Source of the DNA: Sphingomonadales bacterium
GTDB lineage: Bacteria > Pseudomonadota > Alphaproteobacteria > Sphingomonadales > Sphingomonadaceae
Length of the DNA: 64,000 bases
Direction: 5' to 3'
Assembly (NCBI GenBank): GCA_027486415.1
Contig: JAIXPC010000008.1
Location: forward strand, 186,001 to 250,000
The notes under the pieces are model-generated. The model had not been told where the DNA came from. It saw nothing but the letters and a program-made list of their open reading frames with translations, and made no database searches. A program made the position numbers and the translations under genes. Below are positions 1 to 64,000 of the stretch, one piece after another (position 1 is the first letter of the stretch; each line of letters begins with the position of its first letter).

Positions 1-952
1 GCGGCACGGTGTTGGTGAGCGCGCCGGGAATGCCGGCGGCGGGCGGCGGCGCGGCTTCCGAATTGCGGCTGGTCTGTTCGGAACGGATGGTGCCGGCGGG
101 CTGGAACCGCTCGGTGGCGGCTTCGTTCTCGGAAAAATCGACATCGGCGGCGACTTCGGCGGTGAATTTCTGCGGGCCGAGCATGGGGGTGAGCAGTTTC
201 ACCAGCCGTTCGCGGGTGAGGGTTTCCAGGCGCTGCTGATAGGCGAGGTGCTGGGCATCGCCGGAGACGCCGGCTGACAGCAGCGCGCCCGATTGATCGA
301 CGACCGAGACGCGGTCGCTGGCAAGGCCGGGCACGGACGTGGCGACCAGCCAGATGATGGCGCGCACCTGCGCTTCGGACAGGCTGCGGCCCGGTGCCAG
401 CGTGACGAAGACGCTGGCCGACGGCTGGGCGCGATCACGGATGAACACGGATGGTTCGGGCGTGGCAACGTGGACGCGGGCGGCCTTCACCCCGTCGATG
501 GCCTCCACCGAGGCCGCGAGTTCGCGTTCGAGCGCGGCCTTGAGCCGGGCGGCCTCCACCGATCGGGACGCGCCCAGCGGCATGTCGTCCAGCGCGGGAT
601 TGCCGGCGCTGGCCTTGGGCAGGCCCTGGCCGGCGAGCAGGATGCGGGCGCGGGCGGCATCGGCGGCGGCGACCTCGATGGTGCCGGTATCGGGGTTGAT
701 GCGATGTTCGAAATTGGCCGCGGCCAGCGCGTCGGCAACGGCGGCGGCATCGGCCTCGGCCAGGCCGGGATAGAGCGGCCGCCAATCGGGCTGGCGCAGG
801 GCCATGACGGCGAGTGCCAGCGCGGCCAATGCACCGACGACGATCAGCGCCGGGCGCGCCTGCACCACGGCGGGGCTGGCCCACAGGTTGCGCGCCCGCG
901 CTGTCAGCGTGGCCAGCGGCGTTTGCGCGGGGATGACGGCAAGATCGCTCAT
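1..952 (-). CDS. fliF: Flagellar M-ring protein FliF, N-terminal part (cut by window edge)
   Basis: FliF forms the MS ring of the flagellar basal body in the inner membrane. Only the first ~317 codons lie in the window. The frame opens at the ATG at 952 with a cytoplasmic N-terminus, then a transmembrane segment near residues 37-53 (ALIVVGALAALALAVMAL), then a periplasmic YscJ/FliF ring-building region containing RPLYPGL and GLPKASAGNP. The gene starts 4 bases after the fliE stop and shares the operon with fliE and the sigma54 activator upstream. The family is about 550 residues long, so roughly 230 residues are missing. Identity is inferred from these motifs and the fliE neighbour. Confidence 0.9.
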   Translation of the reverse strand, partial: MSDLAVIPAQTPLATLTARARNLWASPAVVQARPALIVVGALAALALAVMALRQPDWRPLYPGLAEADAAAVADALAAANFEHRINPDTGTIEVAAADAARARILLAGQGLPKASAGNPALDDMPLGASRSVEAARLKAALERELAASVEAIDGVKAARVHVATPEPSVFIRDRAQPSASVFVTLAPGRSLSEAQVRAIIWLVATSVPGLASDRVSVVDQSGALLSAGVSGDAQHLAYQQRLETLTRERLVKLLTPMLGPQKFTAEVAADVDFSENEAATERFQPAGTIRSEQTSRNSEAAPPPAAGIPGALTNTVP

Positions 953-956
953 GCGC

Positions 957-1283
957 TCACAGCGGCATGTTCATCACGTCCTTGTAGGCCCCGATCAGGC
1001 GATTGCGCGCCTGCAGCGTGGCTTCGAAGGCGATGGAGGCTTTCTGGCGGGCGATCATCACGCTGGCGAGATCGTGGGTCTGCCCGGTTTCAAAGGCGGT
1101 GGTGGCGGCGCTGGCCTGATCCTGGATGGCGTTGACGCTGCGCAGCGCCTCGGTGAGCGCGGTGCCGAACTGCGGGGTTTCGGCGGCCGGCTGCGGCGCA
1201 ATCGCGTTGCTGCGCGCCAGGATCTGCTGGCGCAGCTTGAGGATCGACGAGGTGTCGATGGGGGCAATTGTGCCGATGCTCAT
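957..1283 (-). CDS. fliE: Flagellar hook-basal body protein FliE
   Basis: FliE is the small rod protein that joins the MS ring to the flagellar rod and export gate. The 108-residue product has the usual family length and the typical C-terminal helical region (MIARQKASIAFEATLQARN, then KDVMNMPL). I chose the ATG at 1283, which overlaps the TGA stop of the upstream activator by one base (TGATG), so the two are probably translationally coupled. A GTG one codon earlier is also possible. fliF follows 4 bases after the stop. Confidence 0.93.
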   Translation of the reverse strand: MSIGTIAPIDTSSILKLRQQILARSNAIAPQPAAETPQFGTALTEALRSVNAIQDQASAATTAFETGQTHDLASVMIARQKASIAFEATLQARNRLIGAYKDVMNMPL

Positions 1284-2464
1284 CACTGCACCGTGGCGGC
1301 TGCGGGATCGCGCAGGGCGGCAAGCTTGTAGCGCAGGGTGCGTTCGGAGATGCCAAGCCGGCGGGCGGCGTCACGGCGGCTGGCGCTGCTGGCGATGGCG
1401 CGGGCGATGCTCTGCTGTTCGGCGGCGCGCACCTGGCCGGGCAGCGTCGCCGGTGCGGGCGCAAGGCCGGGCAGCGCATCGATGTGGATGTGGGCGGCGG
1501 CGATATCCGGCCCGTCGCACAGCACCAGCGCACGATCCAGCACATTGCCCAGCTCCCGCACATTGCCGGGCCAATTGTGCGCCAGCAGGCGGCCGCGGGC
1601 GCAGGGCAGCAGCCACGGCACCAGGCCATCACCGCCGGCGCGGTTCAGCAGCCAGTGCGCGGCAATGGCGATGATGTCGGCCGGGCGCTCCGCCAGCGGC
1701 AGGGTGCGGAGCGGAAAGACGGCAAGCCGCCAATAGAGATCCGCGCGGAAGCGGCCGGCCTCCACCTCGGCGGCGAGATCGCGGTTGCCGGCAGCGATGA
1801 TGCGGACGTCGGCCGGCACGGGTCGGGTGGCGCCCACCGCCAGCACCTCGCGTTCCTGCAGCACGCGCAGCAGCTTGGCCTGCGCCGGCAGCGGCAGTTC
1901 GGCGATCTCGTCAAGGAACAGCGTGCCGCCGTCGGCGCTGCGGATGAGGCCGGGGCTGGCGCCGACGGCACCGGTGAAGGCGCCGCGCTCGTGCCCGAAC
2001 AGCGTGGCTTCCACCATCTGTTCGGCGAGCGCGGCGCAATTGACCGCAACGAGTGGGGCGTTGCGGCGGGGGGAAGCGGCGTGGACGAGACGGGCAAGGC
2101 CTTCCTTGCCGGTGCCAGTCGCACCTTCGATCAGCACGCTGGCCGGGCTGGCGCCCACCCGCGCAGCCAGCGCCAGCAGCGCGGTTGACGCCGGATCGGC
2201 AGCGGCGGGGCGATCGGGGGCGGCGAAGGCGGCAGCCAGCGCCAGCGCCCATTCGGCGTCGGGCGGGCCAACAACCAGATGCAGCGTGTCACCGTCCAGC
2301 CGGGCGCTGCCAGCATCGCCCTGCGCCAGGATCAGCCGGCGCGATTCAAGCTTTTGTCCGGGAAACCGTTGTTCCCCGATGACGACCTCCAATCGTGAGC
2401 GGTCAAGGCCGGCAAGGCCGGGCAGCCACGGGAGCGGAGGCAGTGCTGGTGCGGGTGTGCTCAT
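1283..2464 (-). CDS. flbD: FlbD-like sigma54-dependent flagellar transcription activator
   Basis: This is a bacterial enhancer-binding protein that activates sigma54 RNA polymerase. From the ATG at 2464 it has 393 residues: an N-terminal ~95 residues without a recognisable receiver domain, an AAA+ domain with Walker A GATGTGKEG (about 113-121), the sigma54-contact loop GAFTGA (161-166), Walker [11 protein letters not shown] (179-188), and a Fis-type helix-turn-helix at the C-terminus (DAARRLGISERTLRYKL). It is co-transcribed with fliE and fliF, which points to the FlbD flagellar role, although it lacks a phospho-acceptor aspartate domain. A perfect sigma54 promoter lies only ~12 bases upstream of the ATG, which makes the start uncertain. 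An ATG at 2473 also exists but would sit upstream of the predicted transcript start. Confidence 0.85.
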   Translation of the reverse strand: MSTPAPALPPLPWLPGLAGLDRSRLEVVIGEQRFPGQKLESRRLILAQGDAGSARLDGDTLHLVVGPPDAEWALALAAAFAAPDRPAAADPASTALLALAARVGASPASVLIEGATGTGKEGLARLVHAASPRRNAPLVAVNCAALAEQMVEATLFGHERGAFTGAVGASPGLIRSADGGTLFLDEIAELPLPAQAKLLRVLQEREVLAVGATRPVPADVRIIAAGNRDLAAEVEAGRFRADLYWRLAVFPLRTLPLAERPADIIAIAAHWLLNRAGGDGLVPWLLPCARGRLLAHNWPGNVRELGNVLDRALVLCDGPDIAAAHIHIDALPGLAPAPATLPGQVRAAEQQSIARAIASSASRRDAARRLGISERTLRYKLAALRDPAAATVQ

Positions 2465-2475
2465 GCCCCGCACAA

Positions 2476-2491
2476 AGCAAGGGGCGTGCCA
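2476..2491 (-). promoter_or_regulatory. Sigma54 (-24/-12) promoter of the flbD-fliE-fliF operon
   Basis: Read on the minus strand the bases are TGGCAC-GCCCC-TTGCT, matching the sigma54 consensus TGGCAC-N5-TTGCW at every conserved position. It lies directly upstream of a gene encoding a sigma54 activator and flagellar structural genes. The predicted transcript start is about position 2465, essentially at the ATG at 2464. That implies a leaderless message or a later start codon. Confidence 0.75.
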
Positions 2492-2527
2492 ACCGGGGTT
2501 TGTGAACAGGACGCAGATCGGTAATGA

Positions 2528-2542
2528 TTAACAAATCATTAT
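2528..2542 (-). promoter_or_regulatory. Near-consensus CtrA box upstream of the flagellar operon
   Basis: The bases are TTAA-CAAATCA-TTAT, seven of eight conserved positions of the CtrA site TTAA-N7-TTAA. The box is ~64 bases upstream of the flbD-like ATG and ~40 bases upstream of its sigma54 promoter. CtrA control of early flagellar genes is established in Caulobacter. Function here is inference. Confidence 0.5.
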
Positions 2543-2623
2543 CCGTCAAAAGCTTGACGGCAAAAGCGTCAACGGCCTGACAGGTTCGCCGTCAACGCGC
2601 TGACGCTGTCAATTTTCTGACAG
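2543..2623. repeat. Cluster of CGTCAA/TTGACG motifs
   Basis: In about 80 bases there are repeated CGTCAA or its complement, plus CTGACA variants: 2544-2549, 2554-2559, 2567-2572, 2577-2582 and 2590-2595, then CTGACG at 2600 and a CTGTCAA...CTGACAG pair at 2606-2623. The first two form a 7-bp inverted repeat around AAGC (2543-2560). The cluster lies upstream of the sigma54 promoter, where an enhancer-binding protein would bind, and runs into the last codons of mnmA. Confidence 0.5.
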
Positions 2624-3739
2624 GGTCTCGATCATGGTGCCACCGGCCATCAGCCGGTCGCCGACATAGGCCACCGCCGCCTGCCCCGGCGCCACGCCAT
2701 ATTGGGGTTCGGCAAAGCGGATTATGTCGCCATCCAGCCGTGCCGGGGCGAGCGGTGCCATCGAACGCACCTTCACCATCAGATCGCCATCGGTGGGGCC
2801 AAGGATGTTCAGGCCGCCCAGCCGCACCGCCGCCACTGCCAGCGCCCGGCGCGGGCCGGCAATCACCCGGTTGTGCGCGGCATCGATGCCGACGACATAC
2901 AGCGGCTCGGCCTGTCCGCCGAGTTCGAGGCCGCGCCGCTGGCCGACGGTGAAACGGTGGATGCCGCCATGCCGGCCCAGCACGCGGCCTTCGCTGTCGA
3001 CGATGTCGCCGGGCGTCGCCAGCTCAGGGCGCAATTTCTCGACCACGGCGGCATAATCGCCGCCGGGCACGAAGCAGATGTCCTGGCTGTCGGGCTTGGC
3101 CGCCACGACCAGATCATGCGCCTGCGCGAGGCTGCGCGTTTCCGTCTTTTCCAGCCCGCCCAGCGGGAAGCGCAGATAATCCAGCTGTTCCCTGGTGGTG
3201 GTCCACAGGAAATAGCTCTGGTCCTTGGTGGGATCGGCACCGCGATGCAGTTCGGGGCCGTCAAGGCGCTGGACATAATGGCCGGTCAGCAGCGCCTCTG
3301 CGCCCAGATCGCGGGCCAGGTTGATCAGATCGGTGAACTTCACCGTGCGGTTGCATTCCACGCACGGCACCGGCGTCTGGCCCTTGGCATAGGCGTCGAC
3401 GAAATTGTCGATCACCGCCTCGCGGAAGCGGCTTTCCATGTCGACGACGAAATGCGCGATGCCCAGCCGCTGCGCCACCGCGCGCGCATCGCGGATATCG
3501 GCGCCGGCGCAGCACGCCCCCGGCCGGCGGGCGGCGGTGCCCTGGTCATAAAGCTGCAGCGTGATGCCGACCGTGTCGCACCCGGCCGACGCGGCAAGGG
3601 CCGCCACCACCGATGAATCGACGCCGCCCGACATGGCGACCGCAACGCGGCGGCCGGCCAGCGGGGCCAACACGGCAGCGGCAGCCGCCGGCAGGGCGGT
3701 GGAGGCGGACAGGTCAATCACCGGGCGGGCATTGGCCAC
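2609..3739 (-). CDS. mnmA: tRNA-specific 2-thiouridylase MnmA
   Basis: MnmA thiolates uridine-34 of tRNA-Lys, -Glu and -Gln using ATP and sulfur from a relay. The product has the PP-loop ATPase motif [11 protein letters not shown], the first catalytic cysteine in PVPCVECN and the second in [13 protein letters not shown], followed by the C-terminal beta-barrel region. The open frame extends to 3880 but would overlap the divergent sciP gene. I therefore favour the GTG at 3739 ([10 protein letters not shown]), giving 376 residues, the family's usual length. A GTG at 3721 is the alternative. Confidence 0.93.
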
Positions 3740-3853
3740 GCGCCACCCCTGCGTCAAGGCCGGCGGTAAAGTCGCAACTGCCGCAGCCGTGAACTGGCCA
3801 TAGGTAAACCCACCCACGGCTGGCCCGGAACCGGCCGGCAGGAGGCGCTGATT

Positions 3854-4138
3854 ATGTCGTTCATGTCCCCGCCCCCCCAAGGATTCGGCTGCGACGCCCT
3901 GCCACCCGACGATACGGTGCGCTGGGTACCCAGCCGCAAGGCCGCGGTGTTGAAAGCCATCGAATCGGGCGCGATCAGCATCGAATCGGCTTGCCGCCGT
4001 TGGCGCTTGAGCGTTGAAGAAATTGAACTTTGGCAGCGCGCCATGGCCAAGGCTGGCCCGCCCGGCCTGCGCGTGACGAGGGTGCAGATCTATCGCCCGC
4101 TCTTCGAGAAGGATGACGAAAAAGTTAATTCTTCCTAA
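3854..4138 (+). CDS. sciP: SciP-type CtrA inhibitor (DUF1153)
   Basis: SciP is a small helix-turn-helix protein that, in Caulobacter, binds CtrA and stops it recruiting RNA polymerase late in the cell cycle. This 94-residue product matches the DUF1153 family throughout: [36 protein letters not shown] and [14 protein letters not shown]. The start is supported by GGAGG at 3841-3845, eight bases upstream of the ATG. It sits 136 bases upstream of ctrA on the same strand, so antagonist and target are side by side. The stop codon overlaps a CtrA-like box. Confidence 0.92.
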
Positions 4139-4139
4139 A
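4125..4139 (+). promoter_or_regulatory. CtrA-like box upstream of ctrA
   Basis: TTAA-TTCTTCC-TAAA, seven of eight positions of TTAA-N7-TTAA, overlapping the sciP stop codon and ~136 bases upstream of the ctrA start. Autoregulation of ctrA is known in Caulobacter. The assignment here is a motif-based inference. Confidence 0.4.
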
Positions 4140-4145
4140 TATTTC

Positions 4146-4271
4146 GATTCATTTAGTAAAATATCGCTAAGGGGTATTTACGCAGGGCGGTGATTCGGCG
4201 TAAAAGGTTAACGGGGTTTCAGCCGGGTGTGTGCTTCCCGGGTAGGGGGAAAACGAAGAAGCCGGAGATTC
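4146..4271. promoter_or_regulatory. Three GANTC methylation sites in the ctrA promoter region
   Basis: GATTC occurs at 4146-4150, 4192-4196 and 4267-4271. GANTC is the target of the CcrM adenine methyltransferase, whose methylation state times ctrA transcription in Caulobacter through GcrA. Three sites in 126 bases of a GC-rich genome is more than expected by chance. Confidence 0.5.
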
Positions 4272-4274
4272 TGC

Positions 4275-4979
4275 ATGCGCGTCCTGTTGATTGAAGACGA
4301 TCGTGCGATGGCCCGCAGCGTCGAGCGCATGCTGGACGAAGCGAGCATCGAGCACGAAACCGCGGGCACGGGGGAGCTTGCCCTGGAATATGCCCGAACC
4401 TACGAATTTGATGTCATCCTGCTGGATCTCACCCTGCCCGACGTGATGGGTCACGAGGTGCTGCGCCAGCTGCGGCAACTGCGGATCAACACCCCGGTGC
4501 TGATCCTGTCGGGTGACGCCGAAACCCACAGCAAGGTGACCGGCTTTGGCGCTGGCGCCGATGATTATGTCACCAAGCCGTTCGACCGCCAGGAACTGAT
4601 GGCCCGCCTGCACGCGCTGGTGCGGCGCAGCCAGGGCCATGGCCAGTCGGTGATCGTCACCGGCCCGGTCTCGGTCGATCTCGCTGCTCGCAGTGTCAGC
4701 GTCGATGGCAAGCGCGTGGCGCTCACCGGCAAGGAATATGCGATCCTCGAGATGCTGTCGCTCCGCAAGGGCATGACGCTGACCAAGGAAATGTTCCTCA
4801 CCCATCTTTATGGGGGCCGTGACGAGCCGGAACTGAAGATCATCGACGTGTTCGTGTGCAAGCTCCGCAAGAAGCTGCACCAGGCCGGCGCACCGTCGTC
4901 GGGCTGCATCGAAACGGTGTGGGGTCGCGGTTACGCCCTGCGCGATCCGGAACCCAGCGAGTATCCGGCCGTCGCCTGA
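4275..4979 (+). CDS. ctrA: Cell cycle master response regulator CtrA
   Basis: CtrA is an OmpR-family DNA-binding response regulator that in alphaproteobacteria controls replication, division, motility and envelope genes. The 234-residue product starts MRVLLIEDD, with the acidic pocket at residues 8-9, phospho-acceptor D51 (ILLDLTLPD), a conserved lysine near 101 (TKPFD) and the winged-helix output domain with [14 protein letters not shown]. These are hallmark CtrA sequences. It ends in small hydrophobic residues (PAVA), compatible with ClpXP recognition as in Caulobacter. The start at 4275 is the standard one; the open frame continues upstream without support. A strong terminator follows. Confidence 0.97.
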
Positions 4980-4996
4980 TCGGGCGGGATTGCAAC

Positions 4997-5029
4997 AAAA
5001 AGGTCACCGGGCAACCGGTGGCCTTTTTT
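4997..5029. terminator. Bidirectional terminator between ctrA and trmJ
   Basis: Arms AAAAAGGTCACCGG and CCGGTGGCCTTTTT (one G-U pair) around a GCAA tetraloop, with T runs readable from both strands. It ends ctrA and the convergent trmJ. Confidence 0.88.
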
Positions 5030-5033
5030 GCCT

Positions 5034-5792
5034 TCACCCCTGCGGCCGCCGCGGTTCCGACAGGCCGCGCACCACGCCGCGCAGGAACTGCACTTCGGCC
5101 GTGGTGAAGCCGGGGCGGGTGATCAGGTTTCGCAGCATGCGGGTGGCGGTGTCGCGCAGGCCCGGCGCCGGGTTGAACCAGCTGTTGGCCTCCAGCCGCT
5201 GTTCGATGGCCGCAATCAGCCCGGCAAGTTCGGCCTGCGCCGCCGGGCCATCGTGATTGACCAGCCAGCTTGCCGGCGGGGCGTCGTGGCCGATCACCCA
5301 GGCATAGCCCAGCACCGCCACCGCCTGCGCGAGATTGAGGCTGCCGAAATCCGGGTTGGACGGGATGGTGCAGATGGCATGGCAGTGGAGGAGATCGTCG
5401 CGCACCAGGCCGGTGCGTTCCGGGCCGAACAGCAGTGCTGATCGTTCGGGCAGCGCCTGCATTTCGGCCACCGCGCCTGCGGGCGAGGTGACGCGGCGGA
5501 CCATGTCGCGGGTGGTCATCGCCGTGCCGATGGTGAGCGTGCAATCGGCAATCGCATCGCCCACGCTGTCAAACACGCGCGCCTGTTCGATCACGTCGTC
5601 GGCCCCGGCAGCGGACGGGCCGGCATCGGGGTTGGGCCAGCCGTCGCGGGGCTGGATAAGGCGCAGATCGGTGAAGCCGAAATTCTTCATCGCGCGGGCC
5701 ACCGCACCGATGTTCATGCCCAGTTGCGGGCGCACCAGCACGATGGCGGGCGGGTTCGCGGGCATCACGGGCGGCGGCGGCGGTTCGGTCAT
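5034..5792 (-). CDS. trmJ: TrmJ-like tRNA 2'-O-methyltransferase (SpoU/SPOUT family)
   Basis: This SPOUT-fold enzyme probably methylates the 2'-hydroxyl of residue 32 in tRNA anticodon loops using S-adenosylmethionine. The 252-residue product shows the three family motifs in order: NIGAVARAMKNFGF, LLFGPERTGL and IPSNPDFGSLNLAQAV. The C-terminal region matches the TrmJ extension. It is the last gene of the rpiB-glyA-nrdR-trmJ operon, 32 bases after nrdR. The exact tRNA target is inferred from family membership. Confidence 0.88.
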   Translation of the reverse strand: MTEPPPPPVMPANPPAIVLVRPQLGMNIGAVARAMKNFGFTDLRLIQPRDGWPNPDAGPSAAGADDVIEQARVFDSVGDAIADCTLTIGTAMTTRDMVRRVTSPAGAVAEMQALPERSALLFGPERTGLVRDDLLHCHAICTIPSNPDFGSLNLAQAVAVLGYAWVIGHDAPPASWLVNHDGPAAQAELAGLIAAIEQRLEANSWFNPAPGLRDTATRMLRNLITRPGFTTAEVQFLRGVVRGLSEPRRPQG

Positions 5793-5824
5793 GGCCTCGC
5801 GCCTAGCCGCTTTGGCCGGCTTTG

Positions 5825-6331
5825 TCAGTCCGAAGGTTCAGACGGGGCCGGCTGTTCGGAACGGGCGCGGGTGGTGTTGACCGCTTCCGACAATCCGCCG
5901 ACGAAAGTCTCGAAATCGCGGGCCTCGCGGAAATCGCGATAGACGGAGGCGAAGCGGATATAGGCAACCGGATCCAGCGACTTCAGCGCCGCCATCACCA
6001 TCTCGCCGACCACGTCGACATCAATTTCGGGTTCGCCCAGCGATTCCAGCTGGCGCACGACGCCATTGACCAGCCGTTCGATGCGTTCCGGTTCCACCGG
6101 GCGCTTGCGGCAGGCGATCTCGATCGAACGCGCCAGCTTGTCGCGGTCGAACGCCTCGCGCTTGCCGGATTTCTTCACCAGCGTCAGCTCGCGCAGCTGC
6201 ACCCGTTCAAAGGTGGTGAAGCGGCCCCCGCAGGCCGGACACTGCCGCCGCCGCCGGATCGACGCTGCATCCTCGGTGGGACGGCTGTCCTTCACCTGGG
6301 TGTCGTCGTTCCCGCAAAAGGGGCAGCGCAT
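5825..6331 (-). CDS. nrdR: Transcriptional repressor NrdR
   Basis: NrdR is the nucleotide-sensing repressor of ribonucleotide reductase genes. The 168-residue product begins with a zinc ribbon ([18 protein letters not shown] and [13 protein letters not shown]) followed by an ATP-cone domain ([16 protein letters not shown] to about residue 140). It lies 11 bases downstream of glyA. The acidic, proline-rich tail of ~15 residues is not conserved in the family. Confidence 0.96.
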
Positions 6332-6342
6332 CGCTCAGCGGC

Positions 6343-7644
6343 TCACGGGTAGATGGGGAAGCGCGCGCACAGCGCCCGCACGCGGACGTTGACGGCCTTT
6401 TCCACCGCGGCATTGCCCTCATGGCCGTTGGCAGCAAGGCCATCGAGCACGTCGGCAATCATGTCGCCGATCTGCTGGAACTCGGCGATGCCGAAACCGC
6501 GAGTGGTGCCGGCGGGGCTGCCGACGCGGATGCCGCTGGTCTTGGTCGGCGGCAGCGGATCGAACGGCACGCCGTTCTTGTTGCAGGTGATGCCAGCCCG
6601 CTCCAGCGCCTCGTCGGCATCCTTGCCGGTGAGGGACTTGGGGGAAAGGTCGATCAGCGCGAGGTGGGTGTCGGTGCCGCCGGCAACGACGGCGCAGCCG
6701 CGCTCCACCAGCCGGGCCGCCAGCGCCTGCGCGTTGGCGATCACGGCCCTGGCATAATCCTTGAACTCCGGCTGCAGCGCTTCACCGAAGGCAACGGCCT
6801 TGGCGGCGACGACATGCATCAGCGGGCCGCCCTGCAGGCCGGGGAACACGGCGCTGTTGAGCTTCTTGCCCAGTTCCTCGTCGCGGCTGAGGATCATGCC
6901 GCCGCGCGGGCCGCGCAGGGTCTTGTGAGTGGTGGTGGTCACCACATCGGCGTGCGGAACCGGCGACGGGTGGACACCGGCAGCCACGAGGCCGGCGAAA
7001 TGCGCCATGTCGACGAGCAGACGTGCGCCCACCTTGTCGGCAATGGCGCGGAAACGGGCGAAATCGATGACGCGCGGATAGGCCGAACCACCGGCGATGA
7101 TCAGCGTCGGCTTGTGCTCGACCGCCAGACGCTCGACCTCGTCATAATCGATCAGGTGATCTTCACGGCGCACGCCATATTGCACGGCGTTGAACCACTT
7201 GCCGCTCAGCGCCGCCTTGGCACCGTGGGTCAGGTGGCCGCCGGCATCAAGGCTCATGCCCAGGATGGTGTCGCCGGGCTTGGTCAGCGCCAGCATCACG
7301 GCGCCATTGGCCTGCGCGCCCGAATGCGGCTGGACGTTGGCATAGGCGGCGCCAAACAATTGCTTTGCGCGATCGATGGCCAGTTGTTCGACCACATCAG
7401 ACGGATGGCAGCCCTGATAGTAACGCTTGCCGGGATAGCCTTCGGCATATTTGTTGGTGAACACGCTGCCCTGCGCTTCCAGCACGGCGCGGCTGACGAT
7501 ATTCTCGGATGCGATCAGCTCGATCTGGTTCTGCTGGCGATCCAGTTCGGCGGCGATGGCGGCGGCGACCGCCGGATCACTGCCGGCCACCGGGGTCTGG
7601 AAGAAGCCGTCGGCACGGATGGCGGTGACGGGGTTGCTGCTCAT
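6343..7644 (-). CDS. glyA: Serine hydroxymethyltransferase
   Basis: GlyA interconverts serine and glycine with tetrahydrofolate and supplies one-carbon units. The 433-residue product has the family's usual length, the PLP lysine in [14 protein letters not shown], the substrate region [13 protein letters not shown] and the GKRYYQGC motif. It sits between rpiB (12-base gap) and nrdR (11-base gap), so nucleotide precursor enzymes and the dNTP regulator are co-transcribed. Confidence 0.97.
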
Positions 7645-7656
7645 CTTGGCTTCTCC

Positions 7657-8085
7657 TCAACCGAGCTTGGCGACGCGGCCGGCATGGCGGCCACCTTCGA
7701 ATGGCGTGTTCAGAAATTCGGCCACGCAATCGCGGGCGGTTTCAATGCCGATTATCCGGCTGCCCAGGGCGATGCAATTGGCATCATTGTGCTGGCGGGC
7801 CAGCCGCGCCATCAGGCCGCCGGTGACGAGCGCACAGCGCGCGCCGGCGATGCGGTTGACGGCGATGGAAATGCCGATGCCGGAACCGCACACGGCGATG
7901 CCCTTTTCGGCGCGGCCCTGCGCGACGGCTTCGCCCAGCGCCCGGCCATAATCGGGATAATCGACGCTGGTTTCGTCGTGCGGGCCAAGATCGATCACCG
8001 CGTGCCCGGCGGCGCGCAGTTCGTCGGCCAGCGTTGCCTTCAGGGCAAAGCCGGCGTGATCGGAAGCAAGCGCGATGGTGGGCAT
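7657..8085 (-). CDS. rpiB: Ribose 5-phosphate isomerase B
   Basis: RpiB interconverts ribose 5-phosphate and ribulose 5-phosphate in the pentose phosphate pathway. From the ATG at 8085 it has 142 residues, with the N-terminal IALASDHAGF, the active-site cysteine in AVCGSGIGISIAVNR and the phosphate-binding C-terminal arginines. The frame is open to 8127 but the added residues do not resemble the family. It is the first gene of the rpiB-glyA-nrdR-trmJ operon. Confidence 0.95.
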   Translation of the reverse strand: MPTIALASDHAGFALKATLADELRAAGHAVIDLGPHDETSVDYPDYGRALGEAVAQGRAEKGIAVCGSGIGISIAVNRIAGARCALVTGGLMARLARQHNDANCIALGSRIIGIETARDCVAEFLNTPFEGGRHAGRVAKLG

Positions 8086-8383
8086 GAAGGGGCGACTCCG
8101 CAGGCGTTGCGGCGGGCATAGCCGCATCGCGCTGCCGTGCCAACTGACCAGCCCGACGCACCCTTACGTGCCGTGCAAGCCCCTTCCCCCGCTCTTTCCG
8201 CCGCTCCGTCGCCACGGCTCGTCCCGGCTTGGCGGGCTTGGCAGGGCGACGTTCATGCGCCAGAAACCCCGCGCGTCGGGAAGTGGCAGGTGCGGGCAGC
8301 GGCCGAAAGGCTTGCCGCCCCATGATGAGGCTTTGCGCGCCAGCCCGCCCCCGGCACGGCGCGCCATGAGAGGGATGACAGAC
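8086..8383. other. Divergent intergenic region between rpiB and the OmpA-like gene
   Basis: 298 bases separate the two divergent starts. Both promoters must lie here, but I see no clear -35/-10 pair, sigma54 element or CtrA box. Short open frames across it read as compositional artefacts of GC-rich DNA. Confidence 0.4.
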
Positions 8384-9286
8384 ATGAAACCGCAATTTTC
8401 GACGATGGCTGCCGCCGCATTGCTGATGGGTTCGGTGGTGACCGCGCAAGAGACGCAGCCGCAGACGCAGCAGCCGGCGGCTCCGCAGACGGAGGCCCGC
8501 CCCGATGCCAGCGTGTCGGCCGGCATCAGCGCCGCCGCCCCGCAGAAGGGCCCGGAAGTGCGCGGCGTGATCACCGCCCGCACCGGCGACAAGATGCAGG
8601 TGACTGGCGATGATGGCACCAAGACGGTGATCGTGCTGGATGACCAGACCCGCCTGAAGGCCACCACCGGCCTGTTCGGCAAGCGATCGCGGCCGACGCT
8701 GGCCAACCTGTTCAACGGCATCCCGGTGACGGTGCAGACCAACCAGTTCGGCGATCAGCTGGTCGCCACCCAGGTGCAGTTCCGCAGCACCGATTACAAG
8801 ACGGCGGCGATGATCAGGAACGCCACCTCGCAGCGTTTCGACGAGCAGGATTCGGCGTTGAAGGAACAGCAGGTGGCGCTGGGCGCGCTGCGTGGCCGCG
8901 TGGCCGACATCGACAATTACAATCTGAAGGGCGTCACCAACGTCTATTTCGACACCGCGGTGTGGAAGCTGACCGACGAGGCCAAGACCCAGCTGTGCGC
9001 GGCGGCGGCCGAGGCCGAGAAGATCCCCAATTCGCTGCTGCTGGTCGTTGGCTACACCGATTCGGTGGGTGACGATGATTACAATCAGGAACTTAGCGAA
9101 AAGCGCGCCAGCCGCGTGATGGCCCATCTGCAGCAGGTGTGCCGCTGGAAGAGCTTCCGCACCCTGACGCCGAGCGGCATGGCCAAGGCCGATCCGGCGG
9201 CTGACAACAGCACGCCCGAAGGCAAGGCGCAGAACCGCCGCGTTGCGGTGAACGTGCTGGTTTCGAAGGCGGTCGAAGGCCTGTAA
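8384..9286 (+). CDS. OmpA-family cell envelope protein
   Basis: This 300-residue secreted protein has an N-terminal signal peptide (FSTMAAAALLMGSVVTAQ), a proline/glutamine-rich linker, a middle domain resembling a small beta-barrel (GVITARTGDKMQVTGDDG), a coiled stretch, and a C-terminal OmpA-like peptidoglycan-binding domain with VYFDTAVWKLTDEAKTQL, GYTDSVGDDDYNQELSEKRA and AQNRRVAVNV. It probably anchors the outer membrane or a periplasmic complex to peptidoglycan. The start at 8384 has GAGAGG ten bases upstream; ATGs at 8366 and 8375 are alternatives. Confidence 0.85.
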   Translation: MKPQFSTMAAAALLMGSVVTAQETQPQTQQPAAPQTEARPDASVSAGISAAAPQKGPEVRGVITARTGDKMQVTGDDGTKTVIVLDDQTRLKATTGLFGKRSRPTLANLFNGIPVTVQTNQFGDQLVATQVQFRSTDYKTAAMIRNATSQRFDEQDSALKEQQVALGALRGRVADIDNYNLKGVTNVYFDTAVWKLTDEAKTQLCAAAAEAEKIPNSLLLVVGYTDSVGDDDYNQELSEKRASRVMAHLQQVCRWKSFRTLTPSGMAKADPAADNSTPEGKAQNRRVAVNVLVSKAVEGL

Positions 9287-9300
9287 CGGAACTTCGCGGG

Positions 9301-9335
9301 CCTGAAGCGGTTGGGATCACATCAACCGCTTCAGG
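9301..9335 (+). repeat. 13-bp inverted repeat abutting a ribosome-binding site
   Basis: Perfect arms CCTGAAGCGGTTG (9301-9313) and CAACCGCTTCAGG (9323-9335) enclose a 9-base loop. No T run follows, so it is a poor intrinsic terminator. The last bases of the right arm (AGG) are the first bases of the AGGAG ribosome-binding site of the next gene. Confidence 0.7.
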
Positions 9336-9344
9336 AGCCCCGCC

Positions 9345-10325
9345 ATGAACAGCCGCAAGGCCGCAGGTTGGGCGGCGGGCAGTGCCGCGGCGCTGGCCGC
9401 CGCCGCCGCATTCAACGCCGTCGCCGCCCGCAAGGCGGAAGCGCAGTTCCCGCCCTCCGGCGACGTGATCGATGTCGACGGCGTCGCCATCCATTATACC
9501 GATACCGGCGGCGATGGCCCGGTGATCCTGCTGATCCACGGCAACGGATCGCTGGTGCAGGATTTTGGCTGTTCCGGCCTGATCGAGCGGCTGGCGGAAG
9601 GCCACCGCGTGATCGCCTTTGATCGCCCCGGCTATGGCCACAGCAGCCGCCCCAGTGATCGCGAATGGAGCGCGGAAGCGCAGGCCGCCGTGCTGGCTGC
9701 CGCCGCCCGCCAGCTGGGCGTCAATCAGGCCACCATCGTCGGCCACAGCTGGGGCACGCTGGCGGCGCTGGCGTGGGCGCTGGATGCACCCGACATGGTC
9801 AGCGGCATGGTGCTGCTGTCAGGCTATTACTACCCCACGCTGCGCCCTGACGCGGTGATATTGAACGTGGCCGAGGTGCCGATCGTCGGTGCCGTGTTCA
9901 TCCGCGCCTGGGCGCCGCTGCAGGCGCGGATCACCGGGCCGCTGGGCTTCAAGCAGGTGTTCTGGCCGCAGGACGTGCCGCAGCGGTTCCTGGATGCGAT
10001 GCCGTTCGGACTGATGCTGCGCCCGTCGCAGATCAAGGCCACTGCCGAGGATGGCGCGCATATGCCAGCCAGCGCCAAGCGGCTGGCCGAGCGTTATCAC
10101 GAATTGATGATCCCCATCGTGGTGATGTGGGGCGACGGCGACAGGCTGGTTGGCCAGGATGAACAATCCCAGCGACTGGTCGACGAACTCGCCGTCACCG
10201 CCGGCATGCCCACGCCGGACGTGGGCCACATGATCCACCACAGCGCCCCCGATGCGGTGGCGGCGGCGATCCTGCGGCTGGCCGACGGGCCGGTGTGGAC
10301 GGACGACCTGACTACTCGAACGTAA
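9345..10325 (+). CDS. Membrane-anchored alpha/beta hydrolase
   Basis: The 326-residue product has an alanine-rich N-terminal membrane anchor or signal (residues ~5-30) and an alpha/beta hydrolase fold: oxyanion region LIHGNGS, nucleophile elbow GHSWG, acid in WGDGDRLV and catalytic histidine in VGHMIHH. The substrate cannot be deduced. AGGAG at 9333-9337 supports the start. Its 3' end overlaps the convergent acyl-CoA hydrolase gene by 14 bases. Confidence 0.85.
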   Translation: MNSRKAAGWAAGSAAALAAAAAFNAVAARKAEAQFPPSGDVIDVDGVAIHYTDTGGDGPVILLIHGNGSLVQDFGCSGLIERLAEGHRVIAFDRPGYGHSSRPSDREWSAEAQAAVLAAAARQLGVNQATIVGHSWGTLAALAWALDAPDMVSGMVLLSGYYYPTLRPDAVILNVAEVPIVGAVFIRAWAPLQARITGPLGFKQVFWPQDVPQRFLDAMPFGLMLRPSQIKATAEDGAHMPASAKRLAERYHELMIPIVVMWGDGDRLVGQDEQSQRLVDELAVTAGMPTPDVGHMIHHSAPDAVAAAILRLADGPVWTDDLTTRT

Positions 10326-11364
10326 GGTCGCCGGTTTCCGGCACCTCGAAATGGCGGGCGACATCGTCGTCGCTGATCGCCTCCAGCTGCGCCGGCTGCC
10401 ATTTCGGGTTGCGATCCTTGTCGATCAGCTGGGCGCGGATGCCTTCGAAGAAATCATGGCCGTTCCGGATTTCGCAGACCATGCGATATTCGTTGACCAG
10501 CGCGGTTTCGATATCCACCCCGCGCGCCGCCCGCAGCCCGGCCAGCGACAGCTTGCACGACAGCGGCGACATCTTGCGGATGATCGCGGCCTGCGCCTGC
10601 GCCCAGTCATCGCCGGCATCCAGGCTGGCGACGATGTCCTCCATCCGGTCGTGGCCGAAATGATAATCGATGGCGTCGCGATAGGCGGCCAGCGGCGCGT
10701 CGCCGGCGCTTTCCGTGAAGCCGGCGAGCAATTCGCCCACCGGCTGGCTGCTGGTGGCCAGCAGGTCGCACAGCGTCGGCAGATGCGCCGACGGCACATG
10801 GTGGGTGGCGATGCCGCAATAGACGAGGTCAGCCGCCTTCAGCCGCGCGCCCGTGAGGGCCAGCCACGTCCCGATCTCGCCCGGCAGCGCCGCCAGCGCA
10901 TGGGTGCCGCCCACATCGGGGATCAGGCCGATGCCGGTTTCCGGCATGGCGAACAGCGTGCGTTCGGTGGCGACGCGGTAAGGCCCGTGGATGGACAGGC
11001 CGACGCCGCCGCCCATGGTGATGCCGTCGATCAGCGCCACCCACGGCTTGCCGCAGCGGGCGATGGCCTGGTTCATGCGATATTCGTCGTGGAAGAAATT
11101 TTCCCACAGTGCCCGGTTCTGCCGGCCTTCGCGTCCCAGCAGGGCGACGTCGCCGCCAGCGCAGAAGGCGCGATCACCAGCGCCATCAATGACGATATGG
11201 GCCACGGCGGGATCGGCAATGGCATCGATGATGGCACGGTGGATCGTCACCGCCATCGGGTGATTGAGCGCGTTCAGCGCCTGCGGGCGATTGAGCGTGA
11301 TCCACAGCGCATGGCCGCGGCGCTGAATGATGACTTCGGGCGAAAGCGAGGCTTTGTCGGTCAT
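10312..11364 (-). CDS. 3-hydroxyisobutyryl-CoA hydrolase (enoyl-CoA hydratase superfamily)
   Basis: This crotonase-fold enzyme most likely hydrolyses 3-hydroxyisobutyryl-CoA in valine breakdown. The 350-residue length and the motifs FCAGGDV, WVALIDGITMGGGVGLS and PETGIGLIPDVGGTH fit the HIBYL-CoA hydrolase subfamily rather than short enoyl-CoA hydratases. It overlaps the upstream thioesterase by 4 bases, so the pair is translationally coupled. A related dehydrogenase that could use the product is at 46.6-47.5 kb. Confidence 0.88.
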   Translation of the reverse strand: MTDKASLSPEVIIQRRGHALWITLNRPQALNALNHPMAVTIHRAIIDAIADPAVAHIVIDGAGDRAFCAGGDVALLGREGRQNRALWENFFHDEYRMNQAIARCGKPWVALIDGITMGGGVGLSIHGPYRVATERTLFAMPETGIGLIPDVGGTHALAALPGEIGTWLALTGARLKAADLVYCGIATHHVPSAHLPTLCDLLATSSQPVGELLAGFTESAGDAPLAAYRDAIDYHFGHDRMEDIVASLDAGDDWAQAQAAIIRKMSPLSCKLSLAGLRAARGVDIETALVNEYRMVCEIRNGHDFFEGIRAQLIDKDRNPKWQPAQLEAISDDDVARHFEVPETGDLTFE

Positions 11365-11813
11365 TTGCGGTCCACCAGATGGCCAGGTTCGGGCATTTCG
11401 ACGGGGATCGCCGAAGTCGTCAAACGCGCCAGCAGCGTGCCGGCTTCGTCGAACAGATCGGCTTCCATATAGGCGACACGGCGGCCGAGTTTCAGGCAGC
11501 GGCCTTCGGCAAACAGCGGCACCCCGGCCTTGGCCGGCGCGAAAAAGCTGGTCTTCAGCTCGATGGTCGGGATGCCGATGCGCTTGCCGCTCTTGATGAT
11601 GGCGGCAAAGGCGGCGGCATCGTCCAGCATGGCGACGATGATCCCGCCCTGCACATTGCCCATCGGGTTGCGGCAGGCGGCAATGGGCTGGAACTTCATC
11701 TTCACCCGCCCGGCCTCGCTGTCGATCTCCAGGATTTCCTGGCCCAGGATCTCGGCAGTGGGCGGCGCAAAGCGGTTCATCCGCGCCTTCAGGTCATCAT
11801 CGTTCAGCGGCAT
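11361..11813 (-). CDS. PaaI-family hotdog thioesterase
   Basis: A 150-residue hotdog-fold acyl-CoA thioesterase. The conserved catalytic segment reads GNVQGGIIVAMLDDAAAFA, and ELKTSFFAPAKAG is the typical strand. It is coupled by a 4-base overlap to 3-hydroxyisobutyryl-CoA hydrolase, which suggests a shared role in CoA-ester turnover. The acyl substrate is unknown. Confidence 0.85.
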   Translation of the reverse strand: MPLNDDDLKARMNRFAPPTAEILGQEILEIDSEAGRVKMKFQPIAACRNPMGNVQGGIIVAMLDDAAAFAAIIKSGKRIGIPTIELKTSFFAPAKAGVPLFAEGRCLKLGRRVAYMEADLFDEAGTLLARLTTSAIPVEMPEPGHLVDRK

Positions 11814-11822
11814 CGTTGCCTC

Positions 11823-12581
11823 TCAAGCCAGGGTCAGGCCATAGCGGTGCAGCGCGGGTGCCAGCGCGTCAACCTGTTCGTCCTGCCGAGTGAACAGGGC
11901 GCGGCCCCTGCCCTCGCCCTCGCCCGCCTTGCTGCCCAGCAGAGAGGCGACCCGGCGGGCGATGCCGGCGCCGCCATCGACAAAGCCAAGGCCGGGCGCT
12001 GCTGCCTGCAACTGCGGCAGCAGCAGCGGGAAATGGGTGCAGGCCAGCACCACCGTGTCGATCGCGTCCCCGTCCGCCTGGCCGGTGAGGCCCGCCAGTT
12101 CCGGCGCAACGTCGGCGGCGGTCACGGTTTCGCCGCGCAAATCGGCTTCGGCCAGTTCCACCAGCCGTGCCGATCCGTGCAGCAGCACCCGGCAATCGGC
12201 GGCATGATCGGCGGACAGGCGCGCCACATAGGGTTGGCGCACGGTCGCCTGCGTGCCCAGCACACCGATGGTGCGGCTGCGGCTGGCTTCGGCAGCAGGC
12301 TTGATCGCCGGCACCGTGCCCACCACCGGCACATCCAGCACGGCGCGGGCATGGGCCAGCGCGATGGTGGATGCGGTGTTGCAGGCAATCACGAGCAGAT
12401 CGGGCTGCAACCGCTCCGTCAGCCGACCGAGCAGGGCGCAGACGCGGGTGGCGACCTCCATCTCGGTCTTGGTGCCATAGGGAAAGCCGGCGTTGTCAGC
12501 GACATAGCTGATGTCCACGGCCGGCAACGCCGCGCGCACATCATCCAGCACGGACAGGCCGCCAACGCCGGAATCGAGCAT
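11823..12581 (-). CDS. murI: Glutamate racemase
   Basis: MurI makes D-glutamate for peptidoglycan. The two catalytic cysteines are in ACNTAS and ACTHFPLL, and DSGVGGLSVL carries the N-terminal aspartate. The only ordinary start codon in frame is the ATG at 12581 (MLDSGVGG), which clips the first beta-strand. Upstream codons read ATC-ATC-ACC-CAT-ATC-CTC, i.e. xTHIL, which matches the family's normal N-terminus and is preceded by GGGAGG. Initiation at an ATC (12596) is therefore possible. Confidence 0.93.
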   Translation of the reverse strand: MLDSGVGGLSVLDDVRAALPAVDISYVADNAGFPYGTKTEMEVATRVCALLGRLTERLQPDLLVIACNTASTIALAHARAVLDVPVVGTVPAIKPAAEASRSRTIGVLGTQATVRQPYVARLSADHAADCRVLLHGSARLVELAEADLRGETVTAADVAPELAGLTGQADGDAIDTVVLACTHFPLLLPQLQAAAPGLGFVDGGAGIARRVASLLGSKAGEGEGRGRALFTRQDEQVDALAPALHRYGLTLA

Positions 12582-12690
12582 GAGGATATGGGTGATGATC
12601 GCCTCCCGGTCCTTGCTGGCGGCGTCTTATCCGCTTCCGCCCGGAAAAGGCAAAGGCCGGGCAAAAAAGATGCTGAACAAAAGCTGACTT

Positions 12691-12706
12691 TGGCGGTTTC
12701 GCGGCA
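12691..12706 (+). promoter_or_regulatory. Weak sigma54-like element upstream of a PEP-CTERM gene
   Basis: TGGC-N8-GGCA with the invariant GG-N10-GC spacing of sigma54 promoters but a poor match otherwise (7 of 12 positions). It would place the transcript start near 12718, leaving a ~50-base leader. PEP-CTERM genes in PrsR-containing bacteria are known to use sigma54 promoters. This instance is tentative. Confidence 0.3.
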
Positions 12707-12770
12707 AGGCACAGCCGGCTCGGCCCTGAACCCGGCAGCCAGACAAGATGCACCATCGGGGTAACAAACG

Positions 12771-13619
12771 ATGAAACCAGCCCTCGTTCTCGCCGCCGCC
12801 GGCCTGTTGAGCGCCGGCAGCGCCCACGCCACCACCGAAATCGCCACCACGGCGCGCGGCCTGTTCAGCAACGTGCGGGTTGTCGGCACGTCGGCAACGC
12901 TGGTCGGCCCGCTGGCACAGGCGAGCGGGCGCACGTCGCCGGGTTATGCGCTGAACGCCGCGCTGGCATCATCCAGCAACAACGTCGCCCTGGGCAACAC
13001 GGGCGGGGTGAGCGCGGCACTCGGGCTGGTGACAGGCGCCATCGCCACGGCGGCCAGTGCCAACGGCACCACGCCGGCCAACACCACCAGCGGCAGCGCC
13101 AGCGCCAGCGTGAACGATCTGGCCATAAACCTGACCACCAGCCTGCTGGGCGTGCCCGCCAGCGTGCTGTCCCTGACCGCCGGGCAGGTGCAATCGCTGT
13201 CCAGCATCTCCACCGCGGGCGGCATTGCCACGATCAATGGATCTTCGCAGTTTTCCAATCTCAACCTGCTGGTTGGCGGCCAGTCGCTGTTCACGCTGGG
13301 CAGCAACCAGCAGGTGGCGCCCAATTTCATCGCCTACAGCACAGACGGGTTGCAGGTGATGCTGAACCAGCAATTTGTCAGCATTTTCCAGAACACGCGG
13401 CTGATCATCACCAACGCGATCGGAATCAGCTTCACCAATTATCTGCTGGATGGCCGGCGGATCAGCGGCACGGTGACCGTGGGGCAATCGGCGGCGGAAT
13501 ATGTGGGCAATGCACCGGTGCCGGAAGCCGCCACCTGGGCCCAGATGATCGCCGGCTTTGGCCTGATGGGCGCGGCGGCACGGCGGCGACGGGCAGCGCG
13601 GGCGCGTGCCGCTGCCTGA
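12771..13619 (+). CDS. PEP-CTERM sorting-signal protein (PEPxxWA type)
   Basis: The 282-residue product has a signal peptide (residues 1-20, ending SAGSAHA), a low-complexity Ser/Thr/Gly/Asn-rich body and a C-terminal sorting tail: VPEAATWAQMIAGFG, a short hydrophobic stretch and a basic end (ARRRRAARAR). In such tails the exosortase cleaves near PEP; here the third residue is Ala instead of Pro. It is probably exported and anchored or released with exopolysaccharide. The PrsK/PrsR regulators of such genes lie 3 kb downstream. Confidence 0.82.
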   Translation: MKPALVLAAAGLLSAGSAHATTEIATTARGLFSNVRVVGTSATLVGPLAQASGRTSPGYALNAALASSSNNVALGNTGGVSAALGLVTGAIATAASANGTTPANTTSGSASASVNDLAINLTTSLLGVPASVLSLTAGQVQSLSSISTAGGIATINGSSQFSNLNLLVGGQSLFTLGSNQQVAPNFIAYSTDGLQVMLNQQFVSIFQNTRLIITNAIGISFTNYLLDGRRISGTVTVGQSAAEYVGNAPVPEAATWAQMIAGFGLMGAAARRRRAARARAAA

Positions 13620-13635
13620 TGGCACAAAGGGCGGC

Positions 13636-13782
13636 CTATTTCCGTTCGACCGCCTTGCCGGCACCGCCGCCCAGCAGCAGGCCAAAGATGATGCCCAGCG
13701 CGATATTGTCGAAGATGATGCCCATCAGCAGGCAGAACAGGAAGACGCCGCCGCCGGTGCCGATCTGCCTCTTGTCCATCAT
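13636..13782 (-). CDS. Small glycine-rich membrane protein
   Basis: A 48-residue product, MMDKRQIG followed by a glycine-rich hydrophobic segment (GGGVFLFCLLMGIIF), a polar turn and a second hydrophobic segment (LGIIFGLLLGGGAG), ending in a basic tail. It looks like a two-helix inner-membrane hairpin. GGGGCGGGG just upstream supports the start. Function is unknown. It is convergent with the PEP-CTERM gene, 16 bases away. Confidence 0.6.
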   Translation of the reverse strand: MMDKRQIGTGGGVFLFCLLMGIIFDNIALGIIFGLLLGGGAGKAVERK

Positions 13783-13882
13783 CCCCGCCCCTTTTGAACC
13801 GACAGCAGCACATTGAAGGCGCACTGGCCGCCGTCAATGGGGGGATCGTGACAGGGCGAAGCGGAGCGCGTAAACGCCGCAC

Positions 13883-14872
13883 ATGACTCAGTTTCCGTAC
13901 GCCCGCCTGCGCCGCACCCGCATGACCGCCTGGAGCCGCGACCTGCATCGCGAAACCAGCCTGTCGCCGGCCAACCTGATCTGGCCGCTGTTCCCGACCG
14001 AAGGCCATGACCAGGAGGTAGCGGTGGGCACCATGCCGGGCGTGTCGCGCCTGTCGGTGGATCGGCTGGCCAAGGCGGCGAAGGAGGCGGCAAGCCTTGG
14101 CATCCCGGCCGTCGCGCTGTTCCCGCACACCAGACCGGATCGGCGCAGCGAGGATGCGAAGGAAGCGCTGAACCCCGACAACCTGATCTGCCGCGCCATC
14201 CGAGCCATCAAGGATGCCGCGCCCGAGGTGGGCGTGCTGACCGACGTGGCGCTGGATCTCTATACCAGCCACGGCCACGACGGCCTGATTTCCGACAGCG
14301 GCGAGATCTTGAACGATGCGACGGTGGAGATGCTGGTTGGCCAGTCATTGAACCAGGCGCGGGCCGGCTGCGATATCATCGCGCCATCCGACATGATGGA
14401 CGGGCGGGTGGCAGCGATCCGCGAAGGGCTTGAATCGGAAGGCTTCTTCAACACGCAGATCATGGCCTATTCGGCCAAATATGCCTCGGCCTTCTATGGC
14501 CCCTATCGCGATGCGGTGGGTTCGGGCGGCGTGCTCAAGGGCGACAAGAAAACCTATCAGATGGACCCGGCCAACGCCCGCGAAGCGCTGCGCGAGGTGG
14601 CGATGGATATCGAGGAAGGTGCCGATTCGGTGATGGTGAAGCCGGGGATGCCCTATCTCGACATCATTCGCGCCATTCGGGATAATTTTGATGTGCCAGT
14701 TTTCGCCTATCAGGTTAGCGGCGAATATGCGATGCTGGAAGCTGCAATTGCTGCCGGTGTGCTCGACCGGTCAAAGGGCGTGCTGGAAGCGCTGATGAGC
14801 TTCCGCCGCGCCGGCTGCTCCGGCGTCCTCACCTATCACGCGCCGCTGGCCGCCCGGCTGATGGGCGCGTGA
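13883..14872 (+). CDS. hemB: Porphobilinogen synthase (delta-aminolevulinic acid dehydratase)
   Basis: HemB condenses two aminolevulinate molecules to porphobilinogen in heme and chlorophyll synthesis. The 329-residue product has both catalytic lysines (AYSAKYASAFYGPYRDA and MVKPGMPYLDI) and the metal/allosteric region DVALDLYTSHGHDG, whose Asp-rich form is typical of alphaproteobacterial magnesium-type enzymes. Its TGA stop overlaps the argC ATG by one base. Confidence 0.96.
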   Translation: MTQFPYARLRRTRMTAWSRDLHRETSLSPANLIWPLFPTEGHDQEVAVGTMPGVSRLSVDRLAKAAKEAASLGIPAVALFPHTRPDRRSEDAKEALNPDNLICRAIRAIKDAAPEVGVLTDVALDLYTSHGHDGLISDSGEILNDATVEMLVGQSLNQARAGCDIIAPSDMMDGRVAAIREGLESEGFFNTQIMAYSAKYASAFYGPYRDAVGSGGVLKGDKKTYQMDPANAREALREVAMDIEEGADSVMVKPGMPYLDIIRAIRDNFDVPVFAYQVSGEYAMLEAAIAAGVLDRSKGVLEALMSFRRAGCSGVLTYHAPLAARLMGA

Positions 14873-15909
14873 TGGACGGCAAGCTTCGCATCGCAGTACT
14901 GGGCGCTTCGGGTTACACCGGGGCGGATCTGGTGCGTCTCGCGCTCACCCATCCCCGCATCGAGATCGCGGCGCTCGCCGCCAATGCCAAGGCCGGGCAG
15001 ACGATGGCGCAGATCTGGCCGCATTTCGCGCCCTATCCGGGCCTGCCAAGGCTGGTGAAGGCCGACGAGATTGATTTCGGGGGCATCGATGCGGTGTTCG
15101 GCTGCCTGCCGCACGCCGCGTCGGCCGAACTGCTGTCCACCATCAGCGGCCCGCGCATTATCGATCTTTCCGCCGATTTCCGGCTGAAGGATGCCGCCAC
15201 CTATGCCGACTGGTATGGCGGCGCGCACCCGGCGCCGGCGCTGCTGCCAGAGGCCGTCTATGGCCTCAGCGAATTTGCCCGCGATGCCCTGCCGGCGGCG
15301 CGCATTGCCGCCTGCCCCGGCTGTTATCCCACCGCCGTCTTGCTGGCGCTGCTGCCGCTGATGGCCGCCCGCGCCATTTCGGCGGACAATATCACCGTCA
15401 ACGCGCTGTCGGGCGTGTCGGGCGCCGGGCGCGGCCTGAAGGAGGCCAATCTGTTCCCGGAAGTGGCGGAGGCCGTGCACCCCTATGGCATCGGCCGCCA
15501 CCGCCATATGCCGGAAATGGAACAGGAATTGACGCTGCGTGCCGGTCGGCCGGTGACGATGAGCTTCACGCCGCACCTGGTGCCGATGAACCGCGGCGAG
15601 CTGGTGACGTGCATCGTCGAAACGCCGCACGGGGCCGATTATCTGCGCGAAGTGCTTGCCGATGCCTATCGCGCGGAACCCTTCGTCCACCTGCTGCCCG
15701 CAGGGGTCGCCCCGGCCACGCGCATGGTGCGCGGTTCAAACCACGCGGTGATCAACGTGTTTGCCGATCGCGTGCCGGGCCGGGCCATCGTGATCGCCGC
15801 CATCGACAATCTGGTGAAAGGCTCATCCGGCCAGGCCATCCAGAATTTCAACCTGATGTTCGGCCTGCCCGAAACCATGGGGCTGGAGCAGGCACCGCTG
15901 TTCCCGTGA
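14872..15909 (+). CDS. argC: N-acetyl-gamma-glutamyl-phosphate reductase
   Basis: ArgC performs the NADPH-dependent reduction step in arginine synthesis. The 345-residue product starts MDGKLRIAVLGASGYTGADL (nucleotide-binding loop), has the active-site cysteine in ACPGCYPTA and the conserved HRHMPEMEQEL. It starts at the ATG at 14872, overlapping the hemB stop (TGATG), so it is coupled to a heme gene rather than to other arg genes. Confidence 0.96.
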   Translation: MDGKLRIAVLGASGYTGADLVRLALTHPRIEIAALAANAKAGQTMAQIWPHFAPYPGLPRLVKADEIDFGGIDAVFGCLPHAASAELLSTISGPRIIDLSADFRLKDAATYADWYGGAHPAPALLPEAVYGLSEFARDALPAARIAACPGCYPTAVLLALLPLMAARAISADNITVNALSGVSGAGRGLKEANLFPEVAEAVHPYGIGRHRHMPEMEQELTLRAGRPVTMSFTPHLVPMNRGELVTCIVETPHGADYLREVLADAYRAEPFVHLLPAGVAPATRMVRGSNHAVINVFADRVPGRAIVIAAIDNLVKGSSGQAIQNFNLMFGLPETMGLEQAPLFP

Positions 15910-15932
15910 TGCCGGTTTAACCGCAGTGGTTC

Positions 15933-16346
15933 CTACTTGTCTGTGCCCTTCGCCTTGCCCCACTGGCGGGCGGCGGTATAGCCGAGATAACCGGTGCCGA
16001 AGAGGGCATAGAGCGGTTCGGGCAGGCCATTCAGGTAGCGCGTCATGCCGGTGGCGATATCGTGCGCCATCTGCGGCTGCACGGCGGCGATGATCCCCAT
16101 CGGGATCGACCACAGGATCAGCACGTAGATGACATAGAGAAAGCCCGGTCGCGCCCGGCTGGTCCAGGGATCAGTGCTGCCGGCTTCCGCGAGAATGGCG
16201 GACAATTGCGCCGAGAGCAGCGCCAGATCCTGACTGTTTTCGAGCCGCAGCAATTCCAGCTTGGCTGCCTCGCGCGCCTTGGGATCGGGGATGATCTTGT
16301 CGAGCAGGCCGGCGACGGGGGCGATGAGGGCGTTGAGCACGGACAT
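15933..16346 (-). CDS. Gene-transfer-agent-type 3TM holin
   Basis: The 137-residue product matches the 3TM holin family associated with gene transfer agent and phage lysis. It has an N-terminal hydrophobic/amphipathic segment (VLNALIAPVAGLLDKIIPDP), a charged helix (AREAAKLELLRLE), the conserved STDPWTSRARPGFLYVIYVLILW transition into a membrane segment, and a final segment (YALFGTGYLGYTAARQWGKAKG). No endolysin, capsid or terminase gene is nearby. It lies ~105 bases from tRNA-Pro, a common landing site for mobile DNA. Confidence 0.78.
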   Translation of the reverse strand: MSVLNALIAPVAGLLDKIIPDPKAREAAKLELLRLENSQDLALLSAQLSAILAEAGSTDPWTSRARPGFLYVIYVLILWSIPMGIIAAVQPQMAHDIATGMTRYLNGLPEPLYALFGTGYLGYTAARQWGKAKGTDK

Positions 16347-16451
16347 GGGAGGCGCCTTTCCAAGGGGAAGGCGACAATTTAACCATATTGGTTCATGTAG
16401 GACAGCGCGCGCAGAGCTGGTGCACGGGCTGGGCAGGGTCTGTTGGAAAAA

Positions 16452-16528
16452 TGGTCGGAGCGACAGGATTCGAACCTGCGACCTCCAGACCCCCAGTCTG
16501 ATGCGCTACCAGGCTGCGCTACGCTCCG
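16452..16528 (-). tRNA. tRNA-Pro (anticodon GGG)
   Basis: The 77-base minus-strand sequence folds as a cloverleaf: acceptor CGGAGCG pairs with CGCTCCG, the anticodon loop reads CTGGGGG with anticodon GGG, the T-loop is GGTTCGAATCC, and CCA is encoded at the 3' end. Confidence 0.95.
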
Positions 16529-16572
16529 AACCGTGGCGGGCTTAGGGTGTAATGGCCCGCGATGCAACCCCC

Positions 16573-17940
16573 TCAGGCGGCGTTTTCAAGGCCATATTGC
16601 TTGAGCAGGTCATAGAGGGTGGGCCGGCTGATGCCGAGGATCTTGGCGGCCTGGCTGACATTGCCGTCGGCGCGCACCATGGCGCGGCGGATGGCCAGCC
16701 GATCGGCAGTCTCGCGCGCGTATTTCAGGGTCAGCGCCGCCTCGTCGCCAGCGTTGACCAGATCGAGATCGCTGGCCGTCAGCCGGCTGCCTTCGGCCAT
16801 GATCACCGCGCGCTTCACCCGGTTTTCCAGTTCGCGCACGTTTCCCGGCCAGTGCCAATCCGAAATGGCAGCGATGGCGTCGGGGGTCAGCCCCTTGAAA
16901 TCACGGCCATTCTCGCGCGCGAAGCGGGTCACGAAATATTGCGCCAGCAGGGCGGCATCGCCGGGGCGTTCCTTCAGGCCGGGAATGCGGACGACGATTT
17001 CAGCGAGGCGGTAATAGAGATCCTCGCGGAACCGGCCGGCGGCGATCATCGCATCCAGATCCTGATGGGTGGCGCACACGATCCGCACATCCACCGGGAT
17101 CGCCTTGCGGCCGCCCACGCGCTCGATCACCCGTTCCTGCAGGAAGCGCAGCAGTTTCACCTGAAGCGGCAGCGGGATATCGCCCACTTCATCGAGGAAC
17201 AGCGTGCCGCCTTCGGCCATCTCGATCTTGCCGGGCTGGGTTTTCACCGCGCCGGTGAACGCGCCGCGTTCATAACCGAACAGTTCGGATTCCAGCAGAT
17301 TTTCCGGAATGGCGGCGCAGTTGATCGCCACGAACGGCTGATCGGCCCTGGCCGAGGCATTGTGCAGCCCGCGCGCCAGCAGTTCCTTGCCGGTGCCCGA
17401 CGCGCCCAGCAGCATCACCGAGACATTGGCGCTGGCGACGCGTTCGACCATGCGCGCCACCTTGATCATTTCGGGCGCGGCGGTGACGATGCCGCCCAGC
17501 ACCTTGTCACCCCCGCCGCCGCTGGCGGCATCGGCCAGCCGGCGGTTTTCCGCTTCCAGCTCGGCCACGTGATAGGCACGGCGAACGATCAGGCCCAGTT
17601 CGTCGATATCAACGGGCTTGTGATAGAAATCAAAGGCACCCATGGCGATGGCGCGCCGCGCGCTGTCCCGCGCGCCGTGGCCCGATGCCACGATCACCTT
17701 GGTGGCCGGGCGCGCAGCAAGAATAGCCTCCAGCGTGGCAAAGCCTTCCGACACGCCATCGGGATCGGGCGGCAGGCCCAGATCCAGCGTCACCACGCTC
17801 GGCTGATGCGCGCGCAGCGCCTCCAGCGCGGCCTCGCGGTCGCCGGCGATGATCACCTGCTGATCCTCGTAACTCCATTTCAGCTGGCGCTGCAGACCGG
17901 CATCATCCTCGATCACCAGCAACTTTGGCTTGTCACTCAC
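16573..17940 (-). CDS. prsR: PrsR, PEP-CTERM-system sigma54 response regulator
   Basis: PrsR activates sigma54 promoters of PEP-CTERM and exopolysaccharide genes after phosphorylation by PrsK. The 455-residue product has a receiver domain (IEDD near 10-13, phospho-acceptor D53 in [10 protein letters not shown]), an AAA+ domain with Walker A GASGTGKE (179-186), GAFTGA (226-231) and [13 protein letters not shown], and a C-terminal Fis-type HTH ([19 protein letters not shown]). It starts with GTG, overlapping the prsK stop by 4 bases. The kinase partner and the PEP-CTERM genes in this window support PrsR over a generic NtrC protein. Confidence 0.9.
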
Positions 17941-20042
17941 ACATGTTCCCCTGTCAGCTGTCGGGCGCCTGCGCCGATCTCGCCTGCCATCGGCAGGCTG
18001 ATGGTGAAGCTGGTGCCTTCCCCTTCGCGGCTGGCCACATCCAGCCGGCCGCCGTGGGCGCGCACGATTTCCCGGGCTTCATAAGCGCCGATGCCGAACC
18101 CCCCCGGTTTGGTGGAGGTGAACGGCTGAAACAATTCCTGCCGGATGAAGCGCGCCGACATGCCGTGGCCACGATCGGCCAGCGTCACCACCACTTCGCT
18201 GCCGGCCGCCGCCACATCGAGGCGGATCGGCGCGCCGGCTGGCGAGGCATCGATGGCGTTCTGCAGCAGGTGGGCGAACATCTGTTCCAGCCGGGCCGGA
18301 TCGCCGCGCACCAGCAGCGCCGTGGCATCATCGGGCAGGGACAGGCTGAGCGCCGGCCACGCCCCGCGCCGGGTCCGCACCAGATCGCCGAGCAGGCCGG
18401 TGATCGACACGTCGCGGTCGCTGGTGCCGGCCCCGGTGGCCCGCTGCGACAGCCAGCCCAGCAGCGCGTTCATCTTGCCGACCGATTCCTTCAGCGTCGC
18501 CACCATGTCGCTGCGGAATTCCGGGTTGTCGGCATGGCGTTCGGCGTTGCGGGCGAGCAGCGACAACTGGCTGACCAGGTTCTTGATGTCGTGCAGGATG
18601 AAGGCAAAGCGCCGGTTGAACTCCTCGAACCGGCGGGCTTCCTCCAGCGCCGACTGGCCGCGGCTTTCGGCAACATAGGAGCCAACCTGGCGGCCCAGCG
18701 TCTTCAGCAGTTCCTCGTCTTCCCAGCCCAGCCGGCGCGGCACCAGGCTGCGGCCTATCAGCAGCACGCCGGCCAGTGCATCGCGGTTGAAGGCCGGGAT
18801 CACCAGCCAGTACCGCCGCTCCGCCGCCAGCCAGGCCGGCAGTTCCGGCGCATCCGGCATCTCGCCGGCGCGCACAAGATCGAGATCGAGCACCCGGTCC
18901 TGCGCCACCCAGTTCAACAGCGGGCTGCCCAGCGCCAGCGGTTCGGGCGGGCGGCTTTCCATGCGCCAGGTGGCGAGCGGCACCAGCCGATCCTCGTCGG
19001 GCACCAGCAGCCAGCCGCCGCGCGCATCCAGAACGCTGGCCACCGCCTGCACCACGCGTTCGGGCAGGCCCTGCGCGTCTTCAGGGGCGGACACGGTGGC
19101 GATGAAGCGCAGCCACTCGCTGCGATAATCATATTGGTAACGATAGAAATTGCGCGCGATCGTCACCCTGAGCCAGGCGCGGAACCGATCCGAAACGACG
19201 ACGACCACGCCCAGCATGATGGTGCCGAACAGGAAGGTGACCTGCAGCAGCGTGCCCCAGCTGCCGCCGACCAGTTTCAGGCCATAGGCCAGCACCGACA
19301 TGGCGATTAGGTAGAAACCGACGCCGGAAAAGGCGACCGTCTGGAAGGCGACGTTGCGGGAAACGCGGGCGCCCTGCACCCAGGCATCGCGCGCGGCAAA
19401 CACGAACAGCAGCACCAGCAGCGCATTCACCGCGCCGCGGATATTGTAGAGATCAACCGATCCCGGCGGCACCAGAAAGGCCAGCGTGTAGAAATTGAGA
19501 TCATAGAGGAACAGCCCCGCCAGACCGATGGCCAGCAGCCGATAGCCCGATCGCTGCCCGCCCCCGGAGGCGATGTAGAGATTGTGGCTGAGCACGACGC
19601 CGGTGACCGACACCGCGATGCGCGCGACAAGGAACAGGCTGGCCGACACGTCGCCTTCGCCGGTGAGCGCATTGCGGCCCACGCCATGGAGATCGGCAGC
19701 GAACTGGAGCGACACCACGAAGCCCAGGAGGGTGCCCAGCCACAGCGCCGAACGCGCCTCGCCGCCACCGCCCAGCCAGGTCGGGCGCAAGAGGTGCAGC
19801 AGCAGGCCGACCCACGCGCCGACCTTCAGGGTTTGCAGGGGGGAAATCCACGGTTGCAGCGCAGGATCAATGACGTAAGCGGCCACAAAGCAGGCGGCCC
19901 ACAGCGTCGTCGCCAGCGCCGCGCCCGCCAGCCAGTGATTGATGCCATTGGACTGGCGGGTGACGGCGACCACGAACAGCCCGGCAAAGGCGATCATCGC
20001 CAGCAGGTGACTGAACAGGCCGACATCGGTCAGCGCGATCAT
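17937..20042 (-). CDS. prsK: PrsK, PEP-CTERM-system membrane histidine kinase
   Basis: This 701-residue sensor kinase has eight or so membrane segments in the first ~300 residues, a GAF-like sensor domain (about 310-460), a phospho-acceptor His near residue 484 (FAFILHDIKNLVSQL) and an ATPase domain with LLQNAIDAS, ADRGHGM and GGFGIGAYEAREI. The multi-TM/GAF/kinase layout and the adjacent regulator are diagnostic of PrsK. I chose the ATG at 20042; the frame continues far upstream without support. Confidence 0.9.
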   Translation of the reverse strand: MIALTDVGLFSHLLAMIAFAGLFVVAVTRQSNGINHWLAGAALATTLWAACFVAAYVIDPALQPWISPLQTLKVGAWVGLLLHLLRPTWLGGGGEARSALWLGTLLGFVVSLQFAADLHGVGRNALTGEGDVSASLFLVARIAVSVTGVVLSHNLYIASGGGQRSGYRLLAIGLAGLFLYDLNFYTLAFLVPPGSVDLYNIRGAVNALLVLLFVFAARDAWVQGARVSRNVAFQTVAFSGVGFYLIAMSVLAYGLKLVGGSWGTLLQVTFLFGTIMLGVVVVVSDRFRAWLRVTIARNFYRYQYDYRSEWLRFIATVSAPEDAQGLPERVVQAVASVLDARGGWLLVPDEDRLVPLATWRMESRPPEPLALGSPLLNWVAQDRVLDLDLVRAGEMPDAPELPAWLAAERRYWLVIPAFNRDALAGVLLIGRSLVPRRLGWEDEELLKTLGRQVGSYVAESRGQSALEEARRFEEFNRRFAFILHDIKNLVSQLSLLARNAERHADNPEFRSDMVATLKESVGKMNALLGWLSQRATGAGTSDRDVSITGLLGDLVRTRRGAWPALSLSLPDDATALLVRGDPARLEQMFAHLLQNAIDASPAGAPIRLDVAAAGSEVVVTLADRGHGMSARFIRQELFQPFTSTKPGGFGIGAYEAREIVRAHGGRLDVASREGEGTSFTISLPMAGEIGAGARQLTGEHV

Positions 20043-20172
20043 GGCGCCCCCGATCCCCTGAACTTTGCCGCTGCCACCACGATCCTTGCCCCCGGTAAAT
20101 ACGCACAGGTTGATGGGTTGTAATGCGATTAGCGTTGCAGCGCCATCTTTTGACGCAACATCAACGCCACTG

Positions 20173-20192
20173 ATCATGTCGGATGACATGAT
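20173..20192. promoter_or_regulatory. MarR operator upstream of the efflux operon
   Basis: Perfect 8-bp inverted repeat ATCATGTC-GGAT-GACATGAT, 26 bases before the marR start codon. Its size and symmetry fit a MarR dimer site. It covers the alternative ATG at 20176, favouring the start at 20218. Confidence 0.7.
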
Positions 20193-20217
20193 AAGCATGT
20201 GTGCTAATATCGGGGCG

Positions 20218-20685
20218 ATGAGCCAGTCAGCGCCCGAAACCCCTGCCCCGCCCTTTCCGATGGCCGATACGATCGGCGTGCTGGTGTCGGACGCCGCGCG
20301 GCTGCTGCGCCGGCGGTTCGATGCGCGGGCGCGGCGGATCGGCGTGTCGCGGGCGCAGTGGCAGGTGCTGATCGCGCTGGCGCGGCACGAAGGCATCAAC
20401 CAGGCCGGGCTGGCGGAGCGGCTGGAGGTGGAGACGATCACGGTAGGCCGCATGGTCGACCGGCTGGAAGAGGCCGGGCTGGTGGAACGCCGCGCCGATC
20501 CGGCAGACCGGCGGGCGTGGCGCTTGTTCCTCACCGCCCGTGCCCACCCGATCCTGGCCGAACTGCACGAGGTGGCAGGCGAGGTGCGCGCCGAGATGCT
20601 GGCCGGCATCAGCGCCGCCGAGGAAGCGGCGTTGCGGGCGGTGCTGACGCAGCTGCGCGCCAATCTGTCGGGCCGGGAAGGATGA
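20218..20685 (+). CDS. MarR-family repressor of the adjacent efflux pump
   Basis: A 155-residue winged-helix regulator with the MarR core: VSRAQWQVLIALARHEGINQ, the recognition helix region LAERLEVETITVGRMVDRL and the wing LVERRADPADRRAW. It is the first gene of a marR-emrA-emrB operon with ATGA/GTGA overlaps, so it probably represses its own operon and is released by toxic ligands. The palindromic operator lies directly upstream. Confidence 0.88.
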   Translation: MSQSAPETPAPPFPMADTIGVLVSDAARLLRRRFDARARRIGVSRAQWQVLIALARHEGINQAGLAERLEVETITVGRMVDRLEEAGLVERRADPADRRAWRLFLTARAHPILAELHEVAGEVRAEMLAGISAAEEAALRAVLTQLRANLSGREG

Positions 20686-21722
20686 ACCAGGTGAACGCGC
20701 GGATCGATCCCCCGGTTGGCGAAACCCCGGCGAAAGGCCGCTGGCGCACCCGGCTGCTGATGCTGTCGGTGCCGCTGCTGGTGGTGGGTGCCGGCCTGTG
20801 GCTGTGGCTGTCGGGGCTGGGCCAGGTGACGACCGACAATGCCTATGTGCGCGTCGACAAGCTGGCGATCTCCAGCGACATTTCGAGCCGGGTGCGGCGG
20901 GTTCATGTGTCTGAAAACACGCCGGTGAAACGCGGCCAGGTGCTGATCGAGCTGGTCGACACGCCGTTCAGGATCGCGCTGGCGCAGGCCGAAGCCCGGC
21001 TGGCCGATGCGCGCCGGCAGGTGCGTGGATTGCGGAACGATACCGGCGGCAGTGCGGCTGACGTGGCGGCCAAGCGCGAGGCGCTGGGCTTTGCGCTGAC
21101 CGAGCTCGATCGCCAGCAGACTTTGATTGCACGCGGCTTTGCCACGCGGGCGCGGCTGCAGCAGGCCGAATTCGCCGTCGCCAACGCGCGGGCGGAACTG
21201 AACCGCGCGCTGGCCGACGATGCCGCCGCGCGCACCGCGGCCAATGGTGCCGCAGACGTGGAACAGCACCCGCTGGTGATGGCGGCGGCCGCCGCGCGCG
21301 ACCGGGCACAGTTCGAACTGGATCGCACCCGCATCATCTCGCCGGCCAATGGCGTTGCCACCCAGACCAGCCGCGTGCTGCCCGGCCAGGTCATGGTGCA
21401 GGGCGTCGCCACGCTTTCGGTGATGGTGACCGACAGCGCCTATGTCGAGGCGAATTTCAAGGAAACCGAGCTGAAGGACATGAAGGTCGGCCAGCGCGCC
21501 GAGGTGACGCTGGATGCCTTTCCGGATCGACCGCTGACGGGCCGCGTCGAATCCATCGGGGTTGGCACCGGCAGCGAATTTTCGGTGCTGCCGGCGCAGA
21601 ATGCCACCGGCAACTGGGTGAAGGTGGTGCAGCGCGTGCCGGTGCGGATCGCGCTGGAAACCCGGCCCGATGTGCCGCTGATCGCCGGCCTGTCCGCCGA
21701 AGTGAAGGTGATCACCAGGTGA
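20682..21722 (+). CDS. emrA: EmrA/HlyD-type efflux periplasmic adaptor
   Basis: This adaptor links an inner-membrane MFS pump to an outer-membrane channel. The 346-residue product has one N-terminal membrane helix (LLMLSVPLLVVGAGLWLWL), a split biotinyl-lipoyl domain (VSENTPVKRGQVLIELVD and RIISPANGVATQT), a long coiled-coil hairpin (~residues 95-205) and a beta-barrel domain (VEANFKETELKDMKVGQRAEV). The start overlaps the marR stop as ATGA. No outer-membrane TolC partner is in the window. Confidence 0.9.
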   Translation: MNQVNARIDPPVGETPAKGRWRTRLLMLSVPLLVVGAGLWLWLSGLGQVTTDNAYVRVDKLAISSDISSRVRRVHVSENTPVKRGQVLIELVDTPFRIALAQAEARLADARRQVRGLRNDTGGSAADVAAKREALGFALTELDRQQTLIARGFATRARLQQAEFAVANARAELNRALADDAAARTAANGAADVEQHPLVMAAAAARDRAQFELDRTRIISPANGVATQTSRVLPGQVMVQGVATLSVMVTDSAYVEANFKETELKDMKVGQRAEVTLDAFPDRPLTGRVESIGVGTGSEFSVLPAQNATGNWVKVVQRVPVRIALETRPDVPLIAGLSAEVKVITR

Positions 21723-23248
21723 GCAGCGCCGCGCCGTCCGTGCGCGCCGACGCATCGCCGCTGGTGGTAACACTGGTGGTGATGCTTGGCAGCTTCATGA
21801 CGGTGCTGGATTCGACCATCGCCAATGTCGCGCTGCCGCATATGCAGCCCAGTCTGAACGCGGCGGCTGACAGCATCACCTGGGTGCTGACCAGCTATAT
21901 CGTCGCCACCGCCATCGCGACGCCGCTCACCGGCTGGCTGGCGGCGCGGCTGGGCCGGCGCACCCTGTTCCTGTGGAGCGTGGCAGCGTTCACGGCGGCA
22001 TCGGTGCTGTGCGGGATCGCCGGCAGCCTTGAGGAAATGGTGGTCTATCGCATGGTGCAGGGCGCGGCAGGCGCGTTCCTTGCGCCGCTGGGCCAGGCCT
22101 ATGTTCTTGACGTGTGGCCGCAGGAAAAGCACGGGCCGGCCATGGCGTGGTGGGGCGTCGGCATCATGGTGGGGCCCATCCTGGGGCCGGTTGTCGGCGG
22201 CTGGCTGACCGACAGTTTCGACTGGCGCTGGGTGTTCCTGATCAACCTGCCGTTCGGCGTGATCTGCTTCACCTGGGCCGCCGCCGTGCTGCCCGAACCC
22301 AAACTGCCGCAACGCCGGTTCGACATGACGGGGTTCGCGCTGCTGGCACTGGGCATGGCGGCGCTGCAACTGGGCCTTGATCGCGGCCAGCATCTCGACT
22401 GGCTGGAAAGCTGGGAGGTGCGCGCCGAATTCGGGGTGGCGGTGGCGGCCTTGTGGGCCTTTGGCGTCCACGCCCTGTCCCGCCCCGGCGCGATTGTCGA
22501 TCGCGCCCTGCTCACCGACAGGAATGCCATCACCGGAATGCTGTTCATCACGCTGGTCGGCTTCCTGCTGGTGGCGACGACGGCGCTGCTGCCCACAATG
22601 GTGCAGACGCTGTATGGCTATCCGGTGGTGGCGGCCGGCGAGCTGATGATGCCGCGCGGCATCGGCATGATGCTGGCGATGATGTCGGCCGGGCAGATGC
22701 TGGGGCGCGGCATCGATCCGCGGCGGATGCTGGCGACAGGCTTTGCCACCACCGGGGCGGCGCTGTGGGGCATGAGCGGCTTTTCCCCCGATCAGGGCGC
22801 GTGGCCGTTCATCATCACCGGGTTCTTCCAGGGCGCCGGGCTGGGCCTGATCTTCGTGCCGCTGAACACCGTCGCCTTTGCCAGCCTGCCGATGGCGCTG
22901 CGAACCGATGCCTCCGCCATCTATATGCTGCTCAGGAACATCGGTGGTTCCATCGGCATCAGCGTGGCGGTGGCCATGCTGGAACGGCAGACGCAGATCA
23001 GCCACGCCGATCTGGGCAGCGGCATCACCCCGTTCAGCCAGCCCTGGGCCGATCCCGCCACGCTTGCCGCGGCCGGCGCTGGCGCGGTGGTGGCGCTGCT
23101 GGATGGCGCCGTGAACAAACAGGCGCTGATGATCGCCTATATCGACGTGTTCCGTGCCATGGCGATCATGGCGGTGAGCGTGCTGCCGCTGCTGCTGTTG
23201 CTGAAGCGCCCGGCCCCGCGCGCGCCGCAGGTGCACCTGGCCGATTAG
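21719..23248 (+). CDS. emrB: EmrB/QacA-type MFS multidrug transporter (DHA2, 14 TM)
   Basis: A 509-residue proton antiporter of the DHA2 family. Early motifs are FMTVLDSTIANVALPHM (TM1, motif D1 region), GWLAARLGRRTLFLW (motif A) and GPILGPVVGGWLTDSFDWRW (motif C region, typical for exporters). It starts at GTG, overlapping emrA by 4 bases, and completes a marR-emrA-emrB drug or fatty-acid efflux operon. Confidence 0.92.
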   Translation: MSSAAPSVRADASPLVVTLVVMLGSFMTVLDSTIANVALPHMQPSLNAAADSITWVLTSYIVATAIATPLTGWLAARLGRRTLFLWSVAAFTAASVLCGIAGSLEEMVVYRMVQGAAGAFLAPLGQAYVLDVWPQEKHGPAMAWWGVGIMVGPILGPVVGGWLTDSFDWRWVFLINLPFGVICFTWAAAVLPEPKLPQRRFDMTGFALLALGMAALQLGLDRGQHLDWLESWEVRAEFGVAVAALWAFGVHALSRPGAIVDRALLTDRNAITGMLFITLVGFLLVATTALLPTMVQTLYGYPVVAAGELMMPRGIGMMLAMMSAGQMLGRGIDPRRMLATGFATTGAALWGMSGFSPDQGAWPFIITGFFQGAGLGLIFVPLNTVAFASLPMALRTDASAIYMLLRNIGGSIGISVAVAMLERQTQISHADLGSGITPFSQPWADPATLAAAGAGAVVALLDGAVNKQALMIAYIDVFRAMAIMAVSVLPLLLLLKRPAPRAPQVHLAD

Positions 23249-23616
23249 ACCGGCGGCGGCACCAGCCCGACCAGCCGCATCACCACGGCCTGTGCCACCA
23301 TCACCAGCAGCCACCACAGGCAGGCGCGGGCAATCTTTGCCCAGCGTTGTCCGGCCATCAGCAGCGACGTGGCCAGCGCCGGCACCACGAAACCGGCCCA
23401 GATGACGACGGCGGAACCGATGGTCATCACCCAGATCGGGGCCTTGGGCGGGGCGAGGATCAGCGCACCGGCCAGGATCGCGCCCAGCCACAGGGTGGAC
23501 AGCAGCGCCACGATCCACGCCGTCACCGTGCGCGGCCGGTCGATGAACTGCGCCAGCAGCAGCGCCAGCAGGGTCGCCAGCCCGATCGGCACGGCGTTCA
23601 GCACGATATAGATCAT
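23245..23616 (-). CDS. Hypothetical four-TM membrane protein
   Basis: The 123-residue product (ATG at 23616, MIYIVLNAVPIG) is almost wholly hydrophobic, with four predicted membrane helices separated by short loops. I recognise no family or catalytic motif. It overlaps the emrB stop by 4 bases in convergent orientation and is divergent from the epimerase gene. An upstream ATG at 23646 is possible. Confidence 0.6.
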   Translation of the reverse strand: MIYIVLNAVPIGLATLLALLLAQFIDRPRTVTAWIVALLSTLWLGAILAGALILAPPKAPIWVMTIGSAVVIWAGFVVPALATSLLMAGQRWAKIARACLWWLLVMVAQAVVMRLVGLVPPPV

Positions 23617-23680
23617 TGCGCCAGCTTGCCGGCTTTCGCGGGCCATGCAAGGGGGAGCCGCATCAAGGAGGAGCCGCGAA

Positions 23681-24124
23681 ATGTCCGAATTGCCGCCGCT
23701 GTTGCTGGGTCGCCTGAACCATGTCGGCATCGCCTGCGTGTCGATCGACGCCACCGTGGCGATGTATGAGCGGCTGTTCGGTGCGACCGTTTCCACCCCG
23801 GCCTTTGACCTGCCGGCGCAGGGTGTGCGCGTGGCCTTCATCGACGTCGCCAACAGCCAGCTGGAGCTGATCGAGCCGCTGGGCGACGACTCGCCCATCC
23901 AAGGGTTCCTGAAGAAGAACCCCAGCGGCGGGCAGCATCACGTGTGTTTCGAGGTGGACGACATCATCGCGGCGCGCGACGCCATGCGGGCGCGGGGGGC
24001 GACGGTGCTGGGCACGGGCGAACCGCGCATGGGCGCGCACGGCGTGCCGGTGATCTTTGTTCACCCGCGCGATACCGGCGGCGTGCTGGTGGAATTGATG
24101 CAAAAGCCCGAAGGGCATCATTGA
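23681..24124 (+). CDS. mce: Methylmalonyl-CoA epimerase
   Basis: This glyoxalase-fold enzyme interconverts the epimers of methylmalonyl-CoA in propionate metabolism. The 147-residue product has two repeated motifs with metal ligands: LNHVGIACVSID, QLELIEPLGDDSPI, HHVCFEVDD and a terminal VELMQ. AAGGAGGAG precedes the ATG at 23681. The methylmalonyl-CoA mutase genes are not in this window. Confidence 0.93.
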   Translation: MSELPPLLLGRLNHVGIACVSIDATVAMYERLFGATVSTPAFDLPAQGVRVAFIDVANSQLELIEPLGDDSPIQGFLKKNPSGGQHHVCFEVDDIIAARDAMRARGATVLGTGEPRMGAHGVPVIFVHPRDTGGVLVELMQKPEGHH

Positions 24125-24131
24125 CACGAAA

Positions 24132-24162
24132 ACGGCACCGCGTGGACGTCACGCGGTGCCGT
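24132..24162. terminator. Hairpin between convergent mce and DUF883 genes
   Basis: Perfect 13-bp arms ACGGCACCGCGTG and CACGCGGTGCCGT around GACGT. It lies just after the mce stop. The T run is weak on both strands, so it may act as a transcript end-stabiliser as much as a terminator. Confidence 0.65.
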
Positions 24163-24195
24163 CTGATCGTCAGCGCCGGGCTTGCGCCCGCTCGC

Positions 24196-24585
24196 TCAAT
24201 CCTTGTTGCGGCCGCTGATCAGCCAGCCGACCACAAAGCCCAGCGCGATGCCGGCGCCAAGGGCAGCCAGCGGCTGTTCCTGCACGGTGGCGCGCACCTT
24301 GGCGGTGCCCTGCTCGGTCAATTCCTGGGCGCGTTCGCGGGCCACGCGGGCCTTTTCCGGGGCGGCGTCGGCCAGTTCGCGGGCCTTGGCGGCGGCCTTG
24401 TCATAGGCGCTGCCGGCGACTTCGCGAGCCTTGCCCATGGCGCGATCAGCCTGGCCCTTCAGATCTTCCTTCAGCTTGGCGACCTTGCCAGCCGCGGCAT
24501 CGGCCTGGTTGCTGTCAACCAGGTGGGGCACCGGCTCGTTGCCGACACTTTCGGTGGTTTCGTCGTAGGTGCCTTCGGTGGCCAT
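24196..24585 (-). CDS. DUF883/ElaB-YqjD-like membrane-anchored protein
   Basis: The 129-residue product has an acidic N-terminus, a long Ala/Lys/Glu helix (about 35-100) and a C-terminal membrane anchor with glycine motif (LGAGIALGFVVGWLISGRNKD). This matches the DUF883 family, whose E. coli members tether ribosomes to the inner membrane in stationary phase. That function is known for the family only. Confidence 0.82.
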   Translation of the reverse strand: MATEGTYDETTESVGNEPVPHLVDSNQADAAAGKVAKLKEDLKGQADRAMGKAREVAGSAYDKAAAKARELADAAPEKARVARERAQELTEQGTAKVRATVQEQPLAALGAGIALGFVVGWLISGRNKD

Positions 24586-24672
24586 GATCGCGATTCCTTT
24601 CGGGCAGCAAATATCGTCATTCGAAATTAGTGCGCGGGGGCGGCATTTTAAAGACCGTATATTCCCGCCTCG

Positions 24673-25080
24673 TCATTCGTCGGTCGTGATGCGGCCACGG
24701 CCTGCCTTGACGGTGGAACGAACCGTCTTGGCGGTCAGCCGCCGTTCCTTCGATCCGCGCGTCGGGCGGGTGGGCCGGCGGGTGATTGGGCGGATGCAGG
24801 CCTGCGCCACCATGTCGGCCAGCCGTTCACGCGCGTCATCGCGGTTGCGCGGCTGATCGCGGAAACGGTTGGCGGTGATGACGATCACGCCATCGGCCGT
24901 CGCCTTCCTGCCGGCGATCTTCAGCAGCCGTTCCTTCACCGCATCGGGCAGACTGGGCGATGCCGCCACGTTGAACCGCAGCTGCACCGCAGAGGAGACC
25001 TTGTTGACGTTCTGCCCGCCGGGGCCACTGGCGCGGACGAACGATTCTTCCAGTTCGTCTTCGGGGATATTTATCGCCAT
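24673..25080 (-). CDS. arfB: Alternative ribosome-rescue factor B (peptidyl-tRNA hydrolase)
   Basis: ArfB frees stalled ribosomes by hydrolysing peptidyl-tRNA. The 135-residue product has the catalytic GGQ in ASGPGGQNVNK, the VQLRF strand and a basic C-terminal tail (KERRLTAKTVRSTVKAGRGR) that in the family occupies the mRNA channel. I chose the ATG at 25080 (MAINIPEDEL); an ATG at 25092 adds four residues. Confidence 0.92.
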   Translation of the reverse strand: MAINIPEDELEESFVRASGPGGQNVNKVSSAVQLRFNVAASPSLPDAVKERLLKIAGRKATADGVIVITANRFRDQPRNRDDARERLADMVAQACIRPITRRPTRPTRGSKERRLTAKTVRSTVKAGRGRITTDE

Positions 25081-25119
25081 GATGCCCGGCATAACCGAAT
25101 CAGGCGCGAAGGGGCAGTC

Positions 25120-25752
25120 ATGATCATCGTCCACCACCTCAACAACAGCCGGTCGCAACGCATCCTCTGGCTGCTGGAGGAGCTGGGCACGCCCTACACG
25201 ATCACGCATTATGCCCGCGATGCCGTCACCAACCTCGCCCCGCCCGAACTGAAGGCGGTGCATCCGCTGGGCAAGTCGCCGGTGATCGAGGCGGATGGCC
25301 AGATCATCTTTGAAAGCGGCGCCATCACCGACTGGATCATCCGCAAGCATGGTGGCGGCCGGCTGATGCCCGCCCCCGGCACGCCTGCGCACGAGGATTA
25401 TCTGATGTGGCTGCACTTTGCCGAAGGATCGGCGATGACGCCGTTCCTGCTGGCGCTGTACACGGCAAGGCTGGGTGATGCCGCCGCGCCGTTGCAGCCG
25501 CGCATCCAGGAACAGATCGGCGCCCACGTCGCCTATCTCAGCCAGTGCCTGGGCAGCAACGACTGGCTGGTGAACAACGAACTTTCCGGCGCAGACATCA
25601 TGATGAGCTTCATCGCCGAAATCGCCGCCATGCAGGGGCTGGGCGCGCATTTTCCCAATGTCGCCGCCTATGCCCGCCGCATCCAGTCCCGCCCGGCATG
25701 GATCGCGGCGGCGGACAAGACCGAGCCGTATAATTTCCGGCTGCCGGAGTGA
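25120..25752 (+). CDS. Glutathione S-transferase
   Basis: A 210-residue GST with an N-terminal thioredoxin-like domain (NNSRSQRILWLLEELGTPY, KSPVIEADGQIIFESGAI) and an all-helical C-terminal domain (ELSGADIMMSFIAEIAAM). The catalytic position near residue 10-12 is Ser, as in beta/theta-like bacterial GSTs. Substrate is unknown. Confidence 0.9.
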   Translation: MIIVHHLNNSRSQRILWLLEELGTPYTITHYARDAVTNLAPPELKAVHPLGKSPVIEADGQIIFESGAITDWIIRKHGGGRLMPAPGTPAHEDYLMWLHFAEGSAMTPFLLALYTARLGDAAAPLQPRIQEQIGAHVAYLSQCLGSNDWLVNNELSGADIMMSFIAEIAAMQGLGAHFPNVAAYARRIQSRPAWIAAADKTEPYNFRLPE

Positions 25753-25754
25753 GC

Positions 25755-26630
25755 TTATCGCCGGGTGGCGAGGATGTTCACCCCCAGCCCGCCGATGATC
25801 AGCGCGGCAGCAACCAGTTTCCACGGCGGCAGCGCCTCGCCCAGGAACAGCGCGGTCGATGCCATGCCGAACACCGGCACCAGCAGTGAGGTGGGCGCCA
25901 CGCTGGTGGCCGGGTAACGCGCCAGCAGCCAGCCCCAGACGCCATAGCCGAACAGCGTGTTGCCGATGGCCTGCCACGCCACCGCGCCCCAAACCGCGGG
26001 CGTGGCGGCGGCGAGCGCGGCGGTGATCGCCGGCCAGCCCTCGCTCCACAGCGCCATCAGAGCCAGTGGCGGCACCGCGAACAATGACGACCAGGTGATG
26101 AAGCCGAGCATTTCCACCTTGCCGGCCGCGCGCTGGGCCATGTTGCCCAGGCTCCAGCCAAAGGCCGCACCCAGCACGAGCAGGACGCCGGTGATGCTGA
26201 CCTCCCCGCCGGTGTGGGCGACGATGACGCCAAGGCCGGACAGCGCCAACGCCAGCGCGCCATATTGCAGGGGCTTGAGCCGCTCGCCGCTGACGATCAT
26301 CGCCATGCCGATGGTGAAGACGACCTGGCTCTGCACGATCAGGCTGGCAAGGCCGGCGGCAATGTGGCCGTTGATGGCGATGAACAGCAGGCCGAACTGG
26401 CCGACGCCGATGGCGATGCCATAGCCGGCAAGGATGCGCCACGGCACGTTCGGCCGGCGCACGAAGAAGATCAGCGGGAACACCACGGTGGCAAAGCGCA
26501 GGGTGGCAAACAGCAGCGGCGGCAGCCGGTGGAGCGTCGCGCCGATGACAGCGAAATTGCTGCCCCACACCATCACCACCGCCAGCGCCGCCAGCAGCGC
26601 CTTGGCCGAAAGCCCCTGCTGGCTGGTCAT
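25755..26630 (-). CDS. EamA-family drug/metabolite transporter
   Basis: A 291-residue, ten-helix permease with two EamA repeats; the first begins AVVMVWGSNFAVIG and the second near GVLLVLGAAFGWSLGN. It resembles amino-acid or metabolite exporters such as the cysteine/O-acetylserine exporter. It is coupled by a 4-base overlap to the upstream Bcr/CflA-type transporter, so two exporters share one transcript. Confidence 0.88.
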   Translation of the reverse strand: MTSQQGLSAKALLAALAVVMVWGSNFAVIGATLHRLPPLLFATLRFATVVFPLIFFVRRPNVPWRILAGYGIAIGVGQFGLLFIAINGHIAAGLASLIVQSQVVFTIGMAMIVSGERLKPLQYGALALALSGLGVIVAHTGGEVSITGVLLVLGAAFGWSLGNMAQRAAGKVEMLGFITWSSLFAVPPLALMALWSEGWPAITAALAAATPAVWGAVAWQAIGNTLFGYGVWGWLLARYPATSVAPTSLLVPVFGMASTALFLGEALPPWKLVAAALIIGGLGVNILATRR

Positions 26631-27877
26631 CGGGGTTTGGCCAGCGCGTGATAGGCGGTGACGGCGACGAGCAGAGCCACCGCGACATTCAACGCCAATG
26701 GCCGCGCCGTGCCGTCATGCATGGCCGCGCCAAACGCCGACGCCAGCGCGCCCACGCCGAAATTGACGCCGCCCATCAGACCCGAAATCGCCCCGGCCCG
26801 GAGCGGATCGACATTCAGCGCACCGGCCGAGGCATTGGCGGCAATCAGGCCGTTGGAGGACAGCGCCACGAACAGCAGCGGGAAGAGGACCGGCAGCGGC
26901 GCATCGGCATGGGCGGCAATGGCCAGCGCAAGGCCGGCGACGGCGGCACCGACGGTGGCAAAACCGAGGATCGTATCGGGCGAGCGGCGGCGCAGCAGGG
27001 CGCGGTTGATCTGGCTTGACCCGACGATGCCGACGGCGATCACGGCAAACACCAGCCCGAACTGGCCTTCGCTGAAGCCCCAGACATTGATGACGAGATC
27101 GGGCGAGGCGGCGATATAGGAAAACAGGGTCGCGCCATTGGCCGCGCCGACGAGCAGATAGCCGATCAGCCGCCGATGGCGGATCAGCAGCGCATAGCCG
27201 GCCAGCACATTCAGCCCGCGCGCTGCCGCTGCCGTTTCGGATGAGCGGCTTTCGGCAAGGCGCAGGGCGACGGCCGCACCGATGGCGATGCCGACAACGA
27301 CAAAGGCGTAAAAGACGGCATGCCAGCCGGCCACCGCCGCGATCCAGCCGCCAATGGTGGGAGCGAGCAGTGGCGCGATGGCCAGCACCAGCATCAACAG
27401 GCTGAAGATTCGGGCCGAATCGCGATGATCGTAACGATCGCGCACGATGGCGCGGCAGGTGACCATGGCGGCACAGCAGCCCAGCGCCTGGAAGAAGCGG
27501 CCTGCCACCAGCGCCTCGATCGTCGGCGCCAGCGCACAGAACAGGCTGGCCACCACATAGACGACGCAGCCGATGAGGATGGTGGGCTTGCGCCCGATGC
27601 GATCGGACAAGGGCCCGAAGAACAATTGCCCCAGCGCCATGCCGACGAAGAAGGTGGACAGGGTGAGCTGCACCGCCGCTGCCGACGTGCCGTAATCGCG
27701 CGCGATGGCCGGCAGGGTGGGCAGATACAGATCGATGGTGACCGCGCCAAACGCGGTCAGCGATCCCAGCAGCAGGATTTCGCCCAGGCGGGGTTGCCGG
27801 GCTTCGGAGGCGGAGGGTGCGTGCACCGCCGGGGGTTTAGGGACTGAACGGCCAGCGGTCGAGGGGCAGATCACCAC
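26627..27877 (-). CDS. Bcr/CflA-family multidrug efflux MFS transporter
   Basis: A 12-TM major facilitator of the Bcr/CflA group: TIDLYLPTLPAIARDYG in TM1, FFGPLSDRIGRKPTILIG (motif A) and a helix with QALGCCAAMVTCRAIVRDR. Substrates in the family include bicyclomycin and other drugs. The listed start gives 416 residues. A GTG at 27826 (VHAPSASEA) would remove a poorly conserved 17-residue leader and may be the true start. Confidence 0.88.
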   Translation of the reverse strand: MVICPSTAGRSVPKPPAVHAPSASEARQPRLGEILLLGSLTAFGAVTIDLYLPTLPAIARDYGTSAAAVQLTLSTFFVGMALGQLFFGPLSDRIGRKPTILIGCVVYVVASLFCALAPTIEALVAGRFFQALGCCAAMVTCRAIVRDRYDHRDSARIFSLLMLVLAIAPLLAPTIGGWIAAVAGWHAVFYAFVVVGIAIGAAVALRLAESRSSETAAAARGLNVLAGYALLIRHRRLIGYLLVGAANGATLFSYIAASPDLVINVWGFSEGQFGLVFAVIAVGIVGSSQINRALLRRRSPDTILGFATVGAAVAGLALAIAAHADAPLPVLFPLLFVALSSNGLIAANASAGALNVDPLRAGAISGLMGGVNFGVGALASAFGAAMHDGTARPLALNVAVALLVAVTAYHALAKPR

Positions 27878-27897
27878 CCCCTCTCCGCAGCGACAGG

Positions 27898-29841
27898 TCA
27901 GGCGCGCGCGGCGCCGCCCGTATCGCCCAGATCCACCGCGTTGACGCTGTTGTGGCGCAGCGCATCGAGAACGCAGCGCACGATGCCGGCGGCATCCAGT
28001 CCGGCTTCTGCGTATTGCTTCGCCGGGGCGTCGTGATCCTGATAGAGATCGGGCAGGCGCAGCGAACGGATCTTGAGACCGGCATCGAGCAGGCCCTCGT
28101 CGCTGGCCAGCGTCAGCACGTGGCCGCCAAAGCCGCCGATGGCACCTTCCTCGATCGTCACCAGCACGTCGTGCGTGGCGGCGAGCTTGCGGATCAGCGC
28201 CATGTCGAGCGGCTTGGCAAAGCGCATGTCGGCAACCGTGGTCGAAAGTCCCTTGGCGTCCAATGTGTCGGCAGCGGCAAGCGCCTCGGCAAGACGGGTG
28301 CCGAGCGACAGGATGGCGACCTTCGTGCCCTGCCGCACGATGCGGCCCTTGCCAATTTCAAGGCGGGTGCGTTCCGCCGGAATGGCAACGCCGGTGCCTT
28401 CGCCGCGCGGATAACGCAGGGCGATCGGGCCATCGTCATACAGGGCGGCGGTATGGACCATGTCGGCCAGTTCGGCTTCGTCGCTGGCCGCCATCACCAC
28501 CATGTTGGGCAGGGTGGACAGATAGGTGATGTCGAACGAACCGGCGTGGGTGGCACCGTCCGCACCGACGAGGCCGGCGCGATCGATGGCAAAGCGCACC
28601 GGCAAATTCTGCAGGGCAACGTCGTGCACCACCTGGTCATAGGCGCGCTGCAGGAAGGTCGAATAGATGGCGCAGAACGGCCGCATCCCCTGCGCGGCGA
28701 GGCCGGCGGCGAAGGTGACGGCGTGCTGCTCGGCAATGCCGACGTCGAAGCTGCGTTCGGGGAAGGCCTTGGCAAAGCGGTCAACGCCGGTGCCGCTGGG
28801 CATGGCGGCGGTGATCGCAACGATGCTGGGATCGCGCTTGGCTTCCTCGATCAGCATGTCGCCAAACACGTTCTGATAGGCCGGCGCCTTGGGCTGCGGC
28901 TTTTGCTGGGCGCCCGACACCACGTCGAACTTGACGACGCCGTGATATTTGTCGGCCGACGCCTCGGCGGGGGCATAGCCCTTGCCCTTCTGCGTGACGA
29001 CGTGGATCAGCATCGGGCCTTCGGCAGCATCGCGGACATTTTCGAGCACCGGCAGCAGGTGATCGAGATTGTGGCCATCGATGGGGCCGACATAATAGAA
29101 GCCGAGCTCTTCAAACAGCGTGCCGCCACCCTGGGCAAAGCCGCGGGCATATTCGTCGACGCGGGCCGCGGCCTTCTGCAGCGGCGGCGGCAGCACGCGG
29201 CCCGACACCTGCTTCAGATATTCGCGCAGTTCGAGGAACTTGCGGCTGGAGAGCAGGCGCGATAGGTAGGACGACAGCGCGCCCACCGGCGGCGCGATCG
29301 ACATATCGTTGTCGTTCAGGATGACGACGAGGCGATTGCCGGCCTCGCGCGCATTGTTCATCGCCTCATAAGCCATGCCGGCCGACATCGAACCGTCCCC
29401 GATGACGGCGATGCCCTTGCCCGGCTTGTTCTGCAGCTTGTTGGCAATGGCAAAGCCCAGCGCCGCCGAGATCGAGGTGGAGCTGTGCGCGGCGCCGAAC
29501 GGGTCGTACTCGCTTTCCGAACGCTTGGTGAAGCCCGAAAGGCCGCCGCCCTGGCGCAGGGTGCGGATGCGGTCGCGCCGGCCCGTGATGATCTTGTGCG
29601 GATAGGCCTGGTGGCCAACGTCCCACACCAGTTTGTCGTCGGGCGTGTTGAACACATAGTGGAGCGCCACGGTGAGTTCGACAACGCCGAGGCCCGAACC
29701 CAGATGCCCGCCGGTGTAGGACACGGCGTGGATCATCTCCTGCCGCAGCTCGTCCGCCAGCTGCCGCAGCTGGCCAGGTTCCAGCCGGCGCAAATCGGCC
29801 GGGACGTTAACCTGATCAAGCAGCGGCGTTTCAAGCTTCAT
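27898..29841 (-). CDS. dxs: 1-deoxy-D-xylulose-5-phosphate synthase
   Basis: Dxs condenses pyruvate and glyceraldehyde 3-phosphate, the first step of the MEP isoprenoid pathway. The 647-residue product has the conserved [15 protein letters not shown], the thiamine-diphosphate motif [17 protein letters not shown] and the transketolase-type glutamate region [17 protein letters not shown]. No good Shine-Dalgarno sequence precedes the ATG at 29841. A palindrome is found ~50-65 bases upstream. Confidence 0.97.
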
Positions 29842-29888
29842 GAGAAGGACCCGAAAGGTGGAGGATTAGGGGTTTGCCCTTAGCGATA

Positions 29889-29905
29889 ATGACAGGCGCT
29901 GTCAT
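29889..29905. promoter_or_regulatory. Palindrome in the dxs upstream region
   Basis: Perfect inverted repeat ATGACAG-GCG-CTGTCAT, 48-64 bases upstream of dxs and ~55 bases downstream of the zur stop. Its size fits a dimeric regulator site. No cognate factor is known. Confidence 0.45.
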
Positions 29906-29960
29906 CCAAAGTGTGACGTTTGGCGCGCAGACCCGGCGCCGGCAGGTCAATCCGTTGAAA

Positions 29961-30431
29961 TCACGCACATTCCGCGCAGATTCCGCGCACTTCAATCACC
30001 GGACGAACGGGCTGGAAACCGGCCGCACGCGCCGCATCGCGCACATCGCCGGTGATGCGATCATCATCGACGTGAGTCGCCCGCCCGCAGCGATCACACA
30101 CCAGGAAGATGCAATCATGCGGGCAATCCGGGTGGACGTTGGCGATGAAGGCATTGGCGCTTTCGACGCGGCTGGCGACATTGTTGGCCACGAACAGATC
30201 CAGGATGCGATAGACGCTGTTGGCGGCGATGCGGCGCTGCGCGGCGGCCGACACGGCATCGGTGACATCATAGGCCGACACCGGACGATCAAAGCGGGCC
30301 AGCGCATCGAAGACCTGGGCGCGCAGCGGCGTCCACTGCTCGCCGGCGCTGGTCAGGCGGGCCTGCGCGGCCGCTGTCAGATCGGCGCGGCCGTGGTGCT
30401 GGCCATGGCTGTGAACCGGATGCGGAGACAT
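29961..30431 (-). CDS. zur: Fur-family regulator, probably Zur
   Basis: A 156-residue Fur-family metalloregulator with a histidine-rich N-terminus (HPVHSHGQHHGR), the winged-helix segment FDRPVSAYDVTDAV...NSVYRILDLFVANNVA, and two C-terminal CxxC pairs (CDRCG and CAEC) that hold structural zinc. Zur rather than Fur is inferred from the neighbouring MerC-like gene and the operator-like palindrome in front of it. Iron or manganese sensing is not excluded. Confidence 0.8.
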   Translation of the reverse strand: MSPHPVHSHGQHHGRADLTAAAQARLTSAGEQWTPLRAQVFDALARFDRPVSAYDVTDAVSAAAQRRIAANSVYRILDLFVANNVASRVESANAFIANVHPDCPHDCIFLVCDRCGRATHVDDDRITGDVRDAARAAGFQPVRPVIEVRGICAECA

Positions 30432-30475
30432 GATCGCTGTATCCCGCTTTGGCGCGGCGGGTGCAAGCCGGTGCG

Positions 30476-30844
30476 TCAGGGCGCGCGCAGCGCGCGCAAA
30501 TTCTGCCAGTGGGCCAACGCCAGCAACGACACGCCGGCCATGGACACCATGATCTCCACCGCGCCGCCGTGGGTGACGATCAGCGAGGCCACCATCACCG
30601 TCAGGCCGACCATGCCCAGCATGCCGATCGGCAACCGCCCGTGCTGGCGAAAGCCCCTCCACAGCGCGACCGCCGCCAGCGGTGCCGCCAGCGCCAGCCC
30701 GACGACATGGACACGGTGATCCAGCCAGTCGCCGGTGAGGGCAAAGACGCTGAGCAGCACGAAACCGGCCATGCAGTGCAAAAGGCACAGACCCGACAGC
30801 CCGATGGCGATTCGGTCGAGCAGGCTGGAGGGACGCTGCGGCAT
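30476..30844 (-). CDS. MerC-domain membrane protein
   Basis: A 122-residue protein with four membrane helices and the MerC signature cysteine pair LCLLHC in TM1 (residues ~19-24). MerC proteins move mercury or, in chromosomal contexts next to zur, probably zinc or another metal. It lies 44 bases upstream of the regulator on the same strand, with a Zur-box-like palindrome 8 bases upstream of its start. The metal is inference. Confidence 0.8.
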   Translation of the reverse strand: MPQRPSSLLDRIAIGLSGLCLLHCMAGFVLLSVFALTGDWLDHRVHVVGLALAAPLAAVALWRGFRQHGRLPIGMLGMVGLTVMVASLIVTHGGAVEIMVSMAGVSLLALAHWQNLRALRAP

Positions 30845-30851
30845 GGGTTCG

Positions 30852-30866
30852 TGTTACATTATTACA
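30852..30866 (-). promoter_or_regulatory. Putative Zur operator
   Basis: AT-rich imperfect palindrome TGTTACATTATTACA, with 10 of 15 positions symmetric and TGT...ACA ends, just upstream of the merC-zur unit. It stands out from the GC-rich surroundings. Resemblance to Fur/Zur boxes is general, not exact. Confidence 0.45.
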
Positions 30867-30965
30867 TCGCGCATCGCAAGTGATTTTGCCGTCGCGGCAA
30901 CGTTGCGTTTGCACCGGGCTGCGGCATAGATCAGCGCCACTTGGAATCCACGGAGACGATTGCCT

Positions 30966-32564
30966 ATGCGCGCCCTTGTTGCCCTGATGCTTGCCACCGC
31001 CGCCGCCCCGGCGCTGGCCGCCCCCGATCTCGCCATGGTGGCGCGCATCACCGACGAGGGCATGAACCGCGGCGAAGTCGTCGAAACCGCCGCTTACCTG
31101 ACCGATCGCATCGGGCCGCGCCTGACCAATTCGCCGGGCATGCGCGCCGCCGAGCGCTGGACGCAGGACAAGTTCAAGGGCTGGGGCCTCAGCAACGTTC
31201 GCACCGAAGGCTTTGATTTTGGCCGCGGCTGGTCGATCGAACGGTCGAGCGTGACGATGGTCGCCCCGCGCCGGATGGAATTGCGGAACCTGCCCGTCGC
31301 CTGGACGCCGGGCACGCCGGCCGGCGGCATGACCGCCCCGGTGGTGGTCGCGCCGATGAGCAAGCCGCGCCATTTCGCCGAATGGGCCGGCAAGCTGAAG
31401 GGCAAGATCGTCGCGGTCAGCTTCCCGCGTCCGCCGCGCGATGCCGACAAGCCGGCGTTCCAGCGGCTGGACGGTGAGGAGATCGGCAAGCTCGACACGT
31501 TCGAACAGCCGGAAACCGCGCCCGACACCAACGATGGCTGGCTGAAATATATCCAGTTCGGCCAACAGCTTGATGAATTCCTGGCCAAGGAGGGCGCGGT
31601 TGGCTGGGTTCGCATGAGCTACAGGGACAATGGCCTGCTGCATGGCGAAGGCTATCAGCATCGCGACACGCCGAAGCTGCCGGGCATCGAGCTGACGGCC
31701 GAGGATTATCGCCGCCTCGCCCGCCTCGCGACGCAGGGCGAGGTGGTGCTGAGCATCGACAGCCAGGTCAAGTTCGATGACAGCGACCCCAAGGGTTACA
31801 ACGTGCTGGCCGATATCGCCGGCAGTGACGCCAGGGCCGGTTACGTGATGGCCGGCGCCCACCTCGACAGCTGGGTGGCCGCCGATGGCGCCGCCGACAA
31901 TGGTGCCGGTTCGGCCGTGGTGATGGAGGCCGCGCGCATTCTGGCCGCCCTGAAGGTCAAGCCCAAGCGCACCATCCGCTTTGCCCTGTGGTCGGGTGAA
32001 GAACAGGGCCTTTGGGGATCGGCCGATTACATCGAGCGCCACCTTGCCACCCGCCCGGCCAACCCCGATCCGGTGAAGGCCCGCCTGTCTTACGACTTCC
32101 GGATGGACCAGTATCCCATTCAGAAGAAAGCCGATTACAATCTGATGGCGGCCTATTTCAACATCGACAACGGTGGCGGCAAGATCCGCGGCATCCATGC
32201 CGAGGGCAATTTCGCCGCCGTGCCGACCTTGCGTGAATGGCTGTCGCCGTTCGGCAGCATGGGCGCCGACACCGTTGTCGCCAGCCCGACGCGCGGCACC
32301 GATCACCAGTTCATGGCCGAAATGGGCCTGCCGGCGTTCCAGTTCATCCAGGATCCGCTGGATTATGAAACCACGGTTCACCACAGCAGCGTCGACACCT
32401 TTGACCACCTGCGCCCCGAAGACCTGCGCCAGGCCTCGGTGATCCTGGCCAGCCTGCTGTGGGAAGCCGCCAACAGCGACAGGCCGCTGCCGGCCAAGCC
32501 GCTGCCGACCAAGCCGAAAAACACCGATCCCTTCCGCTATGTCGATCCCGACAAGAAGGACTGA
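30966..32564 (+). CDS. Secreted M28-family metallopeptidase
   Basis: A 532-residue exported dizinc aminopeptidase-like protein. It has a signal peptide (MRALVALMLATAAAPALA), a PA-type insert in the first half, and the M28 ligand series: AGAHLDSW (His), GAADNGAG (bridging Asp), WSGEEQGLWGS (catalytic Glu and ligand Glu) and a late HHSSVDTFDHL (His). A preceding TTG at 30960 is less likely than this ATG. Substrate is unknown. Confidence 0.88.
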   Translation: MRALVALMLATAAAPALAAPDLAMVARITDEGMNRGEVVETAAYLTDRIGPRLTNSPGMRAAERWTQDKFKGWGLSNVRTEGFDFGRGWSIERSSVTMVAPRRMELRNLPVAWTPGTPAGGMTAPVVVAPMSKPRHFAEWAGKLKGKIVAVSFPRPPRDADKPAFQRLDGEEIGKLDTFEQPETAPDTNDGWLKYIQFGQQLDEFLAKEGAVGWVRMSYRDNGLLHGEGYQHRDTPKLPGIELTAEDYRRLARLATQGEVVLSIDSQVKFDDSDPKGYNVLADIAGSDARAGYVMAGAHLDSWVAADGAADNGAGSAVVMEAARILAALKVKPKRTIRFALWSGEEQGLWGSADYIERHLATRPANPDPVKARLSYDFRMDQYPIQKKADYNLMAAYFNIDNGGGKIRGIHAEGNFAAVPTLREWLSPFGSMGADTVVASPTRGTDHQFMAEMGLPAFQFIQDPLDYETTVHHSSVDTFDHLRPEDLRQASVILASLLWEAANSDRPLPAKPLPTKPKNTDPFRYVDPDKKD

Positions 32565-32571
32565 TGCGACG

Positions 32572-32605
32572 CCGCACGGGCTTTTCCGCAAGGCCCGTGC
32601 GGTTT
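32572..32605 (+). terminator. Terminator after the M28 peptidase gene
   Basis: Perfect 10-bp arms CCGCACGGGC and GCCCGTGCGG with an 11-base loop and a short T tract. Confidence 0.7.
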
Positions 32606-32616
32606 AAGGCAAGGCC

Positions 32617-33645
32617 ATGGCCACGATCGCTGCTCCCCTGCCCCGCGCCGATGCGCGGCCGCGCGCCATTGCCGCGTGGCTGTTGGGCATCGCCGCGCTG
32701 GTGTTTGCCATGGTCGTCGTCGGCGGCATCACCCGGCTGACCGATAGCGGCCTGTCCATCACGCGCTGGGACGTGGTGTCGGGCACGCTGCCGCCGCTCA
32801 CCGACGCCGAATGGCAGCGCCAGTTCGCGCTGTATCAGCAGTCGAGCCAGTATCAGTTGATGAACCGGGGCATGAGCCTTGGCGAGTTCAAGGGCATCTT
32901 CTTCTGGGAATATGTCCACCGCCTGCTCGGGCGCCTCGTGGGCGTGGCGTTCGCGCTGCCGATGCTGTGGTTCTGGCTGCGCCGGCAGATCCCGGCCGGT
33001 TACAAGCCGCGCCTGATCGCGCTGTTCGCGCTGGGCGGACTGCAGGGCGCCATCGGCTGGTGGATGGTGGCTTCGGGCCTCGTCGACCGCACCGAGGTCG
33101 CGCACGAACGGCTGGCGGCGCACCTGTCGAACGCGCTGATCATCATGGCCGGCTGCCTGTGGACGGCGCTTGATCTTCTTGATGGTGACGCGCCGCGCCA
33201 CGACCGGCCGCGCACCTGGGTGTGGCCGCTGGCCGGTGTGCTGGGCGTGCAGATTGTCTGGGGCGCCTTCACCGCCGGCCTGCGCGCCGGCCATGTTTCC
33301 AACACGTGGCCGCTGATGCTGGGCGCGCTGGTGCCAGAAGGCGTGTTCACCGCTGCTGCCGATGCCATCTCCGATCCGCTCACCGTGCATTTCCTCCACC
33401 GCAGCATCGCCTGGGTCGTGGCCATCACCGCGCTGGTTGCGGCTGGCACCCTTTGGCGCGCCAGCGCCGGCCGCCGCGCACTGGCGCTGGGGGGCATGGT
33501 GCTGGTGCAGTTCGCGCTGGGCGTGTCGGTGGTGCTGAACGGCGTGCCGGTGTGGCTGGGCGTGGCCCATCAGGCCGGCGCGGCGTTGCTGATCGCCAGC
33601 GTCGTGTGGGCCGCCCACTGGGCGACGCGGGGTGTGCGGGCATGA
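32617..33645 (+). CDS. ctaA: Heme A synthase (COX15/CtaA)
   Basis: CtaA oxidises the C8 methyl group of heme O to make heme A for cytochrome oxidase. The 342-residue, eight-TM product has the conserved VVVGGITRLTDSGLSITRWD, the heme-ligand histidines in FFWEYVHRLLGR and VAHERLAAHLSNA, and the second-half pair VHFLHRSIAW and GVAHQAGAALL. It is coupled by ATGA to the DUF2237 gene. Confidence 0.96.
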   Translation: MATIAAPLPRADARPRAIAAWLLGIAALVFAMVVVGGITRLTDSGLSITRWDVVSGTLPPLTDAEWQRQFALYQQSSQYQLMNRGMSLGEFKGIFFWEYVHRLLGRLVGVAFALPMLWFWLRRQIPAGYKPRLIALFALGGLQGAIGWWMVASGLVDRTEVAHERLAAHLSNALIIMAGCLWTALDLLDGDAPRHDRPRTWVWPLAGVLGVQIVWGAFTAGLRAGHVSNTWPLMLGALVPEGVFTAAADAISDPLTVHFLHRSIAWVVAITALVAAGTLWRASAGRRALALGGMVLVQFALGVSVVLNGVPVWLGVAHQAGAALLIASVVWAAHWATRGVRA

Positions 33646-34007
33646 AGACGGTTGCGAAAAACGTCCTCGGCGGCGAGCTGGAACCCTGCTCCTTCGATCC
33701 GATCACCGGCTGGTATCGCGACGGCTGCTGCAACACCGATGACGCCGATCGCGGCCTCCACACCGTGTGCGCGGTGGTGACGGAGGAATTCCTCGCCTTC
33801 AGCCGGTCGGTGGGCAACGACCTGTCGACGCCGCGGCCGGAATATGGCTTTCCCGGCCTGACACCCGGTGATCGCTGGTGCCTGTGCGCCGGCCGCTGGG
33901 AAGAAGCCCGGAGAGCCGGCTTTGCGCCGGAGGTCGTGCTGGCCGCCACGCACGAAAAGACGCTGGAGGTGACACTGCTGGGCCACCTTCAGGCCCACGC
34001 GGTGTGA
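33642..34007 (+). CDS. DUF2237 family protein
   Basis: The 121-residue product matches the DUF2237 family: MKTVAKNVLGGELEPCS, GWYRDGCCNTD, LGNDLSTP-like VGNDLSTPRPEYGFPGL and PGDRWCLCAGRW. Several conserved cysteines suggest metal binding or redox chemistry, but no function is established. It overlaps ctaA and the following NUDIX gene by 4 bases each, so all three are coupled. Confidence 0.88.
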   Translation: MKTVAKNVLGGELEPCSFDPITGWYRDGCCNTDDADRGLHTVCAVVTEEFLAFSRSVGNDLSTPRPEYGFPGLTPGDRWCLCAGRWEEARRAGFAPEVVLAATHEKTLEVTLLGHLQAHAV

Positions 34008-34453
34008 TCACCGCCTGGGATGGCGCCCCGTTTGCCGGCGCCAAGCTGGCCTGCCTGCTTGATGGCCACATCCTGACCTACCGCCGCGATGCCAAGCCGA
34101 CGATCCCGTGGCCTGGCCTGATCGATCTGCCCGGCGGTGGCCGCGAAGGCGCGGAAAGCCCCGCCGCCTGTGGCCTGCGCGAATTGCATGAGGAGTTCGG
34201 GCTGCTGGTGCCCGAATCGCGGATCTGGTGGGCGCGGCCCTTGCCGTCGCTGCACCCGCAAGGCGCGACAGGCTGGTTCCTTGCACTCACCCTCACCGCC
34301 GCCGACGTGGCTGCCATCCGCTTCGGCAATGAAGGCCACAGCCCGCAACTGCTTGGCATCCCGGCATTTCTGGCAGCGCCCGACGCCATTCCGGCGCTGC
34401 AGGGCCGGCTGAAACTGGTGCTCGACACCGCTTCAATCCACGCGGTATCCTGA
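34004..34453 (+). CDS. NUDIX hydrolase
   Basis: A 149-residue NUDIX enzyme starting at the GTG at 34004, which overlaps the DUF2237 stop (GTGA). The NUDIX box is complete ([23 protein letters not shown]), matching G-x5-E-x7-RE-U-x-EE-x-GU. It should hydrolyse a nucleoside diphosphate derivative; the substrate is unknown. Confidence 0.88.
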
Positions 34454-34463
34454 TACCATAGCC

Positions 34464-34481
34464 GAAAAACCCCGGTTTTTC
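34464..34481 (+). terminator. Small terminator-like hairpin after the NUDIX gene
   Basis: Arms GAAAAACC and GGTTTTTC around CC, with the T run inside the right arm. It lies between the NUDIX stop and the rplM promoter. Confidence 0.45.
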
Positions 34482-34482
34482 C

Positions 34483-34511
34483 TTGACCTGCACACAGGGC
34501 TGCAACATAGC
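34483..34511 (+). promoter_or_regulatory. Sigma70-type promoter for rplM-rpsI
   Basis: TTGACC as -35 and CATAGC as -10, separated by 17 bases, ~64 bases upstream of the rplM start. The -35 is near consensus; the -10 is weak. Confidence 0.45.
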
Positions 34512-34574
34512 CGCCATCGACGCCGGGGCAGCAATGCGCCGGCCGTTTCGCATTTTCAAACTGGAACCATCGCC

Positions 34575-35051
34575 ATGCTCACCCGTATCACGGCGCCGGC
34601 CAAACCGGCCGAAGTCGAAAAGAAGTGGCTGCTGATCGACGCCGAAGGCCTTGTCGTCGGCCGTCTCGCCACCATCATCGCCAACCGCCTGCGCGGCAAG
34701 CACAAGACGAACTACACCCCGCACGTCGATTGCGGTGACAATGTCATCGTCATCAACGCCGACAAGGTGCGCTTCACCGGCAACAAGCTGAACGACAAGC
34801 GTTATTATCGCCACACCGGCCATCCGGGCGGCATCAAGGAAACCTCGCCGGCCAAGGTGCTGGAAGGCCGCTTCCCGGAACGCGTGATCATCAAGGCCGT
34901 GGAGCGCATGGTGCCGCGCGGCCCGCTGGGTCGCCAGCAGATGCGCAACCTGCGCGTGTTCGGCGGCGCCGAGCATCCGCACGCCGCGCAGTCGCCGGAA
35001 GTGCTCGACGTCAAGTCGATGAACCGCAAGAACACCACGATCGCTGGTTGA
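34575..35051 (+). CDS. rplM: 50S ribosomal protein L13
   Basis: The 158-residue product has the L13 signature throughout: [34 protein letters not shown], the [14 protein letters not shown] loop and [17 protein letters not shown]. It is followed 10 bases later by rpsI, the standard rplM-rpsI operon. Confidence 0.98.
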
Positions 35052-35061
35052 GGAATAACTG

Positions 35062-35559
35062 ATGTCTGACAATCGCCAGTCGCTCTCCGACCTCGCCGGC
35101 ATCGAGGCCGAAGCCACAACCACCAACGCCGGCAACCCGCCCGCCCCGCTGCGTGAGCAGGAACTGGATGCCTATGGCCGTGCCTATGCCACCGGCAAGC
35201 GCAAGAACGCCATCGCCCGCGTCTGGCTGAAACCGGGCACCGGCAAGATCACGGTCAACGGCCGCGATCAGACCGTCTATTTCGCCCGTCCGTCGCTGCG
35301 TCTGGTCATCAACCAGCCGTTCGACGTGGCCGAGCGCCGCGACCAGTACGACGTGGTTGCCACCGTTGTTGGCGGCGGCCTGTCGGGCCAGGCCGGTGCG
35401 GTGAAGCACGGCATCGCCCAGGCGCTGACCAAGTATGAGCCGGCGCTCCGCACCCCGGTGAAGCAGGCCGGCTTCCTGACCCGCGACCCGCGCGTTGTCG
35501 AACGCAAGAAGTACGGCAAGGCCAAGGCCCGCCGCAGCTTCCAGTTCAGCAAGCGCTGA
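35062..35559 (+). CDS. rpsI: 30S ribosomal protein S9
   Basis: The S9 core spans residues ~40-165: [26 protein letters not shown]-like [23 protein letters not shown] and the C-terminal [17 protein letters not shown] tail that reaches the P-site tRNA. An N-terminal extension of ~35 acidic residues is common in alphaproteobacteria. Confidence 0.98.
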
Positions 35560-35585
35560 TCCGGTCAAGACTGCCAAGCAACGAG

Positions 35586-35616
35586 GGGGCTGCGCTGCTG
35601 GCGCGGCCCCTTTTTT
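35586..35616 (+). terminator. Intrinsic terminator of rplM-rpsI
   Basis: Ten-base-pair stem GGGGCTGCGC/GCGCGGCCCC (one G-U) with a 5-base loop followed by TTTTTT. Confidence 0.9.
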
Positions 35617-35705
35617 GTTGGGCAGATACCAACTGCCTGTTTCCGTGGACATTTCGTCGCAAGCACGGCCCGGCCTGCCGAACGAGGCCCAGACCCCGGA
35701 CGTTG

Positions 35706-35720
35706 TTAATCCCTGCTTAA
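35706..35720 (+). promoter_or_regulatory. Perfect CtrA box upstream of an outer-membrane barrel gene
   Basis: TTAA-TCCCTGC-TTAA matches the CtrA consensus TTAA-N7-TTAA at all eight positions. It lies 46-60 bases upstream of the barrel gene start, where CtrA normally acts. Confidence 0.65.
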
Positions 35721-35765
35721 GACAGGGAGATTACAGCCACGTAATCTTCAACCAAGGAGCGCAAC

Positions 35766-36527
35766 ATGCGAATCAATGCCCCTCTGATCCTCGCCCTCAG
35801 CCTTGTCAGCGCCGCCCCCGCGCTGGCCCAGACCGCCTTTGACGGGCCGTACATCGGCGCGGTCGCCGGCGCGCAGGTGCACAGCCAGAACCGTGCTCGC
35901 ACCGAAGGCACGCAGGCCTTCCTCGGCCTGCCCGGTACCGTTCGCCCGGCCTTTCAGGATCTCGATTCCGATGATGGCTGGCATGGCGGCGCCGTGGTCG
36001 GCTGGAATGCCAGCAGCGGCAAGGTCGTCTATGGCGTCGAAGGCGATTTCGTCATCGGCAACGTCAAGGCCCGCCAGAGCTTCGTCGGCGCTCCGATCCC
36101 CGGCCTCGCTCCGCAGGGCCTGACCACCAATGTCGACAGCCGCCTTGGCAACCGCGCCTCGCTGCGCGCCCGCCTGGGCTATGCCGTGGCTGACAAGGTG
36201 CTGCTCTACACGACCGGCGGTCTGGCCATCGGTGACACCCGCGCGCAGGCTGCCGTGCTGGTCAACGGCGCACCGACCGTCGGCTGGTTCGGCGAAGCCG
36301 AAAACACCCAGACCGGCTATGTCGTCGGCGGCGGTGCCGAATTCAAGCTGAACAAGGCGGTTGCCCTGCGCGCCGAATATCTGTTCACCGATTTCGGCAA
36401 GCAGCGCGTGCTGGCCCAGGGCAATGCTGCCGTGCGCGGCATCGCGGCGCTGAACGGCATCGATTACCAGGCCGCAGCGCCGTTTCGTGCCGGCGTGGCG
36501 CGCGTTGGTCTGACTGTCGGATTCTGA
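35766..36527 (+). CDS. Outer-membrane beta-barrel protein (Omp25/RopB-like)
   Basis: A 253-residue exported porin-like protein. It has a signal peptide (MRINAPLILALSLVSAAPALA), an opening barrel strand (FDGPYIGAVAGAQV), alternating Gly/aromatic strands (VVYGVEGDFVIG, VLLYTTGGLAIGD, GYVVGGGAEFKL) and a terminal strand ending in Phe (RVGLTVGF), the BAM recognition signature. It resembles small eight-strand barrels of the Omp25/RopB type. A perfect CtrA box suggests cell-cycle control. Confidence 0.85.
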   Translation: MRINAPLILALSLVSAAPALAQTAFDGPYIGAVAGAQVHSQNRARTEGTQAFLGLPGTVRPAFQDLDSDDGWHGGAVVGWNASSGKVVYGVEGDFVIGNVKARQSFVGAPIPGLAPQGLTTNVDSRLGNRASLRARLGYAVADKVLLYTTGGLAIGDTRAQAAVLVNGAPTVGWFGEAENTQTGYVVGGGAEFKLNKAVALRAEYLFTDFGKQRVLAQGNAAVRGIAALNGIDYQAAAPFRAGVARVGLTVGF

Positions 36528-36533
36528 TGCGAA

Positions 36534-36563
36534 AGCCCCGGTTGGCGATGGCCAACCGGGGCT
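36534..36563 (+). terminator. Terminator after the outer-membrane barrel gene
   Basis: Perfect 13-bp arms AGCCCCGGTTGGC and GCCAACCGGGGCT around GATG, followed by GCCCTTTCCC. Confidence 0.75.
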
Positions 36564-36603
36564 GCCCTTTCCCAATGACGCGCACGCTGGCAAAAGGCCG
36601 GCG

Positions 36604-38697
36604 ATGATTCGCGCCCTTCTCACTTTCACCCTTGCCCTGTTTGCGCTGCCGGCGCTGGCCGCTCCCGTCAGCGATCAGCCCCACACCCGCGTCGAACTGA
36701 TCGCGCAGAGCAGCGCACCCGCCGCTGGCAAGCCGCTGGACATCGGCATCATCCTCACGCCCAAGGCGGGCTGGCATACCTATTGGCTCAACCCCGGCGA
36801 TGCCGGCGCGCCCACCCGCGCCGAATGGAAACTGCCGTCCGGCGTCAGCGCCCCGCCTGAACTGCAATATCCGGTGCCGGGCACGCTCGTCGTCTCCGGC
36901 CTGATGAACCATGTCTATGAAAAGCGGAACATCCTGCTGACACGGATCGACGTGCCCGCCGGCATGGCACCGGGCAGCGCCTTCCCGGTGGAGGTGCAGG
37001 TCGATTGGCTGGTGTGCAGCCACGAACAATGCGTGCCGGAATCCGCCGTGCTGTCGCTGCCGCTGGTGGTGGGCGACGGTGCCGATGATGCCACGATGGC
37101 CCCGCAGATCGCCGAAGGCCGCGCCGCGCTGCCGCGTCCGCTCGCTGCCACCGCGACATGGGCCAAGACCGGCACACGCTTCGTGCTCAGCGTGCCGATG
37201 GCCGGCCTCGACAAGGTGCGAAAGGCCTGGTTCTTCCCGGCTGGCGATGCCGTGATCACCCATGTGACGCCGCAGAAGGTGAGCGTGGCCGGCGACGCCC
37301 TGCGGATCGAGACCGATGCCGGCACCCCCGGCCCGGAGGGCGAGGTGACCGGCGTGCTGCGCGTCGAGATGGCGGGCGAAGCGCCGATGGGTTTTGCCAT
37401 CACCGCAAAGCAAGGCAGCGTCCCCGGCCCCGGCGCCGCGCTGGGCGCTGGCGGCGGCAGCGATGATGCAGCCGGCGGTGATGCCGGCGGCCCCGGCTTG
37501 CCGCTGATCCTGCTGGGCGCGGTGCTGGGCGGCCTCATCCTCAACGTCATGCCCTGCGTGTTCCCGATCCTCAGCCTGAAGGCGCTGGCGCTGGCCAAGG
37601 GCAATGTCGGCGCCGCCGAAGCCCGCACCGAGGCGCTGGCCTACACTGCCGGTGTGGTGATCGTCGTTACCGCGCTGGGCGGTCTCGTGCTGGCCCTGCG
37701 TGCTGCCGGCAGTCAGGTCGGCTGGGCCTTCCAGTTGCAGGATCCGCGTGTCATCGCCTTCCTGCTGCTGCTCGTCACCGGCATTGCGCTGAACCTTGCC
37801 GGCCTGTTCGAGATCACGCTGTCGTCCGGCAATCTGGGGCAGGACAAGGCGCGTTCGGGCGGTGCATCAGGCGCGTTCTTCACCGGCGCGCTGGCCGCCT
37901 TTGTGGCGACGCCGTGCACCGGACCGTTCATGGCTGGCGCGCTGGGTGCGGCGCTGGTGCTGCCCACCGTGCAGGCGCTCTCCGTGTTTGCCGGGCTGGG
38001 CTTTGGCCTCGCCCTGCCCTTCCTGTTGATCGGCTTCGTGCCCGCGCTGCGCCGCCGCCTGCCCAGGCCGGGTGCGTGGATGGCCCGCCTGCGCGCCATC
38101 TTGTCGGTGCCGATGTTCCTCACCGCGCTGGCGCTGGCCTGGGTCCTTGGCCAGCAGGTCGGCGTGAACGGCATGGCGCTGGGGCTGGCCGGCACGCTGG
38201 TCTTGGGCCTGTTCATGTGGTGGCTGGGCAGCCGGCAGCATGGCGGCAAATCGCTGGCCGTCCCCGGCGTGCTGAGCCTCGCCACCATCGTCGCTGCCGT
38301 GCTGCTGGTGCCGACCACGGCACCGGCCGGCGCCGCGACGTCGACGACCACCGCCGCCAGCGAGCTTGACGCGGTTAAGTTCACCCCCGCCGCGCTGGCC
38401 GACCTGCGCGCCGCCAACAAGCCCGTCTTCCTGTATATGACAGCGGACTGGTGCCTCACCTGCAAGGTCAACGAAAAGGGCGCGATGGCCGATCCGGCGG
38501 TGGCCGACTCGTTCAAGGCCAAGGGCATCACCGTCATGGAAGGCGACTGGACCCGCAACGATCCGGCCATCTCCGCCTGGCTGGCCGAACACAAGCGCGC
38601 CGGCGTGCCGGTCTATGTCTATTACGACCCCGCTGGCGGCGAGACAGAGCTGCCGCAGATCCTGACCGTGGATGCGCTGACCGCCCTCAAGGTCTGA
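36604..38697 (+). CDS. DsbD/ScsB-type protein-disulfide reductase
   Basis: A 697-residue membrane thiol transporter that moves reducing power from the cytoplasm to the envelope. It has a signal peptide (residues 1-19), a periplasmic N-terminal domain with a cysteine pair (WLVCSHEQCVPESA), a multi-TM core with one cysteine in each half (LNVMPCVFPILSLKAL and VATPCTGPFMAGALG) and a C-terminal thioredoxin domain with TADWCLTCKVNE. The N-domain resembles the ScsB/DsbD_2 form more than E. coli DsbD. Confidence 0.9.
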   Translation: MIRALLTFTLALFALPALAAPVSDQPHTRVELIAQSSAPAAGKPLDIGIILTPKAGWHTYWLNPGDAGAPTRAEWKLPSGVSAPPELQYPVPGTLVVSGLMNHVYEKRNILLTRIDVPAGMAPGSAFPVEVQVDWLVCSHEQCVPESAVLSLPLVVGDGADDATMAPQIAEGRAALPRPLAATATWAKTGTRFVLSVPMAGLDKVRKAWFFPAGDAVITHVTPQKVSVAGDALRIETDAGTPGPEGEVTGVLRVEMAGEAPMGFAITAKQGSVPGPGAALGAGGGSDDAAGGDAGGPGLPLILLGAVLGGLILNVMPCVFPILSLKALALAKGNVGAAEARTEALAYTAGVVIVVTALGGLVLALRAAGSQVGWAFQLQDPRVIAFLLLLVTGIALNLAGLFEITLSSGNLGQDKARSGGASGAFFTGALAAFVATPCTGPFMAGALGAALVLPTVQALSVFAGLGFGLALPFLLIGFVPALRRRLPRPGAWMARLRAILSVPMFLTALALAWVLGQQVGVNGMALGLAGTLVLGLFMWWLGSRQHGGKSLAVPGVLSLATIVAAVLLVPTTAPAGAATSTTTAASELDAVKFTPAALADLRAANKPVFLYMTADWCLTCKVNEKGAMADPAVADSFKAKGITVMEGDWTRNDPAISAWLAEHKRAGVPVYVYYDPAGGETELPQILTVDALTALKV

Positions 38698-38758
38698 CGG
38701 CTTGCCCTGATCCGCGCCGACGGGTTACGCCTTCCCCGCATCATTGGGGGATCAGGTC

Positions 38759-39745
38759 ATGCTGTCGCGCCGTCAGGCTCTTGCTGCTGCCGCTGCGGCG
38801 CCGCTGCTGGGTGCTGCTGCACCCAAAGCGGCCATCACCGCCTCCGACTATTGGGCAACCAAGGGCGATGTGAAGCTCTACATCTACCGCAAGCGCCCGG
38901 CCGGATCGGCGCGCCTGCCGGTGCTGTTCCTTGTCCACGGGTCCAGCTTTTCGGGGCGCGGCGGCTATGATCTGCAGGTGCCGGCCAGGGACTATTCGAT
39001 GATGGACTGGTTCGCACGCCGCGGGTTCGACGTGTGGACGATGGATCACGAAGGCTATGGCCGCTCGACGCGCACCGGCGGTTTTTCCGACATCGCGTCC
39101 GGGGCGGATGATCTGGCCGCCGCCTTCGCGGTGGTGGAGCGCGAAACCGGCGAGCAGTCGCCAATGGTCTATGGCCAGTCATCAGGCGCGCTGCGCGCCG
39201 GCGTGCTGGCGATGCGCGATCCGGGCCGGATCTCGCGCCTGATCCTTGATGGCTTCACCCATACCGGCGACGGCGCGCCCGAGATCCTGCGACGCCGGGC
39301 CAATGCGGCAGCCTTGCGGGCAACGCCGTGGCGCGAGGCGAGCGAGCAGACCTATGTGAACATCTTCAGCCGCGATGATCCGTCCACCTTCGAAGCGGCG
39401 GTCCCGCAGGCGCTGGCGCGCTATGAGCTGGCACTGGGCACCCGCATCCCCAACGGCACCTATCTCGACATGGCAACGAAGATGCCGATGGTCGATCCGG
39501 CCAGGCTGACCATGCCGGTGCTGATGACGCGCGCCATCCATGACGGCAACGCAACCGAGGCTGACCTGCTCGCCTTCTTCGCGCAGCTGCCGTCAGCCGA
39601 TCGCCAGTTCGCCATTCTGGATGGTGTCGCCCACATCGCGGTGCTGGGCCTGAACCGGGCCCGCGTGCTGCACAGCATGCTGGCCTTCCTCACCCTGCCG
39701 CCCTTGGCGGGGTCAGCGCGCGGCGTCCACGCCCAGCACGCTTAG
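38759..39745 (+). CDS. Exported alpha/beta hydrolase
   Basis: The 328-residue product (ATG at 38759) starts MLSRRQALAAAAAAPLLGAAA, a Tat-like signal. It has an alpha/beta hydrolase fold: FLVHGSSFSG (oxyanion), nucleophile in YGQSSGALRAG and a late GVAHIAVL histidine. Substrate is unknown. Its 3' end overlaps the convergent SRAP gene by 33 bases. Confidence 0.82.
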   Translation: MLSRRQALAAAAAAPLLGAAAPKAAITASDYWATKGDVKLYIYRKRPAGSARLPVLFLVHGSSFSGRGGYDLQVPARDYSMMDWFARRGFDVWTMDHEGYGRSTRTGGFSDIASGADDLAAAFAVVERETGEQSPMVYGQSSGALRAGVLAMRDPGRISRLILDGFTHTGDGAPEILRRRANAAALRATPWREASEQTYVNIFSRDDPSTFEAAVPQALARYELALGTRIPNGTYLDMATKMPMVDPARLTMPVLMTRAIHDGNATEADLLAFFAQLPSADRQFAILDGVAHIAVLGLNRARVLHSMLAFLTLPPLAGSARGVHAQHA

Positions 39746-40375
39746 GGCACCATCGGCCAGCGGCCGCTGCAGTGCCCTGGCGTCCGCCCAGTCGGCAGTC
39801 AGCCAGCCGCGCATCTCGGCCGGATCGGTGAGGATGACGGGCATCGCCTTGGGGTGGTGCGGCGCCACCTCGGCATTGGGATCGCAGGTGAGGAAGCCGA
39901 AGACGGTGATCGTCACCTCGCCTTCCGCCTTTTTCCGCACCCCCGTCCAGCGCGTGGCGATACCGGCAAAGCAGGCGATCTCGTCGGCGCGGGGCGCAAA
40001 CCACAATGGCTGGAACCCGGCGTCGGTCTTCACGTGCTCCGCGAACGAGGTAAACGGCACCAGGCAGCGATATTGCGGGGCCAGCCAGCGCCGCCAGTGA
40101 GGGGACGCCGTGTTGCGGATGTTGGTGATGCCGCGATCGACGCTCTTGCCGGCCCGCGCAAAGGCCGGGCTGGGCATACCCCAGCGCGCCAGCGAGAGCA
40201 TCGGCCCCGGCGCATCACCGCGCGCCAGCCCGATAATCGGCGCTTCGGCGTCGGGATACAGCGCGTTCAGCACCGGCAGATTGCCCAGCCGATCCGCCAC
40301 CGCGCCCAGATCAAGCGCGCGGGCCAGATCGCGCAGGGCCTGCTGGCCCCTGGTCATCGCGTAAAGATTGCACAT
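39713..40375 (-). CDS. SRAP-family protein (YedK/HMCES-like abasic-site sensor)
   Basis: SRAP proteins form a thiazolidine crosslink with abasic sites in single-stranded DNA through Cys2 after Met removal. The ATG at 40375 gives MCNLYAM with Cys2 in place (220 residues). The active-site Glu is in TSFAEHVK and the His in HHPKAMPVIL. The usual N-A-R-x-E-T motif reads NIRNTASPHW, a variant seen in one SRAP subgroup. No SOS box is obvious upstream. Confidence 0.88.
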   Translation of the reverse strand: MCNLYAMTRGQQALRDLARALDLGAVADRLGNLPVLNALYPDAEAPIIGLARGDAPGPMLSLARWGMPSPAFARAGKSVDRGITNIRNTASPHWRRWLAPQYRCLVPFTSFAEHVKTDAGFQPLWFAPRADEIACFAGIATRWTGVRKKAEGEVTITVFGFLTCDPNAEVAPHHPKAMPVILTDPAEMRGWLTADWADARALQRPLADGALSVLGVDAAR

Positions 40376-40430
40376 CCCGCCCATCTGGCCGCGGCCAGCG
40401 CCGGTTGGCAAGCGCGGCAACGGCTGGAGG

Positions 40431-40646
40431 TTACGGCACCGGCGGCGACAGGCTCCACAGCCAGAGCAGCGATGCCAGCGTGCCGAACAGGCCAAGGCCG
40501 ACACGGCGGGCCATGCGGCCCGCGCCGGGCGGCGGCGGAGGTCCTAGCCCAAGGCCCTGGGCGGTGTTGCCAAGTGTGCGGGCACGGAAAGCGCGCTGCG
40601 CCGCATTGGCAGGAACCACGTTGCTGGGATCGCTGTTGGATGGCAC
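40431..40646 (-). CDS. Small protein with a C-terminal membrane helix
   Basis: A possible 71-residue protein starting at GTG with AGGGG upstream: a polar N-terminus, a Gly/Pro stretch (GLGLGPPPPPGAG) and a single C-terminal hydrophobic helix (GLFGTLASLLWLWSL). It is 55 bases upstream of the SRAP gene on the same strand. I recognise no family; a spurious frame remains possible. Confidence 0.4.
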   Translation of the reverse strand: MPSNSDPSNVVPANAAQRAFRARTLGNTAQGLGLGPPPPPGAGRMARRVGLGLFGTLASLLWLWSLSPPVP

Positions 40647-40732
40647 GGCACCGCCCCTGTCGCTGACGACAGGGCCGAAATTGCCACAGCATCTGCCGCG
40701 CCGCGCGGCAGGTCGGGTTCATTCTGGCGTGA

Positions 40733-42205
40733 TCAGCTGCGATTTCCGAACCAGATTGGCGGCAATCGCTGCACCCAGGGCGCGGCGGCTTCCAGTTGGA
40801 AGGCCAGATCGAGCAGCCGGGCATCATCGCCGCGCCGGCCGGCGAAATGCATGCCCAGCGGCAGGCCCGACGTGGTCTGCATGATCGGCACGCTCATCGC
40901 AGCCGCACCGGCCATGTTCTGCACCGGCGTGTAGGCGACCAGCCGCATCATGTCGGCCATGATGTCGGCCGGGGCGCGGGTGGGCGAAAGAGTGCCAATC
41001 GGCACGGCATGGCGGCTGAGCACGGGCGTGAGCAGCACATCATGGCCACGGAAACTGGCGTTGTAGGCGTCGCGATAGCCGGCGAGCCGCCCCATCAGGG
41101 CCGCCACATCGGCCTGGGCCAGCGCCGAACCGTTGGCGGCGAGATGGCGGGTGAGCGGTTCCAGCGCGGCAACACCGTCGGCGCCGAACGCAGTGTTGAC
41201 CGCCGCCACTGCCTGCGCCGCGCCCAGCGACCACAACGCCACGAAATCGCGCGAGAAATCGCCGGCCGGAAACGGCCATTCGGCGTCGACCACGGTGTGG
41301 CCCATCGCCTTGAGCAGTTCGCGGGTGCGGGCGATACCGCCCATCACCTCGGCATCAGGCTGGCTGCCATCGGCAGTGACGGTGATCACCCCGATGCGGA
41401 AACGTTCGCCCACCGGCCCGGCAAGGCGCGGCACCGGCGCTCCCAGGCCATCGGCCCCCGGCCCCTGCAACGCCGCCATCGACAGCGCGGCATCGCGCAC
41501 CGACCGGGTGAGAACGTGATCGACGGCGATATCGGCGGGGTCTTCCGCAGTCTTTTGCCCGGCCAGCCGCCCGCGACTGGGCTTGAAACCGAACAGGCCG
41601 CAAAGCGCCGCCGGGATACGGATCGAGCCGCCGCCATCATTGGCATGGGCGATCGGCACCACGCCCGCCGCCACCGCCGCCGCGCTGCCCCCCGATGATC
41701 CGCCCGGCGAGAAATCCGGGTTCCACGGGTTGCGCGTCGGGCCGTGGCTCAAGGGTTCGGTCACGCACATCAGGCCGAATTCCGGCGTCGATGTCTTGCC
41801 CAGCGCCAGCGTGTTCATCTGGCTGAAGGCATCGACAAAGCGTTCATTGCCGGTGGCCGGCGGTGCGTTGGCAAAGGCGCGACTGCCGTTGCGGGTTGGC
41901 CAGCCCTTGTAGTCGTTCAGATCCTTGATGAAGGTGGGGATCACCGCCTGCCTGTCATCGCGGGGCAGAGCGGCAACGGCGCGGGGCCGGTCGATCAGCA
42001 CGGCGAAATTCAGCTTCGCCTGCGCCGCCTCGGCCCGGTCGAGCGCGGTCAGCACCGTCTCGCGCGCGCCGGCATCGCCGCTGCGAATACGCTGCGCCAG
42101 GCCCATCGCATCGTCGGCAACGGGTTTTTGCGCCAGTGCAGGCGTCGCCGCCAGCGCGGCACCGCCGGCAAGGAGATGGCGGCGGTTGATGGTGAAATCG
42201 GCCAT
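40733..42205 (-). CDS. Exported amidase (amidase-signature family)
   Basis: A 490-residue amidase-signature enzyme with a Tat-type signal ([19 protein letters not shown]). The Ser-cisSer-Lys triad is visible: Lys in [11 protein letters not shown], cis-Ser in [14 protein letters not shown] and nucleophile Ser in [15 protein letters not shown]. It probably hydrolyses amides in the periplasm; the substrate is unknown. The start at 42205 is chosen over a longer open frame because it begins the signal peptide. Confidence 0.88.
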
Positions 42206-42260
42206 GGCGTTGCTCCCCGTGTGTGCGGGGAAAGTGACATGGCAGCGATGAACGGAAAAG

Positions 42261-42298
42261 CGCAAAAAGACGCGGGCAGAGGCCACGCCCCTGCCCGC
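42261..42298 (-). terminator. Terminator after the second PEP-CTERM gene
   Basis: Stem GCGGGCAG/CTGCCCGC with an inner GGC/GCC pairing; on the minus strand it is followed by TCTTTTT. Confidence 0.75.
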
Positions 42299-42314
42299 CA
42301 GCGATCAGGTCAGA

Positions 42315-42965
42315 TCAGGCAGCAACGCTCTTGCGGCGGCGGCGCGCGGCGGCACCGACAAGGCCGAAGCCCGCGATCAGCATCGCCCAACTCGCCGGTT
42401 CCGGAACGACACCGCTGGCGCCAATGGTGAGGCCAGACCAGAACTCCGGATTGTTGGTCGTCAGCGTCAGGCTGGTGAAGCTTCCCCGGAACTGGATGAC
42501 GCCATGGGCTTCACCTGCACTGAGCGTGTTGCCGACGACGGTGAAGACGCCATTGCCCCAGAAACCCCGGCCCTGATCGATGATGCTGAAGGGCGCATCG
42601 AAGGTCCAGCTGGTCTGCAGGCTGGGCTGGCCCAGGCTGATGATGGCGATGTAGGGATCGATCACCGCCCTGGAGAAGGTGATGGTGCGCGCGCCAACAC
42701 CCGATGGCGCCACGAAATCATTGTTGCCCGGCAGGTTGGACAGGGCATCATAGGCTGCAAAGGGATTGCCGCCCGTGCGCCAGTAATCGGTTCCGCCGCT
42801 CACCTGCCAGTTGTGGATCGGGCCGGCCAGGGTGACGGCAACGCCGGCCAGGGTGCCGGTGGCCGAAGCGGTCGAGGCGCTGGTCCAGTCAGTCCACTGA
42901 ATGGCGGCAGTGGCCGATGTCGACATCAGTGCGGCCACGGCCATGACAACAATCCCGGTACGCAT
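42315..42965 (-). CDS. PEP-CTERM sorting-signal protein (PEPxxWA type)
   Basis: The 216-residue product (ATG at 42965) has a signal peptide (RTGIVVMAVAALMSTSATAA), a beta-rich extracellular domain and a canonical tail: VPEPASWAMLIAGFG, a short hydrophobic stretch and ARRRRKS. Exosortase should cut at PEP. An earlier ATG at 42998 is less likely. Two CtrA boxes, one perfect, lie 67-100 bases upstream. Confidence 0.88.
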   Translation of the reverse strand: MRTGIVVMAVAALMSTSATAAIQWTDWTSASTASATGTLAGVAVTLAGPIHNWQVSGGTDYWRTGGNPFAAYDALSNLPGNNDFVAPSGVGARTITFSRAVIDPYIAIISLGQPSLQTSWTFDAPFSIIDQGRGFWGNGVFTVVGNTLSAGEAHGVIQFRGSFTSLTLTTNNPEFWSGLTIGASGVVPEPASWAMLIAGFGLVGAAARRRRKSVAA

Positions 42966-43031
42966 CACGAATGCCCTCCCAAAGCCAGCAATTGGCAACC
43001 ACAGGCGAGTCGCACGCCCGACATCGGGAGG

Positions 43032-43064
43032 TTAACGCTTTCTTAGGGATTAATGCAACGTTAA
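43032..43064 (-). promoter_or_regulatory. Tandem CtrA boxes upstream of a PEP-CTERM gene
   Basis: The box at 43050-43064 is TTAA-TGCAACG-TTAA (8/8). The box at 43032-43046 is TTAA-CGCTTTC-TTAG (7/8). Their starts are 18 bases apart. They are the only AT-rich patch in the 249-base gap before the PEP-CTERM gene. Confidence 0.68.
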
Positions 43065-43181
43065 ACTAAGGTAAATTTCAGACAATCGTTCCTTGCGGGC
43101 GGGGTCGCAAACCCTGCCCGTGACTCCGGTGCTGGCCCAAGACAGCCTTGTCAAAGGGGGAAAGGACGACGGGTGACTGTG

Positions 43182-43205
43182 GGGGGAGGGGCGCACCACT
43201 CCCCC
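43182..43205 (-). terminator. G-rich hairpin after the amidohydrolase gene
   Basis: Seven-base arms GGGGGAG/CTCCCCC with a 10-base loop, just downstream of the amidohydrolase stop on the minus strand. No T run follows. Confidence 0.35.
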
Positions 43206-43214
43206 GCCCGGCGC

Positions 43215-44861
43215 TTACTTGCGCTTGAACACCTGCTTGCCGGCCAGCCAGGTCGCCGTCACCTTGATCTTCCACAGATCGCCTTCCGGCGCGGTGAAGG
43301 GATCACGTTCCAGCGTGATGAAATCGGCCCATTTGCCGGGCTCCAGCGTGCCCACCCTGGTTTCGGCGTGATCGGCATGGGCGGCCCAGACGGTGAAACC
43401 GGCAAAGGCGTCGGTCAGGCTGACCTTTTCCCACGGGCGCCAGCCGCCGGCCGGCAGGCCATCACGGGACTGGCGGGTGACGGCGGCGTGCAGGCCGAAC
43501 ATCGGATCGGGCGGTTCCACCGGGAAATCACTGCCGAACGCCAGCTGCGCGCCGCTCTTCTTGAGCTGGGCCCACGCATAGGCCCCCTGCAGCCGCCCCT
43601 CGCCCAGCCGGGCTTCGGCCATGCCCTTGTCGGACGTGGCGTGGGTGGGCTGCATCGAGGCAATCACCTTCAGTTCGGCAAAGCGGCCGAGATCGGCCAT
43701 GTCGACGATCTGGGCGTGTTCGTTGCGGTGCCGGCGGGCAATGCGTTCGGCCAGCGGCACGGCGGCATAGGCATCCATCGTCGAACGGTTGGCCTGGTCG
43801 CCAATGGCGTGCGTGTTGACCTGGAAGCCTTCGCGGCTGGCCTCGGTCACATAGGTCTTCAGCTTGTCGGCCGGGGTGATTTCCAGCCCGCGCGTGGATG
43901 GCATGTCGGCATAAGGCGCGATCAGATAGGCGCCGCGGCTGCCCAGCGCCCCGTCCGACACCAGCTTCATCGACTGCATGGCCAGCGTGTCGTTGTAGCT
44001 CCACGGGATCGGGCCGTTCGGCGCAATCGCCTTGCGGTTGTCAGGCCCGCCCGCCATCGCATAGATGCGCGCCGTGAGCTTGCCGGCCTTGGCAAAGCGG
44101 ACGTATCGATCCCAGGTCGGCTTGTCCATGCCGGCATCGGCAGCGCCGGTCAGGCCGACTTCGGCCATGGTCTCGAGGCTCTTTTCCAGCACCAGATCCA
44201 GCCGCTTTTCATCGTCGGCCGGGATGACGCGCGTGATCAGCGCCATCGCCTTGTCGACGAACACGCCGGTGGGGTTGCCGGCGGCATCGCGGATGATCTC
44301 GCCGCCATCGGGCGCCTTGGTGTCGCGGGTGATGCCGGCGGCCTTCATCGCGGCGGTGTTGGCCCAGCCGGCATGGCCATCGACGCGGGCAAACCACGCC
44401 GGGCGATCGCCGGTGACGGCATCGAGTTCCGCCGCCGTCGGGAACCGGCCGATCAGCTTGCCATCGGCATACCAGCGTTCCTGGTTCCAGCCGCGGCCCA
44501 TGATCCAGCCGGCGGCGGGAATGCCGGCCTTGATCTTGCCCAGCGCTTCGGGGATCGAGGCGGTGTCGCGCAGATCGACCACCAGTTTCAGCTCGCCCAG
44601 CCGCATGACATGGCCATGGGCATCGATCAGGCCCGGCCACAGCGTGGCGCCCTTCATGTCGACCTGCGTGCCCGCCGGCAGCGCGGCACCGGCCTTCAGC
44701 GTGGCTTTCACCTTGCCGGCATCATCCACCACCAGCGTCGCAAAGCGCTGCAGCGCGCCCTTGCTGTCCATCGTGTAGCCATTGGCATTGGTATAGATCG
44801 TATCGGCCAGCGCTGGCGCGGCAGTGGCCAGCAGAGCGGCAAACAGCACAGACTTCATCAT
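43215..44861 (-). CDS. Exported YtcJ-like amidohydrolase
   Basis: A ~548-residue amidohydrolase-3 family enzyme with a signal peptide (MMKSVLFAALLATAAPALA). The metal-binding HxH is in LIDAHGHVM, with further ligands in VNTHAIGDQAN and RNEHAQIVD and the late aspartate in LAFGSDFPVEPPD. It probably hydrolyses a cyclic amide or ester in the periplasm. ATGs at 44867, 44861 and 44858 are all close; I chose the middle one. Confidence 0.88.
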   Translation of the reverse strand: MMKSVLFAALLATAAPALADTIYTNANGYTMDSKGALQRFATLVVDDAGKVKATLKAGAALPAGTQVDMKGATLWPGLIDAHGHVMRLGELKLVVDLRDTASIPEALGKIKAGIPAAGWIMGRGWNQERWYADGKLIGRFPTAAELDAVTGDRPAWFARVDGHAGWANTAAMKAAGITRDTKAPDGGEIIRDAAGNPTGVFVDKAMALITRVIPADDEKRLDLVLEKSLETMAEVGLTGAADAGMDKPTWDRYVRFAKAGKLTARIYAMAGGPDNRKAIAPNGPIPWSYNDTLAMQSMKLVSDGALGSRGAYLIAPYADMPSTRGLEITPADKLKTYVTEASREGFQVNTHAIGDQANRSTMDAYAAVPLAERIARRHRNEHAQIVDMADLGRFAELKVIASMQPTHATSDKGMAEARLGEGRLQGAYAWAQLKKSGAQLAFGSDFPVEPPDPMFGLHAAVTRQSRDGLPAGGWRPWEKVSLTDAFAGFTVWAAHADHAETRVGTLEPGKWADFITLERDPFTAPEGDLWKIKVTATWLAGKQVFKRK

Positions 44862-44875
44862 GATCATCCCCTGTT

Positions 44876-45403
44876 TCAAAGCGTCTTGGCCATGAATACC
44901 CAGTTGGGGTGCATGATGGCAGGCACTTCCACCTCCGGATAGGCCGATATCGGCGCGAATCCCAGCCGCAGATAGAGCGCAATCGCAGTTTCCAGTGTGG
45001 GCGCGGTATCCAGCAGCATCTGGCCATAGCCAAAGCGGCGCGCATCGGCGATCAGCCGATCGATCAGCAGGCGCCCCAGCCCCCGCCCACGCGCGGTTTC
45101 GCGCACATAGACGCGCTTCATTTCGGCGACGCCGTCGCGCACGCGGCGCAGCCCGCCCATGCCGATGGGCTGGCCCGCATCTTCCAGGATGTAGAACAGG
45201 CTTTCGGGCGGGCCGGGACCCAGCGTCTTGGGCAACTGGCCCGGCACATAGGCGCGAATGTCGCCGCCGGGAAAGATGTCAGCCAGCGCCACGCCAAAGC
45301 GCGCGGCCACCCCGGCAAAGACGAATTCCAGATACTCGCTGTTCAGATCGATCAGCAGCGCCGCATCATCGGGCAGGCGGGCGGGGCGAAAAACGATGGC
45401 CAT
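44876..45403 (-). CDS. GNAT-family N-acetyltransferase
   Basis: A 175-residue GNAT enzyme with the acetyl-CoA-binding motif A: MKRVYVRETARGRGLGRLLIDRLI, and motif B LYLRLGFAPI. The start at 45403 (MAIVFRPARLPDD) is the normal family start. It lies 14 bases upstream of the amidohydrolase start and may share its transcript. Substrate is unknown. Confidence 0.88.
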   Translation of the reverse strand: MAIVFRPARLPDDAALLIDLNSEYLEFVFAGVAARFGVALADIFPGGDIRAYVPGQLPKTLGPGPPESLFYILEDAGQPIGMGGLRRVRDGVAEMKRVYVRETARGRGLGRLLIDRLIADARRFGYGQMLLDTAPTLETAIALYLRLGFAPISAYPEVEVPAIMHPNWVFMAKTL

Positions 45404-45484
45404 GACGACGCCTGTGCCGTGCTGCCGCACAATAGGCAATGTGGCGGTTGGCATGCCACATCCTGCGCTTTAGGGTCGGCCGCG

Positions 45485-46651
45485 ATGACGATGGATCGCG
45501 CCCGCCTTGATGCCCTGGCCAATCAGGGGATCGCCGCCCTTTCCCGCGGGGATGGCCGGGCGGCGCGGGATCTGTTGTCCCAGATCACTGCAACGGGGCA
45601 GGCCAGCATCCAGATCTGGCTGCTGCTGGCGCAAGGCTGCGACATGGCCGACGATCGCGCCGGCGCCAAGGCGGCGCTGGCGCGGGTGATCGCGGATGAT
45701 GCCAACAATCCCTATGCGCTGGTGATGATGGGCGAAATCCTCACCCGCGATGGTGATGATCGCGCCGCCTTTGGCTGGTACAATCGCGCGCTGGATGCCG
45801 CCAACCTCTACAACCAGCTGCCGCCCGATCTGGTGCAGCGGCTGGGCCGCGCGCAGGACGAGGTGGGGGCGATCCAGGGCCGCTTCACCGCCGGCATGAA
45901 CCGGGCGCTGGCCAGTGCCGGCGTTGATCCCGTCGCCGCCGGGGATCGGTTCAGCGAGGCACTGGGCATCCTGACCGGCCAGGTGCAGCCGCAGTTGCAG
46001 CAACCAACCAATTTCTATTACCCCGGCCTGCCCCAGCGCGCCTTTTACGATCCGGCCGAGTTCGACTGGACCGCCGCACTGACCGCACAGATGCCGGCCA
46101 TCCGGGCCGAGGCCGAAGCCGTGCTGGCCAACCGCGCCGGGGTCTCGCCTTACGTGGAAGCGCCCAAGGATCGCCCTGCCAAGGCGCACAGCCTGATGAA
46201 CGACCCGCGCTGGAGCGCCTTCCACCTGTTCAGGGGCGGGCAACCGCTGGCGGAAAACGCCGCCCGTTGCCCGGCCACCATGGCGGCGCTGGCCGATCTG
46301 CCGCTGCCGCGCATCACCGGCCGCTCACCGATGGCGCTGTTTTCGATCCTGGCGCCCGGCACCCACATCAAGCCGCATTGCGGCATGCTCAACACGCGGC
46401 TGATCTGCCACCTGCCGCTGATCGTGCCCCCCAATTGCCGTCTGCGGGTGGGCAATCACACCCGCCATGTCGAGGCCGGCACGATGCTGATGTTCGACGA
46501 CAGCATCGAGCACGAGGCCTGGAACGACAGCGACCAGATCCGGGTCGTGCTGATCTTCGAGATCTGGCGACCCGAACTCACGGCCGCCGAACGCGCCGGC
46601 CTGACCGCGCTGTTCGAATCGGTCGCCGGTTACGAGGCTGATCAGGCCTGA
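45485..46651 (+). CDS. TPR-aspartyl/asparaginyl beta-hydroxylase fusion
   Basis: The 388-residue product has an N-terminal TPR-like helical region (about 1-110; ALSRGDGRAARDLLSQI, ALVMMGEILTRDGDD) and a C-terminal AspH domain. This 2-oxoglutarate/Fe(II) oxygenase domain shows the His ligands in THIKPHCGMLN and IEHEAWND, with RVVLIFEIWRP at the end. It probably hydroxylates a protein Asp/Asn side chain or an acyl group, with the TPRs recruiting the substrate. Confidence 0.85.
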   Translation: MTMDRARLDALANQGIAALSRGDGRAARDLLSQITATGQASIQIWLLLAQGCDMADDRAGAKAALARVIADDANNPYALVMMGEILTRDGDDRAAFGWYNRALDAANLYNQLPPDLVQRLGRAQDEVGAIQGRFTAGMNRALASAGVDPVAAGDRFSEALGILTGQVQPQLQQPTNFYYPGLPQRAFYDPAEFDWTAALTAQMPAIRAEAEAVLANRAGVSPYVEAPKDRPAKAHSLMNDPRWSAFHLFRGGQPLAENAARCPATMAALADLPLPRITGRSPMALFSILAPGTHIKPHCGMLNTRLICHLPLIVPPNCRLRVGNHTRHVEAGTMLMFDDSIEHEAWNDSDQIRVVLIFEIWRPELTAAERAGLTALFESVAGYEADQA

Positions 46652-47511
46652 CGCACGAGCCGGCGGATCAGGCTGGAGGTGTCGTTGCGGGCCCCGCCCA
46701 TGGCCTGCACATCGGCATAGAATTGATCGACGAGCGCGCCGAGCGGCAGCGGCACGCCCAGCCGGCGGGCTTCGTCCAGTGCCAGGCCCAGGTCCTTTCG
46801 CATCCAGTCGACGGCAAAGCCGAAATCAAACTCGCCGCGCGTCATGGTGCGGGCGCGATTGTCCATCTGCCAGCTTTGCGCCGCGCCCTTGGAAATCACG
46901 TCGACCACCGCATCCATGTCCAGCCCGGCCTTCATCCCCAGCGCCAGCCCTTCCGAAAGGCCCTGCAAGATGCCGGCGATGCACAACTGGTTGACCATCT
47001 TGGTCAGCTGGCCCGCGCCCGCCGGCCCCATGTGGCCGATACGCTGGGCATAGGCCTGGCAAACGGGCTCGGCAGCGGCGAACGCTTCGGCAGACCCGCC
47101 AACCATGATCGTCAGCTTGCCGTTTTCCGCCCCGGCCTGCCCGCCCGATACCGGCGCATCCACCACCAGCAGTCCGCGCGCATCGCCCTCGCTGGCCAGC
47201 CGGCGGGCGATTTCGGCTGAAACCGTGGTGTGATCGATGAACAGGGCACCGGGGCGCATGGCGGCAAAGGCCCCATCGGGGCCCAGCGTCACCGCCTCCA
47301 GATCGGCATCGGCACCCACGCAGGCGATGACCACGTCCGCGCCTGCCGCCGCCTTTGCCGGGGTCGGCGCGGCGATTCCGCCATGGGCGGCCACCCAGGT
47401 CGCGGCCTTGTCGGCCGTGCGGTTGTAGACGGTGAGGTTGTGGCCGGCGGCTGCCAGGTGCCGGGCCATCGGCGCGCCCATCACGCCCAGCCCCAGATAT
47501 GCGATGTTCAT
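46642..47511 (-). CDS. NAD(P)-dependent beta-hydroxyacid dehydrogenase
   Basis: A ~289-residue 3-hydroxyisobutyrate dehydrogenase-family oxidoreductase. It has the Rossmann loop YLGLGVMGAPMARHLA, the substrate-binding VSGGQAGAENGKLTIMVGG and the catalytic lysine region GAGQLTKMVNQLC. Substrate could be 3-hydroxyisobutyrate, tartronate semialdehyde or a related acid. It overlaps the convergent AspH gene by 10 bases. Confidence 0.9.
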   Translation of the reverse strand: MNIAYLGLGVMGAPMARHLAAAGHNLTVYNRTADKAATWVAAHGGIAAPTPAKAAAGADVVIACVGADADLEAVTLGPDGAFAAMRPGALFIDHTTVSAEIARRLASEGDARGLLVVDAPVSGGQAGAENGKLTIMVGGSAEAFAAAEPVCQAYAQRIGHMGPAGAGQLTKMVNQLCIAGILQGLSEGLALGMKAGLDMDAVVDVISKGAAQSWQMDNRARTMTRGEFDFGFAVDWMRKDLGLALDEARRLGVPLPLGALVDQFYADVQAMGGARNDTSSLIRRLVRQA

Positions 47512-47552
47512 GCCCATTCGCGCCCTCTAGGCCCAGCACGGCCGCAGCGCAA

Positions 47553-47936
47553 TCAGCCGGGAATGAACAGCGAGACCACGTCCCGCGCCAGCCGCGCCGG
47601 GCGCTTGGTGGCGACATCGATGCAGCACCAGGTGCTCTTCACCTCGGCAATCACCTGCTCGCCGCGCTTGAACATCGTGGTGAAGAAGGCCCGCGCGCCT
47701 TCCACATTCTCGGCCACCACGCTGGCCACCACGTCGTCATGCAGGAAGGCCGGGCGGCGGTAGTTGATCGTGTGCGACAGCGCCACCCACAGATGCTGGG
47801 CAACGGCGTCCGGCGGCGCGGTCTTCTGCCAATAGGCCACCACCGCATCCTGCACCCAGCGCAGATAGACCGCGTTGTTGACGTGGCCCATGAAGTCGAT
47901 GTCTGCCGGTTCCACCGCCACGTCATACCGGTACAT
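47553..47936 (-). CDS. YbgC/FadM-type acyl-CoA thioesterase
   Basis: A 127-residue 4-hydroxybenzoyl-CoA-thioesterase-like hotdog protein: catalytic region ADIDFMGHVNNAVYLRW and INYRRPAFLHDDV. The start at 47936 (MYRYDV) is preferred over a longer frame. It is close to the dehydrogenase on the same strand (41-base gap). Confidence 0.88.
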   Translation of the reverse strand: MYRYDVAVEPADIDFMGHVNNAVYLRWVQDAVVAYWQKTAPPDAVAQHLWVALSHTINYRRPAFLHDDVVASVVAENVEGARAFFTTMFKRGEQVIAEVKSTWCCIDVATKRPARLARDVVSLFIPG

Positions 47937-48060
47937 CGCGCCCGATTCCCTTTGCCTGAAAAGACCTTGCCAGACTGGACGTTGACCATGGCCCCCGTCA
48001 ACCATGGTCGAAACGCCCGGCAGGCTGGCGCGGTTGCAACTGGGGCGTTATGGAACGGGG

Positions 48061-49305
48061 ATGAACGCCACCGCTCCGCTGCCCTCGGCTTCGCTGCCGA
48101 TCTGCCTTGATGATGTGAAGGCGGCCGCCGCGGCCATTGCGGGCAACGTCATCCGCACCCCCTGCCTGCGGTCGGAAACGCTGAGCCAGATGACCGGTGC
48201 CGAGGTGTGGCTGAAGTTTGAAAACCTGCAGTTCACTGCCGCCTACAAGGAACGCGGCGCGCTCAATCGCCTGCTCAGCCTGACGGCGGAGGAGCGGCAG
48301 CGCGGCGTGATCGCCGCATCGGCCGGCAACCACGCGCAGGGGCTGGCCTATCACGCCCGCCGGCTGGGCATTCCCGCCACCATCGTGATGCCGCGCTTCA
48401 CCCCGATCGTGAAGGTGCAGCAGACCGAAAGCCACGATGCCAACGTGGTGCTGTTCGGCGAAAAATATGACGACGCCAGCGCCCACGCGCTGGAACTGGC
48501 CGACAAGAAGGGCCTCGTCTACGTCCACCCCTTCGATGACCCCAAGGTGATGGCCGGCCAGGGCACGGTCGGCCTCGAAATGCTGGAGGACGCACCGGAT
48601 CTGGACACGCTGGTGGTGCCGATCGGCGGCGGCGGGCTGATTTCTGGCATCTCCACCGTCGCCAAGGCGCATGACCGCGACATCACGGTGATCGGTGTGC
48701 AGGCCGAACTTTACCCGTCGATGTATGCCGCGATGAAGGGGCAGACGGCCAATTGCGACGGCGATACGCTGGCCGAAGGCATCGCTGTGCGCCAACCCGG
48801 CAAGCTGACGCAGGAGGTCGTGCGCGCCCTTGTCGACGATATCGTGCTGGTCGGCGAACGCGATCTGGAACGCGCCGTCTCCCTGCTGCTCGGCATCGAA
48901 AAGACCGTGGTGGAAGGTGCCGGTGCCGCCGGCCTCGCCGCGCTGCTCGCCCATCCGCGCCGCTTCAAGGGCGCCAAGGTCGGCCTGGTGCTGTGCGGCG
49001 GCAATATCGATACCCGCCTGCTGGCCAACGTGCTGCTGCGCGATCTGGCCCGCGCCGGCCGGCTTGCCCGCCTGAGGATCCGCCTGAAGGATCGCCCCGG
49101 CCAGCTGTTCGAGGTTGCCCGCATCTTTGATCAGCAGCAGGTCAACATCCTCGAAGTCTATCACCAGCGCGTGTTCACCAACCTGCCGGCCAAGGGCCTG
49201 ATCACCGATATCGAGTGCGAGACCCGCGATCGCGACCATCTCGACCGGCTGGTGGAGGCGCTGCGTGCCGCCGGATATGAAACCCGCATGGTCGAAGCCG
49301 ATTGA
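48061..49305 (+). CDS. ilvA: Threonine ammonia-lyase with C-terminal ACT domain
   Basis: This PLP enzyme deaminates threonine to 2-oxobutyrate, the entry step of isoleucine synthesis, or acts in threonine breakdown. The 414-residue product has the PLP lysine in [10 protein letters not shown], the glycine loop [11 protein letters not shown] and a C-terminal ACT domain ([19 protein letters not shown]) for allosteric control. Its length and single ACT domain fit the shorter IlvA/TdcB-like form. Confidence 0.94.
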
Positions 49306-49381
49306 GTCTCTCGCCAGCGGCGCAATCGCACGTTACCATCGCCGTTATCGGGGGAAGACCGGCCAGCAACAGCTGCACCGG

Positions 49382-50146
49382 ATGGCAGAGGCGAGAGCGA
49401 AGGCGAGGACTTGGCGCGTGGATCAGAGCTACCGGTTTCCGCGCTTTTTCGTCACCGTGCCGGCCCCCTGCCCCTATTTGCCGGGCCGCACCGAACGCAA
49501 GGTTTTTGCCGAACTGAAGGGCGATGATGCGCCGGCCATGGCCGAAGCGCTGGGCCGCATCGGGTTTCGCCGCAGCCAGAATGTCGTCTATCGACCCAGT
49601 TGCGACGGCTGCACCTCCTGCATTTCCGTGCGGGTGCCGACAGCACGCTTCCAGCCGGGCCGCACCCAGCGCAAGTTGCTGGCGCAGCACGCCGATCTCG
49701 ACGTGCACGCCTGCGAGCCCTGGGCGACGGAAGAACAGTGGAACCTGCTGCGCCGCTACCTTGCCAGCCGTCACCCCGATGGCGGCATGGCGGCGATGGA
49801 CGCCCATGATTTTGCCGACATGGTGGAACAGTCTCCGGTGGACACGGTGATGGTGGAGTATCGGGAGCCGTCGACCGATGGCCGCCTGGGCCGCCTTGTC
49901 GGTGCCTGCCTCACCGACAAGCAGGCCGATGGCCTGTCGATGATCTACAGCTTTTACGATGCCGACGGCCCGCGCCAGGGCCTGGGCAATTTCATCATCA
50001 TGGATCACATCACCCGCGCCGCCCGTGCCGGCCTGCCCTATGTCTATCTCGGCTATTGGGTCGAACAGTGCGGCCGCATGGCCTACAAGACCAGGTTTCG
50101 CCCGGTGGAAGCGCTGATCGCGGGACAGTGGCGCGAGCTTCCATAA
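49382..50146 (+). CDS. bpt: Aspartate/glutamate leucyltransferase (N-end rule)
   Basis: Bpt adds leucine from Leu-tRNA to proteins with N-terminal Asp or Glu, marking them for ClpAP. The family core is complete: [20 protein letters not shown], the zinc/cysteine motif [21 protein letters not shown] and [20 protein letters not shown]. The ATG at 49382 gives 254 residues. The GTG at 49420 with AGGCGAGG upstream would fit the family's normal N-terminus and may be the real start. Confidence 0.93.
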
Positions 50147-50174
50147 GAGGCGGAACGTCGCGCGGCCCGTCAGC

Positions 50175-51119
50175 TCACACCGGCGGGATCAGCCGGTCGA
50201 GCATCCCCCTGGCCAGCGCCGCCCTCACATGATCGATGAATGCCCTGAGCTTGGGCAGCACCTTGGCGTGGCCGGGATAGTGCAGGAACAGGCCAGGGCT
50301 GGAGGGGGAGTGGCTGTCGAGCACAATTTCCAGTTCACCGCGGGCGACATGATCGAGAACCAGCGGCTCGCTGATCTGGGCGAGGCCAAGGCCGCGCAGG
50401 GCCAGCGCCAGCATGGCCTGATTGTCGCTGACGATGACCCGGCCCTTCACCGCCACGTCGACGCTGCGGTTGCCCTCGATCAGCCGCCACGGAAAGATGC
50501 TGTTGCCGCCAATGCGCTGGCGGATGCAATTGTGGGCCTTCAGATCGGCAGCCGTCTGCGGCCGACCGTGGGCGGCCAGATAATCGGGCGAGCCCACCAC
50601 GACAAAACGGAACGCGGGTGACAGCCGCACGCTGATCATGTCGGCTTCCAGCAGTTCGCCGACCCGGATGCCGGCATCGTGGCCGCTGGCGGCGAGATCG
50701 ACGATGGCATCTTCCCCGATCACCTCCACGTCGACATCGGGATAGGTGTCGCAGAAATCGGCGATGATGGGTTCGATCAGGATCGGCACCACGGCGCGCG
50801 GCATGTTGATGCGGAGCAGGCCGGCTGGCCGCTCGCCATAGGTGCGGGCGCCCTCCCACGCCGAAACCAGGCTGGCAAAGGCCGGCGCCGCCTGCGCGTG
50901 GAACAGCGTGCCCGCCTCGGTGAGGCCCACCGAGCGCGTGGTGCGGATGAACAGCGGCACACCGATGCGGTCTTCCAGCTGGCGCACCGTCTGGCTGATC
51001 GCGGACGGGGAGACGCCCAGATCCTCGGCCGCGGCCCGAAAGGACTTGCGCTCTGCCACGCGCAGGAAGGCTTCGAGCCCATCAAGCAGATTGCGTGGGA
51101 TTGTGTAGCTGTTCTTCAT
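50175..51119 (-). CDS. LysR-family transcriptional regulator
   Basis: A 314-residue LysR regulator: N-terminal HTH (FLRVAERKSFRAAAEDLGVSPSAISQTVRQLEDRIGVPLF is the span, residues ~17-53) and a periplasmic-binding-like effector domain. It belongs to the CrgA/DmlR-like group common next to oxidoreductases. It is divergent from a small secreted-protein gene, a likely target. Confidence 0.92.
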   Translation of the reverse strand: MKNSYTIPRNLLDGLEAFLRVAERKSFRAAAEDLGVSPSAISQTVRQLEDRIGVPLFIRTTRSVGLTEAGTLFHAQAAPAFASLVSAWEGARTYGERPAGLLRINMPRAVVPILIEPIIADFCDTYPDVDVEVIGEDAIVDLAASGHDAGIRVGELLEADMISVRLSPAFRFVVVGSPDYLAAHGRPQTAADLKAHNCIRQRIGGNSIFPWRLIEGNRSVDVAVKGRVIVSDNQAMLALALRGLGLAQISEPLVLDHVARGELEIVLDSHSPSSPGLFLHYPGHAKVLPKLRAFIDHVRAALARGMLDRLIPPV

Positions 51120-51132
51120 GAGGCGAGAAGGA

Positions 51133-51153
51133 TTGTCTCGATTTTCTTGTCTC
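51133..51153. repeat. Direct repeat TTGTCTC in the lysR divergent promoter
   Basis: TTGTCTC occurs at 51133-51139 and 51147-51153, a 14-base period, in the 102-base gap between the LysR gene and the small secreted protein gene. It could be a regulator site. Confidence 0.35.
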
Positions 51154-51221
51154 TGAGTGTGACTTAAAAGTTGGTCATCGGCAAGCCACCCCCGCTTTCC
51201 GGCAAACAGAGGACCCGACAC

Positions 51222-51521
51222 ATGACCAGCTTCCGCATCATCACCGATCGTTTCACCATGCTCGGCCTGGCGATGGCCGCCACCCTGCCCTTCATGGCCA
51301 TCAGCCCGGTCAAGGCCGCGCCCGCCAGCTGCGCCGTCGAAGCGCAGGCCGTGCTGGCCGACGCCGCCAACGCCGACAAGGACGCTGCCGCCCGTGCCGC
51401 CCGGCTGGTGCGCGTTGCCGAAAAGATCTGCGCCGAAGGCAATCGTTTTGAAGCAGCGAAGAAATTCGCTCAGGCCCGCCAGCAGCTGGGCAGCAACGTG
51501 CAGTTGGCTGCGACCCGCTGA
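51222..51521 (+). CDS. Small secreted hypothetical protein
   Basis: The 99-residue product has a signal peptide (hydrophobic core LGLAMAATLPFMAI, cleavage near VKAAPA) and a ~67-residue alanine-rich helical mature part with two cysteines (SCAVEAQ and KICAEGN) that could form a disulfide. No family is recognised. The gene is divergent from the LysR regulator and ends in a strong terminator. Confidence 0.68.
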   Translation: MTSFRIITDRFTMLGLAMAATLPFMAISPVKAAPASCAVEAQAVLADAANADKDAAARAARLVRVAEKICAEGNRFEAAKKFAQARQQLGSNVQLAATR

Positions 51522-51541
51522 GGCCCCGCGCTTCCTCTCTG

Positions 51542-51576
51542 CCGGCGGCTGCCATCGCGTGGCCGCCGGTCTTTTT
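51542..51576. terminator. Terminator between the small secreted gene and pgi
   Basis: Arms CCGGCGGC/GCCGCCGG with a 12-base loop followed by TCTTTTTC; it ends the plus-strand gene and abuts the pgi stop. Confidence 0.85.
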
Positions 51577-53091
51577 CTACAGGCCGATCAGGGCCGACAA
51601 TTGCGCCGTCGACGCGTCCATGCCGGCGCCGGCACCGTCGATCAGCGATCCGGCCAGTTCCTTGCCCAGCTCCACGCCCCATTGATCGAACGGGTTGATG
51701 CCCAGCAGCACGGCTGCCGTGAAGGTGCGGTGTTCGTAAAAGGCGATCAGCGCGCCCAGCGTCCTTGCATCCAGCTGGCGCAGCAGCAGCGTCGACGACG
51801 GGCGGTTGCCGGTGAAGCTCTTGGCGTTGGCCAGCGCCGGATCGCCGCCCGCCAGCGCCAGCGCCTCCTCCACACTGCGCCCCTTCAACAGCGCTGCGCC
51901 CTGCGCCAGCATGTTGGCCAGCAGCTGGCGATGGTGGGTGGCGGGCAGGCCATGATCGGCTGCGATCACGCCGATCAGTTCGACAGGGCCGATGCAAGTG
52001 CCCTGGTGGATCAGCTGGAACACCGCGTGTTGGGCATCGGTGCCGGTGCCGCCCCAGGTGACGGGCGCGCTTGGGCCGGCCAGCGCGCCGCCGTCGCGGG
52101 TGACGCCCTTGCCGTTCGATTCCATCTCCAGCTGCTGCAGGTAAGACGGCAGCAGCCGCAGCCGTTCATCGTAACAGAACACCCCGCGCGTTTGCTGGCC
52201 CTGCCCATGCGCGGCCCACACATCGGCCAGCGCGGCCAGCACCGGCAGGTTCTGCGGCCACGGCGTGCCGGCGAAATGCGCGTCCATCAGGGCGGCGCCG
52301 GCCTTCAGCGCATCGAACGCATCGGGCCCGCAGCGCACCGCCAGCGGCAAACCAACCGCCGACCACAAGGAATAACGCCCGCCAACACTTTCGGCGAACG
52401 GCAGCACATGGCCGGCGCCCCACGCCTGCGCGCGATCCGGTCGGGCGGTGATGGCGATCGCCCGGGCGCGGGCATCGATGCCGCGTTCGGCCAGCCAGGC
52501 CACCGCGGTTTCGGCGTTGGTGAGGGTTTCGGCGGTGGTGAAGGTTTTCGACACGACGACCAGCCGCGTCGTTGCTGGCTGGCAGGCGGCCAGCGCGGCG
52601 GCCAGCGCCTCGCCATCGATGTTGGACACGACATGGACGCGCGGACCATCCGCGCGCCGGCCCAGCGCATCGACCAGCAGGGCCGGGCCCAGCGCCGAAC
52701 CACCGATGCCGATATGGATCACATCGGTGGTGCCGTCGGCCCGCAATTCTTCGGCGATGGCGCGCACGTCCCCTGCGGCAGCCTCAGCGGTCGCCACGTC
52801 GGCGGCGCTGCCGGTGCCGCGTTCGGCGGTGTGGGTGGCGGCGCGGTGTTCCGATGGGTTGACGATGGCACCGGCCAGCAATTTCGTGCGCCAGCCGGCC
52901 AGATCGGCAGCGTCGGCCGCAGCCAGCAACTGGTCAAGCACCGGCAGGGGCAGCGCCAGGCGCGACAGATCGAGGTGCAGGCCGCACGCCTCGCCGGAAA
53001 GCCGCACGAGGCGATCAGGCTCCGCAGCAAACAGCGCGCGAATGTCGACCGGCGTCGTCCCGGCAGCGCGAATGGCAGCAAGATGATCCAT
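51577..53091 (-). CDS. pgi: Glucose-6-phosphate isomerase
   Basis: Pgi interconverts glucose 6-phosphate and fructose 6-phosphate. The 504-residue product (ATG at 53091) has HIGIGGSALGPALLVDAL, VVSKTFTTAETLTNA, ESVGGRYSLWSAVGLPLA and FDQWGVELGKELA, all pgi signatures. The frame continues upstream to 53925 without support and would overlap rnc. Confidence 0.96.
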   Translation of the reverse strand: MDHLAAIRAAGTTPVDIRALFAAEPDRLVRLSGEACGLHLDLSRLALPLPVLDQLLAAADAADLAGWRTKLLAGAIVNPSEHRAATHTAERGTGSAADVATAEAAAGDVRAIAEELRADGTTDVIHIGIGGSALGPALLVDALGRRADGPRVHVVSNIDGEALAAALAACQPATTRLVVVSKTFTTAETLTNAETAVAWLAERGIDARARAIAITARPDRAQAWGAGHVLPFAESVGGRYSLWSAVGLPLAVRCGPDAFDALKAGAALMDAHFAGTPWPQNLPVLAALADVWAAHGQGQQTRGVFCYDERLRLLPSYLQQLEMESNGKGVTRDGGALAGPSAPVTWGGTGTDAQHAVFQLIHQGTCIGPVELIGVIAADHGLPATHHRQLLANMLAQGAALLKGRSVEEALALAGGDPALANAKSFTGNRPSSTLLLRQLDARTLGALIAFYEHRTFTAAVLLGINPFDQWGVELGKELAGSLIDGAGAGMDASTAQLSALIGL

Positions 53092-53187
53092 GGGGGGACT
53101 TTTCCGGTGGCGCCGACGGCTTGTCCAGCCTTGAATTCCCCCTATCACACTTGACCCGCCCTGCCATTCGGCCCACGGGCGGACGCG

Positions 53188-53913
53188 ATGACACGCAAGC
53201 GAAAGGGCGCGCCCGATCCGGGGCTGGGCCAGGCCGACCGTCTGGAGCGGCTGGCAGCGTTCGCGCGCGACGTGCTTGGCCATGATTTCGCCGATGTGCA
53301 CCTGATCGATCGCGCCCTCACCCACGGCAGCGCCACCCGCCAACCGGGGGCCAGTTACCAGCGGCTGGAATTCCTGGGCGACCGCGTGCTGGGCTGCGTT
53401 GTCGCCAGCCTGCTTTATGGCCGCCACGATGAAGCCGAAGGCCGGCTGACGGCGCGGCTGCACGCCATGGTGGAAGGCCCCGCCAATGCGCGTGTTGCGC
53501 GCAGCTGGGGTGTTGGCCCGCTGATCGCCATGGAGCCGGTGAGCCGGGCCAAGGGCCTGGCAGACAGCGACAATGTGCTGGGCGACGTTGCCGAGGCGCT
53601 GGTGGCCGCCGTGTTCATCGATGGCGGCTGGGATGCGGCGGCGCGGCTCGTCACCCGCCACTGGGGCCCGCTGATGCAGGCCGAACAGCCGTTCCTGAAC
53701 GATCCCAAGAGCGCGCTGCAGCAATGGGCGCTCAAACGCCGGCTGGGGATGCCCGATTACCTGGTGGTCGGGCGCGAAGGGCCCGATCACGCGCCGGTGT
53801 TTACCGTGGAGGTGACGGTGCGCGGCCAGGCGCCGGCCACCGCCACCGGCCGCAATCGCCAGGAGGCCGAGAAGGCCGCCGCCACCCTGTTGTTGAAGAG
53901 CCTTGACGCATGA
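53188..53913 (+). CDS. rnc: Ribonuclease III
   Basis: RNase III cleaves double-stranded RNA in rRNA and mRNA maturation. The 241-residue product has the catalytic signature YQRLEFLGDRVLG, the second acidic motif GDVAEALVAAVFIDGG and a C-terminal dsRNA-binding domain (GRNRQEAEKAAATLLL). It overlaps era by 4 bases (ATGA), the usual rnc-era-recO arrangement. Confidence 0.97.
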   Translation: MTRKRKGAPDPGLGQADRLERLAAFARDVLGHDFADVHLIDRALTHGSATRQPGASYQRLEFLGDRVLGCVVASLLYGRHDEAEGRLTARLHAMVEGPANARVARSWGVGPLIAMEPVSRAKGLADSDNVLGDVAEALVAAVFIDGGWDAAARLVTRHWGPLMQAEQPFLNDPKSALQQWALKRRLGMPDYLVVGREGPDHAPVFTVEVTVRGQAPATATGRNRQEAEKAAATLLLKSLDA

Positions 53914-54809
53914 CCATTGATACACGCTGCGGCAGCATCGCCATCGTCGGCGCGCCCAATGCCGGCAAATCCACGCTGGTGAACGCGCTGGTGGGGCAGA
54001 AGGTGGCGATCGTGTCGCCCAAGGTGCAGACGACGCGGCAGCGGCTGGTCGGCATCGCGGTGCACGAGAACACGCAGATGCTGCTGGTCGATACGCCCGG
54101 CATCTTCAGCCCGCGCCGCCGGCTGGACCGCGCCATGGTCAAGGCCGCGTGGGACGGCGCTGCCGATGCCGACCTCATCTGCCTCGTCATCGATGCCAAG
54201 GCCGGACTGAAGGGCGAGGTGCCGGCGATCATCGAGAGCCTGGCCCAGCGCCGCGAGCGCAAGATCCTGATTCTCAACAAGGTCGATATCTGCGTGAAGG
54301 AGCGGCTGCTCGACCTCGCCACCCGCTGCAACGACCTGCTGCCGTTCGAGGAGATCTTCTTCATCTCGGCCAGCACCGGCGACGGCGTCGATGGCCTCAA
54401 GGCCGCGCTGGCCGCCAAGCTGCCGGCAAGCCCGTGGCATTATCCCGAAGACCAGCTGAGCGATGCCACCACCCGCCTGATGGCGGCGGAACTGACCCGC
54501 GAGCAGCTCTATCTGCAGCTCCACGCCGAACTGCCCTATGCCGCCACGATCGAGACCGAGAAGTGGGAGGAGCGCCGCGATGGCAGCGTTGCCATCCACC
54601 AGCAGATCGTCATCGAGCGCGACAGCCAGAAAGCGATCGTGCTGGGCAAGGGCGGCAGCCGCATCAAGGAAATCGGCGCCGCCGCCCGCGCCAGCATTGC
54701 CGACCTGATGGGCCGCAAGGTGCACCTGTTCCTGCACATCAAGGTGCGGCCCGATTGGGGCGATGATCGCAGCCTCTACAACGCCGTCGGACTGGATTTT
54801 GTCGACTAG
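53910..54809 (+). CDS. era: GTPase Era
   Basis: Era is an essential GTPase in 30S ribosome assembly. The 299-residue product has G1 GAPNAGKST, G3 DTPGIF, G4 NKVD and a C-terminal KH domain (IVLGKGGSRIKEIGAAAR) that binds the 3' end of 16S rRNA. It is coupled to rnc upstream and overlaps recO downstream. Confidence 0.98.
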   Translation: MTIDTRCGSIAIVGAPNAGKSTLVNALVGQKVAIVSPKVQTTRQRLVGIAVHENTQMLLVDTPGIFSPRRRLDRAMVKAAWDGAADADLICLVIDAKAGLKGEVPAIIESLAQRRERKILILNKVDICVKERLLDLATRCNDLLPFEEIFFISASTGDGVDGLKAALAAKLPASPWHYPEDQLSDATTRLMAAELTREQLYLQLHAELPYAATIETEKWEERRDGSVAIHQQIVIERDSQKAIVLGKGGSRIKEIGAAARASIADLMGRKVHLFLHIKVRPDWGDDRSLYNAVGLDFVD

Positions 54810-55530
54810 GCTGGAACCGGCGCTGGTGGTGGCCGCGCTGCCACATGGCGAAAACGCAGCCGTGGCGCGCTTCCTGTCGGCCGAACAGGGCCTGGTCGCC
54901 GCCTATGTCCATGGCGGGCGCGGGCGCAAGCTGCGGCCCGTGCTGCAGGCCGGCAACGTGGTGGCGGTGGACATCGCCCAGCGGGCCGGCGGGGCGATGG
55001 GCACCGCGACAGTGCACGCCGTATCGACCAACATGGCCCTGCTGCACGGGCCGCTGGCGCTGGCGCTGGTCGATTATCTGGCGACGCTGGCGGCCAGCAC
55101 GCTGCCCGAAGGCGATCCGCAACCGCGCCTGTTCCCGCTGTTCGCCGCGCTGTTCGGCGCTGCCGGTGCCGGCGCTGCCGCAGCGGTTATCGGGCCGGCG
55201 CTGGTGCGGCTGGAACTGGCGCTGCTGGCCGAACTGGGTGTCGGCCTCGATCTGTCCAGCTGTGCGGCCACCGGCGCGCGTGATGATCTGGCCTTTGTTT
55301 CACCCAAGTCACGCCAGGCTGTCAGTCGCGGCGCAGGCACGCCTTATGCCGCCAGGATGCTCCCCCTGCCCGGCTTTCTGCTCGGCGAGGGCGAGGCCGA
55401 TGCCGCCGCCATCACCGACGGTCTTGCCCTGTGCGGCCACTTCCTCCACCGCGACGTGCTGGGCACCGGCGCGGCGGCCGACCGGGTGTGGGCGGCCCGC
55501 GAACGGCTGGTCAGCCTCGTCGCGCGTTGA
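54799..55530 (+). CDS. recO: DNA repair protein RecO
   Basis: RecO anneals single strands and loads RecA in gap repair. The product has the N-terminal OB-fold region (LPHGENAAVARFLSAEQGLVAAYV, GGRGRKLRPVLQAGN) and a helical C-terminal part. No ATG fits. The TTG at 54799 (LSTRLEPALVVAAL) overlaps the era stop and gives 243 residues; the open frame from 54763 runs deeper into era. The zinc-finger cysteines of some RecO proteins are absent. Confidence 0.88.
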   Translation: MSTRLEPALVVAALPHGENAAVARFLSAEQGLVAAYVHGGRGRKLRPVLQAGNVVAVDIAQRAGGAMGTATVHAVSTNMALLHGPLALALVDYLATLAASTLPEGDPQPRLFPLFAALFGAAGAGAAAAVIGPALVRLELALLAELGVGLDLSSCAATGARDDLAFVSPKSRQAVSRGAGTPYAARMLPLPGFLLGEGEADAAAITDGLALCGHFLHRDVLGTGAAADRVWAARERLVSLVAR

Positions 55531-55570
55531 TCCGCTTGCCGGCGCGCGCGGCCACCGCTAACCCGGTGTC

Positions 55571-57817
55571 ATGGCAAGCCTGATTTCCGACGACAGCAGC
55601 ATCATCGAAGCCCCGTTCGGCGCCGCGCTGGGCGATCGTTACCTCGTCTACGCCCTGTCCACGATCACGGCGCGTTCGCTGCCCGATCTGCGCGACGGGC
55701 TGAAGCCCGTGCACCGCCGCCTGCTGTGGGCGATGCGGCTGCTGCGCCTGAACCCCGACCAGGGTTACAAGAAATGCGCCCGCGTGGTCGGCGACGTGAT
55801 CGGCAAATATCACCCGCATGGCGATGCATCGGTTTACGACGCGATGGTGCGCCTTGCCCAGGATTTCGCCCTGCGCGTGCCACTGGTCGATGGCCAGGGC
55901 AATTTCGGCAATATCGATGGCGATAACGCCGCGGCCATGCGCTATACCGAAGCGCGGCTGACCGATGCCGCCATCCGCCTGATGGACGGGCTGGACGAGG
56001 AGTCCGTCCCCTTCCGCACCACCTACAATGGCGAGGAAGAAGAGCCGGAGGTGTTCCCCGGCCTGTTCCCCAATCTGCTGGTCAACGGCGCCGCCGGCAT
56101 CGCGGTCGGCATGGCGACCTCCATTCCGCCGCACAACCCCGTGGAAATCGTCGACGCTGCCCTGCACCTGCTGCGCGCGCCCGATGCCGCCGATGCCGAT
56201 ATCCTGCAGTTCGTCACCGGCCCCGATTTCCCCACCGGCGGCGTGCTGGTCGAACCGCCGGCCAGCATTGCCGAATCCTATCTGACCGGCCGCGGCAGTT
56301 TCCGCCTGCGCGCACGCTGGCAAGTGGAAGACCAGGGCCGCGGCACCTGGACGATCATCATTTCCGAAATCCCCTACCAGGTGCTGAAGGGCAAGCTGAT
56401 CGAGCAGCTGGCCGAACTGATCACCGAGAAGAAGCTGCCGATCCTCGCCGACGTCGCCGACGAAAGCGACGAGCAGCTGCGCATCGTCATCACGCCACGG
56501 TCGCGCAACGTCGATCCCGATGTGCTGATGGAAAGCCTGTTCAAGCTGACCGATCTGGAAGTCCGCATTCCGCTGAACATGAACGTGCTCGACGAAGGCC
56601 GCCCCGGCGTGCTGGGCCTGAAGCCGGTCATCGCCAAGTGGCTGGTCCACCAGCGCGAGGTGCTGGTGGCGCGATCGCGCTATCGCCTCGCCCGCATCGA
56701 TGCGCGGCTGGAGGTGCTGGGCGGGCTCTTGAAGGCCTATCTCAACCTTGACGAGGTGATCCGCATCATCCGCGAGGCCGATGATGCCAAGGCCGAGTTG
56801 AAGGCGGCGTTTGACCTGACCGACGTGCAGGCCGACGCCATCCTCAACATGCGCCTGCGATCGTTGCGCCGGCTGGAAGAGATCGAGATCACGCGCGAGA
56901 ACAAGGCGCTGACCGAGGAAGCCAAGGGCCTGCGCGGCCTGATCGCCAGCGAAGCCGAGCAGACGGAGCGGCTGGGCAAGGATCTGGCGGCCCTGCGCGA
57001 GGCCTATGGCCCGACGACAGCACTCGGCCGCCGCCGCACCAGCATCACCGCCGCCCCGCAGGTGAAGATCGTGCCGATCGAGGCGATGATCGACAAGGAA
57101 CCGATCACGGTCATCTGTTCGGCCAAAGGCTGGATTCGCGCCATGAAGGGTCACGTGGACCTCGCCAGCACCGATGCCATGAAGTTCAAGGAAGGCGACG
57201 GCCCGGCCTTTGCCTTCCACGCCCACACCACCGACCGGCTGGTGCTGGCTGCCAGCGACGGGCGCTTCTACACGCTGTCACCCGAACGCCTGCCCGGCGG
57301 GCGCGGCCTGGGGGAACCGGTGCGGCTGATGATCGATCTGGCCGAAGGCACCCAGATCGTCGCGCTGTTTGCCCACCAGGCGGAGCGCCGCCTGCTGCTT
57401 GCCGCCAGCGACGGGCGCGGCTTCCAGATCGACAGCGCCGAACTGCTCGCCGAAACCCGCAAGGGCCGGCAGGTGATGAGCCCGAAAGGCAGCGCGCGCC
57501 TTTGCGTGGTGCGCTGGATCGCGCCGCAGGACGACATGGTGGCGGTGATCGGTGAAAACCGGAAATTGCTGGTCTTCCCGCTGGAGGAACTGCCGCAGCT
57601 GCGCCAGGGCCAGGGCGTTGCCCTGCAGAAGTACAAGGATGGCGGCATGAGCGATGTTCGCACCTTCGTGATGGCGGAAGGGCTGAGCTGGCCGATGGGT
57701 GGCGGTTCGGGACGGACACGCACGGAGGCCGACCTGACCTTCTGGAAGGGCGCGCGCGCCAGCGCCGGGCGGATGCCGCCCACCGGCTTCCCGCGCGACA
57801 ACACGTTCACCGCCTGA
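55571..57817 (+). CDS. parC: DNA topoisomerase IV subunit A
   Basis: ParC cuts and rejoins DNA to decatenate chromosomes with ParE. The 748-residue product has the GyrA/ParC core with catalytic Tyr125 ([10 protein letters not shown]), the quinolone-determining region [15 protein letters not shown] and C-terminal pinwheel repeats ([25 protein letters not shown]). In the quinolone region, residue 86 is Ala where E. coli ParC has Ser80, and residue 90 is Asp where E. coli has Glu84. Confidence 0.96.
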
Positions 57818-57857
57818 GCTATCGCCAGCCGGGCCGGCGCGGAGTAAGAGCGATGCC

Positions 57858-57998
57858 ATGATCGGTATCGCCCTCGTCGCCGCCCTGAACATCGCCATGT
57901 TCGCATGGTTTTCCTACCTGTTCGCCAAGGACCCGGCGAACGTGTTCAAGCACCGGCGGCGACGGCGCGAGGACAACCAGCCTCCGGCGCAGGATTGA
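57858..57998 (+). CDS. Tiny single-TM protein (first of three)
   Basis: A 46-residue reading frame: a hydrophobic helix (GIALVAALNIAMFAWFSYLF) followed by a short linker and a strongly basic run (KHRRRRRED). It looks like an N-out or signal-anchor inner-membrane peptide with a cytoplasmic basic tail. It begins 40 bases after parC, and the next small gene starts 3 bases after its stop. No family is recognised. Confidence 0.6.
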   Translation: MIGIALVAALNIAMFAWFSYLFAKDPANVFKHRRRRREDNQPPAQD

Positions 57999-58001
57999 AC
58001 G

Positions 58002-58175
58002 ATGGTTGTCATCTTCCTCATCGTCACCTCGCTGGTCGTGGTGATGTTCATGGTCCTCACCGACACGCGCAAGAACGACAATTTCAAGCAGCTGGAACAG
58101 CGCGGCAACGATGACGTGGTGATTGCTGATGCCGGCAGCAGCGATGGTGGCGGTGACGGCGGCACTGCCGGTTGA
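58002..58175 (+). CDS. Tiny single-TM protein (second of three)
   Basis: A 57-residue reading frame with AGGA seven bases upstream. A membrane helix (VVIFLIVTSLVVVMFMVL) is followed by a charged soluble tail ending in a Gly/Asp-rich stretch (SSDGGGDGG). It is adjacent to the preceding small gene and probably translated from the same message. Function is unknown. Confidence 0.6.
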   Translation: MVVIFLIVTSLVVVMFMVLTDTRKNDNFKQLEQRGNDDVVIADAGSSDGGGDGGTAG

Positions 58176-58202
58176 ACCCTGCCGCATCGGCGGGGCACCA
58201 GG

Positions 58203-58427
58203 GTGAGCATCGCCCTGCTGGCGGCCCTGTTCCTGGTGGTGGCGCTGCTGTTCGCTGCCGCACAGGGACGTGGCACACCCCAGGCGCCGCCTCGGCCAAA
58301 AGCCCGTCAACCCCGCGTTGCACGCGACATCCCGCGTGATCCCGTGGTGGATCCCGATCTTGATCCCGCAGTCGAGCCGTGGGCCGAATGGCCAACGGCG
58401 CGCCGGGACGATGGCAGTCAACGCTGA
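58203..58427 (+). CDS. Small single-TM protein (third of three)
   Basis: A 74-residue product from a GTG start: an N-terminal helix (SIALLAALFLVVALLFAAA) and a proline- and charge-rich tail (PPRPKARQPRVARDIPRD, DPAVEPWAEWP). It is 27 bases after the second small gene and 66 bases before the SPFH gene. No family is recognised. The shared layout of a TM helix plus a disordered tail links the three. Confidence 0.55.
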   Translation: MSIALLAALFLVVALLFAAAQGRGTPQAPPRPKARQPRVARDIPRDPVVDPDLDPAVEPWAEWPTARRDDGSQR

Positions 58428-58435
58428 TTAACCTC

Positions 58436-58463
58436 TTGCAACCCTGACGACTCGCGATATGAA
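58436..58463 (+). promoter_or_regulatory. Possible promoter of the SPFH gene
   Basis: TTGCAA (-35, 4/6) and TATGAA (-10, 4/6) with a 16-base spacer. The -10 lies inside the 30-bp palindrome. Confidence 0.35.
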
Positions 58464-58484
58464 TGTGATATCACTTTTATATCG
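58455..58484. promoter_or_regulatory. 30-bp near-perfect palindrome in front of the SPFH gene
   Basis: Symmetric arrangement CGATAT, four bases, a central perfect palindrome GTGATATCAC, four bases, ATATCG. Only two of fifteen base pairs of symmetry are broken. It ends 10 bases before the ATG, covering the likely -10 and touching the GGGGG ribosome-binding site, as a repressor operator would. Confidence 0.65.
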
Positions 58485-58493
58485 GGGGTAAGC

Positions 58494-59387
58494 ATGTCTC
58501 CATCGGAAACCAACCGTCAGCCCAGCCGGGAGGTCACCGGCGTCGGTGCCAACGGCATTGCCATGCTGGTGCTGCTGCTGATCGATCTCATCGCCATGAT
58601 CGGCGCTGCGCTGACACTGATCAAGGATGGGCCGGGGATCGCGCTGTTCGGGCTGATCGCCTTGCTGTTCGTTTTCCTGTTCATCCTGATCGGCTTTTAC
58701 AGCCTGCAGCCCAACGAGGCGGCGGCGATCACCCTGTTCGGTGAGTACAAGGGCACGGATCGCGCCAGCGGCCTGCGCTGGACCTGGCCGTGGATGGGCA
58801 AGACCAAGATCAGCCTGCGCGCCAACAACCTGATTTCGCAGCAGATCAAGGTGAACGACCAGCGCGGCAACCCGATCGAGATCGCCGCCCAGCTGGTCTG
58901 GCGCGTCACCGATTCGGCGCAGGCGCTGTTCGACGTCGATGATTATCGCGCCTTTGTCGCGGCGCAGGTGGAAGTTGCCGTCCGCACCATCGGCGCGCGT
59001 TATCCTTATGACGATTTCGAGCACAAGGAAGTGACGCTGCGCGGCGACCATGACCGCGTGTCGGCAGAGCTTCGCACCGAACTGATCGACCGGCTGGCGG
59101 TGGCCGGCATCACGGTCGATGAATGCGGCTTCACCCACCTGGCCTATGCGCCCGAAATCGCTGGCGCCATGCTGCGCCGCCAGCAGGCCGCCGCCGTAGT
59201 GGCCGCGCGCGAAACGCTGGTGGCGGGCGCGGTTGGCATGGTCGAAATGGCGCTGGCGCAGCTGAGTGCCAAGCAGGTCGTCGACCTTGATGACGAGCGC
59301 AAGGCCGCGATGGTCTCCAACCTGATGGTGGTGCTGTGCGGGGAGCGTGACACCCAGCCCGTGCTGAACGCCGGCACCCTCTATTGA
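58494..59387 (+). CDS. SPFH/band-7 domain membrane protein
   Basis: A 297-residue prohibitin/flotillin-family protein. Two hydrophobic segments (about 22-44 and 48-68) are followed by an SPFH domain ([60 protein letters not shown]) and an amphipathic C-terminal region with [23 protein letters not shown] proteins scaffold membrane microdomains and often hold proteases. It is coupled (7-base gap) to a ribbon-helix-helix protein. Confidence 0.88.
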
Positions 59388-59394
59388 TGGCGGC

Positions 59395-59601
59395 GTGACG
59401 GCCAGGAAAGCCTTTCCGCTGCGGCTCGATCCGGCGCTTCATGATGCGCTGGAACGGGTCGCAGCGGCCGATTTCCGCAGCCTGAACGCCGAAATCGAGG
59501 TGCTGCTGCGCGAGGCACTGGCCCGGCGCGGCATCAAGGTGGCAGTGAGCGCGACGCCGCGCCGGGGCCGCCCGCCGGCTCAGGCCTCCACCGACGATTG
59601 A
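59395..59601 (+). CDS. Arc-like ribbon-helix-helix protein
   Basis: A 68-residue product starting at GTG with a ribbon-helix-helix fold: beta-strand KAFPLRLD, helix 1 PALHDALERVAAAD, turn FRSLNAE and helix 2 IEVLLREALARRG, then a basic tail. Such Arc-family proteins are autorepressors or antitoxins. It follows the SPFH gene by 7 bases and may bind the palindrome upstream. Its 3' end overlaps the convergent cca gene by 22 bases. Confidence 0.82.
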   Translation: MTARKAFPLRLDPALHDALERVAAADFRSLNAEIEVLLREALARRGIKVAVSATPRRGRPPAQASTDD

Positions 59602-60785
59602 GCCGCCGCGTCAAGCATCCCGGCCACCAGCGCCGCATCATCGGGAAAACCTGCCGCCACCCAGGCGCGTTCGAACTGGCCAAGCCGCCTTGCTACCTCC
59701 GGGCCGGGCGCAACGCCGCGGGCAATGATGTCCTTCCCCGTTGCCGGCAGGCGCGGGCGCTGCCAGTCGATCAGCGGGCGTGCCGCCGCGGCATCGCCGG
59801 CCATCAGCAGGCGATCCACCACGGCTTCGGCCCCATCCGTCCACGCGGCCGCCACATGCGGGGGCGGCGGCGGCGGCGCCACGGCTGCGACCAGGCGCTG
59901 GCGCTGCGTGTTGGACAGTTTCAGCCGCGCGCCCACTTCGCTCGCCACGCGCAGATCGGCGGGCGGCAGCAGGCTGGCCAGCCGCCGTTCCCACGCCGGG
60001 GCGACGCCGGCGGCGGCTTCGGCGGCAATGGTCGTGGCCAGCATCGGCAAGCGATCCGTCGTGACTTCGGGCAGCACCGGGCGGAAGATGCCGGCATCCA
60101 GCATCAGCGCCAGCATCGGCACCGGATCAGCCAGCCCGATCAGCAGGCGCAGTTCCATGGCGATGCGCTCGCGGCTCAGGGCCATCAGGTCGTTGGCGCG
60201 CAGCCGACAGGCGGCCAGCCCATCGCCATCGATCACGGCGGCAAAGCGCGCTGAAAAGCGGAAGAAACGCAGGATCCGCAGATGATCCTCGGCAATGCGC
60301 TGCAGGGGATCGCCAATGAAACGCACGCGCCGCGCCGCCAGATCGGCAAGGCCATCGGTGTAATCGTCAATCGCCCCGCCGGGCAGCCGGGCATAGAGCG
60401 CATTGATGGTGAAATCCCGCCGCAGCGCATCCTCGCGCCAATCGTCGGTGAAGGCGACCTCGGCGTGGCGGCCAAAGCTCTGGATGTCGCGCCGCAGCGT
60501 GGTGATCTCGGCGATCAGGCCCTCTCCCACCGCCGTTACCGTGCCGTGGGCGATCCCGGTCGGCACCGGTTTCAGCCCGGCGGCGGCCACGCGGCGCATC
60601 ACCTCGTCGGGCGCGAACGCCGTCGCCAGATCGATATCGGCCCCCGTCAGACCCAGCAGGGCGTCACGCACGGCGCCGCCGACCAGCCGCGTCGCCCCGG
60701 CATCGGCCTCCAGCGCGGCCAGCAGGGCACGGCCTGCCCGGGTATCGGCCCAGGCTTGCGGCGGCAATGTATCGGGCAGTCTCAT
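59580..60785 (-). CDS. cca: CCA tRNA nucleotidyltransferase / poly(A) polymerase family
   Basis: The enzyme adds or repairs CCA at tRNA 3' ends. From the ATG at 60785 it has 401 residues, with the nucleotidyltransferase motif LVGGAVRDALLG, the metal-binding DIDLAT, RRDFTINALYA and the neck-region ILRFFRFSARFA. The longer open frame upstream overlaps the NUDIX gene and is unsupported. Start and stop of the pair overlap as ATGA. Confidence 0.93.
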   Translation of the reverse strand: MRLPDTLPPQAWADTRAGRALLAALEADAGATRLVGGAVRDALLGLTGADIDLATAFAPDEVMRRVAAAGLKPVPTGIAHGTVTAVGEGLIAEITTLRRDIQSFGRHAEVAFTDDWREDALRRDFTINALYARLPGGAIDDYTDGLADLAARRVRFIGDPLQRIAEDHLRILRFFRFSARFAAVIDGDGLAACRLRANDLMALSRERIAMELRLLIGLADPVPMLALMLDAGIFRPVLPEVTTDRLPMLATTIAAEAAAGVAPAWERRLASLLPPADLRVASEVGARLKLSNTQRQRLVAAVAPPPPPPHVAAAWTDGAEAVVDRLLMAGDAAAARPLIDWQRPRLPATGKDIIARGVAPGPEVARRLGQFERAWVAAGFPDDAALVAGMLDAAAQSSVEA

Positions 60786-61378
60786 GACAGTCGGTCCAGT
60801 CGCTGGGCAAGGCCGACGATCATGCCGGCCGTCGCGCCCCAGATATAATGATCGGCGTGGCGGATTGCCCAGTAATGCCGGGTCTGGCCCTGCCACTGGC
60901 CGCTGTGGCGTTCGTGGTTGGCGGGATCGAGCACATGGGCCAGCGGCACGTGGAACAGCGCGTCCACCTCGCCCGGATCGGCCCGCAGCGGCACACCGGG
61001 TGGCACCACGCCCACCACCGGCGTCACCAGAAACCCGGTGCCGGTGCGATAGGGATCAAGCGTGCCCAGCACCTCGACAAGATGGCGCGGCATCGCCACT
61101 TCCTCCTCCGCCTCGCGCAGGGCCGCGGCCACGGCATCGGAATCGCCGGGATCCTGCCGGCCACCGGGAAACGCGACCTGGCCGGCATGGCGTTTCAGAT
61201 GCGCGGTGCGGCGGGTGAACAGCAGTTGCGGCGTCGGCTCATCGGAAATCGCCATCAGCACGGCGGCCGGGGTCAGCGTGTCGGCTGGCGGTGGGCCAGC
61301 GCGCATCAGGTCCCAATCGCCATGCGGGCGCGGGGTGAACGGGCCACTGAGCAGGCTTCGCACCCGGTCAAGCGGCAT
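60782..61378 (-). CDS. CoA pyrophosphatase (NUDIX)
   Basis: A 198-residue NUDIX enzyme of the NudL/CoA-diphosphatase group: the upstream LKRHAGQVAFPGGRQDPGD signature and AALREAEEEVAM box. The usual Gly near the end of the box is Ala. It probably hydrolyses CoA or its derivatives. It is coupled to cca downstream and overlaps the DUF1285 gene upstream by 11 bases. Confidence 0.9.
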   Translation of the reverse strand: MPLDRVRSLLSGPFTPRPHGDWDLMRAGPPPADTLTPAAVLMAISDEPTPQLLFTRRTAHLKRHAGQVAFPGGRQDPGDSDAVAAALREAEEEVAMPRHLVEVLGTLDPYRTGTGFLVTPVVGVVPPGVPLRADPGEVDALFHVPLAHVLDPANHERHSGQWQGQTRHYWAIRHADHYIWGATAGMIVGLAQRLDRLS

Positions 61379-61946
61379 CGCTGCTGCCCGTGAACGGGAA
61401 GAAGGCGCCGTCGCTCCACAGGCCGGGCGGATCATGGCCTTCGGCCAGCGCCAGATCGGCAAGGCGATAGAAGGTGGCGCGATTGACCAGCGCCAACAGA
61501 CCGCCGCGGACGTGGAGATAGGGGCGCGGCGTGCCATCGCCATCGATCCGCACGTCGAGCCCATGATCGGGGCCACAGGCCACCACGTCGTCGGTGTTCA
61601 GCCGGAACAGGATGCGCCGGCCTTCCCCCTCGTGCTCCCAGTCGGCATCGACGGCGATGAACGGCGCATCGTCAACATCGATGTCGAGCTTTTCCACCGG
61701 CGTCACCAGCACGTGGCTGCCATCCGACTCCCGCCGCAGGATGGTCGAAAACAGCCTCACCAGTTCCTTGCGGCCAATCGGCGTGCCGGCGTGGAACCAG
61801 GTGCCATCGGCGGCAATCCGCATGTCGCTGTGACCACAATGGCGGGGGTGCCAGTTCTCGACAGGCAGCCGCTTGCCCGCGCGGGACAGCGCGAGCAGCT
61901 CGGCAAAGCGGTCAGCCGGCGATTCGAAGGGCGCGTTGGTCGTCAC
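61368..61946 (-). CDS. DUF1285 family protein
   Basis: A 192-residue product (GTG start) matching DUF1285: ENWHPRHCGHSDMRIAADGTWFHAGTPI, RLFSTILRRE, and VRGGLLALVNRATFYRLAD. Function is unknown. It overlaps the CoA pyrophosphatase gene by 11 bases and lies 27 bases downstream of a GNAT gene, forming a four-gene unit that ends with cca. Confidence 0.88.
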   Translation of the reverse strand: MTTNAPFESPADRFAELLALSRAGKRLPVENWHPRHCGHSDMRIAADGTWFHAGTPIGRKELVRLFSTILRRESDGSHVLVTPVEKLDIDVDDAPFIAVDADWEHEGEGRRILFRLNTDDVVACGPDHGLDVRIDGDGTPRPYLHVRGGLLALVNRATFYRLADLALAEGHDPPGLWSDGAFFPFTGSSDAA

Positions 61947-61973
61947 GCCGCCCTTATTGGCGCGCGCAGGATT

Positions 61974-62489
61974 TCAGGCAACCTTGGCCGTCGTCGCGGC
62001 GGGTTCCACCCAGGCAATGCGCGGCAGACCGGTCATCGGCCCGCGCAGCAGCAGGCGATCATGATCCACCGGCCCCGGCAGCTGCCAGTGCCGCGTCGCC
62101 GCTGCCGTAAAGCCGAAACGGCCATAATAAGGCGCATCGCCGATCAGCAGCACCGGCGGGCTGTTGGCGGCATCGATGGCCGCCAGGCTGGCGCGCATCA
62201 TTGCCGAACCGATGCCCAGCCCCTCGTGCGCGGCAGAGACGGCGACGGGGCCAAGCAGGATCATCGGCAGGCGGCTGCCACCCACGCTCCGCAGCCGGAT
62301 CGGCCAGCATTGCAGGCTGCCCACCAACGTGTCGCCTTCGACGGCAACCACGCTGAACGGCGCCAGCATGGTGGCATTCTCACGCAGGCGATAGGCGGTG
62401 CGGTTGTGCCGCGCCGGGCCAAAACGGTCGTCGAGCAGCGCCTCGACGGCGGACTGGTGCCGGGATTCAAGAGACAGGATGTCGATCAG
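61974..62489 (-). CDS. YhbS-like GNAT acetyltransferase with apparent CTG start
   Basis: The frame from the first ATG (62369) gives only 131 residues. The open frame upstream encodes the conserved N-terminus of the family (IDILSLESRHQSAVEALLDD, then RFGPARHNRTAYRLRENAT). No ATG, GTG or TTG exists there, and a TGA closes the frame six codons before the conserved start. CTG at 62489 fits best (171 residues). The acetyl-CoA region is AAHEGLGIGSAMMRASL and the end YYGRFGFTAA. Confidence 0.78.
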   Translation of the reverse strand: MIDILSLESRHQSAVEALLDDRFGPARHNRTAYRLRENATMLAPFSVVAVEGDTLVGSLQCWPIRLRSVGGSRLPMILLGPVAVSAAHEGLGIGSAMMRASLAAIDAANSPPVLLIGDAPYYGRFGFTAAATRHWQLPGPVDHDRLLLRGPMTGLPRIAWVEPAATTAKVA

Positions 62490-62672
62490 GGGACAGGGCT
62501 TTCAGCAGGCGATACGGACAAGGACGAACAGGCACTGCACCGATAAGTGGCGCAGTGTCAGATTCGTCGGGCGTCTCGCGGCGAAAGCGTCATGTCCCCT
62601 CACTATCAGGGGCGGGCCGGCTTCGCAATGATCAGCGGCGGCAGCTGGCGGAAACGACAGCCGCAGCGCCGA
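62490..62672. other. Intergenic region between the GNAT gene and atpF
   Basis: 183 bases. Both flanking genes are on the minus strand, so the atp transcript end and the GNAT promoter should lie here. I see no strong terminator and no clear promoter; a GC-rich imperfect hairpin near 62640-62665 lacks a T run. Confidence 0.35.
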
Positions 62673-63242
62673 TCAGTGCAGGCGGCGATCCAGACCGGCG
62701 ATGGCCTCTTCGGTCAGCCGGGTCTGCAGATCCTTGTCGGCACGGGCGGCGATGATCGCGGCGGCGGCCTTGGTGACCTGGGCGGCGACTTCGGCCTTCA
62801 GCTCGGCAACGGCGGTGCGCTCGGCAGCCGCGATGCGGCCTTCGGCGGCGGCGGTGCGGCGGGCAATGGCCTCGCTGGCAGCGGCTTCGCTGGTCTTGAC
62901 GAGCTCGGCGGCTTCAGCGACGGCGCGCTGGCGGATGGCGGCGGCGTCAGCCTCGGCAGCGGCCTTGGCGGCTTCGGCCTGGGCCAGCAGCGCTTCGGCT
63001 TCGCTCCGCAGGGCGGCAGCTTCGTTCAACTGGCGCTTCACGCCGGCAATGCGCTCGTCCAGCGCGTTGGCGATCAGCTTGGGCGCCTTGAAGACGACGA
63101 CCGCCAGCACGATGAAGATGGCAACGCCGGTGTAGACCCAGCCTTCGGCACCCACGCCGAACAGCGTGGCTTCGGCATGGGCTTCGGTGTGGGCGGCGCC
63201 ATCGGCGACGGTGCCGGCGGTGAGGACCTGTTCTTCAGCCAT
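62673..63242 (-). CDS. atpF: ATP synthase F0 subunit b
   Basis: Subunit b is the stator stalk of ATP synthase. The 189-residue product has an N-terminal membrane helix (VYTGVAIFIVLAVVVFKAP), then a long Ala/Glu/Arg coiled coil to the end. It is the second of two b-type genes, after b', as in other alphaproteobacteria. The ATG at 63242 or 63245 may be used. Confidence 0.92.
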   Translation of the reverse strand: MAEEQVLTAGTVADGAAHTEAHAEATLFGVGAEGWVYTGVAIFIVLAVVVFKAPKLIANALDERIAGVKRQLNEAAALRSEAEALLAQAEAAKAAAEADAAAIRQRAVAEAAELVKTSEAAASEAIARRTAAAEGRIAAAERTAVAELKAEVAAQVTKAAAAIIAARADKDLQTRLTEEAIAGLDRRLH

Positions 63243-63262
63243 CATCGTTCCTCGGCGCCTGA

Positions 63263-63739
63263 TCAGCGATTGGCCAGCGCCGACGAAACGTCGGCGGGGG
63301 TGACGGTGATGCCGGCCAGCTTGGCAACCGCTTCGCTGGTCAGATCTGCCACGGTGGTTTCCAGACTGGCCCGGGCGGCGGTGCGCGCGGCAGCCAGCCT
63401 TGTGGCAGCGGCTTCGGCATCGGCATCCAGCTTGGCAGCCAGCGCCTTCATCTGGGTGTCAGCCGCCTTGGCAGCCGCATCGCGGGCCTTGGCAACTTCG
63501 GCCTGCGCCGCGTCACGGGCGGCCTTCATGGCGGCTTCGTGAGTTGCGCGCAGGGTGTCGGCCGTGGCCTTGGCGGCCTCGGCGCGATCAAGATCGCCGG
63601 CGACTTGCGTTTCACGCGCTTCGATCACCCGGCCCACCTTGGGCAGGGTCGGCCGCACCACGACGACATAGAGCAGCGTGAAGAACACGCCGAACCAGAA
63701 CATCTGGGATGCGAAATTGGCAGGATCAAATTGCGGCAC
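63263..63739 (-). CDS. atpF': ATP synthase F0 subunit b'
   Basis: The 158-residue product has an N-terminal membrane helix (FASQMFWFGVFFTLLYVVVV), the conserved RPTLPKVGRVIEAR and a coiled-coil tail. The divergent b/b' pair is typical of alphaproteobacteria and phototrophs and forms a heterodimeric stator. It lies 20 bases upstream of atpF and 72 bases after atpE. Confidence 0.93.
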   Translation of the reverse strand: MPQFDPANFASQMFWFGVFFTLLYVVVVRPTLPKVGRVIEARETQVAGDLDRAEAAKATADTLRATHEAAMKAARDAAQAEVAKARDAAAKAADTQMKALAAKLDADAEAAATRLAAARTAARASLETTVADLTSEAVAKLAGITVTPADVSSALANR

Positions 63740-63773
63740 GGAATATCCCCGGCTTTGCAGGCATCAAACAGCG

Positions 63774-63802
63774 GGGCGTCTGGCGCACATCGCCAGACGC
63801 CC
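63774..63802 (-). other. Stem-loop between atpE and atpF'
   Basis: Perfect 12-bp arms GGGCGTCTGGCG and CGCCAGACGCCC around a 5-base loop in the 72-base gap, without a following T run. Intercistronic hairpins after atpE are known to stabilise the upstream message and help produce excess c subunit. Confidence 0.7.
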
Positions 63803-63811
63803 GCGCCAAAA

Positions 63812-64000
63812 TCAGCCGAACGCCAGCGCCAGCGCGACGACGGCGGCGATCAGGCCCAGAGCTTCGGTCACGGCGAAGCCGAAGATCAGGCGGGCGCCGA
63901 GCTTGTCGGCAGCGGCCGGGTTGCGCAGCGCGCCCTGGAGGAACATGCCGAAGATGATGCCGACGCCGATGGCGGCGAAACCGGCACCCATGGCAGCGAG
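63812..64000 (-). CDS. atpE: ATP synthase F0 subunit c, C-terminal part (cut by window edge)
   Basis: The minus-strand frame ends at 63812 and encodes the loop (RNPAAADKLGARL) and second helix of the c ring (IFGFAVTEALGLIAAVVALALAFG), with the proton-carrying Glu in VTEALGL. The preceding part of helix 1 (GAGFAAIGVGIIFGMFLQGAL) is present. About 12 N-terminal residues are outside the window. Confidence 0.95.
   Translation of the reverse strand, partial: LAAMGAGFAAIGVGIIFGMFLQGALRNPAAADKLGARLIFGFAVTEALGLIAAVVALALAFG

What the first reader, a model, noticed from the sequence alone, without database searches (positions are those of the whole stretch)
57858..59601. Unexplained membrane module: three tiny single-TM proteins, then an SPFH protein and an RHH regulator behind a 30-bp palindrome
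Seen: three consecutive short frames (46, 57 and 74 codons), each a single N-terminal membrane helix plus a disordered charged tail, follow parC with 3- to 27-base gaps. They are followed by an SPFH/band-7 gene and, 7 bases later, an Arc-like ribbon-helix-helix gene. A 30-bp palindrome (58455-58484) overlaps the SPFH promoter and abuts its RBS. Known: SPFH proteins scaffold membrane domains and bind proteases or small TM partners; RHH proteins commonly autoregulate. Inference: the small proteins may be partners of the SPFH oligomer and the RHH protein its operator-binding regulator.
Basis: partly seen in the sequence, partly recalled or inferred. Interest (0 to 1): 0.72.

Follow-up and report, generated by a model that had tools for sequence, protein, structure and literature searches.

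The report
Self-regulating membrane-scaffold gene pair
A bacterial membrane-scaffold gene sits next to a tiny DNA-binding gene behind a row of matching DNA boxes, and the gene pair, the boxes and one end of the scaffold protein come and go together across at least eight bacterial phyla, so the scaffold very probably controls its own production; the three tiny membrane proteins next door look like separate neighbours.

Summary
The '30-bp palindrome' (26 of 30 positions symmetric) is better read as three GATATC-like boxes exactly 11 bp apart, over the likely -10 region of the SPFH promoter.

Of 152 loci, 133 have all three of: an RHH gene downstream, a GATATC pair 11 bp apart upstream, and an SPFH protein with a conserved C-terminal ending (mostly ...N-x-G-x-L-Y). 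Fifteen have none; four are mixed. Spacing 11 occurs in 111 of 143 upstream regions, spacing 10 in 0 and 12 in 1. In this genome the only exact sites lie at this promoter. The tree needs only about four changes of state, so this rests on few independent events.

The small-protein half is not supported: the first small gene persists in three congeners where no SPFH was found, and is missing from 36 genomes and 132 SPFH loci outside the genus.

Best reading: a two-gene autorepressed membrane-scaffold cassette. Bolder: the SPFH C-terminal peptide docks the repressor. I found no description of the pair in the searches listed.

The parts
58436..58441 (+). candidate -35 hexamer TTGCAA of the SPFH promoter
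   Evidence: read; a TTG-N15-17-TATAAT-like arrangement was matched in 14 of 20 loci of the genus and family; the window's own -10 word was written into that search, so the independent count is 13 of 19. The promoter scanner found no site: weak
58455..58484 (.). operator: three GATATC-like boxes 11 bp apart (58456-58461, 58467-58472, 58478-58483); candidate -10 TATGAA (58458-58463) overlaps box 1
   Evidence: conserved upstream of SPFH
58494..59387 (+). SPFH/band-7 gene: two predicted membrane helices (residues 21-45, 48-66), SPFH domain (about 68-218), long helix (220-259), C-terminal helix (267-282)
   Evidence: Pfam Band_7 E 4e-19; model mean pLDDT 86.7; Foldseek best match human stomatin E 1.2e-13
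59358..59384 (+). codons of the conserved extreme C-terminus PVLNAGTLY of the SPFH protein (model unreliable here, pLDDT under 50 for 290-297)
   Evidence: N-x-G-x-[LI]-Y near the C-terminus in 131 of 136 RHH-positive and 0 of 10 RHH-negative loci
59395..59601 (+). ribbon-helix-helix (Arc/FitA/HicB-like) gene, candidate autorepressor; residues 56-61 RRGRPP resemble an AT-hook (recalled motif)
   Evidence: [RK]GRP in the RHH protein of 72 of 121 loci with RHH and operator
57858..57998 (+). small single-helix membrane protein 1; neighbour, judged NOT part of the SPFH-RHH unit
   Evidence: present in G006, G021, G023 where no SPFH was found; not found outside the genus
58002..58175 (+). small single-helix membrane protein 2; neighbour, judged NOT part of the unit
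   Evidence: conserved after gene 1 in many but not all congeners; weak, sub-threshold Pfam YxzE match E 1.8e-4; its distribution outside the fetched loci was not searched
58203..58427 (+). small single-helix membrane protein 3; neighbour, judged NOT part of the unit; variable, in several congeners a longer frame with a GGGDFGGGGASGSW-type tail
   Evidence: its distribution outside the fetched loci was not searched

Best explanation
SPFH and RHH form a self-contained two-gene cassette without other conserved neighbours. The RHH protein binds two or three GATATC boxes that lie on one face of the helix, 11 bp apart, across the -10 region of the SPFH promoter, and so represses its own operon (autorepression). 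The SPFH protein is a small stomatin-like scaffold anchored by two membrane helices with its SPFH domain and C-terminus in the cytoplasm. Shown: the conserved gene pair, the operator with its exact spacing, and the joint presence or absence of gene, operator and SPFH tail. Inferred: that RHH binds these boxes, that binding represses, the topology and the scaffold function. More speculative: the SPFH C-terminal ...NxGxLY peptide docks the RHH protein, so that the amount or assembly state of the scaffold sets promoter activity. The upstream small proteins belong to a genus-specific stretch after parC and are not part of the mechanism.
For: RHH gene downstream in 24 of 24 (L001-L024), 77 of 80 and 25 of 27 (phylum sample) SPFH loci; operator score >=10/12 within about 150 bp in 22, 76 and 25 of them; 63 of 13,100 mononucleotide-shuffled windows and none of the downstream windows reach that score. 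Spacing 11 in 111 of 143 regions, 22 in 23, 10 in 0, 12 in 1, expected 0.7. Joint states over 152 loci: 133 all present, 15 all absent, 4 mixed. New Gammaproteobacteria: three RHH-positive loci with 12/12 operators, four RHH-negative with <=8. Eight further plasmid loci: seven followed my expectation. Own-genome exact sites only here. TATAAT-like -10 inside box 1 in congeners. No conserved other neighbour: no Pfam family in more than 4 of 109 neighbour frames scanned.
Against: No binding or expression data. Only about four changes of RHH state on the tree, two on well-supported branches: two independent pairs, sign test p 0.5; the tail follows in 200 of 200 random pairings, the operator fully in 193 and in only one of two pairs in 7. 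The one search set is the nearest 80 of at least 595 and so leans to close relatives. The operator word is not exclusive: in a 289-genome class sample 14 of 16 pattern-only loci had no SPFH-RHH pair within the fetched 3 kb. Three RHH-positive loci score below 10 (L024 6, L187 9, L189 8). One of eight expectations failed as made (L208). The RHH model was poor. The scanner found no promoter.
Confidence: 0.82

Rival explanations
1. One reading: the three small membrane proteins are partners of the SPFH oligomer and the five genes are one functional module.
For: They are adjacent in most congeners, conserved as frames, the first two under purifying selection; other SPFH proteins have small membrane partners (NfeD).
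Against: Gene 1 persists in three congeners where no SPFH was found (G006, G021, G023) and is found in 0 of 36 genomes and 0 of 132 SPFH loci outside the genus; the SPFH promoter/operator separates them. Caveat: G006 and G023 are fragmented assemblies (460 and 410 contigs), so an absence there could be a gap; G021 is in 3 contigs.
Confidence: 0.1
2. The RHH protein is an activator or architectural protein at the boxes, or chiefly a regulator of other genes, rather than an autorepressor.
For: Boxes lie upstream of the gene start; one-turn spacing also suits activators; AmrZ, a weak sequence match (E 0.24), is by recall both activator and repressor.
Against: Boxes overlap the likely -10 region in congeners and no other exact site exists in this genome; looser sites were not examined one by one.
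Confidence: 0.13
3. The conserved SPFH C-terminus is read by a protease or by another membrane factor, not by RHH; it tracks RHH only because both mark one SPFH subfamily.
For: Few independent events on the tree; C-terminal peptides are common protease tags (recalled).
Against: In L088, nested among RHH-positive Caulobacterales, RHH, operator (score 9) and the tail ending are all missing together; the tail is kept in 16 of 17 loci with the RHH domain more than 90 nt (up to 798) away and with varied codons, so it is not a translation signal.
Confidence: 0.4
4. A toxin-antitoxin pair with SPFH as the toxin and RHH as antitoxin.
For: The RHH proteins resemble HicB, ParD-like and FitA-like antitoxin models; two operator-like sites elsewhere lie beside FitA-like genes by my reading.
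Against: SPFH relatives without any nearby RHH exist; SPFH comes first; no toxin-like domain in Pfam; nothing in PADLOC.
Confidence: 0.04

Closest known systems
SPFH/band-7 scaffolds: stomatin, QmcA-NfeD, HflK/C, prohibitin
   Same: SPFH fold followed by a long helix; best structural matches human stomatin (E 1.2e-13), HflK, prohibitin, QmcA
   Different: Two N-terminal membrane helices, ends about 80 residues after the SPFH domain, partner gene is an RHH regulator rather than NfeD; no solved close relative by sequence (best profile hit HflK, E 2.5e-6)
Arc/FitA-type RHH repressors
   Same: RHH family by Pfam; several half-sites one helical turn apart in its own promoter (the 11-bp spacing of Arc half-operators is recalled)
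   Different: Sits beside a membrane scaffold, not a phage or toxin gene; array of GATATC boxes; AT-hook-like tail in Sphingomonadales
Autoregulated type II antitoxins (FitAB)
   Same: RHH protein encoded beside its partner and acting on the shared promoter; passages on FitAB in a review (PMC3920265) seen
   Different: Partner is SPFH, RHH comes second (by recall the antitoxin gene is usually first), no toxin domain

Membership tests
SPFH/Band-7 superfamily | Band_7 domain by profile | tested here: met
   Pfam PF01145 E 4e-19, 69.8 bits against 23.6
SPFH/Band-7 superfamily | SPFH fold with long helix | tested here: met
SPFH/Band-7 superfamily | ring or cage oligomer in membrane | not testable with these tools
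   monomer model only
HflK/C | equivalog score | tested here: not met
   NCBIfam hflK 15.7 bits against 159.4; hflC 12.4 against 134.4
Stomatin/flotillin groups with NfeD | NfeD gene in operon (SPFH1, 2 and 5 in PMC2636767; in 229 of 353 SPFH1 members) | tested here: not met
   downstream gene is RHH in the window; NfeD not among the 25 families shown for 109 neighbour frames (83 families matched, 25 shown)
Arc-like RHH | Arc domain by profile | tested here: met
   PF03869 20.9 bits against 20.4, marginal; 12 of 34 aligned members hit Arc at E<=0.01
Arc-like RHH | RHH fold in a model | tested here: inconclusive
   monomer model gave one helix only, pTM 0.42
Arc-like RHH | binds half-sites one helical turn apart (recalled) | tested here: inconclusive
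   11-bp spacing of boxes shown; binding not testable
Type II toxin-antitoxin | toxin domain in partner | tested here: not met
   partner is Band_7; PADLOC none

The most novel reading that the evidence does not exclude
An ancient, cross-phylum membrane-scaffold sensor: the SPFH oligomer presents many copies of a C-terminal ...NxGxLY peptide that captures its own RHH repressor, so the assembly state of a membrane microdomain is read directly by the scaffold's promoter through a helically phased GATATC operator.
Probability: 0.35. Interest if true: 0.82.

Novelty: new variant of a known kind. Interest (0 to 1): 0.6.

Why it matters
For most bacterial SPFH proteins function and regulation are unclear. 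A dedicated regulator with a recognisable operator, kept over at least eight phyla, gives a handle on when this scaffold is made, and the co-inherited C-terminal peptide makes a specific, quickly testable interaction. The GATATC array also helps to find and name the pair, which annotation hides under several unrelated names.

Tried and rejected
Small proteins as partners: rejected on presence/absence; only the first small protein was searched in whole genomes. A single long palindrome read by one protein: replaced by an array of palindromic boxes because spacing 11 is kept while flanks vary. Tail as a ribosome-binding or coupling signal: rejected, since codons vary and it is kept in 16 of 17 loci with the RHH domain starting more than 90 and up to 798 nt away. 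AT-hook tail matched to AT-rich operators: difference small (spacer A+T 0.91 against 0.82) and confounded with lineage, not pursued. A suspected RHH remnant in L139 (tblastn 27 residues, E 6e-4) did not look real on reading the frames. Conserved neighbours: none found; 109 of the 156 neighbour frames listed were scanned, frames were picked by a longest-frame rule and some are surely spurious. Defence system: none in PADLOC. RHH structure: model not usable. Viral collection: one locus only, cut by its contig end. Literature: searches (TGATATCA) listed 25 of 608 papers and none was opened. The tail rule was first strict (ends in Y) and then widened to Y, H or N after seeing Bacteroidota and other variants; both counts are given. 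Rows dropped before the 152-locus count: L031 and L035 (same contigs as L008 and L018), L091, L094, L111, L204 (contig ends); the 143 regions and the 136 still hold L031 and L035. L193 and L208 are near-identical, so the 15 negatives are about 14 distinct. The tree used 85 of 137 RHH-positive and all 15 negative loci.

Full report
1. What is in the window. The SPFH frame matches Pfam Band_7 (E 4e-19) and the last frame matches Arc just above its cut-off. The palindrome is 26/30 symmetric and resolves into three GATATC-like boxes at 58456, 58467 and 58478. Four matches to GATATN6GATATC (up to one mismatch) occur in the window, all here, against 0.14 expected. In the 2,709,801-base genome the only exact matches are the two overlapping registers of this element, and the reversed control pattern has none. 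Looser matches (137 forward, 141 reverse at up to two mismatches, against 14 and 18 for the reversed pattern) were not examined one by one.

2. Relatives. The SPFH gene was found at E<=0.001 in 30 of 41 genomes; these include distant SPFH proteins. RHH lies downstream in 24/24, 77/80 and 25/27; a box pair scoring at least 10/12 lies within about 150 bp upstream in 22/24, 76/80 and 25/27. In mononucleotide shuffles of those windows the score is reached in 11/2400, 35/8000 and 17/2700, and in none of the 180-bp stretches downstream. Of the exceptions, L020, L080, L081 and L095 carry a box pair further upstream; L024 has none; L091 and L094 have an operator but end 301 and 6 nt after the gene; L088, L182 and L183 lack both RHH and operator.

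3. Spacing. Over 143 upstream regions, two boxes of at least 5/6 lie 11 bp apart in 111 and 22 bp apart in 23; 10 bp in 0, 12 bp in 1; shuffles give 0.7 for spacing 11. A third box of at least 4/6 at plus or minus 11 is present in 52 loci. Spacing of one helical turn is what RHH dimers side by side on DNA need (Arc; recalled). A TTG-N15-17-TATAAT-like arrangement with the -10 word inside box 1 was matched in 14 of 20 loci of the genus and family (13 of 19 without the window, whose weaker word TATGAA was written into the search), so binding should block RNA polymerase (inference).

4. Breadth. Loci with RHH, box pair and tail come from Pseudomonadota, Planctomycetota (5), Verrucomicrobiota (4) and Acidobacteriota (1) among the named loci, and from Deinococcota (L184, L212), Actinomycetota (L185), Bacteroidota (L188, L190, L205) and Bacillota (L191) among plasmid-collection records. 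Phylum labels are those of the records; many are metagenome bins, and three phyla rest on one locus. In two alphaproteobacterial plasmid loci with RHH the boxes are weak (L187 score 9, L189 score 8).

5. Joint absence. RHH-negative relatives have no operator: L088 (score 9), L182, L183, L186, L192, L193, L194, L201-L204 (L204 ends 159 nt after the gene), L206, L207, L208, L210, L211. A sensitive search of these 16 loci for RHH found nothing below E 0.38. Deinococcus shows both states (L184, L212 with; L186, L211 without). The pooled table was RHH+/operator+ 128, RHH+/operator- 3, RHH-/operator+ 0, RHH-/operator- 7.

6. The SPFH tail. Reading C-termini, proteins with RHH end in N-x-G-x-[LI]-Y, usually P-x-x-N-x-G-[ST]-[LI]-Y with at most a residue after it: 131 of 136; exceptions are the frame-broken L020 and the variants L175, L187, L188, L190; of 10 without RHH, none. 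For eight further loci I expected presence or absence from how far the tblastn match reached the C-terminus; this expectation was not written in the notebook beforehand, and gene tables for some were seen before the test. L205, L209, L212 (present) and L206, L207, L210, L211 (absent) came out as expected; L208 was expected present but has neither RHH nor operator, and its real C-terminus lacks the LY ending. With the widened tail rule, 152 loci split 133 (all three), 15 (none), 4 mixed: L020, L024, L187, L189. The tail is kept in 16 of 17 loci with the RHH domain starting more than 90 nt away (up to 798) and is written with seven codons for L/I and two for Y, so selection is on the peptide.

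7. Phylogeny. A tree of 100 SPFH domains without their last 12 residues (85 of 137 positives, all 15 negatives) needs four changes of RHH state, two forced by well-supported branches. In 200 random pairings of two independent pairs the tail follows RHH in both pairs in 200, the operator in both in 193 and in one in 7; two pairs cannot reach significance. The count of loci therefore overstates the evidence. Several negative rows have long branches, whose place is unsure.

8. Small proteins. A profile of the first small protein finds it in 22 of 24 genomes of the genus and 0 of 36 others, and in 19 of 20 genus loci but none of 132 SPFH loci from outside the genus (best E 0.36). Three of the positives, G006, G021 and G023, had no SPFH match, and reading their loci shows the first small gene, in two of them followed by a second small membrane frame, without SPFH in the fetched 3.1 kb (the one RHH-like hit, in L139, did not hold up). 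G020 has a frame-broken SPFH without the small gene. Hence the two units are separable; this contradicts the partner idea. Whole-genome searches were made for the first small protein only.

9. Structure. The SPFH model (mean pLDDT 86.7) has two membrane helices, SPFH domain, a 40-residue helix and a C-terminal helix; the last eight residues are below pLDDT 50. Best PDB matches are human stomatin, HflK, prohibitin and QmcA. An even number of membrane helices puts SPFH domain and tail on the side of the N-terminus, presumably the cytoplasm where RHH is (inference).

10. Elsewhere. A pattern-only sample of 289 genomes of the class gave 12 genomes with TGATATN5TGATATCA against 3 with the reversed control; the window's own operator does not fit this stricter pattern. 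Of 16 loci, two are SPFH-RHH (L141, L151), and two lie at the start of FitA-like RHH genes by my reading (L145, L146). So this box vocabulary may be shared among related RHH proteins, and the rest may be chance.

11. Known work. Hinderhofer 2009 (PMC2636767: abstract, passages, sections 11 and 13 read) divides prokaryotic SPFH proteins into 12 subfamilies, gives NfeD-type operon partners for three and says that the accompanying genes of the others show no identifiable conservation with genes in other SPFH operons. The P. aeruginosa study (PMC13086221: abstract, sections 19 and 20) mentions no RHH neighbour in those parts. SPFH with 'ribbon-helix-helix' finds one paper (passages of PMC8656257 name HflK/C and a QmcA homologue with NfeD); SPFH with 'Arc family' finds none, with 'CopG' three on eukaryotic subjects by title and abstract, with annotation phrases none, with 'autorepress' and 'operator' none. 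The library holds open-licence papers only, so most subscription papers and all preprints are not covered.

Noticed in passing
L145 (site at 1501) and L146 (site at 1501): The same 11-bp GATATC array lies just upstream of, or at the start of, FitA/VapB-like RHH genes (one followed by a 140-aa PIN-like frame; names by my reading, no family search run).
   Followed up: partly
L002, L006-L010, L012, L015, L017, L138 between parC and SPFH or in its place: The last small membrane frame ends in a GGGDFGGGGASGSW-type glycine tail like those I recall from TPM-domain proteins.
   Followed up: no
window 59560-59577 (RHH residues 56-61): RRGRPP, an AT-hook-like motif (recalled), in the RHH tail of the window; a [RK]GRP word is in 72 of 121 loci with RHH and operator, mainly Sphingomonadales.
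   Followed up: partly
L208 and L193: A P. aeruginosa plasmid record and an 'Enterococcus phage' contig carry a near-identical SPFH gene (tree branch lengths 0); the phage records are unverified contigs and may be host DNA.
   Followed up: no
L209 3216-3407 and L212 3241-3438: The RHH partner is annotated as 'HicB family antitoxin' and as 'PTS ascorbate transporter subunit IIC'; the pair is hidden by inconsistent names.
   Followed up: yes
L020: The congener G020 has a frame-broken SPFH gene (two tblastn pieces) with its RHH frame still present.
   Followed up: no
L140 around 1490-1530: Three GATATC-like boxes 11 bp apart upstream of small unknown frames in another alphaproteobacterium, with no RHH found in the 3 kb fetched.
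   Followed up: no
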